From Streptomyces venezuelae (lineage in GTDB: Bacteria; Actinomycetota; Actinomycetes; Streptomycetales; Streptomycetaceae), in the NCBI RefSeq assembly GCF_008642355.1, contig NZ_CP029193.1, forward strand, positions 4,488,001 through 4,552,000: DNA of 64,000 nucleotides, read 5' to 3'. Under the pieces are notes generated by a model, which was not told the origin of the DNA, did not search any database, and was given only the letters and a program-made list of their open reading frames with translations. The translations under genes were made by a program, and so were the position numbers. Below are positions 1-64,000 of the stretch, piece by piece (positions within the stretch are counted from its first letter, which is position 1; the number at the start of each line of letters is the position of its first letter).

Positions 1-494
1 AGGAGACGGGGCTCGACGACAACTCGGCCGACCTGATCAGCATGGCGTCCTCCTTCCACTGGGTGGACTTCGAGGTGGGCACCGCCGAGTTCTGCCGCGT
101 CCTGCGGCCCGGCGGCTGGTTCGTCGCGCTCTACAACCCGCGGCTGATCGAGGTCAATCCGGTCCTCGTGGACATCGAGAACGAGCTCAAGCGCCTGATG
201 GGCGAGCGCAAGCGGATCACCTCGGCCCACCCGCAGATGATCAAGGAGCTGTCGGACAAGTTCAACGCCAGCCCGCGCTTCGACGACGTCGTCGTCCTGG
301 AGGGCCGGCACTCCGTCGAGCAGACCGTCGACCACTACATCGGCCTGTGGCAGTCGGTGAACGACGTGCGGGTCCAGCTCGGCGACGCCAAGTTCGAGCA
401 GTTCCTCGACTACATCCGCGAGCGCCTCGCGGACGCGGACAAGCTCGAGGTCACCTACCTGACCAGGGCGGTCGCGGCCCGCGCCAAGAAGTGA
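1..494 (+). CDS. class I SAM-dependent methyltransferase, C-terminal part (cut by window start)
   Basis: The reading frame is open back to the window edge (first full codon at 3), so the gene starts outside the window and only about 163 C-terminal residues are seen. The visible part has the SSFHWVD segment that follows motif II in UbiE-like methyltransferases, and the LRPGG turn of motif III (RVLRPGGWFVALYNP). The SAM-binding glycine loop must lie upstream. The ATG at 42 is internal, inside the conserved SSFHWVD block. The substrate cannot be told. The sulfotransferase gene follows after 40 bp on the same strand, so the two may share a transcript and act on the same metabolite; that is inference. 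Confidence 0.85.
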   Translation, partial: ETGLDDNSADLISMASSFHWVDFEVGTAEFCRVLRPGGWFVALYNPRLIEVNPVLVDIENELKRLMGERKRITSAHPQMIKELSDKFNASPRFDDVVVLEGRHSVEQTVDHYIGLWQSVNDVRVQLGDAKFEQFLDYIRERLADADKLEVTYLTRAVAARAKK

Positions 495-534
495 CCGGCG
501 AGCGACAGGACTGACGAGAGACAGGACTTCTGAC

Positions 535-1440
535 ATGACCGAGGACTCCGCCCGGGAACTGCGCCCGGACGAGCTGGCGCGGCGCAGCGCGCGCCTGCTG
601 GGCGAGGACGACATCGTCGTGGCCGGTGACCCGGGTTCCGGGCAGGCGCTCGTGGCCAACATCGTGTTCGAGCTCGGCTTCGACTACCTCGACCCGTATG
701 TCGAGTCGCCCAACGAGGCGGACGGCGCGTCGCAGTCGGTGGAGAGCCGTCTCGACTACTACCGGCAGCGTCTCGCGGCCACGTCCGAGAAGAGCCAGGC
801 CGCTCTGGACCGGGCGGCGAGCGGCGCCGTCGCCAAGAGGTTCATCAAGACGCACTTCTACCCCGAGGTGTTCGCCGAGTCCTCGGTGAACTCCGCGATC
901 CTGGTGGTGCGGGACCCGCGCGACACCATCTACTCGTCGTACAAGTGGTTCTCGTCCTTCGGCGGCTCCTGGATACCGGACGCCGCGGACATGATCGGGA
1001 AGCTCACCTACCCCGACTTCCTCGACCGCGTCAGGCTCGGGGACGGGGAGCCCTCGATCCCCGGCTGGGCCCGCTTCTACCGGAGCTGGCTGGAGGCGGC
1101 GCCGGACTTCTCGAAGTTCGCCGTCGTACGGTTCGAGGACCTGAAGTCCCACCCCGTGGGCGCCATCACCGCGATGCTGGCGGCGCTGGGGCTCGCGGTG
1201 CCGCCGGAGGTCGTCGAGCAGGCCGCCGAACGCAGCTCGTTCAAGGCGATGCGGGCCCGTGAGGACGCGGCGTCCGCGGGCGAGGACGACACCACGAAGA
1301 ACGCGCGCATCATGCGGCGCGGTCAGGTGGGCGAGTGGCGCGAGTGGATCGGGGAGGGCGACCTGGCGGAACGCTTCGCCCACCCGGGTCTGGTCGCCAC
1401 GGCGGCGCGGTTCGGGTACGACGCGACGCCGACGAAGTAG
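535..1440 (+). CDS. sulfotransferase domain protein (PAPS-dependent)
   Basis: A 301-residue cytosolic protein with the layout of PAPS-dependent sulfotransferases. GDPGSGQ (residues 31-37) sits where the 5'-phosphosulfate-binding loop is expected, KTHFYPE (105-111) matches the KTH substrate/PAPS block, and VVRDPRDTIYSSYKWF (about 123-138) is the 3'-phosphate-binding motif with its Arg and Ser. The late VRFEDLKSHP segment is also typical. The start is set by AGGA about 10 nt upstream of ATG 535. The phosphosulfate loop is less canonical than the usual PKSGTTW form, so substrate class is uncertain. It follows a methyltransferase gene and ends in a strong hairpin at 1463-1497, which closes the unit. 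Confidence 0.85.
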   Translation: MTEDSARELRPDELARRSARLLGEDDIVVAGDPGSGQALVANIVFELGFDYLDPYVESPNEADGASQSVESRLDYYRQRLAATSEKSQAALDRAASGAVAKRFIKTHFYPEVFAESSVNSAILVVRDPRDTIYSSYKWFSSFGGSWIPDAADMIGKLTYPDFLDRVRLGDGEPSIPGWARFYRSWLEAAPDFSKFAVVRFEDLKSHPVGAITAMLAALGLAVPPEVVEQAAERSSFKAMRAREDAASAGEDDTTKNARIMRRGQVGEWREWIGEGDLAERFAHPGLVATAARFGYDATPTK

Positions 1441-1462
1441 CCGCGTACGCGCGAGCAGTGGA

Positions 1463-1497
1463 GAGGGCCGGGTCATCCGTCACGTGACCCGGCCCTC
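1463..1497 (+). terminator. rho-independent-like hairpin after the sulfotransferase gene
   Basis: A perfect 13-bp stem (1463-1475 with 1485-1497) and a 9-nt loop lie 23 bp past the stop codon. There is no U-tract, as is common in high-GC actinomycetes. Confidence 0.8.
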
Positions 1498-1571
1498 CGC
1501 CGCTCTGCTGTCCGGCGCGGGAGAGGCAGCCTCCGCGGTTATGACGGCCACCGGGTGGGGAGCGATCGACC

Positions 1572-2120
1572 ATGGTCGAGAAAGTGCTGACAGCTGAGGA
1601 GGTCGCCGCCCGGCACGGGCTGCGGCCGCTGCCGGTGGAGGGCGGACTGTACCGGCGGACCTGGGCGGGACCACCCGACGCGTCCGGGCGCCCCGCGGGC
1701 TCGGCGATCATCGTGCTCCTGACGACCGCCCCCGGCGACTTCTCCGCCCTGCACCGCCTGCCGACCGACGAGGTCTGGCACTTCTACGAGGGCGACGCAC
1801 TGGAGTTGCTCCTCCTCGCCCCCGACGGCAGCGACCGCACGGCCGTCCTGGGGCCCGGGGGCGCCGTGCAGCTGGTCGTCCCCGCGGGCACGTGGATGGG
1901 CGCGCACGTCCCGGTCGGCGGCGGGCCGCACGGCTGGGCGCTGTTCGGGACGACCATGGCACCCGGTTTCGTCGAGGAGGATTACGAGGGCGGGGACGCG
2001 GAGGAGCTGAGTGCGCGGTATCCGGGGCGGGCCGGGCTCATCCGGCGGCTGTGCCGGGCGGGGGAGCCGCTGCGGATGACTTCGGGTGACGACAAGGAGG
2101 GTGCCGGACGTGGTGAGTGA
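1572..2120 (+). CDS. cupin-family protein (DUF985 type)
   Basis: A 182-residue single-domain cupin of the DUF985/YML079w-like family. Signs are the LHRLPTDEVWHFYEGDALEL segment (about residues 57-76), the GPGGAVQLVVPAGTWMGA strand pair, and the closing WALFGTTMAPGFVEEDYE block. Members are small beta-barrels of mostly unknown activity, some related to sugar epimerase-like folds; the reaction cannot be named here. ATG 1572 has a purine-rich GGGGAG upstream. The stop overlaps the probable start of the SDR gene, so the two are translationally coupled and probably work on related substrates. Confidence 0.8.
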   Translation: MVEKVLTAEEVAARHGLRPLPVEGGLYRRTWAGPPDASGRPAGSAIIVLLTTAPGDFSALHRLPTDEVWHFYEGDALELLLLAPDGSDRTAVLGPGGAVQLVVPAGTWMGAHVPVGGGPHGWALFGTTMAPGFVEEDYEGGDAEELSARYPGRAGLIRRLCRAGEPLRMTSGDDKEGAGRGE

Positions 2121-2907
2121 GGCGGGTTCGCCGCGGGACGAGACGCTGCCCTGGCTGGGCGGCCGGGTCGCGCTGGTCACCGGGGCCAGCGGGGGGATCG
2201 GCGCCGGGATCGCCCGGCGGTTCGCGCAGGCGGGCGCGGCGGTCGTCGTGCACTACCGGCGGGGCAAGGAGCGGGCCGAGGAGGTGGCCGGGGGGATCGT
2301 CGCGGCGGGCGGTGACGCCGTCGCCGTACCGGCGGACCTCACGCGTGAGGAGGAGTGCCACCGCCTGGTAGAGGAGGCGCGGGCCTGGCGGGGACGGCTC
2401 GACGCGCTGGTCAACAACGCCGGGATCCAGCCCTTGCAGGAACTGGCCGGCATGTCGGCGGCGGACTGGCGTGAGCTGTCCGAGGCGAACGTGACGAGTG
2501 CGTTCTGCTGCACGCAGGCGGCCGCGGAGGTCATGGGGGAGCAGGACGGCGGCGGTACGGTCACGCAGATCGCGTCCATCGAGGGCTCGCACCCGGCACC
2601 CGGTCACGCGCACTACAGCGCGTCCAAGGCCGCCCTGATCATGTTCGCCCGCTCCGCCGCCCTGGAGTACGGACCGCGCGGCATCCGCGTCAACAGTGTC
2701 TCGCCGGGCCTCATCGACCGGCCGGGACTCGCGGGGGACTGGCCCGAGGGCGTGGAGCGGTGGGGCAGGGCGGCACCGCTCGGCAGGCTCGGCACGCCGG
2801 AGGACATCGGCAGCGCGTGCGTGTTCCTCGCCTCGGACGCGGCGTCCTGGATCACGGGGACGGATCTGGTGGTGGACGGAGGGGTGGGGGCGCGGCCGAC
2901 CTGGTAG
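2110..2907 (+). CDS. short-chain dehydrogenase/reductase (SDR)
   Basis: Classical SDR of about 265 residues. The Rossmann loop TGASGGIG (residues 24-31), the NNAG motif, the catalytic Ser in the QIASIEGS strand, and YSASK (Tyr169, Lys173) are all present, followed by the SPGLI segment. It should be an NAD(P)(H)-dependent oxidoreductase; FabG-like sequence character (closing GTDLVVDGG) fits a 3-ketoacyl or sugar substrate but does not prove it. The frame opens at GTG 2086, but AAGGAGG at 2094-2100 sits 9 nt before GTG 2110, which I take as the start. It overlaps the cupin gene by 11 nt. Confidence 0.9.
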   Translation: MVSEAGSPRDETLPWLGGRVALVTGASGGIGAGIARRFAQAGAAVVVHYRRGKERAEEVAGGIVAAGGDAVAVPADLTREEECHRLVEEARAWRGRLDALVNNAGIQPLQELAGMSAADWRELSEANVTSAFCCTQAAAEVMGEQDGGGTVTQIASIEGSHPAPGHAHYSASKAALIMFARSAALEYGPRGIRVNSVSPGLIDRPGLAGDWPEGVERWGRAAPLGRLGTPEDIGSACVFLASDAASWITGTDLVVDGGVGARPTW

Positions 2908-3106
2908 CGCGGGCGCGTGCGGCGTGCGCAGGGCCGTGCGTGTTCGTACGTCTCGCGGTGCAGGGCGCGTCCCGCGGTGTCGGGGCGAAAAGGGCCTGGC
3001 GCGGGCCGGGGCAGCCTCGCAGCAACTTGTGAGGATCCTGTCAGGCCGCCGTCGCGATCCCATTTGCCCCACCGGAATCCGTCGGGCCGTGCCTATCCTC
3101 GACGCC

Positions 3107-3937
3107 ATGTGCGCTTTTGTCCTGGTCGCGGAGGACGACGAGAAACAGGCCGAGCTGGTCCGCCGCTACCTGGAACGCGAGGGCCACGAGGTCGCCGTCG
3201 TCCACGACGGGTCAGCCGCCCTCGCCGAGGTGCGGCGCAGGCTGCCGGACCTGCTGATCCTCGACGTGATGATGCCGGGCACCGACGGCCTCGAAGTCAC
3301 CCGCTTCCTCCGGGACGGCAACGGTCCCGCCGAGCTGACCCGCCTCCCGGTCCTGATGCTGACCGCCCGCACCACCGAGGACGACCTCCTCGTGGGCCTC
3401 GACACGGGCGCCGACGACTACCTCACCAAGCCGTACAGTCCCCGCGAACTCATGGCCCGGGTCCGGACCCTGCTGCGCCGCGCGGGCGGCATCCACCCGC
3501 CGCTGCCCGGCACCGACCGGCGGATCCTGCGGGTCGGCGGCCTCGTCGTCGACCCGCTGCGGCACGAGGTGACGGTCGACGGGCGGCACGTCGACTGCAC
3601 GCCGGGCGAGTTCGACCTGCTCACCGCCCTCGCGGAGGAGCCGGACCGGGTCTTCACGCGCCCGCAGCTCCTCGACCGGATCCACGGGTCGTCGGGTTAC
3701 ATATCCGCGCGCACGGTCGACGTGCACGTGCTGAACCTCCGCAAGAAGATCGAGTCCGACCCGCGGCGTCCCGACCGTCTTCTGACGGTGTTCGGGGTGG
3801 GGTACAAGCTGGCGGGGTCGGGCGCGGGCGCGGGTGCGGGCGCGGGTGCAGGTGTGGACGCTGGTGCTGGTGCTGGTGCTGGTGCTGGTGTCGTTGCGGG
3901 TGCCGGCCCCGGCGCGGGGGCGACGCGTGGCGCGTGA
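3107..3937 (+). CDS. OmpR/PhoB-family response regulator with Gly-Ala tail
   Basis: A two-component response regulator of 276 residues. The receiver domain has the acidic pair at 10-11, phospho-acceptor Asp53 (LLILDVMMPG) and the conserved Lys in DDYLTKPY. The C-terminal winged helix (about 135-225) ends with the TVFGVGYKL block. It is unusual in continuing for about 40 residues of almost pure Gly-Ala repeat, encoded by tandem GCTGGT and GCGGGT units that run into the kinase start. ATG 3107 lacks a Shine-Dalgarno site; a TATCCT hexamer 7 nt upstream would suit a leaderless transcript. It is coupled to the kinase gene by an 11-nt overlap. Confidence 0.9.
   Translation: MCAFVLVAEDDEKQAELVRRYLEREGHEVAVVHDGSAALAEVRRRLPDLLILDVMMPGTDGLEVTRFLRDGNGPAELTRLPVLMLTARTTEDDLLVGLDTGADDYLTKPYSPRELMARVRTLLRRAGGIHPPLPGTDRRILRVGGLVVDPLRHEVTVDGRHVDCTPGEFDLLTALAEEPDRVFTRPQLLDRIHGSSGYISARTVDVHVLNLRKKIESDPRRPDRLLTVFGVGYKLAGSGAGAGAGAGAGVDAGAGAGAGAGVVAGAGPGAGATRGA
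3819..3900 (+). repeat. GC-rich hexanucleotide tandem repeats at the regulator/kinase junction
   Basis: Units of GCGGGT/GCGGGC are followed by five perfect GCTGGT copies at 3860-3889. In the regulator frame they encode (Ala-Gly)n; in the +1 frame used by the kinase they encode (Leu-Val)n. Such repeats are prone to slippage. Confidence 0.85.
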
Positions 3938-6008
3938 CGTTCCGCTGCGCAAGAGCCTCCTGGCCCGGCTGCTCGCCGTATCCGTCCTGGTCTCCATCGG
4001 CTCCATCGCCGCCACCGCGTGGCTCGCGGCGCAGACCACGTCCGGCGCGCTGCGGCAGGAACAGGGACAGGTTCTCGCCGACGACGCCCGTATCTACGAC
4101 AGGCTCCTGGGCGTCGGCGCGACCTCCCCGCAGTGGCGTGGCGCCGACGGGGCCGTCCGCGAACTGTCCCGGCAGACCGGCCGCCGCATCGCCCTCACCA
4201 CGCAGGAACGCAAGGTCATCGCGGACTCGGCGGCCCCGCGGGGACGGGGCGGCGCCGAAAAGGAAGGGGGTTCGGGCAGCCCCGCGTCATCCGCCGGAGG
4301 CAAGGCCGGGCGAGACCTGAAGAACACCCCTGAAGCCACCGACACCCCCCAAGCCGACGCCAAGTCCGCCGCGCCCCTCCCCCCGACCGCCTCCGCCGTC
4401 CTGGACCCGCTCTCCGTCGACAGCGCGCTCGCCCCGGGTCGTACGGACGAGACCGCGGCGGACGAAGGCACCGCCGGCGCCGCCGACCGCATCGACCCGC
4501 GGGCGGTCGGCCCGTACCGGCTCACCAAAACGGAGCGTACGCGCCTGAAGGACGCCGCCGACCGGCGCGCGGCCTGCCTCACGGACCTCGGCATGACTCC
4601 GCGGGTCGTCGTCGGACCCGGCGGCCGCCCCACCGTCCGCCTCGACCACGACCCGGGCGAATTCCTGCGCTCCCAGTGCCGTACGCCTCCTCTGGAGATG
4701 CCCACCGAGACCGAGCAGAAGGCCCTCAAGAAGCTCAACGCCCTGACCGGCGCCTGTCTGAAGCGGCAGGGCCTCGACCCCGTGCCGGTCGGCCTCGACC
4801 TGGAGGGGCGGGGCGGTCCGAAGCCGGTCGCCGCCTCCGTACCGTCGATGCCGGTGGCGGAGCGCGCCGTACCCGACGTACCCGGCGAGCCCGACAGCGG
4901 TGTCCGGCCCGGTGGCGAGCCCACGGCGATCCGGCCGGGCGCCGGGTCCGTCGGTCCGGAGTCCACCACCGCCGCCACCGCGTCCTGCGTCGACACCGCG
5001 CGCCGCGAACAGCTCGGCCCCTACGTCTCGTCGCCCGCGCTCCTCTTCATCACCAGCTCCGACGGCACCCGGAGCGCCCCGGCCTTCAGCCTCTCGCGGG
5101 CCAACACCATCCGTCTCGCCGGGCTCGCCGCGGCCGTCCTGGCCGTCACGGTGGCCGTCACGGCGCTGGCCGCGACCCGGCTGACCCGGCCGCTGCGCGC
5201 GCTCACCGCCGCGACACGGCGCATGAAGTCGGGGGAGTCGAGCGAACCGGTCCCGGCGAGAGCCACGCGGTCCGCGGGCGAGATCAGCCAACTCGCCGAG
5301 GCCTTCAACGACATGGCGGCCCACCGCACGGCCCTGGAGGAACAGCGGAAGGCCATGGTCAGCGACGTGGCCCACGAGCTGCGTACGCCGCTGTCCAACA
5401 TCCGCGGCTGGCTGGAGGCGGCGGAGGACGGGGTCGTCGACACCGACCCCGAACTGGTCACCTCGCTCCTCGAAGAGGCGTTGCTGCTCCAGCACATCGT
5501 CGACGACCTCCAGGATCTGGCGGCCGCCGACGCCGGAACGCTCCGGCTGCACCGCGAGCCGGTGCGGGCCGCCGAGATCGCCGACCAGGTGGCGGCGGCG
5601 CACCAGGCGCGCGCGGACGGGGCGGGGGTACGGCTCCGGGCCACGGCGTTCGGCGACCCGTGGGTGACCGCCGATCCGCTGCGGCTGCGGCAGGCGATCG
5701 GCAACCTCGTCTCCAACGCCGTCCGTCACACCCCGGAGGGCGGCAGCGTCCGCATCAGCTGCCGTACGACGCCGGAGGCGGTGCTGATCGAGGTCGCCGA
5801 CACGGGTACGGGAATCGCGGCCGCCGACCTTCCGCACGTCTTCGACCGCTTCTGGCGGGCGGACAAGTCGCGGACGCGGGCGACGGGTGGCAGCGGGCTG
5901 GGGCTGTCGATCGTGCGGAAACTGGTGGAGGCGCACGACGGAGCGGTGTCGGCGCAGAGCGTCCCGGGGAAGGGCTCGCTGTTCACGGTGCGGCTGCCGG
6001 TGGGGTGA
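3927..6008 (+). CDS. membrane sensor histidine kinase (HAMP-HisKA-HATPase)
   Basis: Partner kinase of the preceding regulator, 693 residues from GTG 3927. TM1 lies at about 11-33, then a long extracytoplasmic sensor (about 34-390), TM2 at about 393-418, HAMP, HisKA with the phospho-acceptor His in DVAHELRTPLSN (about 482), and an HATPase domain with N box NLVSNAVRHTP, G1 VADTGTGIA, F box DRFWRADKSR and G2 GGSGLGLSIV. The sensor region is Pro/Ala-rich and has four cysteines, two of them in similar ACLTDLGM and ACLKRQGL contexts. The frame is open back to 3834, which would add a Leu-Val-rich second hydrophobic stretch; I prefer 3927 since it gives standard topology, but no strong ribosome site decides it. 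Confidence 0.9.
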   Translation: MARDVPLRKSLLARLLAVSVLVSIGSIAATAWLAAQTTSGALRQEQGQVLADDARIYDRLLGVGATSPQWRGADGAVRELSRQTGRRIALTTQERKVIADSAAPRGRGGAEKEGGSGSPASSAGGKAGRDLKNTPEATDTPQADAKSAAPLPPTASAVLDPLSVDSALAPGRTDETAADEGTAGAADRIDPRAVGPYRLTKTERTRLKDAADRRAACLTDLGMTPRVVVGPGGRPTVRLDHDPGEFLRSQCRTPPLEMPTETEQKALKKLNALTGACLKRQGLDPVPVGLDLEGRGGPKPVAASVPSMPVAERAVPDVPGEPDSGVRPGGEPTAIRPGAGSVGPESTTAATASCVDTARREQLGPYVSSPALLFITSSDGTRSAPAFSLSRANTIRLAGLAAAVLAVTVAVTALAATRLTRPLRALTAATRRMKSGESSEPVPARATRSAGEISQLAEAFNDMAAHRTALEEQRKAMVSDVAHELRTPLSNIRGWLEAAEDGVVDTDPELVTSLLEEALLLQHIVDDLQDLAAADAGTLRLHREPVRAAEIADQVAAAHQARADGAGVRLRATAFGDPWVTADPLRLRQAIGNLVSNAVRHTPEGGSVRISCRTTPEAVLIEVADTGTGIAAADLPHVFDRFWRADKSRTRATGGSGLGLSIVRKLVEAHDGAVSAQSVPGKGSLFTVRLPVG

Positions 6009-6076
6009 GGGCGGGCACGCGGGAGTGGTGGGGCGTGGTGGGGAGCACGTGGTGACCGCGTGCAGGGCAGGGCGAA

Positions 6077-6109
6077 AGCCCCGGTCGGTCACCTCCGCCG
6101 ACCGGGGCT
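6077..6109 (+). terminator. hairpin terminator after the kinase gene
   Basis: A 12-bp perfect stem (6077-6088 with 6098-6109), loop of 9 nt, followed by a short CTCTCTCT run. It separates the two-component pair from the AfsR-like gene. Confidence 0.8.
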
Positions 6110-6301
6110 CTCTCTGCCCCCGGACCCAGCCGCGGCGGCGACACTCCCCCGAGCAACGCGCTGTGCGCGAGTACCGGCGGGCCAGGTCCGATGAAGAGAT
6201 CACATCAGGCCACGCCAACAGATCGCTAACATGTGGCCAACGGTCCTGCGGTACGGCGCGACCGGGCGCGACACGGCGCGACATGGCACGGGGAGAAGGC
6301 G

Positions 6302-9300
6302 TTGAGCGAGCGGTGCGGACTGCGGTTCGGTCTGCTCGGGGCTCCCGCCGTGTACGACGCGGAGGGCGTGCCGCATCCCGTGCGCAGTGCGAAGGGGCGC
6401 GCGTTGCTGGCCGCGCTCCTCCTCGAACCCGACCGCGTCGTGTCCCTCGGCGCTCTGAAGGACGCCCTGTGGGGCGACTTCCCGCCCGTCTCGGCGCAGG
6501 CGTCCCTCCAGAACCATGTGACGCGGCTGCGGCGGCTCCTGGACGACCCGGGGCGGCTGCACGCGGTTCCGCCGGGGTACCGGCTGCGGGTCGGCGAGGA
6601 CGAGTTGGACGTACGGGTCTTCGAGCGCCTCGTGGCACGGGCGCGGGCGGCGCACGCGGAGCGGGACTGGGCGCGGGTGGCGGAGTGCGCCACGGACGCG
6701 CTCGCGCTGTGGCGCGGCACGCCGTTGAGCGGGCTCCCCGACTCGCTGGACGGCCACCCGCTCGTACCGCGCCTGGAAGAGGCGCGGCTCCTCGCGCTGC
6801 AGTGGCGGTACGACGCCGAACTCGAACTCGGCACGGGGCTGACGGCGCTGGCACCCGAACTCGCGGCGCTGGTCGCGGAGCACCCCCTCCGTGAGGTCTT
6901 CCACCGCCAGCTGATGCTGGTGCTCCACCGCACGGGCCGCCAGGCGGAGGCTCTCGCCGTCCACCGCGAACTCCGCCGCCGCCTGATCGAGGAACTCGGC
7001 ACGGAGCCGGGGGAGGCGGTACGGGAGGCGCACCGGGAGGTGTTGCGGGGGCGGGCGGCTGTGCCTGGGCCTGCGGCTGGAGCTTCTGCGGTGCGGGTGC
7101 CTGCGGCTGGGGCTTCTGCGGTGCGGGTGCCTGCGGCTCGGGTGCCTGCGGTGCGGGTGCCTGTAACTGTCGAGGCGGCGGCGGGGGTTGCGGAGCCTGA
7201 TGCGACGGAGCCGGAAGCGTCTGCTGCTGCCGTGTCGGACGAGTCCACCGTGTCGGACGAGTCCACCGTGTCGGACGAGGCCACGGTGTCGGTCGAGTCC
7301 ACCGGCCCCGCCGAAACCACCGGCCCCGCCGAGATCACCGGCCCGGCACAATTGCCCCCTGCTCCCGCCCACTTCACCGGCCGGGAGGAGGCCGTGCGGG
7401 AGCTGAGGCGCGCCCTGCGCGGCGGGGCACGCGTCGCTGTCGTGTCCGGGATGGCCGGGGTCGGGAAGAGTGCTCTCGCCGTGCACGTCGCGCACGCGTT
7501 GCGCGCGGAGTTCCCGGACGGGCAGCTCTACGTCAACCTGCGCGGCGCCACCCCCGGCATGACCCCGCTCACCCCCTCCCAGGCCCTCGCCACGCTCCTG
7601 CGCGACCTCGGTGCCGAACCCCGGCGTGCCCGGGACGGCGCCGAAGACCCCGCCGCCGCGAGCGCGTTGCTGCGGTCGCTGCTCGCGCCCACCCGCACCC
7701 TCATGGTCCTCGACGACGCCGCCACGGCCGCACAGGTGCGGCCCCTGCTGCCCGCGGGCGACGGGTGCGCGGTCGTGGTCACGAGCCGCTCCCCGCTGAC
7801 CGCCCTCGACGGCGCGGAACGCTTCCCGTTGGAGCCGCTCTCCGACGGGGACAGCGCCGCGCTCCTGCGCGCCGTCTCCGGTCGTGCCGGGCTCGATGCC
7901 GGGCACCCCCTCGTCGAGCTCGCGGGCCGTCTCCCCCTCGCCCTGCGCATCGTCGCCGCCCGCCTCGCCGCCCGGCGTGCCCTCACCCCGGACGCCCTCG
8001 CCGAACTCCTCAAGGTCAGCGGTGGCCGCCTGCACCACCTCGAGTACGACGACCTGAGCGTGCGCCGCTCGCTCGCCGTCGCCCTCGACGCCCTGCGGAC
8101 CTCCGAGCGTGAGACCGACCGCGACGCGGCCCGCGCCCTCGCCCGGATCGGCGCGCTCGACCTCCCCACGTACGGAGTGCCGCTCCTGGCCCGCCTGCTG
8201 GGCACCGACGAACTGCGCGCGGGCGCGGCCCTCGACCGCCTCGTCGACGTCGCCCTCCTCGACGAGACGTCCTACGGCCGCTACACCCCGCACGACCTCG
8301 TACGCGACTTCGCGAGGGAGACGGCGGCGGGCGCGGCCACGGAGACGGGCACGGCGACGGACACGGAGACGGGCAAGGCAATGGAGACGGGGGCGGGCAG
8401 GGGAACCGGCCCCGTAGGGATGGGTACGGGGGCGGGCCTCGTCGAGGAAGCCTTCCGGTGGTACGCGGAGTGCGCCCGCCGCACCCTCCTCGCCATCCTC
8501 CCGGACGGCCTCGACCGCACGGACCGCCTCCGCGGCGTGGACGCCGCGCTGACGCGCCCCGGCCTGCCCGCCCCCGACGAGGGCCCGCCCCTCACCGCCG
8601 AGTCCGCCTTCGCCTGGGGCGACACCGAACTCGCCAACGTCCTCGCCCTCACCGAACGGCACTCCGACTCCGCGGGCCTGCTCCCGGTCCTGGTCCGCTG
8701 TCTCTTCCCGTACCTCCAGCGCCGCGGCCGACTCACCGAACTCGCCGCACTCGGCACGCTCGCCCTGGACGCCGCCCGCCGCCAGGGCGACACCGCCGCC
8801 GAGGCGCAGGCCCTCACTGACGCCGCGGGCGTGCACTTCATGTCCGGCCGCAGCAGCGAGGCGCTGGCCCTGAACGACCAGGCCCTCACCCTCTGGCGCA
8901 CACTCGGCTACGTGTCCTGCGTACGCCGCGGCCTCAACAACCGCGGCCTCCTCCTCGAAGGCCTCGGCCGGCACGCCGAGTCCGCCGAGTCCCTCCACCG
9001 GAGCCTGGACCTCGCCAGGGAACTCGCCGACCCGCTCAGCGAGGCGATCACCCTCAGCCATCTCGGCAACCTGTACGAGCACACGGACGCCCGCGCCGCC
9101 ATCGCCCACCACGAACGCAGCCTCGCCATCGGCGACACCCTCGGGCACGCCGTCGTACGCCAGTCCGCCCACTGCAACATCGGCTACGCCCACCTCACCC
9201 TCGGCGAACCCGCCGCCGCCCTCGGCCACTTCGAGGAGAGCCTGCGACTGCACGGCGAGTACGAGGACTGGCACGGCGCCTCCCAGGCCCGCCTCGGTCT

Positions 9301-9547
9301 GGTCCGCGCCCTGCGCGGACTGTCCCGCACCGCGGACGCGACCCACGAGTGCGCCGCGCTGCTCGACCGCGCCGAACACCGCGGCGACACCCACATGACG
9401 GGCCTGGCCGGGCACCAGCGCGGGCTCCTCCTCCGGGCGGAGGGGCGCGAGGAGGAGGCGTACGAACAGTGGCGGACGGCGCTGGCGGCGCTGGACGGCA
9501 CGGACAGCAGGGTGGCGGACGAACTCAGGACCCTGCTCGCGCAGTAG
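6302..9547 (+). CDS. AfsR/SARP-type regulator with NB-ARC and TPR domains
   Basis: A large cytosolic regulator (about 1081 residues from TTG 6302, which has GGGGAGAAGG just upstream; the frame opens at GTG 6233). Order: N-terminal OmpR-like winged helix (about 5-95), bacterial transcriptional activator domain (about 100-250), a low-complexity Val-Pro-Ala linker (about 250-355), an NB-ARC STAND ATPase with Walker A SGMAGVGKSALA (about 380-391), Walker B TLMVLDDAA (about 465) and the GLPL-like GRLPLAL motif, then C-terminal tetratricopeptide repeats (about 760-1080). S. coelicolor AfsR has this architecture and controls secondary metabolism, but ortholog identity cannot be claimed. No biosynthetic cluster is adjacent, so it is likely a global or orphan regulator. 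Confidence 0.88.
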   Translation: MSERCGLRFGLLGAPAVYDAEGVPHPVRSAKGRALLAALLLEPDRVVSLGALKDALWGDFPPVSAQASLQNHVTRLRRLLDDPGRLHAVPPGYRLRVGEDELDVRVFERLVARARAAHAERDWARVAECATDALALWRGTPLSGLPDSLDGHPLVPRLEEARLLALQWRYDAELELGTGLTALAPELAALVAEHPLREVFHRQLMLVLHRTGRQAEALAVHRELRRRLIEELGTEPGEAVREAHREVLRGRAAVPGPAAGASAVRVPAAGASAVRVPAARVPAVRVPVTVEAAAGVAEPDATEPEASAAAVSDESTVSDESTVSDEATVSVESTGPAETTGPAEITGPAQLPPAPAHFTGREEAVRELRRALRGGARVAVVSGMAGVGKSALAVHVAHALRAEFPDGQLYVNLRGATPGMTPLTPSQALATLLRDLGAEPRRARDGAEDPAAASALLRSLLAPTRTLMVLDDAATAAQVRPLLPAGDGCAVVVTSRSPLTALDGAERFPLEPLSDGDSAALLRAVSGRAGLDAGHPLVELAGRLPLALRIVAARLAARRALTPDALAELLKVSGGRLHHLEYDDLSVRRSLAVALDALRTSERETDRDAARALARIGALDLPTYGVPLLARLLGTDELRAGAALDRLVDVALLDETSYGRYTPHDLVRDFARETAAGAATETGTATDTETGKAMETGAGRGTGPVGMGTGAGLVEEAFRWYAECARRTLLAILPDGLDRTDRLRGVDAALTRPGLPAPDEGPPLTAESAFAWGDTELANVLALTERHSDSAGLLPVLVRCLFPYLQRRGRLTELAALGTLALDAARRQGDTAAEAQALTDAAGVHFMSGRSSEALALNDQALTLWRTLGYVSCVRRGLNNRGLLLEGLGRHAESAESLHRSLDLARELADPLSEAITLSHLGNLYEHTDARAAIAHHERSLAIGDTLGHAVVRQSAHCNIGYAHLTLGEPAAALGHFEESLRLHGEYEDWHGASQARLGLVRALRGLSRTADATHECAALLDRAEHRGDTHMTGLAGHQRGLLLRAEGREEEAYEQWRTALAALDGTDSRVADELRTLLAQ
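7057..7300 (+). repeat. in-frame direct repeats in the AfsR-like linker
   Basis: Two blocks of in-frame repeats encode the linker between the activator and ATPase domains: copies of GCTTCTGCGGTGCGGGTGCC and related units (about 7080-7165), then three GTGTCGGACGAGTCCACC-like 18-bp units (7231-7290). Confidence 0.8.
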
Positions 9548-9585
9548 CGCTGCCTGGCAACTGGCAACTGGCAACCGGCCACCTG

Positions 9586-9639
9586 TTACTTCGCGTCCGC
9601 GTAGCACTCCACTTACTTCGCGTCCGCGTAGCACTCCAC
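9586..9639 (-). repeat. 27-bp perfect tandem duplication of the polymerase gene's 3' end
   Basis: Bases 9586-9612 and 9613-9639 are identical. The unit holds the last eight codons and the stop of the minus-strand polymerase gene, so the downstream copy is a non-coding duplicate of the C-terminus. Just beyond, TGGCAAC is repeated at 9553-9575. Confidence 0.9.
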
Positions 9640-11346
9640 GATCGCCGTGGTGAACGGGAAGCGGACCGGTGTCTCCCCGAACGCGATCCGGCCCGCGAGA
9701 TCCCCCGCCTCGCGCACGGCCAGCGCGACCGTCTCCGCCTCCTCGGCGGGGCAGTGCACGATGACCTCGTCGTGCTGGAAGAACACGAGCTCGGCCCGCA
9801 GCCCGCCCTCCGCGATCGTCCTTCGCAGGGCGGCCAGCATCAGGAGCGCCCAGTCCGCCGCGCTGCCCTGCACGACGAAGTTGCGCGTGAAACGGCCCCG
9901 CGCACGGGCGTTGGTGGAGGCGTACCCGGGAACGAACTCCCCGTCGCCGGAGCCGAATCCGCCCAAGTCACCCGGGTTGCCCGGACCGCTCGGTGCTTCC
10001 TCCTGCGGGATGCCCGCCTCGTCGTCCTCGCCCGCCCCCGCCGCCGGGGGACTCGTCCGGCCCAGCCAGGTCCGTACGAGCCTGCCCTCCTCGCCCGCCC
10101 TCGCCGCGTCGTCGACGTACGCCACGGCCAGCGGGAAACGGCGGCGCAGCGCGGCGAGATTCTTCAGGCCGTCGCCCGACGTCTGCCCGTACACCGCGCC
10201 CAGCAGCGCGATCTTCGCGTGGTCGCGGTCGCCGGAGAACGCGCGGTCCGAGAGGCGGGTGTACAGGTCCTCCTCGCTGCCCGCCACCTCCATCAGGCCC
10301 CGGTCCCGTGAGATCGCGGCGAGGACCCTCGGCTCCATCTGGTCGGCGTCGGCCACGACGAGCCGCCAGCCCGGGTCGGCGACGACGGCCCTGCGGATGA
10401 CCTTCGGGATCTGCAGCGCGCCGCCGCCGTTCGTCGTCCAGCGGCCGCTGACGGAGCCGCCCGGGGTGTACTCGGGGCGGAAGCGTCCGTCGTGCACCCA
10501 GTCCTGGAGCCAGCTCCAGCCGTGGGCCGTCCAGATGCGGTACAGCTTCTTGTACTCGATCAGGGGCTTCACCGCCGGGTGGTCGAGCCCCTCCAGCTCC
10601 CAGCGCCGCGTCGACTTCACCCTGATGCCGGCCTGCGCGAAGGCCTTCACCACGTCGGCCGCCAGATCGGGGCGGACGCGGCGGCCGAACGCGGCGGACA
10701 CGTCGTCGGCGAGCTCGGCGAGGCGGCGGGGTTCGCCCCGGCCCGCGTACCGCTCGCCGAGCAGTTCGTTCAGGAGCTGCCTGTGCACGTCGGCACGCCA
10801 GGGCAGCCCCGCCGCGTTCATCTCGGCGGCCACGAGCATGCCCGCGGACTCCGAGGCCGTGAGCAGCCGCATCCGGCCGGGGTGGGCGGTGGCGTCGTGT
10901 CTTCGCTGCTGCTCGGCGTGGACCTCGACGAGGTCGTCGACCGTGACGGGGACACCGCCGGGGCGCGGCTCGAAGAGGGAGTCCTGTGTGCCGGGCTCGG
11001 CGGCGCGGGGCGGGGGGTCCGGCGGCACGGGGGTGTTGCGGAGCCGGGCGAGCGCGGCGGCGGCGGAACGGGGCTCGCCGAGGCGGCCTTCGTGGCCGAG
11101 GAGGAGGAGTTCGGCGGCCTCGATGTCGTAGCAGCGGGGGACGCGGACGCCGGCGGCGAGGAGGCGGGGATAGATCTCGGCGGTGGACCGCCAGACCCAT
11201 CGGTCGACGTCCGGGCGCGAGCGGACGGCTTCGGCGAGGTCGGGCTCCCGGACGGCGGGGCCCGCGGGCAGGGCGTCGCTGCCGAGGGGGACGAGGTCGG
11301 CGCCCCGTCCTTCCCCCACGGCGACGACCCACCGCTGACCACCCAT
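9613..11346 (-). CDS. family-A DNA polymerase (3'-5' exonuclease-like/polymerase)
   Basis: A 577-residue DNA polymerase I-type protein, shorter than PolA (about 900) as it lacks a 5'-3' exonuclease. The N-terminal third is exonuclease-like but degenerate. Polymerase motifs: motif A VVADADQMEPRVLAA (the usual DYSQIELR is changed), motif B DHAKIALLGAVYGQTSGDG with Lys and Tyr of the O-helix, and motif C FFQHDEVIVHCP. A Gly/Glu/Pro-rich insert lies between B and C. The start is ATG 11346 (MGGQRWVVA); the frame is open further but without homology. It probably acts in repair or translesion DNA synthesis. Its 3' end is tandemly duplicated. It is convergent with the AfsR-like gene and divergent from the nitrilase-family gene. 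Confidence 0.88.
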   Translation of the reverse strand: MGGQRWVVAVGEGRGADLVPLGSDALPAGPAVREPDLAEAVRSRPDVDRWVWRSTAEIYPRLLAAGVRVPRCYDIEAAELLLLGHEGRLGEPRSAAAALARLRNTPVPPDPPPRAAEPGTQDSLFEPRPGGVPVTVDDLVEVHAEQQRRHDATAHPGRMRLLTASESAGMLVAAEMNAAGLPWRADVHRQLLNELLGERYAGRGEPRRLAELADDVSAAFGRRVRPDLAADVVKAFAQAGIRVKSTRRWELEGLDHPAVKPLIEYKKLYRIWTAHGWSWLQDWVHDGRFRPEYTPGGSVSGRWTTNGGGALQIPKVIRRAVVADPGWRLVVADADQMEPRVLAAISRDRGLMEVAGSEEDLYTRLSDRAFSGDRDHAKIALLGAVYGQTSGDGLKNLAALRRRFPLAVAYVDDAARAGEEGRLVRTWLGRTSPPAAGAGEDDEAGIPQEEAPSGPGNPGDLGGFGSGDGEFVPGYASTNARARGRFTRNFVVQGSAADWALLMLAALRRTIAEGGLRAELVFFQHDEVIVHCPAEEAETVALAVREAGDLAGRIAFGETPVRFPFTTAIVECYADAK

Positions 11347-11538
11347 GCACGGAGTCTCGCACCCACCACTGACATCGGGCGGGGACCGGGGGACACCCCT
11401 ACTCCCACTGGACGGTGCGGGGCGAACGAGTGGGCGGGTGGGGAGCAAGCACCCGACGCGAAGCGGCGGGCCTGTGACCCCGCCCCGTCCGGAGGACCCC
11501 CGCTCGCGCGGCCGCAGACCCACTGCGAAGCTCAACGC

Positions 11539-12381
11539 ATGCGAGTCGCGCTGGCACAGACCGACTGCGCCCTGGGAGACATCGGCCGGAACCTGGACAC
11601 CGCACGGGACCACATCGCCCAGGCCGCGACCCAGGGCGCGGACCTCGTCGTCTTCCCGGAGCTGAGCCTGCACGGCTACCACCTGGGCGGCCTGAAGAAG
11701 GACACGTCGGTCACGACGGACGACCCGCGCCTGCTCGCCCTCTCCGCCCCCGGCGGCCCCGACGTCCTGGTCGGCCTCCACGAGCACACCAGCCTGCGCG
11801 CGTACAACACCGCGGCGTACTACACGGGCGGCCGCCTCCTCCACGTGCACCGGAAGCTGTACCTCCCCAATTACCTGGCCTGGGAGGAACGCAAGCACGT
11901 GAGCCCCGGCCAGCACCTGCGCGCGTACGATCTGCCCGGCGGGCACGGCCGCGCCGCCACCCTCGTCTGCAACGACGCCTGGCAGCCCGTGCTGCCGTGG
12001 CTCGCCGTGCAGGACGGGGCCGAGGTCATCGTCGTACCGACGAACAGCGCGGCGAGCCTGGACCCGGAGGCGATGGACACCGGTCTGTACTGGGACACAC
12101 TGCTCTCGTACACCGCCCGCATGCTCCAGTGCTGGGTCGTCTTCGTGAACCGCGTCGGCAACGAGAACGGCGCCTCCTTCTGGGGCGGCTCCCGCGTCGT
12201 CGACCCGCGCGGCACGGTCGTCGCGCAGGCCCCGAAGTGGGAGCCGGGGCTGGTGACGGTCGACATCGACGTACACGAGGCGCGCAGACAGCGCCGCGCC
12301 GTACCGCTCGTCGCGGAGGCGCGGCTCGGCCTGGTGGACCGTGAGGTGCGGCGGCTGATCGACGAGGGCGGCGACAGCTGA
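11539..12381 (+). CDS. carbon-nitrogen hydrolase (nitrilase superfamily)
   Basis: A 280-residue nitrilase-superfamily enzyme, a cytosolic hydrolase of C-N bonds in amides or nitriles. The catalytic triad is visible: Glu41 in VVFPELSLHGY, Lys106 in HRKLYLPNY and Cys144 in LVCNDAW. The family hallmark of a closing GG..VVDPRG block is also present. The NDAW context around Cys suits an aliphatic amidase or carbamoylase rather than a true nitrilase, but the substrate is open. ATG 11539 is where homology begins (MRVALAQTD); there is no good ribosome site. It is divergent from the polymerase gene across a 192-bp gap with no clear promoter. Confidence 0.88.
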   Translation: MRVALAQTDCALGDIGRNLDTARDHIAQAATQGADLVVFPELSLHGYHLGGLKKDTSVTTDDPRLLALSAPGGPDVLVGLHEHTSLRAYNTAAYYTGGRLLHVHRKLYLPNYLAWEERKHVSPGQHLRAYDLPGGHGRAATLVCNDAWQPVLPWLAVQDGAEVIVVPTNSAASLDPEAMDTGLYWDTLLSYTARMLQCWVVFVNRVGNENGASFWGGSRVVDPRGTVVAQAPKWEPGLVTVDIDVHEARRQRRAVPLVAEARLGLVDREVRRLIDEGGDS

Positions 12382-12382
12382 T

Positions 12383-12403
12383 CCATCCACAGCCTGTGGA
12401 TGG
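12383..12403 (+). terminator. small perfect inverted repeat after the hydrolase gene
   Basis: Two 10-bp arms (12383-12392, 12394-12403) surround a single base right after the stop codon. It can fold as a hairpin with a shorter effective stem, or serve as a protein site. Confidence 0.5.
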
Positions 12404-12445
12404 AGCGGGTGGGGTCGCTCCGCCCGCGCCGCCTACCCTGATCCC

Positions 12446-13612
12446 ATGGATTCGGTGATCGACAGAGCGTTCGCGGCGGCGCTGTACGGCGACGGCGACG
12501 ACGGTCTCGACACCGGCGCGTCCCTCCTCGCCGCCGCCCCCGAAACGGACGCCGACCTGCGCAGACGCGGGGAGGAGTACCTGCATAGGGCCTGGCGGCA
12601 CGGCTGGCAGCCCGCCGATGTGCTGCGTCTCGTCCGACGCGACCTGGACGACCCGCACGTACGCCTCGCCGCGGACCTCATCCGCGCCCAGACCGCCCGC
12701 TACGCCCATCTGCCGCCCCGCTGGCCCGCCCAGCTCGCCGACCTCGACGCGAACACCGGGCCCGGAGGCGATCACAGGGACCGGTTCACCCGCGCCACCG
12801 TCCACCTCCAGCTGTACCGCCTCCTCCTGCGCCTCCCCCCGATCGAACCGGCGGGCCCCCTGCCCGGCGACACCGTCCCGGGACCGGTCCACGGCGAGCC
12901 CCGCACGCTCACCCGTATCCGCGCCCTCCTCGCCAAGGCCGAGGCGACCGGCTACCCGGAGGAGGCCGAGGCGCTCACCGCCAAGGCGCAGGAGCTGATG
13001 GCACGGCACTCGCTCGACGACGCGCTGCTCGCGGCCCGCACCCGCGCGAAGGACGTCCCGACGGCGTGCCGGATCGGCGTGGACGCCCCGTACGAGACGG
13101 CGAAGGCGATCCTGCTCGACGCCGTCGCCGCCGCGAACCACTGCCGCGCGGTGTGGAACGAGGCGTACGGCTTCTCGACCGTCGTCGGTTTCGACGCCGA
13201 CCTGGAGTCGGTCGAGCTTCTCCACACCTCCCTGCTCGTGCAGGGCACCGCCGCGATGACCAGGGCGGAGGCCGGGCAGCGCGCCGCGGGACGCAAGCGC
13301 ACGAAGACGTTCCGGCAGGCCTTCCTGATGGCGTACGCGCACCGCATCGGCGGCCGGCTCGCGGAGGCGGGCGAGCACGCGGTGCGGGAGGCGGCGACCG
13401 AAGCGGCGGAGGCGTCCCGGGACGCGGCGGCGCTGCTCCCCGTCCTCGCCGCCCGCGACGTCGCCGTCACGGACCACGCGGAGCGGATGTTCCCCGAGAC
13501 GACCACGACGCGCGTACGAGGAGTGACGGACGCCGAGGGCTGGCACCACGGCACGGCCGCCGCCGACCGCGCCCACGTCACCCCGCGCGACCGCGGCCCC
13601 GCACTGCCCTGA
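12446..13612 (+). CDS. DUF2786 domain protein
   Basis: A 388-residue protein with a DUF2786 helical domain in the middle (RIRALLAKAEATGYPEEAEA through ELMARHSLDDALL, about residues 155-195), followed by a C-terminal region rich in Ala/Glu helices. DUF2786 proteins occur widely in actinomycetes and some phages; no activity is established. No signal peptide or membrane segment. ATG 12446 has no ribosome site, but TACCCT lies 6 nt upstream, consistent with leaderless transcription. The neighbours (hydrolase upstream, convergent lipoprotein downstream) give no functional hint. Confidence 0.8.
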   Translation: MDSVIDRAFAAALYGDGDDGLDTGASLLAAAPETDADLRRRGEEYLHRAWRHGWQPADVLRLVRRDLDDPHVRLAADLIRAQTARYAHLPPRWPAQLADLDANTGPGGDHRDRFTRATVHLQLYRLLLRLPPIEPAGPLPGDTVPGPVHGEPRTLTRIRALLAKAEATGYPEEAEALTAKAQELMARHSLDDALLAARTRAKDVPTACRIGVDAPYETAKAILLDAVAAANHCRAVWNEAYGFSTVVGFDADLESVELLHTSLLVQGTAAMTRAEAGQRAAGRKRTKTFRQAFLMAYAHRIGGRLAEAGEHAVREAATEAAEASRDAAALLPVLAARDVAVTDHAERMFPETTTTRVRGVTDAEGWHHGTAAADRAHVTPRDRGPALP

Positions 13613-13628
13613 CCCGGCGCCCACGCCT

Positions 13629-14138
13629 CTACTTCAAGAAGTCCGAGCAGACGTACGGGCCCGACTCCGCGCCCTCCGCGGCCCGCACCGTCACCCGCAC
13701 GTCGTCCGGCCGGGTCCGCCCGCGCTTGTCCAGGACCGCCTGCGCGCGGGCCAGGCTGCACACGAGCTGGCCGGTGAGGTTGCGGTCGTCCAGTGCGGTG
13801 GGGTCGAGGAGGATGTCGGGGACGCTCACCGTGAGGTGGTCGCCCTTGCCCGTGACGTCGAACCGGCCGCCCTCCACCAGCGTGGTCAGCCCGGCCTGCT
13901 GCTCCGCCTTCGAGGGGCCGGACATCAACAGCTTGATGACGTCTGCCGGTACGCGGACCGCGCGCGTACGGGTGACCCCTTCCAGCCGGCCCGTCTCGGA
14001 GACGAAGTAGATCCGCAGGCCCTTGGTGAGCCCGCCCGCCGCCTCGCCCGCGTCCACCACACCGGTGGGCCGCACCCCGCACCCCGCGAGGACCAGTCCG
14101 GCCAGGACCGCGGACAGGCCCGCGCGTACGTACCTCAT
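13629..14138 (-). CDS. GerMN-domain lipoprotein
   Basis: A 169-residue exported lipoprotein. The signal peptide ends in a lipobox VLAGC with Cys20, and the mature part is a GerMN (spore/germination-type) domain, seen in RIYFVSETGRLEGVTR and the TVSVPDILLD strand. It is the third gene of a regulator-kinase-lipoprotein operon, starting 38 bp after the kinase stop. In actinomycetes, lipoproteins in such operons (for example CseA, LpqB) modulate the sensor kinase at the membrane; by analogy this one may tune its kinase. ATG 14138 gives a normal signal peptide; the open frame upstream is an Arg-Gly artefact of GC-rich repeats. Confidence 0.82.
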   Translation of the reverse strand: MRYVRAGLSAVLAGLVLAGCGVRPTGVVDAGEAAGGLTKGLRIYFVSETGRLEGVTRTRAVRVPADVIKLLMSGPSKAEQQAGLTTLVEGGRFDVTGKGDHLTVSVPDILLDPTALDDRNLTGQLVCSLARAQAVLDKRGRTRPDDVRVTVRAAEGAESGPYVCSDFLK

Positions 14139-14201
14139 CCCGCGGCCCCTTCCCCGCTCCCCCCGGCCCCTTCCCCTCATCCCCCGGCCCCTTCTCCGCG
14201 C
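14136..14201 (-). repeat. three CCCGGCCCCTTCCCC-type repeats between kinase and lipoprotein genes
   Basis: Three near-identical copies with a period of about 22 bp cover the kinase 3' end, the 38-bp gap and the lipoprotein start. On the coding strand they are purine-rich (GGGGAAGGGG), so one copy also supplies a ribosome-binding-like sequence. Confidence 0.7.
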
Positions 14202-15658
14202 CGCCACGGCATCCGCAGTGTGAACACCGCGCCGCCGTCCGGCCTGTTGGCCACCTCGATCGTGCCCCCGTGCAGCCGCGCGTTCTCCAGCCCGATGGCC
14301 GTGCCCAGACCGCTGCCCTCCGAGCGGGTCCGCGCGCTGTCCGCCTTGTAGAAGCGGTCGAAGACATGGGGGAGCACGTCGGGGGCGAGGCCCGGACCGC
14401 GGTCGGCGACCTCCACCGTCACCCAGTCGCCCCCGGGCGACGCCGCCAGCGTCACCGTCACCGGCTCCGCCCCGTGCCGCAGCGCGTTCCCGACGAGGTT
14501 CGCGACGACCACATCGATGCGGCGCGGGTCGACCACCGCCCGTATGCCGTCAGGGAGTTCGACCCGTACCCGTTCCGTCCAGCCGCGCAGCGCCAACGTG
14601 TTCCGCACCGTCCCCGCGAGGTCGACCTCGCCGACGTTGAGGCGTGCCGCGCCCGAGTCGAAGCGGGACATCTCCATCAGGTCGTCCACGAGCCGGGAGA
14701 GCCGTGCCGTCTCAGCGCTGACCGTGCGGGCGGCGTGTGCCGCGTCCGGCGGGAGCCGGTCCGCGTCCTCGTCGAGGACGGTGGCGACCATCGTCATCGC
14801 GGCGAGCGGTGTCCGCAGCTCGTGCGAGACGTCGGCGACGAACCGCCGCGCCTTCGCCTCCTGCTCGCGCAACTCGGCGACGGACGTTTCGAGCGCCTCG
14901 GCGGTGTGGTTGAAGTCCCGTGCGAGGTCGGCGAGTTCGTCCCGGCCCTTCGGAACGGTGACCCGCGAGGTCAGGTCCCCGGCGGCGTGCCTGCGGGTCG
15001 CCCGCCCCAGTTCCCGTACGGGTCGCAGCACCGTGCGGGCGGCGAGCAGCGCGAGCGCGACGGTGAGCAGCAGCACCGGCAGCAGACCGTCCCGCACCGC
15101 GTCGAGGATGCCCGCCGTGTCGTCCTGCTCGGCGCGCAGCGAGCTGATGGCGTAGACGTCGAGCCCGGACGGTGTCCCCGAGTCGAAGGTGACCGGCGTG
15201 CCGACCACCAGGTAGGGGCTGCCGTGCCGGTCGACCCGCTGGAGGCTCATCCGGTTGTGGGTGCGGACGGCGTCGCGGAGTGCGCGGGAGATCCGCGTAC
15301 GGTCGGCCGACGCGTCCGACGACGCCCGCAGCGTGCGGTACTCGGCGACGACCACCGTGTCCCCGAGCCCGTCCGCGATCCCCGTCGCGAAGCGGGTGAG
15401 GGAGACCTCGTCGGGCGGCACGGCGAGGTCGGCGGCGGCCTGGTCGACGCGGTTCCTGAAGTCGGTGCGCACGGCGTCCTGCTTGCGTTCCAGGACGGCG
15501 TTGCGGGACTCGCGGTAGGCGAGCCCGGTGGCGGTGACCGCGCTGACGACCGCGACGAGCACGAACCCGATGAGGAGCCGCCCCCGCAGCCCGCCCCACA
15601 CCTTCCACGGCGCCCGCGGATTCGGCGCGTCCTTTCGGGGCCCGGATCCCCGTCTCAT
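14177..15658 (-). CDS. membrane sensor histidine kinase, AfsQ2/CseC-like
   Basis: A 493-residue sensor kinase. TM1 at about 27-47, an extracytoplasmic domain of about 150 residues, TM2 near residues 185-205, HAMP, HisKA with His in DVSHELRTPLAAM (about residue 276), and HATPase with NLVGNALRHGAE, ADRGPGLAPDV, DRFYKADSARTRSEG and GLGTAIGLENARLHGG. It probably autophosphorylates in response to an envelope signal and phosphorylates the upstream regulator. The ATG at 15658 overlaps the regulator stop by 4 nt (ATGA), which sets the start; the longer open frame has no homology. The trailing lipoprotein gene resembles AfsQ- and Cse-type operons. Confidence 0.9.
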   Translation of the reverse strand: MRRGSGPRKDAPNPRAPWKVWGGLRGRLLIGFVLVAVVSAVTATGLAYRESRNAVLERKQDAVRTDFRNRVDQAAADLAVPPDEVSLTRFATGIADGLGDTVVVAEYRTLRASSDASADRTRISRALRDAVRTHNRMSLQRVDRHGSPYLVVGTPVTFDSGTPSGLDVYAISSLRAEQDDTAGILDAVRDGLLPVLLLTVALALLAARTVLRPVRELGRATRRHAAGDLTSRVTVPKGRDELADLARDFNHTAEALETSVAELREQEAKARRFVADVSHELRTPLAAMTMVATVLDEDADRLPPDAAHAARTVSAETARLSRLVDDLMEMSRFDSGAARLNVGEVDLAGTVRNTLALRGWTERVRVELPDGIRAVVDPRRIDVVVANLVGNALRHGAEPVTVTLAASPGGDWVTVEVADRGPGLAPDVLPHVFDRFYKADSARTRSEGSGLGTAIGLENARLHGGTIEVANRPDGGAVFTLRMPWRRGEGAGG

Positions 15659-16356
15659 ACCGGCCCGAACCGGTACCCGAAGCCCCGCACCGTCTGCACG
15701 AACACCGGCCGGGCGGGCACGTCCTCGATCTTGGCGCGCAGCCGCCCGACCGCCGCGTCCACGAGCCGCGAGTCCCCGAGGAAGTCGTGCTCCCACACCG
15801 AGCGCAGCAGCTGTTCGCGGCTGAACACCTGCCCCGGCGACGCGGAGAGCTCCAGCAGGACCCTCAGTTCGGTGGGGGGAAGCGGGATCGGCGTGCCGCG
15901 CTTGGACACGGTGAGTCCGGCACGGTCGATGACGAGTCCGGCGTACGTGTCCTCGCCGGGCCGCACCCGCACCGGTTCGGCCCGCCGCAGCGCCGCCCGT
16001 ATCCGCGCCTCGAGGACGGGCGCGGTCACGGGTTTGACCACGTAGTCGTCGGCGCCCGCCTCCAGGCCCCGCACGATGTCGCTGTCGTCGCCGCGCGCGG
16101 TCAGCATGATGACGGGGATCGTCGACCCCGAGGCGCGGATCCGTCGGCAGACCTCGAAGCCGTCGATGCCGGGCAGCATCAGGTCGAGGACGGCGAGTTC
16201 GATGTCCTGCCCCGCGGGCCTGGCGAGCAGCGCGAGGGCGTCCTCACCGGTGGCGGCGGTGTCGACGGCGTACCCGTGACGGCGCAGCACGAGCTCCATT
16301 CCGTCGCGCACGGACGCGTCGTCCTCGATCAGCAGGACGTGGGGGACTCGGGGCAT
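15655..16356 (-). CDS. OmpR-family response regulator, AfsQ1-like
   Basis: A 233-residue response regulator: receiver with acidic residues 11-13, Asp58 (AVLDLMLPGIDG) and Lys in DDYVVKPV, and a winged-helix effector ending in RTVRGFGYRF-like sequence (QTVRGFGYRFGPV). The C-terminal SVWEHDFLGDSRLVDAAV block is close to that remembered for AfsQ1 of S. coelicolor, so it belongs to that subgroup; orthology is not proven. First gene of a regulator-kinase-lipoprotein operon. It is divergent from a lipoprotein/MacAB-type exporter operon, an obvious candidate target. Start is ATG 16356; a pair of GTTAC boxes lies in the 154-bp divergent region. Confidence 0.9.
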   Translation of the reverse strand: MPRVPHVLLIEDDASVRDGMELVLRRHGYAVDTAATGEDALALLARPAGQDIELAVLDLMLPGIDGFEVCRRIRASGSTIPVIMLTARGDDSDIVRGLEAGADDYVVKPVTAPVLEARIRAALRRAEPVRVRPGEDTYAGLVIDRAGLTVSKRGTPIPLPPTELRVLLELSASPGQVFSREQLLRSVWEHDFLGDSRLVDAAVGRLRAKIEDVPARPVFVQTVRGFGYRFGPV

Positions 16357-16429
16357 GCCGACGATTATGGGCGAGGGTTTGCCCGGTTCAGGGCGGGTCG
16401 GGGCGGGGATCCACGCCGGACGGGGCATT

Positions 16430-16455
16430 GTTACGTGCTCATCATGTGGCGTTAC
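16430..16455. promoter_or_regulatory. candidate response-regulator site: two GTTAC boxes one 21-bp period apart
   Basis: GTTAC occurs at 16430-16434 and 16451-16455, exactly two helical turns apart, between the divergent regulator and exporter operons. OmpR-type regulators, including AfsQ1 (reported GTnAC repeats), bind direct repeats; the 21-bp period differs from the closer spacing known for AfsQ1, so this is a weak call. Confidence 0.35.
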
Positions 16456-16510
16456 GCGTCCATCACGCGCCCGTGCAGCGGCCACCATGTGGCGGCGGCA
16501 CATTGCGGCC

Positions 16511-17194
16511 ATGAACAAGTGCTCCCACACGGCAACGGGCGCGACCGCCCGGCGCCGCCTCCGCCTCGCCGGCCTCGTCGCCCTCCCCGTCCTGGTGTTC
16601 TCGACCGCCTGCGGGGGTGACGGGGACGGCGACGGTGGTGGGGCGAAGGACGCCGGTGTCGCCTCGGTGCCCGACGAGTCCGGCGCGCAGGGCCAGGGCA
16701 AGGGCGAGGACGAGTCGAAGGAGAAGGGCGAGGCCGACGGGAAGGGCGCGGGCAAGGGTGCCTTCTACGACGCCCAGCTCGAGTACGTCCAGTGCATGCG
16801 CTCCAAGGCCGGTCTGAAGGACTACCCGGACCCCCTGCTGAGCGGCTACCTCGACTGGCCGAAGATCGACGAGCTCGTCGACCCGGATGGGGGCGGCGAG
16901 GAGTACAAGGGCGGCAAGGACGGCGTCTGTGCCCCCGAGCTGCGGGCCGCCATGAACCTGGAGCCCGAGCGCGACGCCCAGAAGGACTACGAGTCGATGC
17001 TCGCGCACGCCACGTGCATGCGGGAGAACGGCATGACGAAGTTCGCCAACCCGACCATGTCCGGAGGCAACGTCATGCCGGGCGGCGAGCCGAACCCGAC
17101 GGACCCGTCGATGGACCGCCGCTCGCCCGCGTACAAGGCGGCCCGCGAGGCCTGCAAGGACAAGCTCCTCGAAGGCCTGGACGGAATGCAGTGA
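16511..17194 (+). CDS. lipoprotein of unknown function heading an exporter operon
   Basis: A 227-residue putative lipoprotein: signal sequence with lipobox FSTAC (Cys34), then a Gly/Lys/Glu-rich spacer (about 35-85) and a globular part with two similar motifs, EYVQCMRSKAGLKDYPDP and LAHATCMRENGMTKFANP. The repeated CMR..G...P pattern with paired cysteines is typical of actinomycete lipoproteins found next to MacA-like adaptors; no biochemical role is known to me. Start at ATG 16511 is chosen for signal-peptide length (ATG 16487 is an alternative). Its stop overlaps the adaptor gene start by 1 nt (TGATG), so it is coupled with the exporter. Confidence 0.75.
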   Translation: MNKCSHTATGATARRRLRLAGLVALPVLVFSTACGGDGDGDGGGAKDAGVASVPDESGAQGQGKGEDESKEKGEADGKGAGKGAFYDAQLEYVQCMRSKAGLKDYPDPLLSGYLDWPKIDELVDPDGGGEEYKGGKDGVCAPELRAAMNLEPERDAQKDYESMLAHATCMRENGMTKFANPTMSGGNVMPGGEPNPTDPSMDRRSPAYKAAREACKDKLLEGLDGMQ

Positions 17195-18270
17195 TGCGAC
17201 GCCGTACGGGGCTTCTTCTGGGCGCGGCCGTACTCACCGCCGCGGCGGCCGGGGCCGCTCTCCTCACCGTCACCTCCGACGAGTCGGGCGCGGGAAGCGG
17301 GGACGCCGCGCCCCCTGCCGCCACCGCCGAGGTCACCCGCACCGACCTCGTGCGGTCCGAGACGGCCGACGGGAAGATCGACTTCGCGGGACGGCGTGCC
17401 GTGAAGTCGCCGGTCGAGGGGACGGTGACGGTCGCCGCGCGGGAGGGCGCCACCGTCGCGCGCGGAGAGACCCTCTACGAACGGGACGACAAACCGGTGA
17501 CGCTCATGTACGGGCCCGTACCGGCGTTCCGGGAGATGAAGGCGGGCGATCGCGGCAGCGACGTGCTCCAGCTGGAGCGCAACCTGGCCGCCCTCGGCTA
17601 CGGAACGGGCCTCTACGTAGACCCGCGTTACGACGCCGCGACCGAGGCCGCCGTCAAACGGTGGCAGAAATCCCTCAACCGCACACCGACGGGCCGGGTC
17701 GGCGAGGGAGACGTGGTCTTCCAGCCCGACCGGGTCAAGGTGGTCTCCGCGGACGCGGCGCTCGCGGACCAGGTGGGACCCGACGGTCCGGTCCTCACGG
17801 TCGCCTCGACGCAGCCGGTCGTACGCGCCGAGCTCGACGAGTCCGACGCGCAGTTGACCGCGCGGGGCACCAAGGTCGAGGTCACGCTGCCGAGCGGCAG
17901 AACGGAACCGGGCCGCGTCTCGGGCACGGCACGACCGGAGGAGCAGGACGGGGCCGGGGGAGGCGGGTCCGGCGACGGCATCACGGTCGAGGTCACGCTG
18001 GACGGGGGCCGGTCGGCCGCGGCGGGCGAGGACGCGAAGGCCACGGCGACCGTGAAGTTCGTGAGCGAGTCCCGCGAGAACGTCCTCACCGTCCCGGTGG
18101 AGGCTGTGGTGGCCCTGCGCGGCGCGCACGGCGGCTACGGCCTCCAGACGGTCAGCGGCGGCACCTCGCGCATGGTGCGGGTGAAGACGGGCATGACCGC
18201 CGACGGCAGGATCGAGGTCAGCGGCTCCGGCATCACGGAGGGGACGAAGGTCGGGGTGGCGACGCCATGA
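17194..18270 (+). CDS. MacA/HlyD-like periplasmic adaptor with peptidoglycan-binding domain
   Basis: A 358-residue exported adaptor of an ABC efflux system. One N-terminal signal/anchor (about 5-25) is followed by a lipoyl/HlyD-like segment (KSPVEGTVTVAAREGATVARGETL, given here by its ends at about residues 69-92), then a peptidoglycan-binding type 1 domain (GDRGSDVLQLERNLAALGYG; AVKRWQKSLN), and a beta-barrel C-terminus ending in TVPVEAVVAL and a GTKVGVATP strand. Fusion of a PG-binding domain into the adaptor is common in Gram-positive MacA-like proteins and likely anchors it to the wall. Operon: lipoprotein - adaptor - ATPase - permease, with 1-nt and 4-nt overlaps. Confidence 0.85.
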   Translation: MRRRTGLLLGAAVLTAAAAGAALLTVTSDESGAGSGDAAPPAATAEVTRTDLVRSETADGKIDFAGRRAVKSPVEGTVTVAAREGATVARGETLYERDDKPVTLMYGPVPAFREMKAGDRGSDVLQLERNLAALGYGTGLYVDPRYDAATEAAVKRWQKSLNRTPTGRVGEGDVVFQPDRVKVVSADAALADQVGPDGPVLTVASTQPVVRAELDESDAQLTARGTKVEVTLPSGRTEPGRVSGTARPEEQDGAGGGGSGDGITVEVTLDGGRSAAAGEDAKATATVKFVSESRENVLTVPVEAVVALRGAHGGYGLQTVSGGTSRMVRVKTGMTADGRIEVSGSGITEGTKVGVATP

Positions 18271-19043
18271 CGAAACCCACGACTACGAAGCATGCGACTA
18301 CGAAGCATGCGGCTTCGAAGCGCACGACTACGAAGCATGCGACTACGAAGCATGCGACTACGAAGCATGTGACCTCCCTGGTCGAACTCCGGGACGTCAC
18401 CAAGGCGTACGCCGGGGGCGTCCACGCCCTGCGCGGCGTGAACCTCACCGTCCGCGCGGGCGAGCTCCTCGCGATCGTCGGGCCATCCGGCTCCGGCAAG
18501 TCGACGATGCTGAACGTCATCGGCACGCTCGACAAGCCCACGTCCGGCACGGTCCGCGTCGCGGGCCACGACGTGGGCGCACTCTCCGATGCCCGCCTGT
18601 CGGCGCTGCGCGCCCGCCACATCGGCTTCGTCTTCCAGCACTTCCACCTCGCGGCGGGCCGCGACGCGGTCGACAACGTCGCGGACGGACTGCTCTATGC
18701 GGGCGTGCCCCTCAAGAAGCGCCGCGCCCGCGCCCGCGCGGCGCTGGAACGGGTCGGGCTCGGCCACCGCCTCGGCCACCGGCCCGCCGAACTGTCCGGC
18801 GGCGAGAAGCAGCGCGTGGCGATCGCCCGCGCACTCGTGGGCGAGCCGTCCCTCCTCCTCGCGGATGAGCCGACGGGCGCCCTGGACACGGCGTCCGGCG
18901 CGGTGGTCATGGAGCTGCTCCACGAGCTCAACGCGACCGGCACGACGGTCTGCGTGATCACGCACGACCACGACATAGCCGCCGCCCTGCCGCGCCGCGT
19001 CCGTTTCCGGGACGGCGAAATCGTGACGGACGCGGCCCGATGA
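18267..19043 (+). CDS. MacB-type ABC transporter ATPase with Thr-Lys-His repeat N-terminus
   Basis: A 258-residue ATP-binding subunit of the MacB/LolD class: Walker A GPSGSGKSTML (about 72-82), Q-loop FVFQHFHL, signature LSGGEKQRVAIARAL, Walker B LLLADEPTGALD, and H-loop VITHDHD. It should power the adjacent FtsX-type permease. The first 35 residues are unusual: TTKHA units from a 15-bp DNA repeat precede the normal domain start (SLVELRDVTKAYAGG). ATG 18267 overlaps the adaptor stop (ATGA); GTG 18369 right after the repeats would give a standard-length protein, so the repeat tail might be untranslated or clipped, but coupling favours 18267. Confidence 0.9.
   Translation: MTKPTTTKHATTKHAASKRTTTKHATTKHATTKHVTSLVELRDVTKAYAGGVHALRGVNLTVRAGELLAIVGPSGSGKSTMLNVIGTLDKPTSGTVRVAGHDVGALSDARLSALRARHIGFVFQHFHLAAGRDAVDNVADGLLYAGVPLKKRRARARAALERVGLGHRLGHRPAELSGGEKQRVAIARALVGEPSLLLADEPTGALDTASGAVVMELLHELNATGTTVCVITHDHDIAAALPRRVRFRDGEIVTDAAR
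18282..18371 (+). repeat. six 15-bp in-frame repeats encoding TTKHA units
   Basis: Six units of ACTACGAAGCATGCG run head to tail; four are perfect, the third is diverged (encodes ASKRT) and the last ends in GTG. Each unit holds the palindrome GCATGC at the junction. Confidence 0.9.
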
Positions 19044-20266
19044 CCGAAGAAGGACCGATGACAGGAGAAAGGGCAAGGGACCGGGTGAAGCCCGCCCGCC
19101 TCTCACCCGGCGACATCCTGCGCGTCGGCGCGGTGGGCCTGCGCGCCCGCCGCACCCGGGTCGTCCTCTCCGCGCTCGGCATCGCGATCGGCATCGCCAC
19201 GATGGTCGCGGTCGTCGGCCTCTCCCAGTCCAGCAAGTCGGACCTGATGGCGAAGCTCGACCGGCTCGGCACGAACCTCCTCACCGCGGAGGCGGGCAAG
19301 GACGCGGTGGGCCGGCACGTGCCGCTGCCCAAGTCGGCGGTGGCGATGGTGGAGCGCATCGGTCCGGTCCGGCACGCCACGGCCACAGGGAACGTGGACA
19401 CCCGCATCCGTCGCAGTGATGTCGTCCCCCAGGAACGGACGGCGGGCGTGACGGCGCAGGCGGCCCGCACCGACCTCCTGACGGCCCTCAACGCGCGCGT
19501 AAGGCAGGGCCGGTGGCTGGACCGGGCCGGCGAGCGGCTTCCCGTCACCGTTCTCGGTTCGGTGGCGGCGGAACGGCTCGGCGTCCGGGCCCCCGGCGAG
19601 AAGATCATGATGGGCGACTCGTACGTGGTCGTCGTCGGCATCCTGGAGCCGGTCGAGCTGGTCCCGACGCTGGACCGCGTCGCGCTGGTCGGCTTTCCGG
19701 CGGCCGAGAAGTACTTCGGCTTCGACGGACACCCGTCGATGATCTTCGAGCGGTCGCCCGACGGCACGGTGGAGGACGTACGGGAGGTCCTGGCCCGCAC
19801 GGTCAGCCCCGGTGACGAGGGCTCCGTGAAGGTCTCGCGCCCCTCGGACGCGCTGGCCGCGAAGGCGGCGACGGACGAGGGCCTGACGGCACTCATGCTC
19901 GGCCTGGGCGCTGTGGCGCTGCTCGTCGGGGGCGTCGGGGTCGCCAACACGATGGTGATCTCCGTCCTGGAGCGTCGCGCGGAGATCGGTCTGCGCCGCG
20001 CGCTGGGCGCCACGAAGGGGGCGATACGTCTCCAGTTCCTGACGGAGTCCCTGCTCCTGTCGGCGCTGGGCGGGGCGGTGGGCGCGGTGCTCGGGGCGGC
20101 GGCGACGTACGCGTTCGCGCTGAGCCGGGAGTGGGTACCGGTGGTGCCGCCGTGGTCGCTGACGGCGGGTTTCGCGGCGACGCTGGTCATCGGCATGGTG
20201 GCGGGCCTCTATCCGGCGGTACGGGCGGCACGGCTGCACCCGACGGTGGCGCTCAACGCAACGTGA
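19040..20266 (+). CDS. MacB-type ABC transporter permease (FtsX domain)
   Basis: A 408-residue permease of the MacB/FtsX family. TM1 is at about residues 35-57 (VVLSALGIAIGIATMVAVVGL), followed by a large extracytoplasmic MacB core domain (about 60-280), and three more helices near the C-terminus (AVALLVGGVGVANTMVISV, LLSALGGAVGAVLGAAATYAFAL by position, LVIGMVAGLYPAVRAARL). The ERRAEIGLRRALGATKG cytoplasmic loop and PTVALNA end are typical. It overlaps the ATPase stop by 4 nt. Together with the adaptor and lipoprotein it forms a one-way exporter, probably for a peptide, antibiotic or lipid; the divergent two-component system is the likely controller. Confidence 0.92.
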   Translation: MTEEGPMTGERARDRVKPARLSPGDILRVGAVGLRARRTRVVLSALGIAIGIATMVAVVGLSQSSKSDLMAKLDRLGTNLLTAEAGKDAVGRHVPLPKSAVAMVERIGPVRHATATGNVDTRIRRSDVVPQERTAGVTAQAARTDLLTALNARVRQGRWLDRAGERLPVTVLGSVAAERLGVRAPGEKIMMGDSYVVVVGILEPVELVPTLDRVALVGFPAAEKYFGFDGHPSMIFERSPDGTVEDVREVLARTVSPGDEGSVKVSRPSDALAAKAATDEGLTALMLGLGAVALLVGGVGVANTMVISVLERRAEIGLRRALGATKGAIRLQFLTESLLLSALGGAVGAVLGAAATYAFALSREWVPVVPPWSLTAGFAATLVIGMVAGLYPAVRAARLHPTVALNAT

Positions 20267-20361
20267 CCCGCTCCGCGGGCGCCCCCTCACGCTTCCCTCT
20301 GACCCCGCCCTCTCATGCTCCCCTTTCTCGCTCCGCCCGATATGCCCCGTATCATCACAGA

Positions 20362-22986
20362 GTGACCTGGCTCCGCGCGCTGAAAGAGACAGCTCGCGCG
20401 GGCCTGACCGTCGAGCGCAAACGTCTGGAACCCCTCGTCGCCCTGCGCGGCGCCGCCGGCCTCGCCGTCGTCATCGGCCTCAGCCTCACGCTGTTCGGGC
20501 CCGCGGTGGCGGCGAGCTCCGCGTTCGGCGCGTTCCAGGCGGCCATCGCCACGTTCCAGCGCAGCTGGCGGCCGCGGCCCGAACTGGCGCTCGCCTCCGG
20601 CACGAGCCTCGCCGTCTCGACCTTCCTCGGCTACCTCACCGGTTCCCATCTGCTCCTCTTCCTCGCCCTGCTCTGCCTGTGGACGTTCCTGGCGGGCATG
20701 AGCTGGGCGGCGGGACCCACGGTCGGCATCATCGCGTCGTCCAACGTCGCGATCATGCTGGTGACGGTCACGATCCCGACGTCCGTCGCCGCGGCGGCGG
20801 GCCACGCGGCGATGATGATCGTGGGCGGCTGCGTGCAGGCGGCGCTGGTGATCCTCTTTCCGGTACGCCGATGGGGCGCCCACCGGGACGCGCTGGCGGA
20901 CGCGCTGGCGGCCGAGGCGGACTACGCGCGCCGGCTCCGCCACGATCCCGTGGCCCCGTTCGACCCCGAACCCCTCATGGCGGCGCGCGACGCGGCGACG
21001 ATCACCGCACGTCAGGCCCGCACGCGCCCCGCCGAGCTGCACGGGGCGCGGGGCGTCGCCGAACGCATCCGCCCGGTGCTCGCCTCCCTGGCGGACCCGG
21101 CGGTGGGCGTCCCCGTGGAGGGCAAGGAGCGGGACCGGGTCAGGGAACTCCTGGCGGCGGCGGGCGCGGTCCTGGACGCGGCGGCGCGGGCGATCCGGCA
21201 CGGCGAGCCGGTCAAGATCCCCCCGGAGGCGGAGGCCGCGCTCCGGACCCCGGACACGGGGGCGATCCTCACGGGCCCGGCGTACCGCGCGGCAACCCGC
21301 CTGGGCGCGCTCCTGAAGGACGTCCTGGAAACAGCGGGCACCTCCAACACCCCAACGCCCCCTTCACCCCCGCCCCCTGCGCCTGCGGGGCCTGCGCCTG
21401 CGGAGCCCGCTCCTGCTGGGCCTGCGCCTGCGGGGCCTGCGTCTGCGGGGCCTGCTCCTGCGGAGCCCGCTCCTGCGGAGCCTGCGTCTGCGGGGCCTGC
21501 TCCTGCGGAGCCCGCTCCTGCGGAGCCCGCTCCTGCCGGGCCTGCTGCCGCGGAGTCTGCTCCTGCGGGGCCTGCTCCTGCCGGGCCTGCTGCCGCGGAG
21601 TCTGCTCCTGCGGAGCCCGCTGTCGTGGATCCCCCTCCCACCGGCCGCGCCCCCGCAGACCCCCCTCCCACCCCTCCTCCCCCCGCAGAGTCCGCACCTC
21701 CGAAGGCGGCCCCCGCCACGGCCCCCGGGGCCGACCCCGACACAGCCCACAGGGCCGCCCCCACCACGGCCCCCGGGGCCGCCCCCGGCACAGGCCCTGC
21801 CGCGGCCCCCGACACAGCCCCCGGCACCGCCCCCACCCCAGCCCCCGCCGTGCCCCACGCCCCCCTCCTCCGCCCCACCCTCTTCGCGCTGGTCCCTGCC
21901 GCGATCCGGGCCGTGCGGGGGGAGTTGCGGCACGAGTCGCCGATCACTCGGCATGCCATCCGCGTGACCGCCGTGGCCGCCGCCGGGTATCTGCTCGGGC
22001 ACTTGCTGCCCCTCGGGCACGGCTACTGGGCCCCCATGGCCTCCGTCATGGTGATGCGGCCCGACTTCTCCCAGACGTACTCCCGCGCGGTCGCCCGTTT
22101 CGGCGGCACCCTCGTCGGCGTCGCCCTCGCCACGGGCCTCGTCCAGCTCGCCCACCCCGGCACCGGCCTCTCCGCCGCGCTCGCCGTGCTCTGCGCCGGG
22201 ATGATGTACCTGCTGATGCGCACCGGACAGGTCGCGGCCCAGGCCTGCGTGGCCGCGTACGTCGTCTTCCTGCTCGGCATGGGCGGCCAGCAGTGGACGC
22301 AGACCGTCCCGGAGCGCGTCGTCCTCACCCTGCTCGGCGGCGTCCTCGCGATGATCGCGTACGCCCTCTACCCCGCCTGGGAGACCCCCCGCCTCCGCAC
22401 CCGCCTCGCCGACTGGCTGATCGCCGACGGCCGTTACGCGGCCGCCGTCGTCGACCGCTACGCCCACCCCGCCGGCAAGGCCTGTCCCGACGTCCGCGAG
22501 GCTCTGCTCGCCGCCCGCGACGCCCGCGTCGCCTGGCAGGAAGCCGTCGACCGGGCCAAGAACGAGCCGGTGCGCCACCGCGGCCTCTCCCGCGCCGCGG
22601 CCGCCGACGCGGAGGAGACCCTCGCCCAACTGGGCCGCGTCGCCATGCTGATGGAGGCGCACCTGCCGGAGCGCGGCGACACCCCCGTCCCCGCGGCGGC
22701 CCGCCTCGCCGAGGCGCTGCGCAAGTCGACCGAGCAGGGCGCCAAGGCGTTGCGCGAACGCCGGGTGCCCAAATGGGAGGCGGTCCGCGCCGCACTGGAC
22801 GAGTGGGACGGCGAGGGCGTCCCCGACCGCGTGGTCCGCAGAGGCGCGGGGCTGCTCCTGGAGACCCTCGACGAACTGTCCGACGCCCTGGACACCTCGC
22901 CTCCGCCGATGCTGGTCGACGGTACGTCGACGAAGCGCCCGGACGACGACGGGCCGCGGAACCCGGAGGGTCCCGCGGCCCGTTGA
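20362..22986 (+). CDS. FUSC-family membrane protein with long Pro-Ala linker
   Basis: An 874-residue integral membrane protein of the FUSC/YccS family (aromatic-acid-exporter-like). Two similar membrane halves, about residues 25-165 and about 535-680, each with 5-6 helices, are joined by a soluble segment and a very long low-complexity linker (about 335-510) of Gly-Pro-Ala/Glu-Pro-Ala units. A second soluble helical domain closes the protein. FUSC proteins are thought to export aromatic carboxylates and similar compounds; substrate unknown. GTG 20362 is chosen as homology and hydrophobic pattern begin there and TATCAT lies 6 nt upstream. A hairpin at 22949-22983 is built into its 3' end. Confidence 0.85.
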   Translation: MTWLRALKETARAGLTVERKRLEPLVALRGAAGLAVVIGLSLTLFGPAVAASSAFGAFQAAIATFQRSWRPRPELALASGTSLAVSTFLGYLTGSHLLLFLALLCLWTFLAGMSWAAGPTVGIIASSNVAIMLVTVTIPTSVAAAAGHAAMMIVGGCVQAALVILFPVRRWGAHRDALADALAAEADYARRLRHDPVAPFDPEPLMAARDAATITARQARTRPAELHGARGVAERIRPVLASLADPAVGVPVEGKERDRVRELLAAAGAVLDAAARAIRHGEPVKIPPEAEAALRTPDTGAILTGPAYRAATRLGALLKDVLETAGTSNTPTPPSPPPPAPAGPAPAEPAPAGPAPAGPASAGPAPAEPAPAEPASAGPAPAEPAPAEPAPAGPAAAESAPAGPAPAGPAAAESAPAEPAVVDPPPTGRAPADPPPTPPPPAESAPPKAAPATAPGADPDTAHRAAPTTAPGAAPGTGPAAAPDTAPGTAPTPAPAVPHAPLLRPTLFALVPAAIRAVRGELRHESPITRHAIRVTAVAAAGYLLGHLLPLGHGYWAPMASVMVMRPDFSQTYSRAVARFGGTLVGVALATGLVQLAHPGTGLSAALAVLCAGMMYLLMRTGQVAAQACVAAYVVFLLGMGGQQWTQTVPERVVLTLLGGVLAMIAYALYPAWETPRLRTRLADWLIADGRYAAAVVDRYAHPAGKACPDVREALLAARDARVAWQEAVDRAKNEPVRHRGLSRAAAADAEETLAQLGRVAMLMEAHLPERGDTPVPAAARLAEALRKSTEQGAKALRERRVPKWEAVRAALDEWDGEGVPDRVVRRGAGLLLETLDELSDALDTSPPPMLVDGTSTKRPDDDGPRNPEGPAAR
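21361..21640 (+). repeat. GC-rich tandem repeats encoding the Pro-Ala linker
   Basis: Many in-frame variants of GCGGAGCCCGCTCCTGCGG encode Ala-Glu/Gly-Pro-Ala units. A looser Pro/Ala-rich stretch continues to about 21860. The repeats are also open on the other strand, producing Gln/Pro-rich spurious frames. Confidence 0.9.
22949..22983 (+). terminator. terminator-like hairpin inside the FUSC gene end
   Basis: An 11-bp perfect stem (22949-22959 with 22973-22983) with further inner pairing (ACCC/GGGT) ends one base before the stop codon, so the last codons double as a terminator. Confidence 0.65.
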
Positions 22987-23044
22987 AGGCACAGAGTGGG
23001 TACGACAGGTACGGCAGGTACGGCACTGCCTCAGGTGCCGCCGC

Positions 23045-23575
23045 TCAGGACTGCGGCATTCCCGCCGTCGGCAGCCCCTCGGGGAGCTTGCCGCCCTCCG
23101 TCTTCAGGAACTCGTCCGTGCCCGCACTGCCCCAGGCGACCTTCATCGACTTGGCGTCCACGGACTCGATCCGGCCCGCCGTACGGTCCCCGTCGCCCTT
23201 CGGGCACTTGAGGGAGAGCGTCTGCGAGCCCGTCTCGCCGCCCACGCTGCCGTTGCACAGCACGTCCTCGCCGAGGAGCGTCGCCGTCTTGCCCTCGACC
23301 GCGAGGACGAGCGGCTTCCCACCGGACGTGGCGATCCACGAACCCTCCAGGCTGCCGCCCTTCGAGCCGGAGCCACCGGACCCACCGGAGCCGCCGTCGG
23401 ACGAACCCGAGGAACCGGACGAGCCCGACGAGCCCGACGATCCGCGGTCCTTCTTGCCGCCACCGCCACCGCCATCGCCGTCCCCGTCACTCCCGCACCC
23501 GCTCAGCACCAGCGCAGCGGCGAGGCCCGCCACCGCCGTACCGAGCACCCGGCCATTACGGACGTACGTACGCAC
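23045..23575 (-). CDS. small lipoprotein with Gly-Ser linker
   Basis: A 176-residue putative lipoprotein: signal peptide with lipobox LSGC (Cys27), an acidic/Gly stretch and a (Gly-Ser-Ser)n linker (about 28-70), then a compact C-terminal beta domain (GSWIATSGGKPLVLAVEG to LKTEGGKLPEGLP) with two cysteines. The domain reads like small actinomycete lipoproteins that follow a Gly-rich tether; function unknown. GTG 23575 is preferred because AGGGGG lies 7-8 nt upstream; the frame is open to 23617. It is convergent with FUSC and upstream of, but separated from, the ribosomal protein genes, so co-function is not implied. Confidence 0.75.
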   Translation of the reverse strand: MRTYVRNGRVLGTAVAGLAAALVLSGCGSDGDGDGGGGGGKKDRGSSGSSGSSGSSGSSDGGSGGSGGSGSKGGSLEGSWIATSGGKPLVLAVEGKTATLLGEDVLCNGSVGGETGSQTLSLKCPKGDGDRTAGRIESVDAKSMKVAWGSAGTDEFLKTEGGKLPEGLPTAGMPQS

Positions 23576-23641
23576 TTGAAGTCCCCCTGGTCGACGCAGT
23601 GTGCGCCGGGCGGTCACGGCCCGGCCAAATCGCGCGCCAAG

Positions 23642-23947
23642 CTACCAGGACGACTTGCGCACGCCGGGGAGAAATCCGGCGTGCGCTTGCTCACGCAGGT
23701 TGACCCTCGACAGCCCGAACGCCCCGACGTATCCGCGCGGGCGCCCGTCGACGCTGTCCCGGTTCCGTACCCGCGTCGCGCTCGCGTCCCGCGGCTGCCG
23801 CGCCAACTCCCTTCGTGCAGCGAGCCGTTGCTCCGGAGACGTGCCCGGCCTGCGGATGAGTTCCTTGAGCTCCGCACGCCTCGCCGCGTACCGCGCGACG
23901 ATCACGCGCCGCTGCTCGTTCTTCGCGATCTTGCTCTTCTTGGCCAT
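23642..23947 (-). CDS. rpsN: 30S ribosomal protein S14, zinc-independent paralog
   Basis: A 101-residue uS14 of the long, zinc-free type: [15 protein letters not shown] start and the [15 protein letters not shown] block where zinc-binding forms carry CxxC pairs; no cysteine is present. It assembles in the head of the 30S subunit. Its ATG overlaps the rpmB stop by 1 nt (TGATG), so L28 and S14 are co-translated. Actinomycetes carry such cysteine-free paralogs as Zur-controlled replacements when zinc is low; the cassette context and the Zur-like box 280 bp upstream support the same role here. Confidence 0.96.
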
Positions 23948-24183
23948 CAGATCCTCACCCCGCGCGCACGGATCCTGGCGACGGCCGCCTCGATCCCGAT
24001 GCGGTCGACGGTCCTGATCCCCTTCGTGCTGAGCCGCAGCCGCACGTACCGGCTCTCGCTCGGCAGCCAGTACCGCTTGCGCTGGACGTTGGGGTCGAAG
24101 CGGCGGGACGTACGCCGATGCGAGTGGGAGATGTTGTTGCCGAAGCGGGGTTCCGCTCCGGTCAGCTGGCAGTGGGCGGACAA
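23947..24183 (-). CDS. rpmB: 50S ribosomal protein L28, zinc-cassette paralog
   Basis: A 78-residue bL28 with the full family sequence ([20 protein letters not shown], then [19 protein letters not shown]). Start is TTG 24183, with GAGAGG about 9 nt upstream; no ATG or GTG is available in frame nearby. The cysteine pairs of zinc-binding L28 are missing apart from Cys5. First gene of the rpmB-rpsN pair, divergent from rpmG; the 81-bp intergenic region carries a Zur-like palindrome and a strong promoter facing rpmG. A promoter for the rpmB side is less clear. Confidence 0.95.
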
Positions 24184-24230
24184 GGTGACGCACCTCTCGG
24201 TCGGAAAGCGGCGATGGACAGGACTCCCTG

Positions 24231-24258
24231 TTGAAAACGAGAGTCATTTTCATATACT
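24231..24258 (+). promoter_or_regulatory. rpmG promoter: -35 TTGAAA, -10 TATACT
   Basis: TTGAAA (24231-24236) and TATACT (24253-24258) are spaced by 16 bp. Transcription would start about 6-7 nt further, at or beside the rpmG ATG (24265), so the message is likely leaderless. The Zur-like palindrome covers the whole spacer. Confidence 0.7.
24232..24252. promoter_or_regulatory. Zur-box-like palindrome
   Basis: TGAAAA and TTTTCA arms lie 9 bp apart, with AAAACGA/TCATTTT half-sites differing at one base. This is the form of actinobacterial Zur operators (TGAAAAT..TTTTCA) and it sits between divergent zinc-free ribosomal protein genes, overlapping the promoter. Confidence 0.75.
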
Positions 24259-24264
24259 AGCCCC

Positions 24265-24429
24265 ATGGCCCGCAACGAACTCCGCCCCGTCATCAAGCTC
24301 CGCTCGACGGCAGGGACCGGCTATACGTACGTCACCCGTAAGAACCGGCGGAACAACCCCGACCGCCTCACCATCCGCAAGTACGACCCCATGGCCCGCC
24401 GCCACGTCGACTTCCGAGAGGAGCGCTGA
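24265..24429 (+). CDS. rpmG: 50S ribosomal protein L33, zinc-independent paralog
   Basis: A 54-residue bL33. The sequence [20 protein letters not shown] and the [18 protein letters not shown] block are diagnostic; the four zinc cysteines of the C+ form are absent. Part of the large ribosomal subunit. It is first in the unit rpmG - rpmE - COG0523 gene - rpsR, all nearly overlapping. ATG 24265 lies where transcription from the TATACT box should begin, so it is probably translated leaderless. Control is expected by Zur through the overlapping palindrome. Confidence 0.96.
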
Positions 24430-24434
24430 CCGTC

Positions 24435-24698
24435 ATGCGCAAGGACATCCACCCCCCGTACGGCCCGGTCGTCTTCCGTGACAAGGCCGCGGGCTTCGCC
24501 TTCCTCACCCGCTCGACGGCGGCGGGGAGCGAGACCGCGACCGGCGGCAGGACGATCGAGTGGGAGGACGGCCACACCTACCCCGTGATCGACGTCGAGG
24601 TCTCGTCCGCGAGTCACCCCTTCTACACGGGCACGTCCCGTGTGATGGACACGGCGGGCCGCGTCGAGCGCTTCGAGCGCCGGTTCGGCAAGCGCTGA
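24435..24698 (+). CDS. rpmE2: 50S ribosomal protein L31 type B
   Basis: An 87-residue bL31 of type [21 protein letters not shown], the FLTRST strand and [20 protein letters not shown] are all family-defining, and the CxxC zinc site of type A is absent. It lies at the central protuberance of the 50S subunit. Five bases separate it from rpmG, and its stop overlaps the next start (TGATG). Type B L31 replaces the zinc-binding form in zinc limitation in several bacteria, here probably as part of a Zur regulon. Confidence 0.96.
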
Positions 24699-25903
24699 TG
24701 GCACCCACGGACCCGCCGCCCATGGACTCGTCGCTCCCCATGGACTCGTCGCGCCGTATGGACGTCGTGATCGTCGGCGGTCTGCACGCGGTCGCCCGCA
24801 AAGCGGCCGTCGACGAGCTCCTCGCGACCGTCCCCGACAGCGTGGCCCTCCACCACGACCTGTCGACCGCCGTGCACGGCACCGTCGTCCGCACGGTCCG
24901 CGACACCACCGGCGTGCTCTCCACCGGCGACGCGCCCCTCGTCAACGACTGCGCGTGCTGCGCGCTCCGCGAGGACCTGATGCCCGAGCTGGACCGCCTC
25001 GCGGACGCGGGCCTCACCCGGCTCGCGGTCGTCGAGCTGTGGGACTCGGTCGAGCCCAAGGCGATGGCCGAGGTCGTCGCCGCGCACGCCGGGGACGCCC
25101 TCGTCCTCAGCGGCGTCGTCACGGCCGTCGACCCGGCGCTGCTCCTGCCCTGCCTGAGCAACGGCGACGACCTCATGGACGCCGGTCTCGCCGCCGCCCC
25201 GAGCGATCAGCGCACCGTCGCCGACACCTGGGCGCGCCAGCTCGAGTACGCACCCGTGCTCGCCGTGGCGGAGGGCGACGACGCCGACGGCGCCGAGCCG
25301 GACGACGAGGACCGCGCCCTCCTCGCCCAGCTCCACCCCACGGCGCGACAGGTGCCGGTCGGGCGGGGCGAGCTGGCCGCCGCCGCCCTCGCCGGGTTCG
25401 ACGTCGAGGCCGCCGCGGCGGCGCAGCATCCCGCCTGCGCACTGCTGCCGGCCGAGGCGGACGCGTGCGGGGTCGTGACCCTCGTATGGCGCAGGGAGCG
25501 GCCGTTCCATCCGGAGCGGCTGTACGACGCGCTGGAGGACCTGACCTGCGCCGCCGCCCGTAGCCGGGGCCGGTTCTGGCTCGCCGACCACCCGGACACG
25601 CTGCTCGGGTGGGACGCGGCGGGCGGCGCGCTCTGCGTCGAGAGCGCCGGGCCGTGGCTGGCCTCGCTGCCGGACGCCGCGTGGGAGATGGTCCCGCCGG
25701 TGCGCCGCGCGGCCGCCGCCCTCGACTGGCATCCGGAGCACGGCGACCGCTGCAACCACCTGGTGTTCACCTCGCCGGGCCTGGATCGCGACGGACTCGA
25801 ACAGGTCCTGGAGTCCTGCCTGTTGACGGACGAGGAGTACGCCGCCGGGCGCGACGCCTGGAGACACCTGCCCCCCGCCTTCGACACCCTCCTGGAGGTC
25901 TGA
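24698..25903 (+). CDS. COG0523/CobW-like protein with degenerate P-loop
   Basis: A 401-residue relative of the CobW/ZNG1 metal-chaperone GTPases. The CxCC metal motif is kept as [10 protein letters not shown] (Cys85, 87, 88), and the CobW C-terminal domain is present (about 260-390) with its late [12 protein letters not shown] strand. But the Walker A loop, normally GFLGSGKTT, reads [12 protein letters not shown] (27-38), and I find no NKxD guanine motif. Classical GTP hydrolysis is therefore doubtful. Proteins of this subgroup are encoded in Zur-controlled ribosomal cassettes of streptomycetes. A likely role is zinc handling for the exchange of ribosomal proteins. Start overlaps rpmE2 stop by 1 nt. 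Confidence 0.85.
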
Positions 25904-25905
25904 CC

Positions 25906-26142
25906 TTGTCCCCGCGCAAGCCCCCGCGCCCGCAGAAGCCGAAGCCCAACCCCCTGGACCAGGCCGGGATCACGTACGTCGACTACAAGGACACGGAGCT
26001 GCTCCGCAAGTTCATCTCGGACCGGGGCAAGATCCGCAGCCGCCGGGTGACGCGTGTGACGGCCCAGCAGCAGCGGCGGATCGCCGCGGCGGTCAAGAAC
26101 GCCCGCGAGATGGCGCTCCTGCCGTACGGGTCGCCTCGCTGA
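25906..26142 (+). CDS. rpsR: 30S ribosomal protein S18, zinc-independent paralog
   Basis: A 78-residue bS18 ([40 protein letters not shown], then AREMALLPY). No cysteine is present, matching the C- form. Start is TTG 25906: GGAGG at 25893-25897 is 8 nt upstream, and homology begins with SPRKPP. Last gene of the zinc-cassette operon, two bases after the COG0523 stop, with a long hairpin terminator 20 bp downstream. Confidence 0.95.
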
Positions 26143-26161
26143 CCGGACCTGTTCTCCCCGC

Positions 26162-26204
26162 ACCGGCCTCCTGCCGGCACCTCCGGGTGCCGCAGGGGGC
26201 CGGT
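26162..26204 (+). terminator. long hairpin ending the ribosomal cassette
   Basis: ACCGGCC/GGCCGGT outer arms and GGCACC/GGTGCC inner arms with small mismatches form a stem of about 19 bp and a 4-nt loop. Confidence 0.8.
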
Positions 26205-26252
26205 CTCGTGTCCGAGGGAACAGGAAGGGCGCCGCGTGCGTCTCTTCCTGTG

Positions 26253-26328
26253 CGAGGTACCGACAGGCTTACGAGGTACCGACAGGCCTGCGAGGTTTCG
26301 ACAGGCCGACGAGGTGCCGGCAGGGCTG
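26253..26328 (+). repeat. four 19-bp tandem repeats upstream of the DUF397 gene
   Basis: Units begin CGAGGTACCGACAGGC; copies 1 and 2 (26253, 26272) differ only in the last bases, copies 3 and 4 (26291, 26310) have three to five changes. The period of nearly two helical turns would place bound proteins on one face. Confidence 0.85.
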
Positions 26329-26347
26329 TAATCAGGGGAACACCCGG

Positions 26348-26376
26348 CGTGCACGTGCATCTGCCCATGCATCTGC
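26348..26376 (+). promoter_or_regulatory. 29-nt motif, copy 1 (upstream of DUF397 gene)
   Basis: Begins CGTGCACGTGCATCTGCCC and has an internal GCATCTGC direct repeat and a GCACGTGC palindrome. It matches the reverse complement of 27373-27401 at 28 of 29 positions. It lies 13 bp upstream of a TATGAT -10 box and 82 bp before the DUF397 start. Confidence 0.75.
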
Positions 26377-26458
26377 ATGTGAACACAGCTATGATCCGGG
26401 ACAGTTGACCACTGCATCTAGAGCCACACACGGCACCGCATGACCCGGGGAGCGACCT

Positions 26459-26698
26459 GTGCACCACGCGTTTAACGGCATGGCGGCCACGGAGCTTCAC
26501 GGGGTCGTCTGGCAGAAGAGCAGACACAGCAACTCGCAGGGCTCGTGCGTGGAGTTCGCGAAACTGCCGGGCGGCGACGTCGCCGTGCGCAACTCGCGGT
26601 TCCCGGGCGGCCCGGCGCTCGTCTACACGCGCGCCGAGATCGAGGCGATGCTGCTGGGGATGAAGGACGGGGAGTTCGACCACCTGATAGGCGGCTGA
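26459..26698 (+). CDS. DUF397 small protein
   Basis: A 79-residue DUF397 protein with the family pattern W.KSRHSNSQGSCVEFA (about 19-34), DVAVRNSRFPGGPALVY and a terminal helix. In streptomycetes these small acidic proteins are encoded beside XRE/DUF5753 regulators and ATP-binding proteins (the WhiJ-like sets) and counteract the DNA-binding partner, affecting development. GTG 26459 has GGGGAG 6 nt upstream. It is convergent with the ATP-binding gene across a shared terminator, and its upstream region carries the 29-nt motif. Confidence 0.9.
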   Translation: MHHAFNGMAATELHGVVWQKSRHSNSQGSCVEFAKLPGGDVAVRNSRFPGGPALVYTRAEIEAMLLGMKDGEFDHLIGG

Positions 26699-26717
26699 CT
26701 CGACCCGGACGGGCAGT

Positions 26718-26742
26718 GGCGCCGGCCCTGGCGGCCGGCGCC
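26718..26742. terminator. bidirectional hairpin between convergent genes
   Basis: A 10-bp GGCGCCGGCC/GGCCGGCGCC stem with a 5-nt loop lies between the stops at 26698 and 26761 and can serve both genes. Confidence 0.75.
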
Positions 26743-26760
26743 GTTCGCGCGGTCCCGGGC

Positions 26761-27249
26761 TCAGCCCAGGCTGAACAGCGCCCAGACCACCTTGCCGCGC
26801 AGCGCGCCGGCGAGCGGGTGCCAGCCCCAGCTGTCGCTGAACGAGTCCACGAGGAACAGGCCCCGCCCGGACTCCGCGGAGAAGTCGTCGTCCGTGTCGC
26901 GCGCGACCGGGCTCTCGTCACTGGGGTCGCGCACCGCGCACACGAGCCGCGTCGCCCAGTGCATCAGGTGCAGCCGCACCGGCGGCTCCTGGTGATCGCG
27001 CGGGGTGTCGGCGGGCAGCGCGTGCCGCAGCGCGTTGGTGACGAGTTCGGAGACCACCAGCGCGATGTCGTCGAACCGCTCGTCGAGGTCCCACTGGCCC
27101 AGTGTCTTGCGGGTGAACTGCCGGGCGCTGCCCACTGCTTCGTAGCGGGCGGGGAGGGCGACGGAGGCCGCGTCCGAGACGGCGGAGGGGTCGATCGGAG
27201 GTAGCCCCTGCCTTAACGGCTCGAGCATGGTCGATCCATTCGTCCCCAT
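26761..27249 (-). CDS. anti-sigma-like ATP-binding protein (HATPase, WhiJ-set type)
   Basis: A 162-residue protein made of a single GHKL/HATPase_c_2 domain: N box VVSELVTNALRHAL (about 70-83), a G1-like VRDPSDESP and G2 SGRGLFLVDSFSDSWGW. This is the RsbW/SpoIIAB-like fold without a kinase histidine domain; such proteins accompany XRE-DUF397 pairs in streptomycetes and may act as protein kinases or binders of the partners. ATG 27249 has GGGGAG upstream at good distance, and fits the family length. The reverse copy of the 29-nt motif is 124 bp upstream of its start, in the same relative orientation as at the DUF397 gene. Confidence 0.88.
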   Translation of the reverse strand: MGTNGSTMLEPLRQGLPPIDPSAVSDAASVALPARYEAVGSARQFTRKTLGQWDLDERFDDIALVVSELVTNALRHALPADTPRDHQEPPVRLHLMHWATRLVCAVRDPSDESPVARDTDDDFSAESGRGLFLVDSFSDSWGWHPLAGALRGKVVWALFSLG

Positions 27250-27562
27250 GCGAGGCACTCCCCGGTTTCGCGGTACGTAGCGATGGAGCGGTGGCGCGGT
27301 CGGTCGCCGATGGTGCGGTGGTACGCGGTCGGTACAGCAGTGGCGCGCGGACCATGGTTCCGAATGCGCACAGCAGATGCAAGGGCAGATGCACGTGCAC
27401 GCGCCGGACTTGGTCGATCCCGTGCCACTTCTTGCCCATTTCTTCCCGCGACTTCTTGAGGAGACCTTTCGGACCGTTTCTGTTTCTGTAACCGGACGTG
27501 TACCGCCCGAAGCGTTTAATGGCAGACTGCTGGCTTCCAGTCGATCGGGAGGATTGAGCGAA
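27250..27562. other. 313-bp divergent region between ATP-binding and XRE genes
   Basis: It holds the second copy of the 29-nt motif (27373-27401) and, nearer the XRE gene, a pyrimidine-rich stretch with a TTTCTGTTTCTGT direct repeat (about 27477-27489). I see no convincing -35/-10 pair for either side. The open frames across it lack homology. Confidence 0.6.
27373..27401 (-). promoter_or_regulatory. 29-nt motif, copy 2 (upstream of ATP-binding gene)
   Basis: Reverse complement of the motif at 26348-26376 with one mismatch. Read along the minus strand it precedes the ATP-binding gene; it is also about 160 bp upstream of the XRE gene, so it could control both directions. Confidence 0.75.
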
Positions 27563-28426
27563 GTGACCGCAGGGGAGTCGAGCGGCTCGGTGGTACGGCG
27601 CATCCTGCTGGGCTCGCAGCTGAGGCGGCTCAGGGAATCCCGCGGCATCACCCGCGAAGCGGCCGGGTACTCCATCCGTGCCTCCGAATCGAAGATCAGC
27701 CGCATGGAGTTGGGACGGGTGAGCTTCAAGTCCAGGGATGTCGAGGACCTGCTGACGCTCTACGGCGTCACCGACGACGCCGAGCGCGGCGCGCTGCTCT
27801 CGCTCGCCAAAGAGGCCAACCTCACGGGCTGGTGGCACAGTTACTCGGACGTCCTGCCCGGCTGGTTCCAGACATACATCGGTCTCGAGGGCGCGGCCTC
27901 GCTCATCCGCGTCTACGAAGTCCAGTTCGTGAACGGCCTGTTGCAGACCGAGGCGTACGCGCACGCGGTCGTCGCCCGTGGCATGAAGGGCGCGAGCCGG
28001 GCCGAGATCGACCGCCGCGTCGCCCTGCGCCTCGAACGCCAGAAGCTCCTCACCTCCGAGCACGCGCCCCGCTTCCACTGCGTCCTCGACGAGGCCGCGC
28101 TCCGGCGTCCGTACGGCGACCGCGAGGTGATGCGGGGACAGATCCAGCACCTCATCGAGATCTCCGAGCGCCCCAACGTCACCCTCCAGGTCATGCCGTT
28201 CAGCTTCGGCGGGCACGCCGGTGAGAGCGGCGCCTTCACCATGCTGAGCTTTCCGGAGTCCGACCTCTCGGACGTCGTGTACGTGGAGCAGCTCACCGGC
28301 GCCCTCTACCTCGACAAGGCGGAGGAAGTCGCCCAGTACGAGCGGGTGGTCGCGCAGCTGCAGAAGGACAGCCCCGATCCGGTCGGAAGCCGGGATCTTC
28401 TTCGCGGTCTGCTCCAACTCACCTGA
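27563..28426 (+). CDS. XRE-family regulator with DUF5753 domain
   Basis: A 287-residue DNA-binding regulator: N-terminal helix-turn-helix (about 12-70; LGSQLRRLRESRGITREAA, SESKISRMELGRV) and a C-terminal DUF5753 domain (about 90-280; VPGL-like VNGLLQTEAYAHAVV, RFHCVLDEAALRRP, VTLQVMPFSFGGH). This is the WhiJ/BldB-associated class that pairs with DUF397 proteins to govern differentiation and antibiotic genes. GTG 27563 has GGGAGG 10 nt upstream; the frame is open back to 27377 without homology. It likely recognises the 29-nt motif shared by its two neighbours. Confidence 0.92.
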   Translation: MTAGESSGSVVRRILLGSQLRRLRESRGITREAAGYSIRASESKISRMELGRVSFKSRDVEDLLTLYGVTDDAERGALLSLAKEANLTGWWHSYSDVLPGWFQTYIGLEGAASLIRVYEVQFVNGLLQTEAYAHAVVARGMKGASRAEIDRRVALRLERQKLLTSEHAPRFHCVLDEAALRRPYGDREVMRGQIQHLIEISERPNVTLQVMPFSFGGHAGESGAFTMLSFPESDLSDVVYVEQLTGALYLDKAEEVAQYERVVAQLQKDSPDPVGSRDLLRGLLQLT

Positions 28427-28503
28427 AACATAAGTACTATGACGCGAGATCAGGTGTCTGCTTCCGTTTGCGGCCGTCTGCTGCCGCGGCAAGGGGTCCG
28501 CTC

Positions 28504-29961
28504 ATGTCCTTCTTCACCGACCTGGCTCATCAGTACATCGACGGGGAGTGGAAGGCCGGGTCGGGTTCCTGGGACATCATCGACTTCAATCCGTACGACG
28601 GGGAGAAGCTGGCGTCCATCACGGTCGCCACGGCGGACGAGGTCGACCAGGCCTACCGCGCGGCCGAGCGGGCGCAGCGGGACTGGGCGGAGACGAACCC
28701 CTACGCGCGCCGTGCCGTGTTCGAGCGTGCCCTGCGGATCGTCGAGGACCGCGAGGAGGAGATCGGCGAGGCCATCGTCGCCGAGTTGGGCGGCACCCGC
28801 CTCAAGGCCGCCTTCGAGCTCCACCTCACCAAGGAGTTCCTGCGCGAGGCCATCCATCTCGCCCTGCGCCCCGAGGGCCGCGTCCTGCCGTCCCCGGACG
28901 AGGGCAAGGAGAACCGTCTCTACCGCGTCCCGGTCGGCGTGGTGGGCGTCATCAGCCCCTTCAACTTCCCGTTCCTCCTGTCGATCAAGAGCGTCGCTCC
29001 CGCCCTCGCCCTCGGCAACGCCGTGGTGCTGAAGCCGCACCAGAACGCGCCGGTGCTCGGCGGCAGCCTGGTGGCCAAGGTCTTCGAGGACGCGGGCCTG
29101 CCGGCCGGCCTGCTCAACGTGGTGATCACGGACATAGCCGAGATAGGCGACGCCTTCCTCGAGAACACCGTGCCGAGCGTCATCTCCTTCACCGGCTCGG
29201 ACCGCGTGGGCCGGCACGTCGCGACGGTCTGCGCCTCGCACTTCAAGCGCTCCATCCTGGAGATGGGCGGCAACAGCGCGCTGATCGTCCTGGACGACGC
29301 CGACATCGACTACGCGGTCGACGCGGCGGTCTTCAGCCGCTTCGTGCACCAGGGCCAGGTCTGCATGGCCGCCAACCGCATCCTCGTGGACCGGTCCGTG
29401 CTGGCGGAGTTCACCGAGAAGTTCGTCGCCAAGGTCGCGGGCCTGAAGGTCGGCGACCCGGCCGACCCCGCCACCCACATCGGCCCGCTCATCAACTCCT
29501 CGCAGGCGGACGCCGTCACGGCTGTGGTCGAGCAGGCCGTCGCGGCCGGCGCGAAGGCGCTGCTGCAGGGGCGCACCGACGGCAACCTGGTCGCCCCCTC
29601 GGTCCTCACCGACCTCCCCGAGGACTCCCCGGTCCTCACGCAGGAGATCTTCGGCCCCGTCGCCCTGCTGCTGCCCTTCGACGGCGAGGACGAGGCGGTC
29701 CGCATCGCCAACGACACTCCGTACGGGCTGAGCGGCGCCGTGCACACCGCCGACACCGAGCGCGGCGTACGCATCGCCAAGCGCGTCAGGACCGGCATGA
29801 TCCACGTGAACGACGGCACCGTGCACGATGAGCCGATCGTGCCGTTCGGCGGCGAGAAGAGCAGCGGCCTCGGACGGCTGAACGGTGAGTCGACGGTGGA
29901 CGCGTTCACCACGCAGAAGTGGATCTCGGTGCAGCACGGCAGGTCGCGCTTCCCGTTCTGA
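28504..29961 (+). CDS. NAD(P)-dependent aldehyde dehydrogenase
   Basis: A 485-residue aldehyde dehydrogenase of the benzaldehyde/vanillin dehydrogenase-like branch. Catalytic Glu253 is in LEMGGNS, catalytic Cys287 in HQGQVCMAANR, and the cofactor segments SPFNFPFLLS, KPHQNAP and SFTGSDRVGRH are present. It oxidises an aldehyde to the acid in the cytosol; aromatic substrates fit the subgroup but are not shown. ATG 28504 has AAGGGG upstream and matches the MSFFTDLAHQYIDG family start. A 12-bp hairpin follows the stop. No transcription partner is evident. Confidence 0.92.
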   Translation: MSFFTDLAHQYIDGEWKAGSGSWDIIDFNPYDGEKLASITVATADEVDQAYRAAERAQRDWAETNPYARRAVFERALRIVEDREEEIGEAIVAELGGTRLKAAFELHLTKEFLREAIHLALRPEGRVLPSPDEGKENRLYRVPVGVVGVISPFNFPFLLSIKSVAPALALGNAVVLKPHQNAPVLGGSLVAKVFEDAGLPAGLLNVVITDIAEIGDAFLENTVPSVISFTGSDRVGRHVATVCASHFKRSILEMGGNSALIVLDDADIDYAVDAAVFSRFVHQGQVCMAANRILVDRSVLAEFTEKFVAKVAGLKVGDPADPATHIGPLINSSQADAVTAVVEQAVAAGAKALLQGRTDGNLVAPSVLTDLPEDSPVLTQEIFGPVALLLPFDGEDEAVRIANDTPYGLSGAVHTADTERGVRIAKRVRTGMIHVNDGTVHDEPIVPFGGEKSSGLGRLNGESTVDAFTTQKWISVQHGRSRFPF

Positions 29962-29987
29962 TCCGCCTCAGTCGTCCGTGGGACACC

Positions 29988-30022
29988 GGAGCCTTGCGGA
30001 CAGAACCTGACCGCAAGGCTCC
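29988..30022 (+). terminator. hairpin after the aldehyde dehydrogenase gene
   Basis: A perfect 12-bp stem GGAGCCTTGCGG/CCGCAAGGCTCC with an 11-nt loop begins 26 bp after the stop codon. Confidence 0.85.
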
Positions 30023-30104
30023 GTAACGTCTGGGGTGTCGAGAAGCCCGGCGGATGAGCCGGGTGGAACAGCCCGTGACAGCGGGCGGGAGAGAGGCGGA
30101 CACC

Positions 30105-30656
30105 ATGGTCACCCACGTCAGCGCGGAAGCACACGGCGACGAGCGCGGCGCCCTGATCGCCTTCGTGGAGGCACAGCGCGGCGGCGTCCGCCGCTCGGTC
30201 ATCGGCCTCACCGACGAACAGGCGAAGGCCCGCCCGAGCGCCAGCGAGCTCACCCTCGGCGGCCTCGTGAAGCACGTCGCGGAAGTCGAACTCAACTGGC
30301 TCCGCATGGCGCAGCGGAAGCCCAACGAGAGGGCCCGCACGCAGGAGACATGGGGCGAGGGGTTCCGCCTCGTGGAGGGCGAGACGCTCGCGGAGACACT
30401 GGCGTTCTGGGACGGTGTCGCCCGTGAGACCGAGGCGTTCATCCGCGAGGTGCCGAGCCTCGACGACACCTTCCCGCTGCCCGACGCGCCGTGGTTCCCG
30501 AAGGACGGCGCCGTGTCGATGCGCTGGCTGATGCTGCACCTGGTCGAGGAGATCGGGCGGCACGCGGGCCATGCCGACATCATCCGGGAGTCGCTGGACG
30601 GGAAGACGGCCTTCGAGCTGGTGGCGCTGGAGCGGGGCTACCCTAGTCAAAATTGA
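30105..30656 (+). CDS. DinB-family protein (DUF664)
   Basis: A 183-residue four-helix-bundle protein of the DinB/YfiT-like superfamily. Likely metal-ligand histidines are in GGLVKHVAEVE (about residue 60) and in IGRHAGHAD (about 156-159). Members include mycothiol- or bacillithiol-dependent transferases and many of unknown activity; in an actinomycete a mycothiol-linked detoxification role is plausible but unproved. ATG 30105 has a GAGAGG site. The gene ends inside the palindrome upstream of padR, 34 bp before the padR start. Confidence 0.82.
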   Translation: MVTHVSAEAHGDERGALIAFVEAQRGGVRRSVIGLTDEQAKARPSASELTLGGLVKHVAEVELNWLRMAQRKPNERARTQETWGEGFRLVEGETLAETLAFWDGVARETEAFIREVPSLDDTFPLPDAPWFPKDGAVSMRWLMLHLVEEIGRHAGHADIIRESLDGKTAFELVALERGYPSQN

Positions 30657-30659
30657 TGA
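30644..30659. promoter_or_regulatory. PadR-type palindrome upstream of padR gene (imperfect)
   Basis: TAGTCAA and TTGATGA arms around AA, overlapping the DinB stop and 31 bp before the padR start. It matches the better palindromes at 31330 and 31376, suggesting autoregulation. Confidence 0.6.
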
Positions 30660-30690
30660 CCCGGGGGGGCCGAATGGAAGGGCGCGGTAC

Positions 30691-31332
30691 ATGTCAGCGA
30701 TCCGGCTCCTTGTCCTGGGGGCCGTGCGTCAGCACGGCCGCGCCCACGGCTACCAGGTGCGCAACGACCTGGAGTACTGGGGCGCCCACGAGTGGTCCAA
30801 CGCCAAGCCGGGCTCGATCTACCACGCCCTGAAGCAGCTGGCGAAGCAGGGCATGCTGCGCGCGCACGAGGTCGCCCCCTCCACGGCAGGCGGCCCGCCC
30901 CGCACGGAGTACGAGATCACGGAGCAGGGCACGGAGGAATTCCTCACCCTGCTCCGTGAGTCCCTGACGATGTACGACCAGCGGCCGGACATCCTCACGG
31001 CCGCGCTCGGCTTCATGGTGGACCTGCCGCGCGAGGAGGCCGTCGCTCTCCTCAAGGAGCGGGTGCGGCGCATGGAGGAGTGGCGGGCCTCCGTCACCGA
31101 GTACTACACACCCGCGGAGGGCCCCGGGCAGCTGGGGCACATCGGCGAGATCATGAACTACTGGGTGCACTCGGCCGACACGGGCGCCGAGTGGACCAAG
31201 AGTCTCATCGCCCGCATCGAGGGCGGCGCGTACACCTTCGCGGGCGAGGGCGAACCCTTCGTGGCCGTGCTCGCGGACGGACAGGAGAACCCGTACGCGA
31301 CGGGGGACCGGACCTCCCCGGAGAACAGCTAA
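30691..31332 (+). CDS. PadR-family transcriptional repressor
   Basis: A 213-residue PadR regulator. The winged helix covers about residues 5-80 (RLLVLGAVRQHGRAHGYQVR, GSIYHALKQLAKQGML, RTEYEITEQG) and a helical dimerisation domain follows (about 95-190). The gene stops 81 bp before a DrrAB-type exporter, and palindromes TAGTCAA-N2-TTGACTA lie before both units. By analogy with LmrR/PadR systems it should repress the exporter and itself, and release DNA when a transported drug or a ligand binds. ATG 30691 follows GGAAGG; TACCCT at 30639-30644 may be the -10 element. Confidence 0.92.
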   Translation: MSAIRLLVLGAVRQHGRAHGYQVRNDLEYWGAHEWSNAKPGSIYHALKQLAKQGMLRAHEVAPSTAGGPPRTEYEITEQGTEEFLTLLRESLTMYDQRPDILTAALGFMVDLPREEAVALLKERVRRMEEWRASVTEYYTPAEGPGQLGHIGEIMNYWVHSADTGAEWTKSLIARIEGGAYTFAGEGEPFVAVLADGQENPYATGDRTSPENS

Positions 31333-31391
31333 TCAAGTTTGACGAATGAGCGGGTCTCGGTTACCTTCGCACTTCTAGTCAAGTTTGACTA
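31330..31391 (+). promoter_or_regulatory. exporter promoter with two PadR-type palindromes
   Basis: Box 1 (31330-31345, TAATCAAGTTTGACGA) overlaps a TTGACG -35 (31339-31344); a TACCTT -10 follows after 17 bp (31362-31367). Box 2 (31376-31391, TAGTCAAGTTTGACTA, perfect 7-2-7 palindrome) covers the start-site region. Binding at both would block RNA polymerase. Confidence 0.75.
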
Positions 31392-31413
31392 CAAGATCGT
31401 CGAGGGGGGCCGG

Positions 31414-32349
31414 ATGACGGACGCGATCGTCGTCGAGGGCGCACACAAGACGTACGGGCGGAAGAAGGCACTGAACGGCCTCGACCTGCGGGTCGAGCGC
31501 GGCACCGTGCACGGGGTGCTCGGACCGAACGGCGCGGGCAAGACCACGGCGGTGCGGATGCTCGCGACCCTGCTGCGGCCCGACGCGGGGCGCGTGGAGG
31601 TCGCGGGCCACGACGCGCGGCGCAGCCCCGACGAAGTGCGCAGGCGCATCGGGCTGCTCGGCCAGCACGCGGCGGTCGACGAGGAGCTGAGCGGCCGGCA
31701 GAACCTGGACATGTTCGCCAGGCTCCACCACATCGGCGCCCGCCACGCGCGCGTGCGGGCCGACGAGCTCCTGGAGAGGTTCGGTCTCGCGGACACCGGA
31801 CGCAAGGCCGTCAAGCAGTACAGCGGCGGGATGCGGCGCCGCCTGGACCTCGCGGCGTCCCTCGTCACCGACCCCGAGGTGCTCTTCCTCGACGAGCCCA
31901 CCACGGGCCTCGATCCGCGCGGTCGCGCGGAGGTGTGGGACTCGGTGCGCTCACTGGTCGGCGGCGGCACGACCGTGCTCCTGACGACGCAGTACCTGGA
32001 GGAGGCGGATCAGCTGGCCGACCGCATGTCGGTGATCGACGAGGGGCACGTCGTCGCGGAGGGCACGGCGGACGCCCTGAAGGCGAAGCTGGGCGGCGAC
32101 CGCATCGACGTCGTGGTCCGGGACGCGGCCCAACTGGCCCGTGCGGCCGCTGTGCTGCCTCCCGGAGCCACGGTGGACCCGGACCGCAGAATGGCCTCCG
32201 CGCCCGTCACGGACCGCATGGAGGCCCTCACAGCCGTCGTGCGGGGCCTGCGGGACGCCGGCATCGACGCGGAGGACGTGGCGCTGCGCAGGCCCACGCT
32301 GGACGAGGTCTTCCTGAGCCTGACGGAACGTACGAAGGAGCCCGTGTGA
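31414..32349 (+). CDS. DrrA-type ABC transporter ATPase
   Basis: A 311-residue ATP-binding subunit of the daunorubicin-resistance (DrrA) class: Walker [12 protein letters not shown] (about 40-50), Q-loop [14 protein letters not shown], signature [15 protein letters not shown], Walker [14 protein letters not shown], and H-loop [10 protein letters not shown], then the DrrA-specific C-terminal domain ending [12 protein letters not shown]. With the permease it should export a drug or similar hydrophobic compound. ATG 31414 follows GAGGGGGG. The permease start overlaps its stop by 4 nt. Control by the upstream PadR is likely. Confidence 0.93.
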
Positions 32350-33137
32350 GTACGCCGATGAGCTGGGCCGTGACCGACTCCTGGACGATGACACGGCGCG
32401 AACTCGCCCACTGGGCACGGCAACCCGTGCAGGTCCTCGTGGGACTCGTCTTCCCCGTGATGATGCTGCTGATGTTCACCTACCTGATCGGCGGCGGCAA
32501 AGGCATCGCGGGGGAGTACGCCGAGTTCCTCGTCCCCGGCATGTTCGCGCTGACGATGGTCTTCGGGCTCGACGCGACGATGGTCGCGGTCACCCAGGAC
32601 CTCAACAAGGGCGTGATCGACCGGTTCCGCTCCATGCCGATGGCCAACGGTGCCGTCCTGGTGGGGCGTTCGGTCGCCGACATGCTCCAGTCGTTCGTCT
32701 CGCTCCTGGTCATGATGGGCGTCGGGCTCGCGATCGGCTGGCGCTGGCACGGTTCGTCCGGGGCGGTCCTCGGGGCCGTCGGGCTGCTCCTGATGCTGCG
32801 GTTCGCGATGCTGTGGCTCGGCATCCACCTGGCGATGGTGGCGGGGAGGCCGGAGCTGGTCATGACCGTGCAGATCCTGGTGTGGCCGGTCGGGTTCCTC
32901 TCCAACGCCTTCACGGTCCCCGAGAACATGCCGGGCTGGCTGGGCGCCCTGGTCGAGTGGAACCCGCTCTCGGCGACGGCGACGGCCACCCGTGACCTCT
33001 TCGGCAACGACCCGGGGGTGGCCGGCACGTCCTGGGCCGCCGAACACGCGGGGCTCCTGGCGGTGCTGTGGCCCGTGGTGCTCGTAGGGGTATTCCTGCC
33101 GTTGGCGGTCCGCAGGTTCACGGCGCTGAGCAGGTAG
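32346..33137 (+). CDS. DrrB-type ABC transporter permease
   Basis: A 263-residue ABC-2 type permease with six predicted membrane helices (first at [20 protein letters not shown], last at [20 protein letters not shown]). The conserved [15 protein letters not shown] segment and the [17 protein letters not shown] loop are typical of DrrB/NodJ exporters. GTG 32346 overlaps the ATPase stop (GTGA). It forms the membrane channel of the PadR-controlled exporter. The tipA-like promoter follows 23 bp after its stop, so tipA is transcribed separately. Confidence 0.92.
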
Positions 33138-33160
33138 CACCGGCCGCCAGGCTTTCCCGC

Positions 33161-33191
33161 TTGCACCTCACGCGACGTGAGGACACAGGGT
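33161..33191 (+). promoter_or_regulatory. tipA promoter with TipA operator
   Basis: TTGCAC (33161-33166) and CAGGGT (33186-33191) are 19 bp apart, the long spacer used by MerR-type activators. A perfect 7-3-7 palindrome, CCTCACG-CGA-CGTGAGG (33166-33182), fills the spacer. It closely resembles the known S. lividans tipA promoter. Confidence 0.85.
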
Positions 33192-33224
33192 GGTCCGCGT
33201 ACCGAGAGAAGAAGGGCGGACGCC

Positions 33225-33983
33225 ATGAGCTGGTCCGTGGGACAGGTCGCCGCTTTCGCCGGAGTGACCGTGCGCACGCTGCACCACTACGACGAGATCG
33301 GACTGCTGGTGCCCGGCGGGCGCAGCCACGCGGGTCACCGGCGCTACGGCGACGACGACCTCGACCGGCTGCAGCAGATCCTGTTCTACCGGGAGCTCGG
33401 CTTCCCCCTCGACGAGGTGGCGGCCCTCCTGGACGACCCGGACACGGACCCGCGGGAGCACCTGCGCCGCCGGCACAGGCTGCTGACCGCGCGGATTCAC
33501 CGGCTCCAGGAGATGGCCGCCGCCGTCGAGACCGCCATGGAGGCGAAGAAGATGGGCATCAACCTCACGCCCGAGGAGAAGTTCGAGGTCTTCGGAGACC
33601 ACGATCCCGACCAGTACGCCGAGGAGGTCGAACAGCGCTGGGGCGACACGGACGCCTACCGCGAGTCGCAGCGCAAGGCCGCCTCGTACACCAAGGACGA
33701 CTGGAAGCGGATCAACGACGAGTTGAACACGGTCCACGCGCGCGTGGGGGAGCTTCTCGGCCGCGGCGTGCCCCCCGACTCCGAGGAGGCCATGGACGCC
33801 GCGGAGGAGCACCGCCGCCTCATCACGGCGAACCACTACACCTGCTCGCACGAGATGCACACCTGTCTCGGTGAGATGTACGTCGCCGACGAGCGGTTCA
33901 CGGCCTTCTACGAAGCCATCAGGCCCGGCCTGGCGGTGTACCTAAGGGACGCGATCCTCGCGAACGCGGCACGCAACGGGTGA
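33225..33983 (+). CDS. tipA: MerR-family thiopeptide-sensing activator TipA
   Basis: A 252-residue TipAL homolog. The MerR winged helix (about 3-70; SVGQVAAFAGVTVRTLHHYD) is followed by a coiled coil and the TipAS antibiotic-binding domain (about 110-252; MGINLTPEEKFEVFGDHDPD). Cys207 and Cys214 lie in NHYTCSHEMHTCLGEMY, the positions of the cysteines that matter for covalent thiostrepton capture in TipAL. In S. lividans TipA binds thiopeptides and activates its own promoter; an internal start yields free TipAS that sequesters drug. ATG 33225 has GAAGGGCGG upstream. An internal start for TipAS could lie near the ATG codons around residues 105-111. Confidence 0.93.
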   Translation: MSWSVGQVAAFAGVTVRTLHHYDEIGLLVPGGRSHAGHRRYGDDDLDRLQQILFYRELGFPLDEVAALLDDPDTDPREHLRRRHRLLTARIHRLQEMAAAVETAMEAKKMGINLTPEEKFEVFGDHDPDQYAEEVEQRWGDTDAYRESQRKAASYTKDDWKRINDELNTVHARVGELLGRGVPPDSEEAMDAAEEHRRLITANHYTCSHEMHTCLGEMYVADERFTAFYEAIRPGLAVYLRDAILANAARNG

Positions 33984-34130
33984 GGCGCATGCGGCCCGGC
34001 TATGTTCCAGTTGTCGCACAGTACGGCCGGAGAAGGGCACTGGAACCTGGCCGGGCCGCCCCGCGTTGATAAATTTGGGGGGCTGCATCTGCCGCCGCCC
34101 CGCCCCCTCACCCCTCAGGAGCCCGGAACC

Positions 34131-34829
34131 GTGACGACGCTTGCGCTCGGACCAAGCTGGTTGGATCCGGATTACCTGCTCAACCAGTTCGGTCTCTGGG
34201 GCCTGCTGGTGATCGTCTTCGCCGAGTCGGGCCTGCTCATCGGCTTCTTCCTGCCCGGTGACTCGCTGCTGTTCACCACGGGCCTGCTGATCACCACGGA
34301 CAAGCTGGACACCCCGCTGTGGCTGGCCTGCCTGCTGATCTGCATCGCCGCGATCCTCGGCGACCAGGCGGGTTACCTCTTCGGCAAGAAGGTCGGCCCC
34401 TCGCTCTTCAACCGCCCGGACTCCAAGCTCTTCAAGCAGGAGAACGTGGTCAAGGCCCACGACTTCTTCGAGAAGTACGGCCCCAAGTCCCTGGTCCTGG
34501 CCCGCTTCGTGCCGATCGTGCGCACCTTCACGCCGATCATCGCCGGTGTCTCCGGCATGCGGTACCGCTCGTTCATCACGTTCAACATCATCGGCGGCGT
34601 CATGTGGGGCGCGGGCGTCACGCTGCTCGGCGCCTGGCTCGGCAACATCGAGTTCGTGCACAAGAACATCGAGGCGATCCTCATCCTGATCGTCCTCATC
34701 TCGGTGGTGCCGATCGCCATCGAGTTCCTGCGGGCGCGCAGCAAGTCCAAGAAGGCCGCGTCCGACGAGGGCGCGGGGGCGCCGGGCACGCCGCCCGCGC
34801 AGCAGCGCGGCCGTCACGCCAAGCGCTGA
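34131..34829 (+). CDS. DedA-family membrane protein
   Basis: A 232-residue DedA/SNARE-associated membrane protein with about five helices. Typical motifs: FAESGLLIGFFLPGDSLLF with the membrane-embedded acidic residue (about 26-44), GDQAGYLFGKKVG (about 81-93), and RFVPIVRTFTPIIAGVSGM (about 125-143) with the conserved Arg. DedA proteins are thought to flip lipid carriers or phospholipids and support envelope homeostasis. GTG 34131 follows CAGGAG by 9 nt; the open frame upstream is not conserved. Convergent with the ThrE gene, with an 18-bp gap. Confidence 0.9.
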   Translation: MTTLALGPSWLDPDYLLNQFGLWGLLVIVFAESGLLIGFFLPGDSLLFTTGLLITTDKLDTPLWLACLLICIAAILGDQAGYLFGKKVGPSLFNRPDSKLFKQENVVKAHDFFEKYGPKSLVLARFVPIVRTFTPIIAGVSGMRYRSFITFNIIGGVMWGAGVTLLGAWLGNIEFVHKNIEAILILIVLISVVPIAIEFLRARSKSKKAASDEGAGAPGTPPAQQRGRHAKR

Positions 34830-34847
34830 CGCACTCCGGAACAGGTC

Positions 34848-36533
34848 TCAGAAGCCGCGCGTCCGCTTGGCCGCGCGGCGGTTCGCCGCCGAGGCCGCGC
34901 CCGGCACCTTCAGGATCAGCCGGGAGACCTCGCTCCCCAGGTTCACGCCGATCGCGATGGCCAGAGCCGTCGCGACGGCCTTGGTGAGCGAGTTCATGCC
35001 CGTGTTCAGGTCGTTCTGCGCCAGCGCGAGCAGCCCGAAGTACGTCGCGCTACCCGGCAGCAGCGGCCCGATCGCCGCCGTCACATAGGGCAGCGACGAC
35101 GCGAACCTGTACCGCGAGAAGAGCTGCCCGAACAGACCGACCAGACCGGCCGCGACGGCCGTCGCGGCGACGGGCGAGAGCTCCAGCGGCGTCTGCGCGA
35201 GCGCCCCGAACATCACCCAGGCGATGCCGCCGTTGAGGGTCACCATCAGCACGGTGTTACGTTCCTGCTGAAGCAGGATCGCGAACGCCAGACTCAGCGC
35301 CATCGACGCCAGGATCTGGATGACCGGCCGCGACGACGTCACGCCGAACTTCGTCTCCGGGGTCAGGTTCGTCGCGTCGAGCATGACGCCGAGCGACAGC
35401 ACGAGCAGCACACCGCAGACGATGCCCACGATGAGGTACATGACTTCCAGGAGACGTGCGGCCGCGGTGATGTAGTAGCCGGTCAGACCGTCCTGCACGC
35501 CCGCCACCAGGGCCCGCCCCGGGATCAGCGCGAAGAGCCCACCCGTGATCACCGCCGAGGCCATGGACGCCTCGGTGTGCACGAAGCTGAGCGCCACGCC
35601 CATCCCCGCGGGCGGCATCGCGGCGCCCACGAACTGGTAGAACTCCGGAAGTCCGCGCCCCGCGCACAGCCAGGCGAGACGGTCGCCGAGCATCGCGCCC
35701 ACGGCGGCCACCAGGAAGACCAGCGCGCCACCGCCCACGAGCACCGAGGCGGAGCCCGCGAGGAGCCCGCTGGCGGCCGTCAGGGCCCATCCGGGATAGG
35801 GGTGACGGTTACGCCGAATGCCCGCGAGCCGGCGGTAGGCCTCCTCCAGGGAGATCTCCAGATCCGGGTCGCTGATGTCGTCCACCAGGTGGAAGACCGC
35901 CGCGAGACGCGTGTAGTCGGTGCCACGCCTGCGGACCGTCCTGGAAGCCGTGACCGGGTCGTCGACCAGGGAGGGCTGGTGCGAGATCGACAGGAGCGTG
36001 AACGTCACGTTCGGCTCGCAGCGGTCGAGGCCGTACGAACGGCAGACCGCGAACATCGCCGCCTCCACGTCCTCGGCGCCCTCACCGCCCGCCAGGAGCA
36101 GCTCGCCGATACGCAGGGTCAGGTCGAGCACGCGCGGCACGGCGGGCCCGCTGTCGTCCTCCTGCTTCTGCGCGGGCTCCGGAGCGGGCCGCTCGGTGAC
36201 CGGCATGCGCAGCATCGTGCGCATCTGGTCCTGCCACGGCACGTCCTTGGTGAGCTTCACCAGGGGTATGCCCTGCGCGGGCGTGAACGCCTGCGGGGCG
36301 TTGCGGGAGGTGTAGGTGTGCGGCGTGGTGAACGCCGACTTCTCGGTCTCCTGCGTCGTCGACGACGGCGTCGCGAGGCCGGTGGGAATGGCGAACTCGG
36401 ACGTCGTCTGGGACTCGTCCTCAGGGGCCGGTGGCTGCGCCATCACGCCGCTGGGCTGCACGAACGCGCTGCGTGATTCGTCCGACTGCGGCTTGCGGTC
36501 CTCGGCCTCCTGCTCGGCCACTGATGCCCTCAC
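34848..36533 (-). CDS. ThrE-like threonine/serine exporter family protein
   Basis: A 561-residue membrane protein of the ThrE family with both halves fused: a ThrE (DUF1212) domain of about five helices (about 150-390, including LDLTLRIGELLLAGGEGAED and the NVTFTLLSISH segment) and a ThrE_2 (DUF3815) domain of about five helices (about 395-545). C. glutamicum ThrE exports threonine and serine; the substrate here is unproved. A long hydrophilic N-terminus (about 1-130), rich in Thr, Ser and Gln, precedes the domain and may be longer than usual. Start taken at GTG 36533; GTG 36521 has a better purine stretch (GAGGG) and is an alternative. Confidence 0.87.
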   Translation of the reverse strand: MRASVAEQEAEDRKPQSDESRSAFVQPSGVMAQPPAPEDESQTTSEFAIPTGLATPSSTTQETEKSAFTTPHTYTSRNAPQAFTPAQGIPLVKLTKDVPWQDQMRTMLRMPVTERPAPEPAQKQEDDSGPAVPRVLDLTLRIGELLLAGGEGAEDVEAAMFAVCRSYGLDRCEPNVTFTLLSISHQPSLVDDPVTASRTVRRRGTDYTRLAAVFHLVDDISDPDLEISLEEAYRRLAGIRRNRHPYPGWALTAASGLLAGSASVLVGGGALVFLVAAVGAMLGDRLAWLCAGRGLPEFYQFVGAAMPPAGMGVALSFVHTEASMASAVITGGLFALIPGRALVAGVQDGLTGYYITAAARLLEVMYLIVGIVCGVLLVLSLGVMLDATNLTPETKFGVTSSRPVIQILASMALSLAFAILLQQERNTVLMVTLNGGIAWVMFGALAQTPLELSPVAATAVAAGLVGLFGQLFSRYRFASSLPYVTAAIGPLLPGSATYFGLLALAQNDLNTGMNSLTKAVATALAIAIGVNLGSEVSRLILKVPGAASAANRRAAKRTRGF

Positions 36534-36591
36534 TTCTCATACGACTCGTACGCACCCTCCGTATGGCCAGTATGGGCACAGATACACGAAC

Positions 36592-36623
36592 GGGCCGCGC
36601 GACCCCCGTGGGTCGCGCGGCCC
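36592..36623 (-). terminator. hairpin terminator after ppa
   Basis: A perfect 14-bp stem GGGCCGCGCGACCC/GGGTCGCGCGGCCC with a 4-nt loop lies 17 bp past the ppa stop. Confidence 0.88.
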
Positions 36624-36639
36624 GCCCGGGGCGAGTGGC

Positions 36640-37131
36640 TCAGTGGCCGCCCTCGTCCTTGAAGCGCTTGTAGGAACGCTCGATCTCGGCCTCGGCGTCC
36701 GCGCGGCCGACCCAGTCGGCGCCCTCGACGGACTTGCCGGGCTCCAGGTCCTTGTAGACCTCGAAGAAGTGCTGGATCTCCAGGCGGTCGAACTCGGAGA
36801 CGTGGTGGATGTCGCGCAGGTGCTCCACGCGCGGGTCCGAGGCCGGGACGCAGAGCAGCTTGTCGTCGCCGCCCGCCTCGTCGGTCATCCGGAACATGCC
36901 GATCGCGCGGCACTTGATGAGGCAGCCCGGGAAGGTCGGCTCGTCCAGGATGACCAAGGCGTCCAGCGGGTCACCGTCCTCGCCGAGGGTGTTCTCGACG
37001 AAGCCGTAGTCCGCGGGGTAGCTGGTCGACGTGAAGAGGCGACGGTCCAGACGAATCCGGCCGGTCTCGTGGTCCACCTCGTACTTGTTCCGCGAACCCT
37101 TCGGAATCTCGATGGTGACGTCGAACTCCAC
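36640..37131 (-). CDS. ppa: inorganic pyrophosphatase
   Basis: A 163-residue family I soluble pyrophosphatase that hydrolyses PPi and so drives biosynthetic reactions. Diagnostic segments: [13 protein letters not shown] (active-site Glu and Lys), [20 protein letters not shown] with the metal-binding aspartates, and [11 protein letters not shown]. The start is GTG 37131: GGAGGAG lies 6 nt upstream, and the extra in-frame ATGs are part of the leader. Divergent from dacB, with an 85-bp gap that probably holds promoters for both. Confidence 0.96.
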
Positions 37132-37216
37132 GGGTGGCTCCTCCATGATCAGCACATACTTCGGGTGATTAAGTGTCCCTCACGCAGATGTGTGATCGCG
37201 AAAGGGGCTGGTCGTC

Positions 37217-38764
37217 GTGCCGGAGCTCAAGCCTTGGCAGCGGCCTCGACAGCTTTTGAGACAGCTGGCAAAGCCTTCCGCCACCAAGCTCTCCGGGTTC
37301 TCCGGGAAGCTCACGACCTGGCAGCTCACAGCTGGGTCCGCCGCCTTCGGCCTGGTCATCGCGGCCGGGGCGGTGGCCGCGGCCGGCCCTTGGGACTCCT
37401 CCGGTCAGCGTACGGCGGAGCGGGACCGGGCCGCTTCCCAGGACGCCTGGGGTGGCGCAGATCACGCTGGTCGGGCGCCCGGAAGCGAGCCGGAGGCGGC
37501 GCCGAGCGCCCCTTCGGTGCTCGCGGGGCTCGGCGCGCCCGCGGGGGTGGCACCGGCACCGACGGACTCCGCCCTGGCGGAGGTGCTCGATCCGCTCATG
37601 CGGGATCCGGCGCTCGGCCCGAAGCGGTCCGCCGTCGTGCTCGACGCGGCCTCCGGGAAGCCGGTGTACGGCAAGAACGCGGGCGACGGCCTGACGCCCG
37701 CGTCGACCATCAAGATCGCCACGGCCGTCGCGGCACTGTCCGCGGTGGGCCCCGACCACCGCATCGCCACGAAGACGGTGATCGAGCCCGACGCCTCCGG
37801 GGCGCCCGACGTCGTCCTGGTCGGCGGCGGCGACCCCACCCTCACCGCCCGCAAGGACGGCCGCTACACGGACACGGCGGCGAGCCTGCGCACGCTCGCC
37901 GAGGACACGGCACGCTCCCTCGAGAGCCGCGGCATCGACAAGATCAAGCTCTCGTACGACACGTCGCTGTACTCCGGACCCGTGCAGCACCCGATCGGCC
38001 CGAACGAGAACATCACGCCGGTCACCGCCCTGATGGCCGACGAGGGCCGCCTGGACGACTCCACGAGCGGCCCCGCACCGCGCACGGCCGACCCGGCCGG
38101 CGAGGCGACGAGGAAATTCGCGCAGTTCCTCGGCGACAAGGGCATCACCACGACCACACCCCCCGACACGACACCCGGCCCCTCCAAGGCATCGGACCGC
38201 GCCGAGGCGCTGGCGAAGGTCGAGTCGCCGCCGCTGTCGGCGCTGGTCGAGCGGATGCTGACGCACAGCGACAACGACATCGCCGAGGCGCTGGCCCGCC
38301 AGACGGCGATCGCCGCGAAGGAACCGGCGAGCTTCGACGGCGCGGGCAAGGCGGTGCGCGACGCCCTCTCCAAGCAGAAACTCCCCCTCTCCGGCACGAA
38401 GTTCGCCGACGGCAGCGGTCTGGACCGCGCCGACCGCGTCTCCGCGGAGCTCCTCGCCGCGCTCCTGGACCACGCGGCGGACCCGGGCCGTCCCGGACTC
38501 CGTCCGGTCGTCACGGGCCTGCCCGTGGCGGGCTTCACCGGCACGCTCGTCGACCGCTATCCCAAGGACTCCCCGGGCACGGGCGTGGTCCGCGCCAAGA
38601 CCGGCACGCTGACGGGCGTGAACAGCCTCGCGGGAACGGTGGTGGACGCGGACGGCCGCCTCCTGGTCTTCGCCTTCATGACCACCGGCACGACGGACCC
38701 CCAATCGGCCCAGAAGGCCCTGGACCACATGGCGTCCACGGTGGCGAACTGCGGCTGCCGCTAG
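37217..38764 (+). CDS. dacB: D-alanyl-D-alanine carboxypeptidase/endopeptidase, PBP4 type
   Basis: A 515-residue class C low-molecular-mass penicillin-binding protein of the DacB/PBP4 family. It has a cytoplasmic N-terminus, a membrane anchor (about 36-56; AAFGLVIAAGAVAAAG), a linker, and the catalytic domain with SxxK at Ser163-Lys166 (PASTIKIATA), SxN at Ser351-Asn353 (HSDNDIAEAL) and KTG at 461-463. It trims or cleaves peptide cross-links in peptidoglycan outside the cell. GTG 37217 with AAAGGGG upstream is the start. It lies between ppa and the DUF2342-tilS-hpt-ftsH genes, a conserved streptomycete order. Confidence 0.92.
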   Translation: MPELKPWQRPRQLLRQLAKPSATKLSGFSGKLTTWQLTAGSAAFGLVIAAGAVAAAGPWDSSGQRTAERDRAASQDAWGGADHAGRAPGSEPEAAPSAPSVLAGLGAPAGVAPAPTDSALAEVLDPLMRDPALGPKRSAVVLDAASGKPVYGKNAGDGLTPASTIKIATAVAALSAVGPDHRIATKTVIEPDASGAPDVVLVGGGDPTLTARKDGRYTDTAASLRTLAEDTARSLESRGIDKIKLSYDTSLYSGPVQHPIGPNENITPVTALMADEGRLDDSTSGPAPRTADPAGEATRKFAQFLGDKGITTTTPPDTTPGPSKASDRAEALAKVESPPLSALVERMLTHSDNDIAEALARQTAIAAKEPASFDGAGKAVRDALSKQKLPLSGTKFADGSGLDRADRVSAELLAALLDHAADPGRPGLRPVVTGLPVAGFTGTLVDRYPKDSPGTGVVRAKTGTLTGVNSLAGTVVDADGRLLVFAFMTTGTTDPQSAQKALDHMASTVANCGCR

Positions 38765-39079
38765 AAGGCCCCGTCAACGGCTGATCGCCGGGTCCTGGAA
38801 CCCGGACGCCCAGGGTTCGCGCCCCAGCGGCGCGGAGAACTGCGCGAGCACCCCCACCGGACCCGCGCACGAAGGGCCGCTGATCGCCGATCTCTGAACG
38901 GCCGCCGCCCAGGAGTCGCCGCTCAGGGGCGCGGGGAACTGCGCGAGCCCCCCCCCGCCGGACCCGCACGTGAACACCGAGGCCCACCCACCCCACACGC
39001 TCCCTAGGGGCAGGCCCCAGGGCAATGTCAGGGGTGCCAGCCCCTCCACAGGAGGGAGCCAGCACGTACCGTTGACCGC
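38765..39079 (+). other. 315-bp intergenic region with diverged 99-bp duplication
   Basis: It contains two diverged copies of a 99-bp unit (38781-38879, 38880-38973) of the streptomycete GCGCGGGGAACTGCGCGA type. Near the end, TACCGT (39067-39072) lies 7 nt before ATG 39080 and may be a -10 box. No coding potential. Confidence 0.7.
38781..38973 (+). repeat. tandem pair of streptomycete intergenic repeat elements
   Basis: Both copies start CTGATCGCCG (38781, 38880) and share GGCGCGGRGAACTGCGCGAG followed by a C-run and CCGGACCCGC. GCGCGGGGAACTGCGCG can form a short hairpin. Similar short elements are scattered in many Streptomyces genomes. Confidence 0.75.
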
Positions 39080-40207
39080 ATGACGAGCATCGGTGGTGCC
39101 GAGATGGTCGACTGGAATCTCGCGGTGGCGACCGCGACCCGCCTCGTGAGGCCGGGCCCGGAGGTGAGCCGTGACGAGGCGCGAGCCGTCGTCGCGGAGC
39201 TCCGTCGGCACGCCAAATCCTCGGAGGAACACGTCCGTTCCTTCACGAGGATGGGGACGGAGGCCACCCACGACACCCCCGTCCTCGTGGTGGACAGGGC
39301 CGGCTGGGTCCGGGCGAACGTCGCGGGGTTCAGGGAGATCCTCAAGCCCCTCCTGGACAAGATGCAGGACCGCCGCACGGGCCCCGGCAACGCCGTGCTG
39401 GGCGCGGTCGGCGGCAAGGTGACGGGCGTGGAGCTCGGCATGCTCCTGTCGTTCCTCGCCTCCCGCGTCCTCGGGCAGTACGAGACGTTCGCCCCGGCCA
39501 CCCGCGAACTCCCCGCGGGAGCGAACGGCGGCGGCAGGCTCCTCCTGGTCGCCCCGAACATCGTGCACGTGGAGCGCGAGCTCGACGTGGACCCCCACGA
39601 CTTCCGTCTCTGGGTCTGCCTCCACGAGGAGACGCACCGCACGCAGTTCACCGCCGTGCCGTGGCTCCGCGACCACCTGGAGGCCGAGATCCAGTCGTTC
39701 CTCGGCGAGACCGAGGTCGACCCGATGACGGTCCTCGAGCGCGTCAGGGAGGCCGCCCAGACGTTCGCGGGCGGCCGCACCGACGCGGCGGACGGCGAGG
39801 AGTCCGAGGGCGGGCGCTCCCTCGTCGAGCTCGTCCAGACTCCCGCCCAGCGCGAGATCCTCGCCCGCCTGACGGCCGTGATGTCCCTGCTCGAAGGCCA
39901 CGCGGACTTCGTGATGGACGGCGTCGGCCCGGACGTCGTGCCGTCCGTCGGCGAGATCCGGGAGAAGTTCCAGCAGCGCAGGGCCCGCGGCGCGAGCCGC
40001 CTCGACCAGGCGCTGCGCAAGCTCCTCGGCCTCGACGCGAAACTGCGCCAGTACCGCGACGGAGAACGCTTCGTGCGCGCCGTCGTCGACCAGGTCGGCA
40101 TGGACGGCTTCAACCGCGTGTGGACGTCGCCGAACACGCTGCCCACGAAGGCGGAGATCGCCAAACCCGCGGACTGGGTCGCGCGGGTGCACCGTAAAGG
40201 AGACTGA
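39080..40207 (+). CDS. zinc-dependent metalloprotease-like protein (DUF2342)
   Basis: A 375-residue member of the DUF2342 / coenzyme F420 biosynthesis-associated family. A zincin motif HEETH is at 182-186 (WVCLHEETHRTQF), and another acidic ligand may lie in the EGHADFVMDG segment (about 272-281). Structures of the family suggest a metalloprotease fold; the natural substrate is not known. No signal peptide, so probably cytosolic. ATG 39080 may be leaderless (TACCGT 7 nt upstream). Located between dacB and tilS in the conserved ppa-ftsH region. Confidence 0.88.
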   Translation: MTSIGGAEMVDWNLAVATATRLVRPGPEVSRDEARAVVAELRRHAKSSEEHVRSFTRMGTEATHDTPVLVVDRAGWVRANVAGFREILKPLLDKMQDRRTGPGNAVLGAVGGKVTGVELGMLLSFLASRVLGQYETFAPATRELPAGANGGGRLLLVAPNIVHVERELDVDPHDFRLWVCLHEETHRTQFTAVPWLRDHLEAEIQSFLGETEVDPMTVLERVREAAQTFAGGRTDAADGEESEGGRSLVELVQTPAQREILARLTAVMSLLEGHADFVMDGVGPDVVPSVGEIREKFQQRRARGASRLDQALRKLLGLDAKLRQYRDGERFVRAVVDQVGMDGFNRVWTSPNTLPTKAEIAKPADWVARVHRKGD

Positions 40208-40439
40208 GAGGCCGGATGCGGCCGATGGCAGGAGAACGCCCCCGTAATCACCCGTCCGAGGGACCGTAGGCGATGGGTAGGCGTGCAATGCTCGGGTAAC
40301 GGCTCGGCTCTGTCACCATCGACACACTCTGAGTGACCGAACGCGTGGGAAGTGAGGCCCCCCGAGGGCCGGACGACCCGAGTGGGTCCTGAGTGACTGG
40401 CCCGAGCTCACCCCCCGAACTTCACGAAGGGAACCGGAC

Positions 40440-41522
40440 ATGGGTCCCCATCCTGCGGTCGCGGCGATACGCCTGGCGGTCCGCCGCGTACTCCACGACG
40501 TCCTGACCGACCTCCAGCGCACCCCCGACGCGCCCCCGCCGCACGACCGGCGCGCCGCGCACCCCCCACGCCCGCCGCACCCCCCACACACGCCGCACGA
40601 CCAGGCCGCGTCGCCGCTCGTGCTCGTCGCCTGCTCCGGCGGCGCCGACTCCATGGCGCTCGCCTCCGCGCTCGCCTTCGAGGCCCCCAAGCTCGGCTTG
40701 CGCGCCGGCGGCATCACCGTCGACCACGGCCTGCAGCCGGGATCCGATCTGCGCGCCGCCGAAGTCGTCGTGCGCCTCACCGCGCTCGGCCTGACCCCGG
40801 TCGACTCCGTGGCCGTGGACGTGGGCCGCGAGGGAGGCCCCGAGGCCGCCGCCCGCGACGCGCGCTACGCGGCCCTGGACGCCGCCGCCGAACGGCATTC
40901 GGCAGCCGCCGTCCTGCTCGGCCACACCCGGGACGACCAGGCCGAGACCGTCCTGCTCGGCCTCGCCCGCGGCTCCGGGATCCGCTCACTGTCCGGAATG
41001 GCGGCGACCTCGGGGGTCGCCGGCCGATACCGCCGCCCCTTCCTGCACCTCGACCGGCAGACCGCCCGCAAGGCCTGCATGGTCCAGTCGCTGCCCGTCT
41101 GGGACGACCCGCACAACGCCGACCCGGCGTACACCCGCTCCCGCCTGCGCCACGAGGGCCTGCCCGCCCTGGAGAAGGCACTCGGCAAGGGCGTCGTCGA
41201 GGCGCTCGCCCGCACGGCCCAGCTGTCCAGGGACGACGCCGACGCCCTCGACACCTGGGCCGCCCAGGCCGAGACCACCGTGCGCGACTCCACCGGCCTC
41301 CTGGAGTGCGCGAAGCTCTACGCGCTGCCCCCCGCGGTGCGCCGCCGCATCGTCCGCCGGGCCGCCATCGACGCGGGCGCCCCCGCGGGTTCGCTCTTCG
41401 CCCGGCACATCGAAGAGGTCGACCGCCTGATCACGGGCTGGCGCGGCCAGGGAGCCATCAACCTCCCGGGCAAAGTCGTGGCTCAGCGCCAGGGTGGCAG
41501 ACTGGTGATCCGGCAAGGCTGA
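40440..41522 (+). CDS. tilS: tRNA(Ile)-lysidine synthetase
   Basis: A 360-residue PP-loop ATPase that converts cytidine 34 of tRNA-Ile(CAU) to lysidine, an essential step for reading AUA. The SGGADS loop is at 66-71, followed by [32 protein letters not shown] and [11 protein letters not shown], all family-specific. The N-terminal 55 residues have a Pro/His-rich insert. ATG 40440 follows GAAGGGAACC. hpt follows at once and ftsH after that, the usual order in bacteria. Confidence 0.95.
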
Positions 41523-41576
41523 CGAGAGCCCCGTGTGACTGACGGGCCGAGTCGGCCGGTGGGACGACCGAAAGTG

Positions 41577-42137
41577 ATGCGGGTGGACGCGAAAGACATG
41601 GGCACCGACCTCCAGTCGGTGCTCATCACCAAGGAAGAGATCGACGCGAAGCTGGCCGAGCTGGCCGCCAAGATCGACGCGGAGTACGCGGGCAAGGACC
41701 TGCTGATCGTCGGCGTCCTCAAGGGCGCGGTGATGGTCATGGCGGACCTGGCGCGCGCCCTGTCCACTCCCGTCACGATGGACTGGATGGCCGTCTCGTC
41801 GTACGGCGCGGGGACCCAGTCCTCCGGCGTCGTGCGGATCCTCAAGGACCTGGACACCGACATCAAGGGCAAGCACGTCCTGATCGTCGAGGACATCATC
41901 GACTCCGGTCTGACGCTGTCCTGGCTGCTGTCCAACCTCGGCTCGCGCGAGCCCGCCTCCCTCGAGGTGTGCACGCTGCTGCGCAAGCCGGAGGCGGCCA
42001 AGGTCGCGATCGACGTGAAGTGGATCGGCTTCGACATCCCGAACGAGTTCGTCGTGGGGTACGGCCTCGACTTCGCCGAGAAGTACCGCAACCTCCCGTT
42101 CGTCGGAACGCTCGCTCCGCACGTCTACGGCGGCTGA
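41577..42137 (+). CDS. hpt: hypoxanthine phosphoribosyltransferase
   Basis: A 186-residue purine salvage enzyme that makes IMP or GMP from hypoxanthine or guanine with PRPP. The PRPP motif [14 protein letters not shown] (about 102-115), the flexible-loop [11 protein letters not shown] (about 74-84) and the C-terminal [18 protein letters not shown] purine site are clear. ATG 41577 gives the usual family start (MRVDAKDMG); GTG 41535, 12 bp after tilS, is an alternative. Co-transcription with tilS is likely. Confidence 0.95.
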
Positions 42138-42317
42138 CTCCCGTAGCGCGTACGACGCAGGGGAACCCTCACCCGTTTCCCGACGTTGGAGCATGCGAAG
42201 GCCGGATTGCCAGCAGTCCCGGGCAGCTTCGGGTCACAATGCTGGGGTACCGTCCGAAGAACAGTCTTTATCAAACTCACTATGGCAGGAGGGACGGGGC
42301 GTCATCGCTCCGTATGG

Positions 42318-44342
42318 ATGGACGTGAAGCGATACTTCCGTGGGCCAGTCATGTGGATCGTGCTGGCCGTCCTTGCCGTGGTCGTGTTGATGCAGGTCGT
42401 CGGCTCGTCCGGCGGCTACAAGACGGTGGACACCGGCCAGGTCGTCCAGGCGATCAACGACAACAAGGTCGAGTCCGCCAAGCTCACCACCGGTGACGAA
42501 CAGATCATCAAGGTCGAGCTCAAGGACGGCCAGAAGGTCAAGGACAGCAGCAAGATCCAGGCGAGCTACATCGGCGACCAGGGCGTCGACCTCGCCAAGA
42601 CCCTGCAGTCCAAGTACCAGACCAAGGACATCCCGGACGGTTACACCGTCTCGCCGTCGAAGCAGAACCCGTTCGTCGGGATCCTGCTCTCCCTGCTCCC
42701 CTTCGTCCTCATCGTCGTCGTCTTCCTGTTCCTGATGAACCAGATGCAGGGCGGCGGCTCCCGGGTCATGAACTTCGGGAAGTCCAAGGCGAAGCTCATC
42801 ACCAAGGACACCCCGAAGACGACGTTCGCCGACGTGGCGGGGTCCGACGAGGCGGTCGAGGAGCTCCACGAGATCAAGGAGTTCCTGCAGGAGCCGGCGA
42901 AGTTCCAGGCCGTCGGCGCCAAGATCCCCAAGGGTGTGCTGCTCTACGGCCCGCCCGGTACCGGCAAGACGCTCCTCGCGCGTGCCGTCGCCGGTGAGGC
43001 CGGAGTCCCGTTCTACTCGATCTCCGGTTCCGACTTCGTCGAGATGTTCGTCGGTGTCGGTGCCTCCCGTGTGCGTGACCTCTTCGAGCAGGCCAAGGCG
43101 AACGCCCCGGCGATCGTCTTCGTCGACGAGATCGACGCCGTCGGCCGTCACCGCGGTGCCGGTCTCGGCGGTGGCCACGACGAGCGCGAGCAGACGCTGA
43201 ACCAGCTGCTCGTCGAGATGGACGGCTTCGACGTGAAGGGCGGCGTCATCCTGATCGCCGCCACGAACCGCCCCGACATCCTCGACCCGGCGCTGCTGCG
43301 CCCCGGCCGCTTCGACCGGCAGATCGCCGTCGACCGCCCGGACATGCAGGGCCGCCTGGAGATCCTCAAGGTTCACCAGAAGGGCAAGCCGGTCGCCCCG
43401 GACGTCGACCTCTCCGCGGTCGCCCGTCGCACGCCGGGCTTCACCGGTGCGGATCTGAGCAACGTCCTCAACGAGGCCGCGCTGCTCACCGCCCGCAGCG
43501 ACAAGAAGCTGATCGACAACAGCATGCTCGACGAGGCGATCGACCGCGTCGTGGCGGGCCCGCAGAAGCGGACCCGGATCATGTCCGACAAGGAGAAGAA
43601 GATCACCGCGTACCACGAGGGCGGACACGCCCTGGTCGCGGCGGCCTCACCGAACTCGGACCCGGTCCACAAGATCACGATCCTGTCCCGCGGCCGGGCT
43701 CTGGGTTACACCATGGTCCTGCCCGAAGAGGACAAGTACTCGACCACGCGCAACGAGATGCTGGACCAGCTGGCATACATGCTGGGTGGGCGCGCGGCCG
43801 AGGAGCTCGTCTTCCACGACCCGACGACGGGCGCGGCGAACGACATCGAGAAGGCCACGGGCACGGCCCGCGCGATGGTCACGCAGTACGGCATGACCGA
43901 GCGGCTCGGCGCGATCAAGTTCGGCGGCGACAACACGGAGCCCTTCCTCGGTCGCGAGATGGGCCACCAGCGCGATTACTCGGAAGAGGTCGCGGCGCTG
44001 GTCGACGAAGAGGTCAAGAAGCTCATCGAGACCGCGCACAACGAGGCGTGGGAGATTCTCGTCGAGAACCGCGACGTCCTCGACAACCTGGTCCTCCAGC
44101 TCCTGGAGAAGGAGACCCTCGGCAAGGAAGAGATCGCCGAGATCTTCTCGACCATCGTGAAGCGCCCGGCCCGCCCCGCGTGGACCGGCTCCTCGCGGCG
44201 CACGCCCTCGACCCGCCCGCCGGTGCTCTCCCCCAAGGAGCTGTCGCTGACGAACGGTGCGAACGGCGCGACCCCCGCGGTGACGTCGGGCAGCACGGAG
44301 CAGCCCCTCGAGGTGGCCCCGGAGGACCGCCCCGAGAGCTGA
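42318..44342 (+). CDS. ftsH: ATP-dependent zinc metalloprotease FtsH
   Basis: A 674-residue membrane-bound AAA+ protease. TM1 is at about 11-29 and TM2 at about 117-141, with a small extracytoplasmic domain between. The AAA module has Walker A GPPGTGKT (211-218), Walker [11 protein letters not shown], and [22 protein letters not shown]; the peptidase has HEGGH at 433-437 and the third ligand in the later NDIEKAT region. It degrades damaged membrane and regulatory proteins. ATG 42318 (MDVKRYFRG) is the family start but has no near ribosome site; ATG 42282 is an alternative with AGGAGG only inside the leader. A hairpin follows at 44373. Confidence 0.95.
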
Positions 44343-44372
44343 CCCGCGCGCCTCAGCAGGCCCGGAATGGAT

Positions 44373-44408
44373 GCCGCGCCCCCCTGGTTCTAGCCTGGGG
44401 GGCGCGGC
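44373..44408 (+). terminator. hairpin terminator after ftsH
   Basis: A 12-bp stem GCCGCGCCCCCC/GGGGGGCGCGGC with a 12-nt loop, followed by TTATTTCG, starts 30 bp past the stop. Confidence 0.88.
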
Positions 44409-44452
44409 TTATTTCGTACGCCCGCGTGTGACGCACAGGAACGAGGCACAAG

Positions 44453-45058
44453 ATGACCGACCCGGTGACGCTGGACGGCGACGGCCTGATCGGCGAGTTC
44501 GACGAGAAGCGGGCCGAGAACGCCGTACGCGAGCTGCTCATCGCCGTGGGGGAGGACCCCGACCGGGAGGGGCTGCGGGAGACTCCGGGGCGCGTCGCAC
44601 GGGCGTACAAGGAGATATTCGCCGGGCTCTGGCAGAAGCCCGAGGACGTGCTGACGACGACGTTCGATCTCGGCCACGACGAGATGGTCCTGGTGAAGGA
44701 CATCGAGGTCACCTCCTGCTGCGAGCACCACCTGGTGCCGTTCCGCGGTGTGGCGCACGTGGGGTACATCCCGTCCACCTCCGGCAAGATCACCGGTCTG
44801 TCGAAGCTTGCCCGCCTCGTGGACGTGTACGCGCGCCGGCCGCAGGTGCAGGAGCGCATGACGACGCAGATAGCGGACTCGCTGATGGAGATCCTGGAGC
44901 CGCGCGGCGTCATCGTCGTCGTGGAGTGCGAGCACATGTGCATGTCGATGCGCGGCATCCGCAAGCCCGGCGCCAAGACCATCACCTCCGCGGTCCGCGG
45001 CCAGCTGCGCGACCCCGCGACGCGCAACGAGGCGATGAGCCTGATCATGGCCCGCTGA
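44453..45058 (+). CDS. folE: GTP cyclohydrolase I
   Basis: A 201-residue enzyme making 7,8-dihydroneopterin triphosphate from GTP, the first step of folate synthesis. Zinc and active-site residues are in [12 protein letters not shown] (about 82-93) and in [17 protein letters not shown] (about 159-175); [14 protein letters not shown] is the N-terminal hallmark. ATG 44453 follows a GAGG-containing leader. It runs convergent to the rest of the pathway (folP, folB, folK) across an aldo/keto reductase gene. Confidence 0.96.
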
Positions 45059-45176
45059 AACGACGGCGGGATCCGGGTGGTCGGGAGTCTTTCGTTCCGC
45101 TCAACTCGCTTTCCGTGTGCGGCTGTTGTGGCCGAAAGCGGTGGACGATGGGGGCGGTGGCCGAAAGACTGCGTGT

Positions 45177-46181
45177 ATGACGAATACGAGCACGCAGCCT
45201 CTGCCCACCCGCAAGCTCGGCGGCCTGGAGGTCTCCGCTCTCGGCTACGGCGCCATGGTGCTCTCCCCGGGGGTCTACGGCGAGGTCGACGACGAGCGCG
45301 GCGAGCGGGCTCTCCTCGCGGCGGTCGACGCGGGCGCCACGATCATCGACACCTCCGACGGGTACGGCGTCGACGGCCACAACGAACGCCTCATCGGCAA
45401 GGCCCTGCGGGGGCGCCGCGACCAGGTCGCGATAGCCACCAAGTTCGGCTTCCGGCTGCCGGAGGGCGTGGAGCCGCACCCGTTCCCCATCGGCTACGCC
45501 TTCGGTGAGCTGGCGGTCAACGGCGACCCGAAGCACGTACGCGGCTATGCCGAGGCGAGCCTGCGGGGCCTGGAGACGGACCACATCGACCTGTACTACC
45601 CGCACTTCCCCGACCCGCAGGTCCCGATCGAGGACACCGTCGGCGCGGTCGCCGAGCTGATCCGGGAGGGGCTGGTGCGGCACCTGGGCCTCTCGAACGT
45701 CACGGCCGCCCAGCTGCGGGCCGCGCACGCCGTGCACCCCGTGTCGGCGGTGCAGATCGAGTGGTCGATGTGGAAGCCCGCCGAGCCGGAACTCCTCGCT
45801 GCGGCGCGCGAGCTCGGCGTCGGGCTCGTGCCGTGGTCGCCGCTGGGCGCAGGCTTCCTCACCGGCACGGTCGGCCAGGTCACGGAGGGCGACTTCCGGC
45901 AGAACGCGCCGCGTTTCGACGCGGCGAACCTGAAGGCCAACAACGACCGCTTCGCGCCCGTGCGGGGCGTCGCGGAGGAGCTGGACATCACCCCGGCGCA
46001 GCTCGCGCTCGCCTGGCTGCTGCACCAGGACCCGAACGTCGTGCCGATCCCCGGCAGCCGTACGCCGAAGCACATCGAGGAGAACCTCGCGGCCGCGCAC
46101 GTACGGCTGGACGCGGACGTCCTGCGGCGTCTGGAGCGGATCCTGGGGGAGACGGAGGTCGAGGGCGGCACGCTGCTGTAG
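45177..46181 (+). CDS. aldo/keto reductase
   Basis: A 334-residue NADPH-dependent aldo/keto reductase. The TIM-barrel hallmarks are TIIDTSDGYGVDGHNERLIG (catalytic Asp and Tyr), the Lys in IATKFGFRLP, the His in DLYYPHFPD, and the cofactor-binding PIPGSRTPKHIEEN. It reduces aldehydes or ketones; the substrate is unknown. The YPHFP sequence differs slightly from the usual LHR/QHR context. ATG 45177 has only a weak GAAAG site. It sits between folE and the opposed DUF3180 gene, and has no evident role in folate synthesis. Confidence 0.9.
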   Translation: MTNTSTQPLPTRKLGGLEVSALGYGAMVLSPGVYGEVDDERGERALLAAVDAGATIIDTSDGYGVDGHNERLIGKALRGRRDQVAIATKFGFRLPEGVEPHPFPIGYAFGELAVNGDPKHVRGYAEASLRGLETDHIDLYYPHFPDPQVPIEDTVGAVAELIREGLVRHLGLSNVTAAQLRAAHAVHPVSAVQIEWSMWKPAEPELLAAARELGVGLVPWSPLGAGFLTGTVGQVTEGDFRQNAPRFDAANLKANNDRFAPVRGVAEELDITPAQLALAWLLHQDPNVVPIPGSRTPKHIEENLAAAHVRLDADVLRRLERILGETEVEGGTLL

Positions 46182-46211
46182 CGCCCGTCGGCGCCTTTCT
46201 GGGGGCGTGGC

Positions 46212-46697
46212 CTACGCCGCGGCCGGCGTCTCGCCGTTCTCGTCGTCGTCCTCGGGGAGCTTGCAGACCCGCTCCATGAAGAAGCCGGCCGCTATCACCG
46301 CGATGCCCATCAGAACCGAAAGCCCTGCGTACACCGCCTGGTCGCGGCGGGGCGGGATGTCGAGGGACTCGAGCAGGAACACACCCGTCCCGCCGTACAT
46401 CCCCGCGACCAGGGCCGCGACCAGGGCGCTCGCCTGGCCGAAGACGACGGCGCGGGCGGCCATCATCGGCTCGACGCCCTTCGCTCCGGGGCGCCGCTCG
46501 CGCTGGGCCTTCAGCCGGGAACGCAGGGACAGCGCCGTCGCGAGGAGGGTGACGGCGATGACCGCGAGCACGATGGGCGCGGCCAGCGGAACGCGCGGCA
46601 GCGTGCCGACGGAGTCCCAGAGGCGGGCGCCCGACCAGGACAGCACCCCGGCCACGAGGAAGAGGCCGACCAGTGTCCTGATGCGCAGTTCCTTCAC
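46212..46697 (-). CDS. DUF3180 membrane protein
   Basis: A 161-residue actinobacterial membrane protein with four predicted helices in two pairs (about 7-26 and 36-56; 85-105 and 123-143). DUF3180 genes almost always end the folate operon in actinobacteria, yet no function is known. GTG 46697 has GAAGGGT 5 nt upstream. It is the last gene of the minus-strand operon, 47 bp after the folK stop, and convergent with the aldo/keto reductase. Confidence 0.85.
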   Translation of the reverse strand: MKELRIRTLVGLFLVAGVLSWSGARLWDSVGTLPRVPLAAPIVLAVIAVTLLATALSLRSRLKAQRERRPGAKGVEPMMAARAVVFGQASALVAALVAGMYGGTGVFLLESLDIPPRRDQAVYAGLSVLMGIAVIAAGFFMERVCKLPEDDDENGETPAAA

Positions 46698-46744
46698 GGG
46701 TGACCCTTCATCGGCTTGCTTGTCTCGACCGCCTTCTCCAACGA

Positions 46745-47356
46745 CTACTCCGGCAGTCGGAGTTCCAGGTCGGCGCGGGGAGCCACACCGTCCAGGGTGA
46801 CCGCGTCGAGCAGCTTCGCGACCGGGCCCCGGCCGGTCAGCTGTGCCTCGGGTTCCACATCGTGCCAGGGAGCGAGGACGAAGGCGCGTTCGTGGGCGCG
46901 CGGGTGGGGCAGCGTGAGGGCCGGGTCCTCGGAGACCACGTCCGCGTACGCCACGATGTCCACGTCGATGGTGCGGGGGCCCCAGCGCTCGTCCCGTACG
47001 CGGTGGAAGGCCTCCTCGACCGCCTGCGCGCGCTCCAGGAGCGAGGCGGGCGGCAGCGTCGTCTTCACCACGACGACCGCGTTGAAGTACGAGGGCTGGG
47101 TGCCGGGGTCGACGCCCCAGGGCTCGGTCTCGTACACCGGGGAGACCGCCTTGACCCGCAGGCCGGGGGTGTCCTCCAGGGCGTCGACGGCGCCCTGCAG
47201 CGTCTCCAGGCGGTTGCCGAGGTTGCTGCCGAGGGAGATCACGGCACGCTTGGGGTTGGACAGGGTCGAGTCCGCGGCGTCCACCTGCGCGACGACGGAG
47301 GTGGGCACCGGCTGGACGGTGGGGTCGCTCTGACCTGCTTTGAAGGGCACAGTCAT
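46745..47356 (-). CDS. folK: 6-hydroxymethyl-dihydropterin pyrophosphokinase
   Basis: A 203-residue HPPK that transfers diphosphate from ATP to 6-hydroxymethyl-dihydropterin. The family core is present: AVISLGSNLGNRLETL, SPVYETEPWGV, and RWGPRTIDVDIVAY with the magnesium-binding aspartates, then LPHPRAHERAFVL. An N-terminal extension of about 38 residues precedes the domain. ATG 47356 overlaps the folB stop by 4 nt (ATGA), which sets the start and shows coupling of successive pathway enzymes. Confidence 0.95.
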   Translation of the reverse strand: MTVPFKAGQSDPTVQPVPTSVVAQVDAADSTLSNPKRAVISLGSNLGNRLETLQGAVDALEDTPGLRVKAVSPVYETEPWGVDPGTQPSYFNAVVVVKTTLPPASLLERAQAVEEAFHRVRDERWGPRTIDVDIVAYADVVSEDPALTLPHPRAHERAFVLAPWHDVEPEAQLTGRGPVAKLLDAVTLDGVAPRADLELRLPE

Positions 47357-47712
47357 ACTCGGCTCCGGGTGATGGTGACGGTCACGTCGTCGAACGGGAC
47401 GGTGATCGGGGCGTCCGGCTTGTGGACGCAGACCTCGACCTCCAGAACTCCGTCGTGCTTGAGACACGCCTGGGCGATGCGCTCCGCGAGCGTCTCGATG
47501 AGGTCGACGGGTTCGCCCTCGACGACGGCCACGACCTCTTCGGCCACGATTCCGTAGTGCACGGTCTTCGCCAGGTCGTCGTCGGCCGCGGCCGCTCGCG
47601 TGTCCAGGCCAAGCACCAGGTCCACGATGAAGGTCTGGCCCTCTTCGCGCTCCCGCGGATAGACACCGTGGTGCCCGCGGGCCTTGAGGCCGCGCAGCGC
47701 GACACGATCCAC
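47353..47712 (-). CDS. folB: dihydroneopterin aldolase
   Basis: A 119-residue dihydroneopterin aldolase, which cleaves dihydroneopterin to 6-hydroxymethyl-dihydropterin and glycolaldehyde. Typical sequence: VDRVALRGLKARGHHGVYPR, Glu in REEGQTFIVDLVL, and the Lys in EVCVHKPDAPI. It forms an octamer in known structures. GTG 47712 has GGAG 9-10 nt upstream and gives the family length; the open frame to 47769 is not conserved. It is followed by folK with a 4-nt overlap. Confidence 0.95.
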   Translation of the reverse strand: MDRVALRGLKARGHHGVYPREREEGQTFIVDLVLGLDTRAAAADDDLAKTVHYGIVAEEVVAVVEGEPVDLIETLAERIAQACLKHDGVLEVEVCVHKPDAPITVPFDDVTVTITRSRV

Positions 47713-47867
47713 GCGAATCACTCCTGCAATCGTCGGTATCGGCAGGCCTGCACCGAGTGCGGTCGGCACACCAGCCTCGTTCGAATCTACCTGCGCGCAC
47801 TGACAGCACTCGCCCGCGGGCCCCGTCGAGCGCCTCGGCGCACACTGGTCGAACGGCGCCTACCCAC

Positions 47868-48404
47868 TCAGGTGGGGGTCTCCTCACCCTCTTCGTCATC
47901 GGTTTCCGCGAGGACCGGCGAGGCGTGGTGCGACCACAGCTTCCAGCCGTCGGGTGTGCGGCGAAACACATTCGTGGCGACCACGAGCTGGCCCACGAGC
48001 GGGCCGAGCTCGCCGCCGGCCTCCGGGGGCGGGCCGCCGCTGAGGATGTTCTCGGTGCACGTCACCAGAGCGGTGTCGCCGGCCACGCCGACCTTCAGGT
48101 CGGTGAGGAAGAACTGGATGTACTCGGTGTTCGCCATGATCAGCGCGTACGACCTGAGGACCTCGCCGCGGCCCGTCAGGACCGGCCAGCCGGGGTGGAC
48201 GCAGGAGACCGCGTCACCGGCCGTTTCGCCGTTCCGCGCGCTCTCCGTGCCCTCGGCGTCCTCCGTGTCCCCGGCACCCTCCGGGGTGTCCTCGGAGTCC
48301 AGCCAGAGGTCGGACACCTCGTCGAAGTCGCCGCGTTCCAGCGCTTCGTAGAACGCCGTGTTGGCGAGCTGCACCTGCTCGACGTCGGTCCTGGCGGCGG
48401 TCAC
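47868..48404 (-). CDS. NTF2-like (SnoaL) protein in the folate operon
   Basis: A 178-residue protein with the NTF2/SnoaL cone fold: helix NTAFYEALERGDFDEVSDLW (about 14-33) and closing strands LVVATNVFRRTPDGWKLWSHHASPV by position (about 141-165). An acidic, low-complexity insert (about 36-66) breaks the N-terminal half. Genes of this kind sit between folP and folB in streptomycetes, so a role in pterin chemistry is possible, but no activity is known. GTG 48404 overlaps the folP stop by 4 nt, which fixes the start. Confidence 0.85.
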   Translation of the reverse strand: MTAARTDVEQVQLANTAFYEALERGDFDEVSDLWLDSEDTPEGAGDTEDAEGTESARNGETAGDAVSCVHPGWPVLTGRGEVLRSYALIMANTEYIQFFLTDLKVGVAGDTALVTCTENILSGGPPPEAGGELGPLVGQLVVATNVFRRTPDGWKLWSHHASPVLAETDDEEGEETPT

Positions 48405-49273
48405 CGAGGGCCGCCAGCCGCGCCGGTCACCGCGCGGGCGACGCGGACCGCGTCGGCGGTCGCCCGCACCTCGTGCACACGGACCGCCCAGGCGCCCTGG
48501 TGGGCGGCGATGGCGGAGACGGCGGCGGTGGCGGCGTCGCGCTCGCGGGCGGGCGGCGGAGCGCCCTCGGGGCCCGCGAGGACGCGGCCGAGGAACCGCT
48601 TGCGGGAGGCGGCGACGAGGACCGGGTGGCCGAGGTCGCGCAGCCGCTCCAGGTGGGCGAGGAGCGTCAGGTCGTGCTCGGCCTCCTTGGAGAAGCCGAG
48701 GCCCGGGTCGACGACGATGCGCTCGGGGGCGATGCCGCCCTCGATGGCGGCCTCCACGCGCGCGTGGAGCTCGTCGACGACTTCGGAGAGCACGTCGTCG
48801 TAGTGCGGCTCGGCGTGGATGTCGGTGAGGAAGCCGCGCCAGTGCATGACCACGAAGGGGGCGTGCGCGGCGGCGACCGCCGGGACCATGCGCGGGTCGG
48901 CGAGGCCGCCGCTGACGTCGTTGACGAGGACGGCGCCCGCCGCGAGCGCCTGCTCGGCGACGGTGGCGCGCATCGTGTCCACGGAGACCGTGACGCCCTC
49001 CGCGGCCAGGCCGCGCACGACGGGCACGACGCGCTTGAGCTCCTCGTCCTCGTCCACGCGGGGTGCGCCGGGGCGGGTGGACTCGCCGCCGACGTCGACG
49101 AGGTCGGCGCCCTGCGCGACCAGGTCGATGCCGTGCTTCACGGCGGCCGTCGTGTCGAACCAGCGGCCGCCGTCGGAGAAGGAGTCCGGCGTCACGTTCA
49201 CCACGCCCATGACCGCACAGCGGTCCCACTCCGGCAGCCCCTGGACCGATCCCCGCCCGCGCAACGTACTCAT
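48401..49273 (-). CDS. folP: dihydropteroate synthase
   Basis: A 290-residue TIM-barrel enzyme that condenses the pterin diphosphate with p-aminobenzoate, the sulfonamide target. Signature segments: MGVVNVTPDSFSDGGRW (about 22-38), VDVGGESTRPGA (about 59-70), DVSGG, and VDPGLGFSKEAEHD. ATG 49273 follows GGAGGC. It is first among the folate genes of the minus-strand operon, 30 bp after the lysyltransferase-like gene, and is coupled to the NTF2-like gene. Confidence 0.95.
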   Translation of the reverse strand: MSTLRGRGSVQGLPEWDRCAVMGVVNVTPDSFSDGGRWFDTTAAVKHGIDLVAQGADLVDVGGESTRPGAPRVDEDEELKRVVPVVRGLAAEGVTVSVDTMRATVAEQALAAGAVLVNDVSGGLADPRMVPAVAAAHAPFVVMHWRGFLTDIHAEPHYDDVLSEVVDELHARVEAAIEGGIAPERIVVDPGLGFSKEAEHDLTLLAHLERLRDLGHPVLVAASRKRFLGRVLAGPEGAPPPARERDAATAAVSAIAAHQGAWAVRVHEVRATADAVRVARAVTGAAGGPR

Positions 49274-49303
49274 GCCTCCAGCCTAGGCCCGGAAGCGGCG
49301 CGA

Positions 49304-51148
49304 TTACGCCGCCTGGACCTCCCGCTCCGCGGCCCGGTGCGGGCAGGGGCGGCGCTGGGGCGTGCCCCGGCGCAGGAAGCGCGGCAGGGCGAGCGTGACG
49401 AAGCCCTCGGCCTGCATCGCGGCGAAGCCGATGCGGGGGAGGTCCTTGCTGGAGCGGTAGACGACGAAGCGGGGCTCCCAGCGGGGGCGGAACTTCGCGT
49501 TGAACTTGTACAGGGACTCGATCTGGAACCAGCGGGAGAGGAAGACCAGCAGGCCGCGCCAGGCGCGCAGGACCGGGCCCGCGCCGATCTTCTCGCCGCG
49601 GGCGAGGGCCGCGCGGAACATGGCGAAGTTGAGGGACACGCGGGCGATGCCGAGCTTCGGGGCCGCCTGGAGGGCGGCGACGATGAGGAGCTCGTTCATG
49701 CCGGGGTCGGCCGCGCGGTCGCGGCGCATGAGGTCCAGGGAGACGCCGTCCTTGCCCCACGGGACGAAGTGGAGGACAGCCTTCAGGTCGCCGTAGGGGC
49801 CAGGGTCCTCGTCGGCCTTGTGCGCGGTGGCGATCAGACAGTCGCCGTCGTCCGGGTCGCCGATGCGGCCGAGGGCCATGGAGAAACCGCGCTCGGTGTC
49901 GGTGCCGCGCCAGTCCTCGGCGGCCCGCTGGATCCGGGTGAGCTCCTGTTCGCCCAGGTCACGGATGCGCCGTACGCGCGTCTCGTAGCCATTGCGCTCG
50001 ATCCGCTTGACCATCTGGCGTACGTTGCGCATCGCACGCCCGGACAGGGAGAAATCCGCGACGTCCACCACCGCCTCGTCGCCCAGCTCCAGGGCGTCCA
50101 GGCCGGTCTCGCGGGTCCACACCTCGCCGCCCGTCTCGGAGCAGCCCATGACGGCCGGCGTCCAGGAGTGGGCCTTCGCCTCGTCCATGAAGCGTTCGAT
50201 CGCGCCGGGCCAGGCCTCGACGTCGCCGATCGGGTCGCCGCTGGCGAGCATCACTCCGGAGACGACGCGGTAGGTGACGGCGGCCTTGCCGCTGGGGGAG
50301 AAGACGACGCCCTTGTCGCGGCGGAGCGCGAAGTGGCCGAGGGAGTCGCGGCCGCCGTGCTTGTCGAGCAGCGCGCGCAGCTTCGTCTCGTCGTCCTCGG
50401 TGAGGCGCGCGGCCGGGTGCTCGGGGCGGAAGGCCAGGTAGACGGTGGTGAGGGCGGTGAGCATGCCGAGGGCGCCGAGGGAGAAACCGACCGTCCAGGA
50501 CGTGCGTCCGTAGTAGTCGACCGGGCCCTCGAAACCGAAGAGTCCGTAGAGGACGTGCTCCAGGCGGTCGGTGATGCTGGGGTCCCCGATGGTCTTGCCG
50601 GGGTGGACGCTGACGATCACCAGACCCAGCAGAATCGATCCGGCACCGAGGAGGACGAAGTTGGCGAGGGCACGCCAGCGGCTGCGCGGGTCGGGCAGGG
50701 CGGTGAACTCACTCCGATGGCGCAACAGCAGCGCCAGCAGCGCGAGGGAGATCACGACGCCGATGACCGAGTGCCGGTACGCGAACTGCGCCACGGCGCC
50801 CGCGGGCAGCAGCACCACGGCGGCCCGCCAGGCCCGCCGCTTGTGACGCCGCAGACCGTGGGCGAGCAGGAGCAGCAGGATGCCGGAGCTGAGCGCGAGC
50901 GCTGCCGCGAAGGGACCGAGCGCGCCGGGCAGGACCTCGGCGATGGCGTGCATGCGGCTGTGCCGGAAACGGGGGAAGACGCCCGCCGCGACGTTCAGGA
51001 GGCCGACGAGGGTGCAGGCTCTGGCGACCCAGGTGGGCACTGCCTCGGGGCGCGGCCCGCGCAGCACCTTGCGCAGTCGGCCGTCGCGGTGGCGCACCTC
51101 ACTGTCCGGAACCCCGCCCGACATTTCCCCATCTATCCTGACAGACAT
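49304..51148 (-). CDS. DUF2156 phosphatidylglycerol lysyltransferase-like membrane protein
   Basis: A 614-residue protein with an N-terminal block of about six membrane helices (about 40-245) and a C-terminal DUF2156/GNAT-like domain (about 250-590) as in MprF and LysX. Examples are LLDKHGGRDSLGHFALRRDK, VVSGVMLASGDPIGD and NELLIVAALQAAPKLGIARVS-type segments. MprF enzymes move lysine from Lys-tRNA to phosphatidylglycerol and lower sensitivity to cationic peptides; aminoacyl choice here is unknown. ATG 51148 is used; ATG 51124 is an alternative. It precedes folP in the same direction with a 30-bp gap and may be co-transcribed. Confidence 0.87.
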   Translation of the reverse strand: MSVRIDGEMSGGVPDSEVRHRDGRLRKVLRGPRPEAVPTWVARACTLVGLLNVAAGVFPRFRHSRMHAIAEVLPGALGPFAAALALSSGILLLLLAHGLRRHKRRAWRAAVVLLPAGAVAQFAYRHSVIGVVISLALLALLLRHRSEFTALPDPRSRWRALANFVLLGAGSILLGLVIVSVHPGKTIGDPSITDRLEHVLYGLFGFEGPVDYYGRTSWTVGFSLGALGMLTALTTVYLAFRPEHPAARLTEDDETKLRALLDKHGGRDSLGHFALRRDKGVVFSPSGKAAVTYRVVSGVMLASGDPIGDVEAWPGAIERFMDEAKAHSWTPAVMGCSETGGEVWTRETGLDALELGDEAVVDVADFSLSGRAMRNVRQMVKRIERNGYETRVRRIRDLGEQELTRIQRAAEDWRGTDTERGFSMALGRIGDPDDGDCLIATAHKADEDPGPYGDLKAVLHFVPWGKDGVSLDLMRRDRAADPGMNELLIVAALQAAPKLGIARVSLNFAMFRAALARGEKIGAGPVLRAWRGLLVFLSRWFQIESLYKFNAKFRPRWEPRFVVYRSSKDLPRIGFAAMQAEGFVTLALPRFLRRGTPQRRPCPHRAAEREVQAA

Positions 51149-51383
51149 CGCATCCCGTAGTTCTGCGAGAGAGCTTTAATCCGGTGCCAAAAGCGCATCC
51201 GGCTACATTGCGCCCTCTAGGACGGTCCTTCAGGGAGACGGGTTCATTCCCGACCGGAAACGGCTGGAAATGCTGTGGCAGGCCCGGTGGGCCCCCGGCA
51301 TCTCCGCCGGCCGGGCCGTCCAGGGTCCGGTCGAGCCGGGGCACATGCCCGGCACAGGTTAGAAAGCGCAGGCAGAACTCCCC

Positions 51384-52502
51384 ATGGGTCTCACGAGCAA
51401 CAAGGTCCTCGCCCTTGCGGTCTTGCTGGCGGTGCTGTTCATCGTCGGCACGATCTGGCTCTGGCCGCGGCTCGCCCGCCGTAGCTGGAAGGCGGTGGCG
51501 GGCCGTGTCGGGCTGCTGCTCGCCACGCAGGTCGCGGTCTTCGCCTCGGTGGGCCTGGCGGCCAACCAGGCCTTCGGCTTCTACGCCACGTGGGCGGACC
51601 TCTTCGGCCAGGAGACGGCTCCCGGAGTGGTGGTGGACCACGATCCGGCCAAAGGAGCAGGGCCCGTCAAGGTCGTCGGCACCCAGACGGTGAACGTGCC
51701 GGGCGGCGGCCGGCCCTCCGTCGGCGGGCAGATCCAGAAGATCGAGATCGGCGGACAGGTCTCCAAAATAGGCAGCCCCGCCTACGTCTACCTGCCGCCC
51801 GAGTACTTCCAGCCGCAGTACAAGGACCGCAAGTTCCCCGCGTCCGTGGTGCTCACCGGATACCCGGGCACCGCCGAGGCGCTCATCAAGGGCCTGCACT
51901 ACCCGCAGACCGCCCACAAACAGGCGGCCGACGGCAAGATGCAGCCGATGATCCTCGTCATGATGCGGCCGACCGTGGCGCCGCCGCGCGACACCGAGTG
52001 CGTCGACGTGCCCGGCGGACCGCAGACCGAGACGTTCTTCGCCAAGGACCTGCCCCGAGCGATATCCAGCCACTACAGGGTGGGCGGCAAGGGACAGAAC
52101 TGGGGCGTCATCGGCGACTCCACGGGCGGCTACTGCGCGCTGAAGCTCGCCATGCACCACCCGGCCACCTACGGCGCGGGAGCGGGCCTTTCCGCGTACT
52201 ACAAGGCGCCCATCGACGTCACCACGGGTGACCTCTTCCACGGCGACAAGGAGCTGGAGCGCCACGCCGACCTGGACTGGTACCTGGACCACATGCCGCC
52301 GCCCAAGACATCCCTCCTCGTGACCACGAGCAAGAAGGGCGAGGGCAACTACCGCGACACCCTGAAGTTCATCGACAAGGTGAAGGCGCCCACGCGCGTC
52401 TCGTCGATCACGCTCGAGAGCGGTGGGCACAACTTCAACACCTGGCGCCGTGAGATCCCCGCGACGCTGGAGTGGATCAGCGGGCGGCTGAGCGCCGACT
52501 AG
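51384..52502 (+). CDS. membrane-anchored esterase (antigen 85/EstD-like)
   Basis: A 372-residue protein with two N-terminal membrane segments (about 7-27 and 41-62) and an extracytoplasmic alpha/beta-hydrolase domain of the putative esterase (PF00756) family. The nucleophile Ser is in VIGDSTGGYCALKLA (about 248-262), the acid likely in the DWYLDH region or just after, and the His in LESGGHNFNTW. Relatives include mycolyltransferase-like and S-formylglutathione hydrolase-like enzymes; here a cell-envelope acyl ester is a plausible substrate. ATG 51384 follows a weak purine stretch. Convergent with the OpuC-type ATPase gene, 13-bp gap. Confidence 0.87.
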   Translation: MGLTSNKVLALAVLLAVLFIVGTIWLWPRLARRSWKAVAGRVGLLLATQVAVFASVGLAANQAFGFYATWADLFGQETAPGVVVDHDPAKGAGPVKVVGTQTVNVPGGGRPSVGGQIQKIEIGGQVSKIGSPAYVYLPPEYFQPQYKDRKFPASVVLTGYPGTAEALIKGLHYPQTAHKQAADGKMQPMILVMMRPTVAPPRDTECVDVPGGPQTETFFAKDLPRAISSHYRVGGKGQNWGVIGDSTGGYCALKLAMHHPATYGAGAGLSAYYKAPIDVTTGDLFHGDKELERHADLDWYLDHMPPPKTSLLVTTSKKGEGNYRDTLKFIDKVKAPTRVSSITLESGGHNFNTWRREIPATLEWISGRLSAD

Positions 52503-52515
52503 GGCACAGGCCTCC

Positions 52516-53670
52516 CTAGCTCCTGATCGCCGCCACCGTCTCCAACTCGACCTCCGCGCGGGCGATGTCCCGCGCGTCCGCAGCCGTCGAGCGGCGCAGC
52601 GCCTCGTGCAGCCGGGCCGGTGTCAGGACGCCCAGGAAGCGGCCCTCGCTGTCCTTGTCGATGACCGCGATCCAGCCCGCGTCGTGCTGGAGCATCGTCG
52701 CGAACGCCTGCTTCAGGCTCGCACCGACCGGCAGCCACGCCTCCATGCGGCGGGCGTGCTCGCGGACCGTCCCGCTCCCCGCGCGCGCGTGCTCGGCGGA
52801 GATCCAGCCGTGCAGGTTGTTCCCGCCGTCCAGGACGACGGCCCAGCGCGCGTCGAGCTCTTTCGGCAGCGTGTCGTCGAGGTGCACCACGGGCGGCTGT
52901 TCCAGGTCGCCCTCCTCGATCGGTGTCACGGAGAGGCGCTTCAGGCCCCGGTCCGCGCCGACGAAGTCCGCCACGTAGTCGTTCGCGGGCGCCCCGAGGA
53001 CCGTCGACGGGCTGTCGAACTGCTCGATACGGCCCTCTCCGTAGACCGCGATGCGATCCCCGAGGCGGACCGCCTCCTCGATGTCGTGTGTGACGAAGAG
53101 CACCGTCTTGCGCACCGCCTGCTGGAGCCGGAGGAACTCGTTCTGCAGGTGCTCGCGGACGACGGGGTCGACCGCGCCGAAGGGCTCGTCCATCAGCAGC
53201 ACCGGCGGATCGGCGGCCAGCGCGCGTGCCACGCCCACGCGCTGGCGCTGGCCTCCCGAGAGCTGCTCGGGGTAGCGGTCGCCGAAGACGGCGGGGTCGA
53301 GGCCGACCAGGTCGAGGAGTTCGGCGGCGCGCTCGCGGGCCTTGCCGCGCTTGACGCCGAGGAGATGCGGGACGGTCGCCGTGTTCTCGAGGACCGTCTT
53401 GTGCGGGAAGAGACCGACCTGCTGGATCACATAGCCGATACGGCGCCGCAGTTGCACGGGATCGATTCCGGATATGTCGTCGCCGTCGACGAATATCCGG
53501 CCCTCGCTCGGCTCGATGAGCCGGTTCACCATTTTCATCGTCGTCGTCTTGCCGCAGCCCGACGGGCCCACGAGCGTGACCAGTTCGCCCTCGGCGACCT
53601 CGAAGGACAGATCGTCGACGGCCGTGGTGCCGTCCGCGTACCGCTTGGTGACGTGCTCGAACCGGATCAT
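52516..53670 (-). CDS. glycine betaine/osmolyte ABC transporter ATPase with CBS domain
   Basis: A 384-residue OpuCA/ProV-like ATPase: Walker A GPSGCGKTTTM (about 35-45), Q-loop YVIQQVGLFPH, signature LSGGQRQRVGVARAL, Walker B VLLMDEPFGAVDP, H-loop VTHDIEEAV. The C-terminal 130 residues hold CBS sequence (GASLKQAFATMLQHDAGWIAVI by position), used in OpuA for ionic-strength sensing. ATG 53670 is the family start (MIRFEHVTKRYADG), with GGGGAA close by. It diverges from the two permease genes and the binding protein; the 158-bp gap should hold both promoters. Confidence 0.92.
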   Translation of the reverse strand: MIRFEHVTKRYADGTTAVDDLSFEVAEGELVTLVGPSGCGKTTTMKMVNRLIEPSEGRIFVDGDDISGIDPVQLRRRIGYVIQQVGLFPHKTVLENTATVPHLLGVKRGKARERAAELLDLVGLDPAVFGDRYPEQLSGGQRQRVGVARALAADPPVLLMDEPFGAVDPVVREHLQNEFLRLQQAVRKTVLFVTHDIEEAVRLGDRIAVYGEGRIEQFDSPSTVLGAPANDYVADFVGADRGLKRLSVTPIEEGDLEQPPVVHLDDTLPKELDARWAVVLDGGNNLHGWISAEHARAGSGTVREHARRMEAWLPVGASLKQAFATMLQHDAGWIAVIDKDSEGRFLGVLTPARLHEALRRSTAADARDIARAEVELETVAAIRS

Positions 53671-53828
53671 GGTTCCCCATTGTGGAGGGCGGCGAGGGGC
53701 TTTGCGTGACGGCCGTGTTGCGGCCGTACAACGACTCACTGCGATTGTCGGTGGTGCGCGTTAGGGTCGCCAGACACGGGGGGACGTGTGTACGGCATAC
53801 GTTCGGGATTTCGGGGGAGGTGGGGCGC

Positions 53829-54557
53829 GTGGCCGAGCAGAACTGTCTGGTGACGAACGACTGGATCTGCGGGGAATATCTCCGCTCCCGCAGCCAGGAG
53901 TTGATCGACGCGACCCTTGAGCACGTCGGGATCACCGTCGCCTCCGTGGCGATCGGGGTCGCCGTCGCCCTGCCGCTCGCGCTGCTCGCACGGCGCTTCC
54001 GCTTCCTCGCGGGTCCGATCCTCGGCGTGACGACCGTGCTCTACTCGGTCCCTTCCCTCGCCATGTTCTCGCTGCTCCTGCCCTTCTTCGGGCTGTCCGT
54101 CTCCCTGGTCGTCACGGGCCTCGTCCTGTACTCGCTGACGGTTCTGGTGCGGAACATCCTGGCCGGCCTCCAGGCCGTCCCCGAGGAGGCCAGGGACGCC
54201 GCCAAGGGCATGGGGTACGGCCCGTTGAGGCTGCTGTGGGAGGTGGAGCTGCCGCTCGCGCTGCCCGCGCTCCTCGCCGGCGTGCGCATCACCACGGTCT
54301 CCACGGTCGCCCTGACCACCGTCGGCGCGATCGTGGACTACGGCGGCCTGGGCACCCTCATCCTCGACGGCCTGGACACGACCTTCAAGGCGCAGGTCCT
54401 GACCGCCTCGGTGCTCTGCGTGCTCCTCGCCGTCACCGCCGACCTGCTGCTGCTCGGGCTCCAGCGGCTGCTGACGCCGTGGACGAGAGCCCATCGCACA
54501 CGGACGAGCCGGGCGTCGCGCAAGGCGGCCGTGACGAAGGTGGCTGAGCCCGCATGA
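53829..54557 (+). CDS. glycine betaine/osmolyte ABC permease 1 (OpuCB-like)
   Basis: A 242-residue permease with about five to six helices and the binding-protein-dependent EAA loop (VPEEARDAAKGMGYGPLRLL, about 118-137). Upstream comes ATLEHVGITVASVAIGVAVA, typical of OpuCB/OpuCD. It forms, with the second permease, the membrane channel for compatible solutes. GTG 53829 follows GGGGGAGG by 8-9 nt. The next gene's ATG overlaps its stop by 4 nt. Confidence 0.92.
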   Translation: MAEQNCLVTNDWICGEYLRSRSQELIDATLEHVGITVASVAIGVAVALPLALLARRFRFLAGPILGVTTVLYSVPSLAMFSLLLPFFGLSVSLVVTGLVLYSLTVLVRNILAGLQAVPEEARDAAKGMGYGPLRLLWEVELPLALPALLAGVRITTVSTVALTTVGAIVDYGGLGTLILDGLDTTFKAQVLTASVLCVLLAVTADLLLLGLQRLLTPWTRAHRTRTSRASRKAAVTKVAEPA

Positions 54558-55216
54558 ACGCGATCACGGGGGCGTGGGACTGGCTGACCACGGGCGCCAA
54601 CTGGCAGGGCGAGAAGGGCGTCTGGCACCGCCTCGCCGAGCACCTGTACTTCAGCGGGGTCTGCCTCGCCGTGGCCTGCGCCATCGCGCTGCCCCTGGCG
54701 CTGTGTCTCGGGCACATCGGCAAGGGCGGCGCGCTTGCCGTCAACATCTCCAACGTCGGCCGCGCGGTGCCCACGCTGGCCCTGCTTATCCTGCTGACGC
54801 TCACGCCCCTCGGCGAGCACGGTGACGCGCCGACGCTGATCGCGCTGGTGCTCTTCGCCGTCCCGCCGCTGCTGACCAACGCCTACCTCGGGATGCGGGA
54901 GGTGGACCGCGCGGTGGTGGAGGCCGCGCGCGGGATGGGGATGAGCGGCGGGCAGCTGTTCGCGCGGGTCGAGCTGCCGCTGGCGTACCCGCTGATCATG
55001 ACCGGCATACGGTCCGCGGGCGTGCAGGTCGTCGCGACGGCCACGCTCGCCGCGATGGCGGGTGAGGGCGGTCTCGGCCGGATCATCACGGCCGGGTTCA
55101 ACCTGCAGAACACCCCGCAAGTGGTCGCGGGCGCCGTCCTGGTGGCGCTGCTCGCGCTCCTCGTGGAGGGGGTCCTTGTGGTGGCGGGGCGGCTCTTCGA
55201 TCCGATGCGGCGGTAG
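54554..55216 (+). CDS. glycine betaine/osmolyte ABC permease 2 (OpuCD-like)
   Basis: A 220-residue permease of the same family as the upstream one: LYFSGVCLAVACAIALPLAL (TM1), the VEAARGMGMSGGQLFARVELP coupling loop (by position about 113-133), and a GLGRIITAGF segment near the end. ATG 54554 overlaps the previous stop (ATGA). Two distinct permeases with a CBS-bearing ATPase and a lipoprotein receptor make a full OpuC-type importer for osmoprotection. Confidence 0.92.
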   Translation: MNAITGAWDWLTTGANWQGEKGVWHRLAEHLYFSGVCLAVACAIALPLALCLGHIGKGGALAVNISNVGRAVPTLALLILLTLTPLGEHGDAPTLIALVLFAVPPLLTNAYLGMREVDRAVVEAARGMGMSGGQLFARVELPLAYPLIMTGIRSAGVQVVATATLAAMAGEGGLGRIITAGFNLQNTPQVVAGAVLVALLALLVEGVLVVAGRLFDPMRR

Positions 55217-55322
55217 GCGGCGGCCGGTGACGGTGGGAGTCGGTCCGTGGCGGTGGGCGTCGGCCCGCGGTCGGCTGTGAGTTCCGAGTTTCTTTCTTTC
55301 CTTTCGAAATGGTGGTTCACCG

Positions 55323-56294
55323 ATGAACAGCACAACGCGTCGCGCGCGACGGATGGCAGGGGCGGCCGCGGCCGTCGTGGCGCTGACCGCGGGTCTCGCC
55401 GCGTGCGGCGGGGACAGCCTGGAGGACGACGGCAAGGGGTCGGACAAGGCGGGCGGTGACAAGAAGGGCTCGCTCGTGGTGGGTTCCGCGCGGTTCACCG
55501 AACAGAAGGTGCTCGCCGAGCTCTACGCGGGCGTCCTGGAGAAGGCCGGTTACGACGCCGAGGTCAAGACCGTGCAGAACCGCGAGATCTACAAGCCCGA
55601 ACTCAAGAATGGCTCGATCGACGTAGCTCCCGAATACGCGGCGACCCTCGCGGAATTCCTCAACCTGGAGAAGAACGGCCCGAAGGCCGACACGGTTGCC
55701 TCCAGCGATCTGGACGCCACGGTGAGCGCGCTCGAGAAGCTCGCGGAGCCGGAGGGCCTGAAGGTGCTCCCGGCCGGTGAGGCGGTCGACCAGAACGCGT
55801 TCGCGGTCTCCAAGGAATACGCGAAGGAGCACAAGCTCAAGACGCTCTCGGATCTCGGCAGGTCCGGTGAGAAGGTCAAGATCGCGGCGGGCGACGAATG
55901 CGAGTCCCGCCCGTTCTGCGCGCCGGGACTGAAGAAGAAGTACGGCATCGACGTCACCGGAATCGACCCCAAGGGGGTCGGCACCACGCAGTCCAAGCAG
56001 GCCGTCAAGAACGGCACGGACCAACTGGTGCTGACCACGACGACCGACGCGACGCTGAAGAACTACGACCTCGTCATCCTCGAGGACGACAAGAAGCTCC
56101 AGAACGCGGACAACATCCTTCCCGTGGTGAACGCGAAGGAGGCCGGCGGCAAGGAGATAGCCGAGGCCCTCGGCAAGCTCACGAAGACGCTCACGACGGA
56201 CGACCTCATCGAACTCAACCGGAAGGTCGACGAGGAGCGTCAGAAGGAAGCGGATGTCGCCGCCGAGTATCTGAAGTCGAAGGGCCTCATCTGA
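55323..56294 (+). CDS. glycine betaine/osmolyte-binding lipoprotein (OpuCC/OsmF-like)
   Basis: A 323-residue substrate-binding lipoprotein. Signal peptide with lipobox AGLAAC (Cys28), an acidic spacer, then the type II binding fold: VVGSARFTEQKVLAELYAG, KNGSIDVAPEYAATLAEFL, AGDECESRPFCAPGLKKKYG, and LTTTTDATLKNYDLVIL. A disulfide between the two cysteines of ECESRPFC is likely. It delivers choline, betaine or similar solute to the permeases upstream (106-bp gap). Start ATG 55323. Confidence 0.92.
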   Translation: MNSTTRRARRMAGAAAAVVALTAGLAACGGDSLEDDGKGSDKAGGDKKGSLVVGSARFTEQKVLAELYAGVLEKAGYDAEVKTVQNREIYKPELKNGSIDVAPEYAATLAEFLNLEKNGPKADTVASSDLDATVSALEKLAEPEGLKVLPAGEAVDQNAFAVSKEYAKEHKLKTLSDLGRSGEKVKIAAGDECESRPFCAPGLKKKYGIDVTGIDPKGVGTTQSKQAVKNGTDQLVLTTTTDATLKNYDLVILEDDKKLQNADNILPVVNAKEAGGKEIAEALGKLTKTLTTDDLIELNRKVDEERQKEADVAAEYLKSKGLI

Positions 56295-56457
56295 AGATGA
56301 TCAAGAAAAGCGCCGGGAAGTTCCCCGGTCACAGCGGAAGTTGATCGCTGAATCAGAGCGGAAGAGGGGTGGGGAGTTGCGACGAGTCACGACCGCGGTG
56401 ACTGCTTTTTGCCGGGCGGGGCACCACACTTCGCCTACGCGCGGTAAGTTTCTGGCC

Positions 56458-57612
56458 ATGCCACGTGGACGCCACCGCCATTCCCCACCCCTGCACCGGC
56501 TGCTTCCTCCTACGACGGTCGCAGGCGTTTCGATTCTCAGCGCCGGCGGCGCCTGGATGTTCGCGGAACCCGTCGTGCTCCGCGGGCTCGTCGCGGCCGC
56601 GGCCGCCGCTGCCGTCGTCGGCTCGGTCGTCATGCGCCGCTGGGACCAGACGGCCGGCAAGCGCGTCGCCGAGCTCACCCGCGCCCGCGCGAGCGACGAG
56701 TGGCGCCACGAGGAACGGATGGCCGAGGCCGAGTCCGACCTCGAGGAGTCCCGCGAACTGCGGGGCAGACTGGAGACGAAGCTGCGCGCCAAGCGTGCGG
56801 AGCTCGCGGCCCTGCGCAACGAACACGCCGCGCTCCTGCGCCGGTACGCCACGGCGGAGACGGAGCGGGCCAGCGCTCTGGAGGGGCGGCGGCTGCTCGC
56901 CATCGAGGCGACGTCTCCGGAGGCGCCCGCACTGCCTTCGCCTTCGTCGGGGGCGGCCTCGGGATCCGGCGCCGAGGACCTGGTGCCCGCGGTGCGCTCG
57001 GGGGCGCCGGGGCGTGTTCCCGGCGCGTCGGCGCCGCGGACGGAGCCGTCTTCGCCCACGGAGACCGGTCCGCGTACGGAGGACGCCCCGCGTACGGAGA
57101 CTGCCCCGCCCAAGGACGCTTCCGCCGCGCGTGCGCAGGCCTCCGGCAGGCCGGGTGCGTCCCCCACGCCCTCCCTCTTCCTGCGGGCCAACGCGGCGCT
57201 CGACCGCATGTCCCGGACCAAGCCACCGCAGGCGGCGCCAGGAGCCGCGCCGGACGCGGAGGACGAGTCGCGGGGGAAGCCCGGGGCGGCCGATGGATAC
57301 GCCGGGCACGAGCGCGCGGTCGCCGTCGCGCCGCCCGCGCAGTCGCGCCGTCAGGCTCCGCAGGGCGGGTTCGACTTCTTCGGCACGAAGAACGTGGCCC
57401 CGGCCGCGCTGGAGTCCGTGCAGAACGAGGACCTCGCCGACGTGGTGGGCGAGGAGGCCCTCGCGGTCCACAAGGCGGAGACCGAGGGCGAGTTCAAGGA
57501 CGCGCCCGAGGGGGACGCGGCACGTGGCGTGGGCCAGGTCATCGACCTGACGGCCCATGACGAGACGGAGCAGATCGACGTGGGGGAGCTGCGGACCGCC
57601 CTGCGGGCGTAA
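56458..57612 (+). CDS. coiled-coil membrane-anchored protein of unknown function
   Basis: A 384-residue protein not assigned to a known family. It has a basic His/Arg/Pro N-terminus, one or two hydrophobic segments (about 20-36 and 40-58), and a strongly charged coiled coil (about 62-145; Glu/Arg/Ala heptads such as EERMAEAESDLEESRELRGR). A long disordered Pro/Ser/Thr linker (about 150-300) leads to a conserved-looking acidic tail with GFDFFGTKN and GQVIDLTAHDETEQIDV. Such tails often bind partners. ATG 56458 is chosen because the basic/hydrophobic start fits; the open frame to 56341 is not obviously coding. Confidence 0.75.
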   Translation: MPRGRHRHSPPLHRLLPPTTVAGVSILSAGGAWMFAEPVVLRGLVAAAAAAAVVGSVVMRRWDQTAGKRVAELTRARASDEWRHEERMAEAESDLEESRELRGRLETKLRAKRAELAALRNEHAALLRRYATAETERASALEGRRLLAIEATSPEAPALPSPSSGAASGSGAEDLVPAVRSGAPGRVPGASAPRTEPSSPTETGPRTEDAPRTETAPPKDASAARAQASGRPGASPTPSLFLRANAALDRMSRTKPPQAAPGAAPDAEDESRGKPGAADGYAGHERAVAVAPPAQSRRQAPQGGFDFFGTKNVAPAALESVQNEDLADVVGEEALAVHKAETEGEFKDAPEGDAARGVGQVIDLTAHDETEQIDVGELRTALRA

Positions 57613-57654
57613 CGCTTGGCTGCTGTTCGGCGGCGGCGCAGCGTGACCATCGGT

Positions 57655-57760
57655 GGCGGCGGCGCGGGGTGACCAGGGGCGCGGGGAACCGCGCACCCGG
57701 CCACGACGCGCCCGCAGCCGCCGGACGCGCCCGCAGCCGCGAGGACGGGCCCGCCACGAA
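57655..57760. repeat. streptomycete intergenic repeat with GCGCGGGGAACCGCGC core
   Basis: GGGGCGCGGGGAACCGCGCA (57676-57695) forms a short hairpin, and CGCGCCCGCAGCCGC then occurs twice (57708 and 57726). The core resembles the pair at 38781-38973. It lies between convergent genes and may act as a terminator. Confidence 0.65.
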
Positions 57761-57792
57761 AGGCGGGGGCAGCGCAGCCGTGTCCCCGCGCG

Positions 57793-59163
57793 TCAGGTCA
57801 TCCAGCGGTCAGGGATGGCCTCCCTGCGGCCCGTTCGGGAGCGGTCCGCCTGGGCGTGGAGGAGTGTCGCCGCCTCGTCCGCGGGGCGCAGGCGGGCCGC
57901 CACCGTCTTGTTGGCGCCCGTGTCCACCCGTACGTCCGCGACGCCCTTGAACCGCTCCCAGGGGCCCTGGGAGAGCCGTACGCTCTGGACCTTCGCGTGC
58001 GGGACGAGGGACAGGCGGCGTCTGAGCAGACCGTGGCGGGCCGCGAAGACCTCGTCGGTGACCGCCAGGCCGTAACCCCTCCACCACAGCGGCGCACACC
58101 ACGCCGCACGCGCGGGAGGCCGCACGAGCTCCGTCGGCTCCGGCACGCGCACCCCCGGCAGGACCCGCCCGATCACCTCGTCGGCGAGCTCCCGCGGCGC
58201 GACCGGGACCAGCACGCTGTTCGCCGAGCCCGCCACGTCCAGCTCCACCCGTACCCAGCCGCGCCGCCGCCACAGCAACGGCTGCACCACGTGCACCGTC
58301 TGCACCCGGCCGGGCGGCACCGTCTCGTGGGCCTTGTCGAGCAGCCCGTGGTCGATGCGGATGCCGTCGGGCGATTCGCCCACCGTCCAGTCGTACTCCT
58401 TGATGAAACGCCCGCCGCTGCTCGCGAAGGCGCCGCCCAGCATCGGGACGGCGGCCCCGAGGGTCGTCCACAGGCTGTGGGTGCCGAACCAGATGAAGGC
58501 GGGCACCAGGGACGCCGCGAGGAGTGCCCCCCAGGGCGCGCCGGTGAGCAGCAGGGAGTGGGCGAGCATGCGCGGCTGGACGTGCAGCAGTCCCCGGACG
58601 GGCGCCTCGCCGACCTCGCGCGCCTCCTCGGGGACGAAACCGGCCGCCCGCGCGAGGAGTTCGGCCCGCAGTTCGGCCGCTTCGCGCTCGCCCAAGTAAG
58701 CCAGCTCGTCCTTCTTCTCCGCCCCGACCACGTCCAGTTTGAGCTTGGCGACCCCCGCGATGCGGGCGAGCAGCGGACGTGTCACGTCGACGGCCTGGAG
58801 CCGGTCCAGGCGGATGTGGGCGGTGCGCCGGAAGAACAGGCCGGTGCGGATGCGCAGCTCGGTGTCGGTGACCGAGAAGTGCGTGAACCACCAGCTCAGG
58901 AAGCCGTAGAGGGCGCCGCCGACGACCACGGCGACGCTGCCGAGGAGGAGGGTGGTGGCGGTCAGCGCGGAGAGGCGCTGCTGCGTGCCGTTCGGGTCGT
59001 GGACGGCCCAGCCCACCAGGACCGCGCAGGGCGCCCAGGCGCGGCGCAGCGGCGTGACGGGGTGCAGGCGCCGCTCGGGCACGGTGTCGTCCGCCCCGGG
59101 GCGGGCCGCGTCCGCCGCTTCCCGTACGCCGTTCACGGCGCCGTCGTCCCGTGCGCCCTTCAC
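57793..59163 (-). CDS. PH-domain membrane protein (YdbT-like, multi-domain)
   Basis: A 456-residue membrane protein with bacterial PH (DUF304) domains. Four hydrophobic helices in two pairs (about 43-90 and 220-270) are each followed by a PH-like domain ([40 protein letters not shown]), and a third PH-like domain ends the protein ([20 protein letters not shown]). B. subtilis YdbS/YdbT have the same layout; a membrane-stress role is known there. GTG 59163 overlaps the stop of the smaller PH gene (GTGA), so both are co-translated and probably form a complex. Confidence 0.87.
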
Positions 59164-59669
59164 AGCCCCGCCGATCGGGCTTCGCCGAGTTCCGTCAGCC
59201 GGTCGCGCAGCCGTTCCGCCTCCTCGGGGAGGAGCCCGGGGATACGCGCGTCGGTGGCCGCCGCGGCGGTGTGCAGCTGGACGCTCGCGAGTCCGAAGCG
59301 GCGCTCCAGGGGCCCCGAGGTCACCTCGACGAGCTGCATCCGGCCGTACGGCACGACCGTCTCCTCGCGCCAGAGCACGCCCCGGCTGATGAGCAGGTCG
59401 TCGGCCCGCTCCGCGTACCGCCACGAGCGCCAGTTGCGGCCGAGCACCGGCCAGCCCCAGGCGACGACGGCGAGCGGTATCAGCGCGAACGCGGCCCAGG
59501 CAGGGCCCACGAACAGGCCGAGCGGGATTCCGACGGCCGCCGCGAGCGGCACGAACCAGACCACCAGCAGGAGCCGGCGCAGCCTCAGCAGTCCCCGCGG
59601 CAGTCCCGTCCACACCGGCTCGGTCCGCTCCCGAGCCGGCCCTGCGGGCCCCGCTGTCCCCGTGTTCAT
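59160..59669 (-). CDS. PH-domain membrane protein (YdbS-like)
   Basis: A 169-residue DUF304 protein: two membrane helices (about 33-53 and 56-76) and one PH domain (about 80-150) with [20 protein letters not shown] and [15 protein letters not shown], the family core. It is the YdbS-like partner of the larger protein encoded next, with a 4-nt overlap. B. subtilis YdbST has been linked to protection against membrane-active peptides; the role here is inferred. ATG 59669. Divergent from nuoD with a 55-bp gap. Confidence 0.9.
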
Positions 59670-59724
59670 GGCTCAAGCGTACGTAGCGCCGCTGACACGG
59701 CGGCGCGTGCGAGAGACTGTGGCC

Positions 59725-60888
59725 ATGAGTCCCACGACGGAGACCACCACGGAGACCACGCTCGGCATCGGCGGAGCGGCCGAGAGCACCGACATGGTGC
59801 TCAACATCGGCCCCCAGCACCCGTCCACGCACGGCGTGCTCCGCCTCCGCCTGGTCCTGGACGGCGAGCGCATCCAGCACGCGGAGCCGGTCATCGGCTA
59901 CATGCACCGCGGTGCGGAGAAGCTCTTCGAGGCGCGGGACTACCGGCAGATCGTGATGCTGGCCAACCGCCACGACTGGCTCTCGGCGTTCTCGAACGAG
60001 CTGGGCGTCGTCCTGGCCGTGGAGCGGATGCTCGGCATGGAGGTCCCGGAGCGCGCCGTCTGGATGCGCACGCTCCTCGCCGAGCTCAACCGCGTACTGA
60101 ACCACCTGATGTTCCTCGGGTCCTACCCGCTCGAACTGGGCGGCATCACGCCGGTGTTCCACGCGTTCCGCGAGCGCGAGGAGCTCCAGAACGTGATGGA
60201 GGAGATCTCCGGCGGCCGCATGCACTACATGTTCAACCGCGTCGGCGGCCTCAAGGAGGACCTGCCCGCCGGATGGACCACCCGCGCGCGGGAGGCGGTC
60301 GCGTCGGTCCGGTCGCGCATGGACGTGTACGACCGGCTCGTCCTCGGCAACGAGATCTTCCGGGGCCGCACGCGCGGCGTCGGCGTCCTCACTCCGGAGG
60401 CGGTGCATGCCTACGGAGTGAGCGGGCCCATCGCCCGCGCCTCCGGAGTCGACTTCGACCTGCGCCGTGACGAGCCGTATCTGGCGTACGGCGAGCTCCA
60501 GGACACGCTGAAGGTCGTCACGCGTGAGGAGGGCGACTGCCTGGCCCGCTTCGAGTGCCTCCTGGAGCAGACCCACAACGCCCTGGATCTCGCGGACGCC
60601 TGCCTGGACCGGCTCGGCGAGCTTCCGCAGGGGCCGGTCAACCAGCGCCTGCCGAAGGTCCTGAAGGCCCCCGAGGGCCACACGTACGCGTGGACCGAGA
60701 ACCCCCTCGGCATCAACGGCTACTACCTCGTCAGCAAGGGCGAGAAGACGCCGTACCGCCTCAAGCTGCGCTCGGCCTCGTACAACAACATCCAGGCGCT
60801 GACCGAACTGCTCCCGGGGCAGCTGGTCGCGGACATGGTGGCCATCCTGGGGTCGCTGTTCTTCGTGGTCGGCGACATCGACAAGTAA
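59725..60888 (+). CDS. nuoD: NADH-quinone oxidoreductase subunit D-like protein, orphan
   Basis: A 387-residue 49-kDa-type subunit (NuoD/NDUFS2). Hallmarks: [15 protein letters not shown] (about 31-45), [16 protein letters not shown] (about 67-82), [13 protein letters not shown], and the C-terminal [14 protein letters not shown] and VVGDIDK end. In complex I this subunit lines the quinone site. No other nuo gene is in the window, so it is a stand-alone copy, as in several streptomycetes with a second nuoD. ATG 59725. It is convergent, 22 bp apart, with a MidA-type methyltransferase whose known relatives modify this subunit. Confidence 0.93.
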
Positions 60889-60910
60889 GGCGTCGGCGGC
60901 AGGCAGGGCG

Positions 60911-61921
60911 TCATTCGGCGAGCAGTGGGTCCAGAGCGACACCCACGGGCTGCAGCAGCCACCCGAAGTCGCCGAGTCCGCCGGGCGCGGTCAGCTCGGC
61001 GGCCTCTCCCGCGCGCGTGAGGGCGCGGACGTACGCCGTCGGGTCGCTGGAGGCGAGCGCCAGCGGCGGGCGCCCGCCGCGCACCCCGAGGGCGCCGAGC
61101 GCGGCCCGCTGGGTGAGCAGCGCGGCGCCGTCCCCCGCGCAGGCGTCGAGCGCCACATGGGCCGTGATGTCGCAGCTGCCGTCGGGCAAGGGCGCCGTCT
61201 CGCGGCCCTCCCTGAAGCCCGTCAGCGTCCCGAAGGGCGGGCGTGCGTCACGGGTGTGGGCGTAGTCGACGGCGACCGCGAGGCCGCGCTTCACAGCTGC
61301 CGCGGCGGACGCCCACGCCTCGTCCCTGGGGCGACCGATCTCCGCGCGCAGGCCCGGCTCGGGGCCGAGGGGCCACCAGCGCGCCAGCCACTCCGCGTCG
61401 GGCCCGTCCACCGGCCCGCCCGGCGTCTCGGCGCCGTCACCGTCCACGAGCACCCGGCGCGGCACCCCGTCGGCGGCCACCTCGACGACGTCCACGGGGA
61501 CGTTGTCCAGCCACTCATTGGCGAACAGCAGACCCGTGACGCCGACCGGTGGGGTGCTGCGCCACTCGATGCGCGGGTCGAGGTCCGCCGGGCGCTCGGC
61601 GAGCTCCACGGCGTACACACGCACGCGTGCCGCCACCTCCGGGGGAAGCGCGGCGAGGACGGCCGTGGTGAGTTCGCCGCGACCCGCCCCCATGTCCACG
61701 AAGGCCACCTCGTCCGGGTGACCGAGTGCCGCGTCCAGGCGGGACAGCAGACGGGCCACGGCGCCCGCGTAGAGGGGCGAGGCGTGCACGGAAGTCCGGA
61801 AGTGACCGGCGGGGCCCTCGGGGCGGCGGTAGAAGCCCTGAGGGCCGTACAGGGCTGCCTCCGTGGCCTCGCGCCAGCCGCGCGCGACGGCGGTGCGCTG
61901 CGCTTCCTTGTCGTTCGTCAC
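60911..61921 (-). CDS. MidA/NDUFAF7-type SAM-dependent methyltransferase
   Basis: A 336-residue class I methyltransferase of the DUF185/MidA family. Motif I is [14 protein letters not shown] (about 75-88), followed by YAVELAERP and the family-typical [17 protein letters not shown] (about 132-148). The N-terminus has the family pattern [21 protein letters not shown] segment (about 25-41). Mitochondrial NDUFAF7 dimethylates an arginine of NDUFS2, the NuoD equivalent; here a nuoD gene is the direct convergent neighbour, so that protein is a likely substrate. GTG 61921 is the start; no clear ribosome site. Confidence 0.88.
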
Positions 61922-62027
61922 AGACCGCAGGCTAAGCGGGCCTCCACCTTGGGGAGTACATGTACCTGCTACGGATCGGACCTTCGGTTGACCCGGGGGC
62001 GCCGATGGCCTGCCTACGCTGGGTTAC

Positions 62028-63230
62028 GTGCAGCGCCTCTATGACTTCCTCCGCAGACACCCGACATGGGTCGACGGCTTCTGGGCCTTCGTCCTGCTCG
62101 GGATCTCCGGGATCGGCCTGGTCTCCATGGCCGAGGGGGCCGGGCGCGGTCCGCAGGCCCTGTCGGTCCCCGTCGCCATCGGGTTCGCCCTGGTGATGAC
62201 GCTGCGCCGCCGCGCCACCGAGAAGATGCTGGTGCTCGCCGCGGTCCTCGGATTCCTGCAGCTCGTCTTCAACGTGGAGACGATGCCCGCGAACTTCGCC
62301 ATGCTGGTGATCGTCTACACCGCCGCCGCCGACGGACCCCGCTGGGCGTCGCGCTTCGCGCTGATCGGCGGGCTGTGCGCGGCCCCGCTGGCGATGATGC
62401 GCTGGCCCGCGGAGAACACCAGCGCCTTCGGGCTCGTCCTCTTCACGATGTTCCAGATCGTGCCGTTCGCGCTCGCCTGGGTCCTCGGCGACTCCATCCG
62501 CACCCGCCGCGCCTACTTCGCGCAGCTTGAGGAGCGCGCCGACCGCCTGGAGAAGGAGCGCGAGGCGCAGGCGAAGGTCGCGGTGGCGGCCGAGCGGGCC
62601 CGGATCGCCCGCGAGCTGCACGACGTCGTGGCGCACAACGTCTCGGTGATGGTGGTCCAGGCCGACGGCGCCGCGTACGTCATGGACACGGCTCCCGACC
62701 AGGCGAAGAAGGCCCTGGAGACCATCTCGGGCACCGGCCGCCAGGCCCTCGCGGAGATGCGCAGGCTGCTCGGTGTGCTGCGCACCGGGGAGCCCGAGGA
62801 GAGCGGCGAGTACGTCCCGCAGCCCGACGTCGAGCAGCTCGACGAACTCATCGAACAGGTCCGCACGGCGGGCCTGCCCGTCGACTACAAGGTGGAGGGC
62901 ACCCCGCGCCCCCTGCCCAGCGGCGTCGAGCTCACCGCGTACCGCATCGTGCAGGAAGCCCTCACCAACACCCGCAAGCACGGGGGTGAGAACGCCGGGG
63001 CGAGCGTGCGCCTCGTCTACTTCGACGACGGCCTCGGGCTGCTGGTCGAGGACGACGGCAAGGGCGCCCCGCACGAGCTGTACGAGGACGGCGGGGCAGA
63101 CGGCAGCGGGCACGGCCTGATCGGCATGCGCGAGCGGGTCGGCATGGTCGGCGGCACACTCGACGCGGGGCCACGTCCCGGCGGCGGCTTCCGGATCAGT
63201 GCGCTGCTGCCGCTGAAACCCGCACACTGA
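62028..63230 (+). CDS. NarL-type sensor histidine kinase (HisKA_3)
   Basis: A 400-residue membrane kinase. Four to five N-terminal helices (about 16-150) with short loops form the sensor, then a coiled coil (about 165-188), HisKA_3 with phospho-acceptor His198 in IARELHDVVAHNVSVM, and an HATPase domain (YRIVQEALTNTRKH, VEDDGKGA, GHGLIGMRERVGMVGG). The sensor has almost no extracytoplasmic domain, so it may sense the membrane itself. GTG 62028 has no ribosome site, but TACGCT lies 7 nt upstream, consistent with a leaderless start. The regulator gene follows 52 bp later. Confidence 0.92.
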   Translation: MQRLYDFLRRHPTWVDGFWAFVLLGISGIGLVSMAEGAGRGPQALSVPVAIGFALVMTLRRRATEKMLVLAAVLGFLQLVFNVETMPANFAMLVIVYTAAADGPRWASRFALIGGLCAAPLAMMRWPAENTSAFGLVLFTMFQIVPFALAWVLGDSIRTRRAYFAQLEERADRLEKEREAQAKVAVAAERARIARELHDVVAHNVSVMVVQADGAAYVMDTAPDQAKKALETISGTGRQALAEMRRLLGVLRTGEPEESGEYVPQPDVEQLDELIEQVRTAGLPVDYKVEGTPRPLPSGVELTAYRIVQEALTNTRKHGGENAGASVRLVYFDDGLGLLVEDDGKGAPHELYEDGGADGSGHGLIGMRERVGMVGGTLDAGPRPGGGFRISALLPLKPAH

Positions 63231-63282
63231 GCACATCGCCCCACAGGCTTTTCGACCCCACAGCCCTTTGGAAGGACCCTTG

Positions 63283-63954
63283 ATGTCGATCCGTGTGATG
63301 CTCGTCGACGACCAGGTGCTGCTGCGCACCGGGTTCCGGATGGTGCTCGCCGCCCAGCCGGACATGGAGGTCGTCGCGGAGGCGGGCGACGGCGTGGAGG
63401 CTCTGGAGGTGCTGCGCGGGACCGAGGTCGACGTGGTCCTGATGGACGTCCGCATGCCGAAGCTCGACGGCGTGGAGACGACCCGGCGCATCTGCCAGGA
63501 CGCGAACCCGCCGAAGGTCCTGATCCTGACCACGTTCGACCTCGACGAGTACGCCTTCTCGGGGCTGAAGGCCGGGGCGTCCGGCTTCATGCTCAAGGAC
63601 GTGCCCCCGGGGGAGCTGCTCGCCGCGATCCGGTCCGTGCACAGCGGTGACGCGGTGGTCGCGCCGTCCACGACGAGGCGGCTCCTGGACCGTTTCGCGC
63701 CGATGCTGCCGAACGCCGGCGGGCAGCCGCAGCACAAGCACCTGGAGCGCCTCACGGACCGCGAGCGCGAGGTCATGGTGCTGGTCGCGCAGGGCCTGTC
63801 GAACGGCGAGATCGCCGCGCGGCTCGTCCTGTCGGAGGCGACCGTGAAGACGCACGTCGGACGCATCCTGACCAAGCTGGACCTGCGGGACCGGGTGCAG
63901 GTGGTGGTCCTCGCGTACGAGACGGGGCTCGTGCGGGCCGGGGGCGGCTCCTAG
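63283..63954 (+). CDS. NarL/FixJ-family response regulator
   Basis: A 223-residue response regulator: receiver with Asp9-Asp10, phospho-acceptor Asp55 (VVLMDVRMPKLDG) and Lys in GFMLKDVPP, then a LuxR-type helix-turn-helix (about 155-215; LTDREREVMVLVAQGLSNGE, SEATVKTHVGRIL). It works with the kinase just upstream. ATG 63283 has GGAAGG 7 nt upstream. Targets are unknown. The 46 bp from its stop to the window end show no feature I can name beyond a short CCCTGCGGGG inverted repeat. Confidence 0.94.
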   Translation: MSIRVMLVDDQVLLRTGFRMVLAAQPDMEVVAEAGDGVEALEVLRGTEVDVVLMDVRMPKLDGVETTRRICQDANPPKVLILTTFDLDEYAFSGLKAGASGFMLKDVPPGELLAAIRSVHSGDAVVAPSTTRRLLDRFAPMLPNAGGQPQHKHLERLTDREREVMVLVAQGLSNGEIAARLVLSEATVKTHVGRILTKLDLRDRVQVVVLAYETGLVRAGGGS

Positions 63955-64000
63955 GGCGTACGAGCCCTGCGGGGCAGGCCGAGCGCTGGGGCGGGCTAGC

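Follow-up and report, generated by a model that had tools for sequence, protein, structure and literature searches.

A conserved pair of 29-nt elements as the probable operator of a WhiJ-type XRE/DUF397/HATPase gene set in Streptomyces venezuelae

Two near-identical 29-nt elements, lying in opposite orientation within a 64-kb stretch of Streptomyces venezuelae DNA (the whole stretch analysed, hereafter the window), appear from sequence comparison to be a real and old operator pair, most likely that of a known kind of regulatory gene set. The set comprises an XRE regulator of the WhiJ family, a BldB-like DUF397 gene and an AbaA-like HATPase gene (Table 1). The XRE/DUF5753 protein is probably the cognate factor of the motif and would activate the DUF397 and HATPase genes, with little or nothing else in the genome under its control. 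The comparisons described below support the interpretation of an earlier note on this DNA, which regarded the three genes as one self-contained circuit.

Table 1. Features of the operator pair and the gene set, with positions in the window.
Feature	Position	Strand	Remarks
Operator copy 1	26348..26376	+	CGTGCACGTGCATCTGCCCATGCATCTGC; upstream of DUF397
Candidate -35 ATGCAT, inside copy 1	26367..26372	+	17-nt spacing to TATGAT
Candidate -10 TATGAT, DUF397 promoter	26390..26395	+	offset conserved across loci
DUF397 (BldB-like) partner gene, 79 aa	26459..26698	+	PF04149, E 1.3e-17
HATPase_c_2 (AbaA / anti-sigma-like) gene, 162 aa	26761..27249	-	PF13581, E 4e-13
TTA codon 12 of HATPase gene	27214..27216	-	bldA-dependent translation expected
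Candidate -10 AACCAT, HATPase promoter	27354..27359	-	tentative; alternative CATGGT at 27351-27356
Operator copy 2	27373..27401	-	CGTGCACGTGCATCTGCCCTTGCATCTGC; upstream of HATPase gene, adjoining XRE
Candidate -35 TTGCAT, inside copy 2	27377..27382	-	17-nt spacer to AACCAT
Conserved stretch preceding XRE, probably its promoter	27483..27526	+	alignment of 27 of 81 loci
XRE regulator (HTH_31 + DUF5753), 287 aa, WhiJ family	27563..28426	+	PF13560, E 1.9e-15; PF19054, E 1.6e-59

Direct comparison of copy 1 with the reverse complement of copy 2 confirmed the agreement at 28 of 29 bases that the earlier note had claimed, and the coordinates agreed with its placement of each copy upstream of, and in the same orientation as, one gene, with the XRE gene adjoining copy 2. 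The end of copy 1 lies 82 nt from the GTG of the DUF397 gene, and that of copy 2 lies 123 nt from the ATG of the HATPase gene and 161 nt from the GTG of the XRE gene. The palindrome claimed within the motif was present, although it is corrected here to the 10-mer TGCACGTGCA. The claimed internal direct repeat, GCATCTGC, stood in part; its tail was weakly conserved, and the conserved core is TGCACGTGCATCTGC followed by (A/T)TGCA. TGCATC recurs at a distance of 12 nt inside the motif, a direct repeat of the kind seen in a WhiJ9-type operator.

Among the inverted 29-mer pairs less than 2.1 kb apart in the window, an agreement of 28/29 was reached by this pair only, with about 5e-6 such pairs expected; the sole other inverted pair with at least 26/29 was an overlapping palindrome near 36593. 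In the 8.02-Mb genome, the 27-nt core was found with up to three mismatches at exactly these two sites, with no match for the reversed control, and the 15-nt core TGCACGTGCATNTGC occurred without mismatch solely at the two operator sites. Many unrelated copies, the outcome that the earlier note had named as counting against its proposal, were thus absent, and the motif is locus-specific. A wider regulon in the S. venezuelae genome was rejected, since the 15-nt core with up to two mismatches gave fewer matches than its reversed control (81 versus 176) and therefore no enrichment. An operator common to the other WhiJ/DUF397 sets of the genome, which holds 28 DUF5753 and 31 DUF397 matches with fragments included, was rejected as well; no match to the 24-nt core within four mismatches was observed in 27 other regions scanned with up to seven.

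The search of related Streptomyces proposed in the earlier note showed that the motif is kept at this locus throughout the genus, with matches of up to three mismatches in 294 of 295 genomes and a single match for the reversed control. In the one exception (G253), both copies were present, one with an extra 12-nt unit and the other with a 1-nt insertion. Both copies were found with up to six mismatches in 79 of the 80 named orthologous loci, and the 80th (L063) is cut off by its contig end ahead of DUF397. In the HATPase-side core TGCACGTGCATCTGCCCTTGCATC (positions 0-23), 22 of 24 positions were invariant in 81 loci and the other two had one exception each, while in the DUF397-side copy (80 loci) TGCACGTGCAT was invariant and the spacer and tail varied. 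The two copies carried their own signatures, CCCTTGCAT at the HATPase gene in 81/81 loci and mostly YCATGCA at the DUF397 gene in 80 loci, suggesting that they are old and separately maintained. At the order level, 288 of 293 genomes matched a looser pattern, which controls also matched in some genomes; the five non-matching genomes had an XRE relative at 54-63% identity and a best copy with 3-4 mismatches of the 24-nt core. In other families, the element can persist where the XRE relatives are about 54-65% identical, and near-identical elements were observed near these genes outside the family of the genus (for example L266, L273, L277, L279 and L286, with TGCACGTGCATCTGCTATTGCATC in L277 and L279). 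In a presence/absence comparison, all 16 genomes, including those without a pattern match, held an XRE relative, and the copies there had diverged or carried indels. Judged by these comparisons, the motif is a deeply conserved cis element.

Each copy takes in the -35 of a promoter-like sequence, which reads ATGCAT-N17-TATGAT for DUF397 and, less certainly, TTGCAT-N17-AACCAT for the HATPase gene. On the DUF397 side of 91 loci, TATGAT starts 40 nt after the motif start in 74, 41 nt in 7, 52 nt in 8 and 38 nt in 1, and it was not found in L063, which is truncated by the contig end; 81 of 90 copies thus have it at offset 40 or 41, and in 8 more it is shifted by 12 nt. On the HATPase side, 85 of 91 loci had a recognisable ACC/ACGATGG block (AACCATGG or AACGATGG), and in 84 of these it lies 17 nt after TTGCAN; at the 85th (L076) a second TTGCA lies closer by. 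Inspection of L076 and the six unrecognised loci revealed AACCAT or AAGCAT at the same place. The 17-nt spacer was kept in 7/7 loci that carry a 1-nt insertion in the motif (7 of the 84). The HATPase -10 is assigned tentatively, given that CATGGT, 3 nt further on, could serve instead. With the conserved A at offset 53 from the motif start as +1, the palindrome TGCACGTGCA occupies approximately positions -53 to -44, and the -35 is covered by the second TGCA. The motif precedes the probable transcription starts, which speaks against its being an RNA element. No third copy of the motif was found in the conserved block before XRE in the 27 loci aligned, and autoregulation through the motif is therefore not evident.

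The gene set itself has the three components of a WhiJ / BldB-like DUF397 / AbaA-like HATPase set, namely an XRE protein with HTH_31 and DUF5753 domains, an adjacent DUF397 gene and an adjacent HATPase_c gene. The position of DUF397 is unusual, as it lies beyond the HATPase gene instead of behind XRE. A TTA codon was found at codon 12 or 15 of the HATPase gene in 76 of the 81 loci with a recognised start, a further 10 of the 91 loci being unreadable. The XRE protein scored 388.9 bits on the NCBIfam model NF058600 (Sco1979 family regulator; cut-off 350), and a paralogue in the same genome (L179, G000:C1:1890000-1897000) outscored it with 461 bits, so that the name Sco1979 misleads for the XRE protein of the window and should not be transferred. 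With two paralogous XRE genes over its equivalog cut-off, NF058600 spans two paralogue groups. No sequence relative of the XRE protein was found among solved structures at E 0.001.

The association between the motif and the position of DUF397 was examined in 54 loci, comprising the window, six diverged Streptomyces loci and, for the rest, loci outside the genus, 15 of which were chosen as paralogues; 42 of the 54 have DUF397. A copy before DUF397 was scored when it had up to four mismatches and lay within 400 nt, gene starts being approximate. Such a copy was present in 22 of 34 loci in which DUF397 is not behind XRE versus 1 of 8 in which it is (Fisher P 0.015, in a test that treats related loci as independent), and a shuffled null gave 4/1080. 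The lone behind-XRE match, at L269, a locus classed by hand, had exactly four mismatches and lies in the XRE coding sequence. Against this association, 12 of the 34 loci had no scored copy, some of these being misses due to approximate gene starts; the same scoring also missed the HATPase-side copy of the window itself. In eight loci, the copy before DUF397 is kept although no HATPase gene lies in the sequence fetched; six of these (L264, L265, L267, L270, L271 and L274) have it at 2-3 mismatches. The control exerted on DUF397 may therefore represent the older core.

The recognition helices of the XRE proteins were compared over 178 distinct loci, after removal of duplicates by an identical 150-residue stretch; 11 loci with other or unread helices were left unused. 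With ES in helix 3 (132 loci), ACGTGCA was found nearby in 125, ACTTGCA in 25 and AATTGCA in 1. With HA (29 loci), the corresponding numbers were 16 for ACGTGCA, 26 for ACTTGCA and 17 for AATTGCA, and with DA (6 loci) AATTGCA was found in 6/6 and ACGTGCA in 0/6. As the clades are few, this covariation represents perhaps two or three independent changes. In 32 relatives outside the genus, the HTH was 68-93% identical to that of the window XRE protein, and the C-terminal part 49-63%. Against the link, none of the 12 class-level paralogue loci that have no DUF397 shows the motif before XRE, though 10 of the 12 have ES helices; five of the 12 have a HATPase gene, and the motif is absent there too. 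The occurrence of copies before DUF397 mainly when it does not follow XRE, together with the helix covariation, supports the motif as the operator of this set; the same claim in the earlier note is further backed by the locus-specificity and the conservation through the genus.

The operator array of the Streptomyces copies can be longer by exactly 12 nt. Upstream repeats at lag 12 were found in 8 of 14 Streptomyces orthologues and 8 of 13 close paralogues, and were scarce elsewhere (3/44 other sets of the genome, 3/43 loci outside the genus and 0/11 class paralogues). A general 12-nt tandem rule for WhiJ operators is ruled out by this rarity beyond orthologues and close paralogues.

We take the set to correspond to SCO3421/SCO3423/SCO3424 of S. 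coelicolor, on the basis of synteny and of the published description of the SCO3421 neighbourhood, the HATPase and DUF397 genes presumably being SCO3423 and SCO3424. The bldB7/abaA7 genes (vnz16140) of S. venezuelae are possibly the orthologous set, an assumption that we base on gene numbers only. In the part of PMC4255298 consulted, SCO3421 is described as a WhiJ paralogue present in nearly all complex actinomycetes, next to an anti-sigma-like gene that nearly always carries a TTA codon, in agreement with the 76 of 81 loci above; no operator is described there for SCO3421/3423/3424. According to the sections of PMC10294661 used here, for BldB7 alone no interaction with BldB was seen, and abaA7 was one of the two genes least affected by the loss of bldB, as a self-contained set would predict. 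SCO3423 and SCO3424 are each named among sigma-E-associated genes in one sigma-E paper (PMC10771440, PMC6767563; portions of each), and a link of the set to envelope stress is possible.

The set resembles the iosA-whiJ9-bldB9 locus of S. venezuelae, for which the available text of PMC10294661 describes a WhiJ-family XRE protein, a DUF397 partner and a direct-repeat operator upstream of the neighbouring output gene; WhiJ9 binds the direct repeats and activates this neighbour. The WhiJ9 locus has the repeat CGXXCTCAAC three times in one operator 113 bp upstream of the start of iosA, with IosA as its output (PMC10294661, same sections), whereas the set described here has two operator copies overlapping the -35 of two promoter-like sequences and a HATPase output. 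By inspection, the WhiJ9 consensus does not occur in the motif. The whiJ/SCO4542/SCO4544 and Scr1/Scr2 (SCO4441/4442) systems involve the same protein families, but DUF397 follows XRE in both, unlike in the window, and within the text consulted of PMC6262351, PMC10364602 and PMC4255298 no operator sequence is given for either and no HATPase partner is mentioned for Scr1/Scr2. The published models disagree on the sign of control, with WhiJ as a repressor relieved by DUF397, WhiJ9 as an activator and Scr1 as a protein that needs Scr2 (parts of PMC6262351, PMC10294661, PMC10364602 and PMC4255298). XRE/DUF397 pairs tested for type II toxin-antitoxin behaviour exhibited no DUF397 toxicity (PMC10364602 and PMC6262351, in part). 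The operator is not given in the portions consulted of PMC10294661, PMC10364602, PMC6262351, PMC4255298, PMC8269248, PMC10771440, PMC6767563 and PMC4848846, and a text search of the literature found none of four letter fragments of the motif. The main text of PMC12565409, a large survey of XRE motifs, contained no word starting with TGCA or CACGTG. WhiJ/BldB/AbaA sets and a WhiJ9 operator are already known, and the operator of this set was found in none of the literature examined.

As to mechanism, the site bound by the XRE protein would consist of TGCACGTGCA and the TGCA half-repeat after it, spanning roughly -53 to -31 in each promoter; once bound, the protein would activate the DUF397 and HATPase promoters, with the HATPase output additionally gated by its TTA (bldA) codon. 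Such an activator would switch on the output together with its own modulator, DUF397, which amounts to feedback, since in published cases WhiJ proteins are antagonised or modulated by their DUF397 partners. The geometry is compatible with activation from a site directly adjoining the -35 as well as with occlusion. Activation is favoured because the HATPase hexamers (TTGCAT, AACCAT) are poor, as expected of a promoter needing help, and because WhiJ9 activates its neighbour (PMC10294661, from the sections consulted); both points weigh against the opposite sign, in which XRE would repress both promoters by covering the -35 and DUF397, by pulling XRE off, would exert positive feedback on its own gene. 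We regard repression as the less probable sign, though a serious contender, given that in both promoters the -35 position lies within the motif, that the tandem 12-nt units of the Streptomyces copies suit cooperative occlusion, and that a repressor model relieved by the DUF397 partner SCO4542 has been put forward for WhiJ itself (PMC6262351 and PMC4255298, in the parts used).

It is improbable that another, widely conserved regulator binds the motif and that the neighbouring XRE protein is not its reader, since the one-locus distribution, the covariation with the XRE helix and the association with DUF397 position would then all be coincidences; in favour of such a regulator, the pairing of XRE with the motif comes from sequence comparison, and TGCA ladders occur at rare other places, such as about 8107-8149 of L397. 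A recent duplication or a chance inverted repeat without function would also account for two copies so nearly identical in this genome, but we give this almost no credence in view of the very low chance expectation in the window, the conservation through the genus, which contradicts it, and the separate signature of each copy. Beyond activation of both genes by the XRE protein, we tentatively propose, as an idea that may well prove wrong, a clade-wide protein-DNA code in which the helix-3 residues ES, HA and DA would correspond to ACGTGCA, ACTTGCA and AATTGCA, respectively. Private operators would then insulate paralogous sets from each other, and the set of the window would be an ancient one-locus loop whose XRE protein turns on its DUF397 antagonist as well as an anti-sigma-like output gated by bldA.

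Streptomyces has greatly multiplied its WhiJ/DUF397/AbaA sets, but the DNA targets known for them are few. The operator pair is a defined candidate target for this long-puzzling family, from what is apparently its most widespread set, and it supplies oligonucleotides for binding tests and a reporter for the effect of the DUF397 partner. It also offers a first hypothesis for how paralogous WhiJ sets avoid cross-talk.

Some further observations concern other loci and the surroundings of the set. Genome G412 has a dense intergenic TGCACG/TGCATC ladder (L397, about 8107-8149) next to a gene identified by eye as rtcB-like; the ladder is a possible extra target, and no WhiJ-type gene was detected in the 6 kb scanned. 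Another WhiJ-type set of the S. venezuelae genome (L198, G000:C1:4863500-4871500) has its XRE matches split between two frames, with two DUF397 matches behind them, and is possibly decayed. In the window, genes for L33, type B L31, a CobW-like protein and probably S18 (24265-26142) adjoin DUF397, the S18-like frame having no family match in the profile search. These neighbours resemble a zinc-responsive ribosomal-protein cluster, which is Zur-controlled in S. coelicolor, and we take their order, S18/CobW/L31/L33, to be that of SCO3425-3428.
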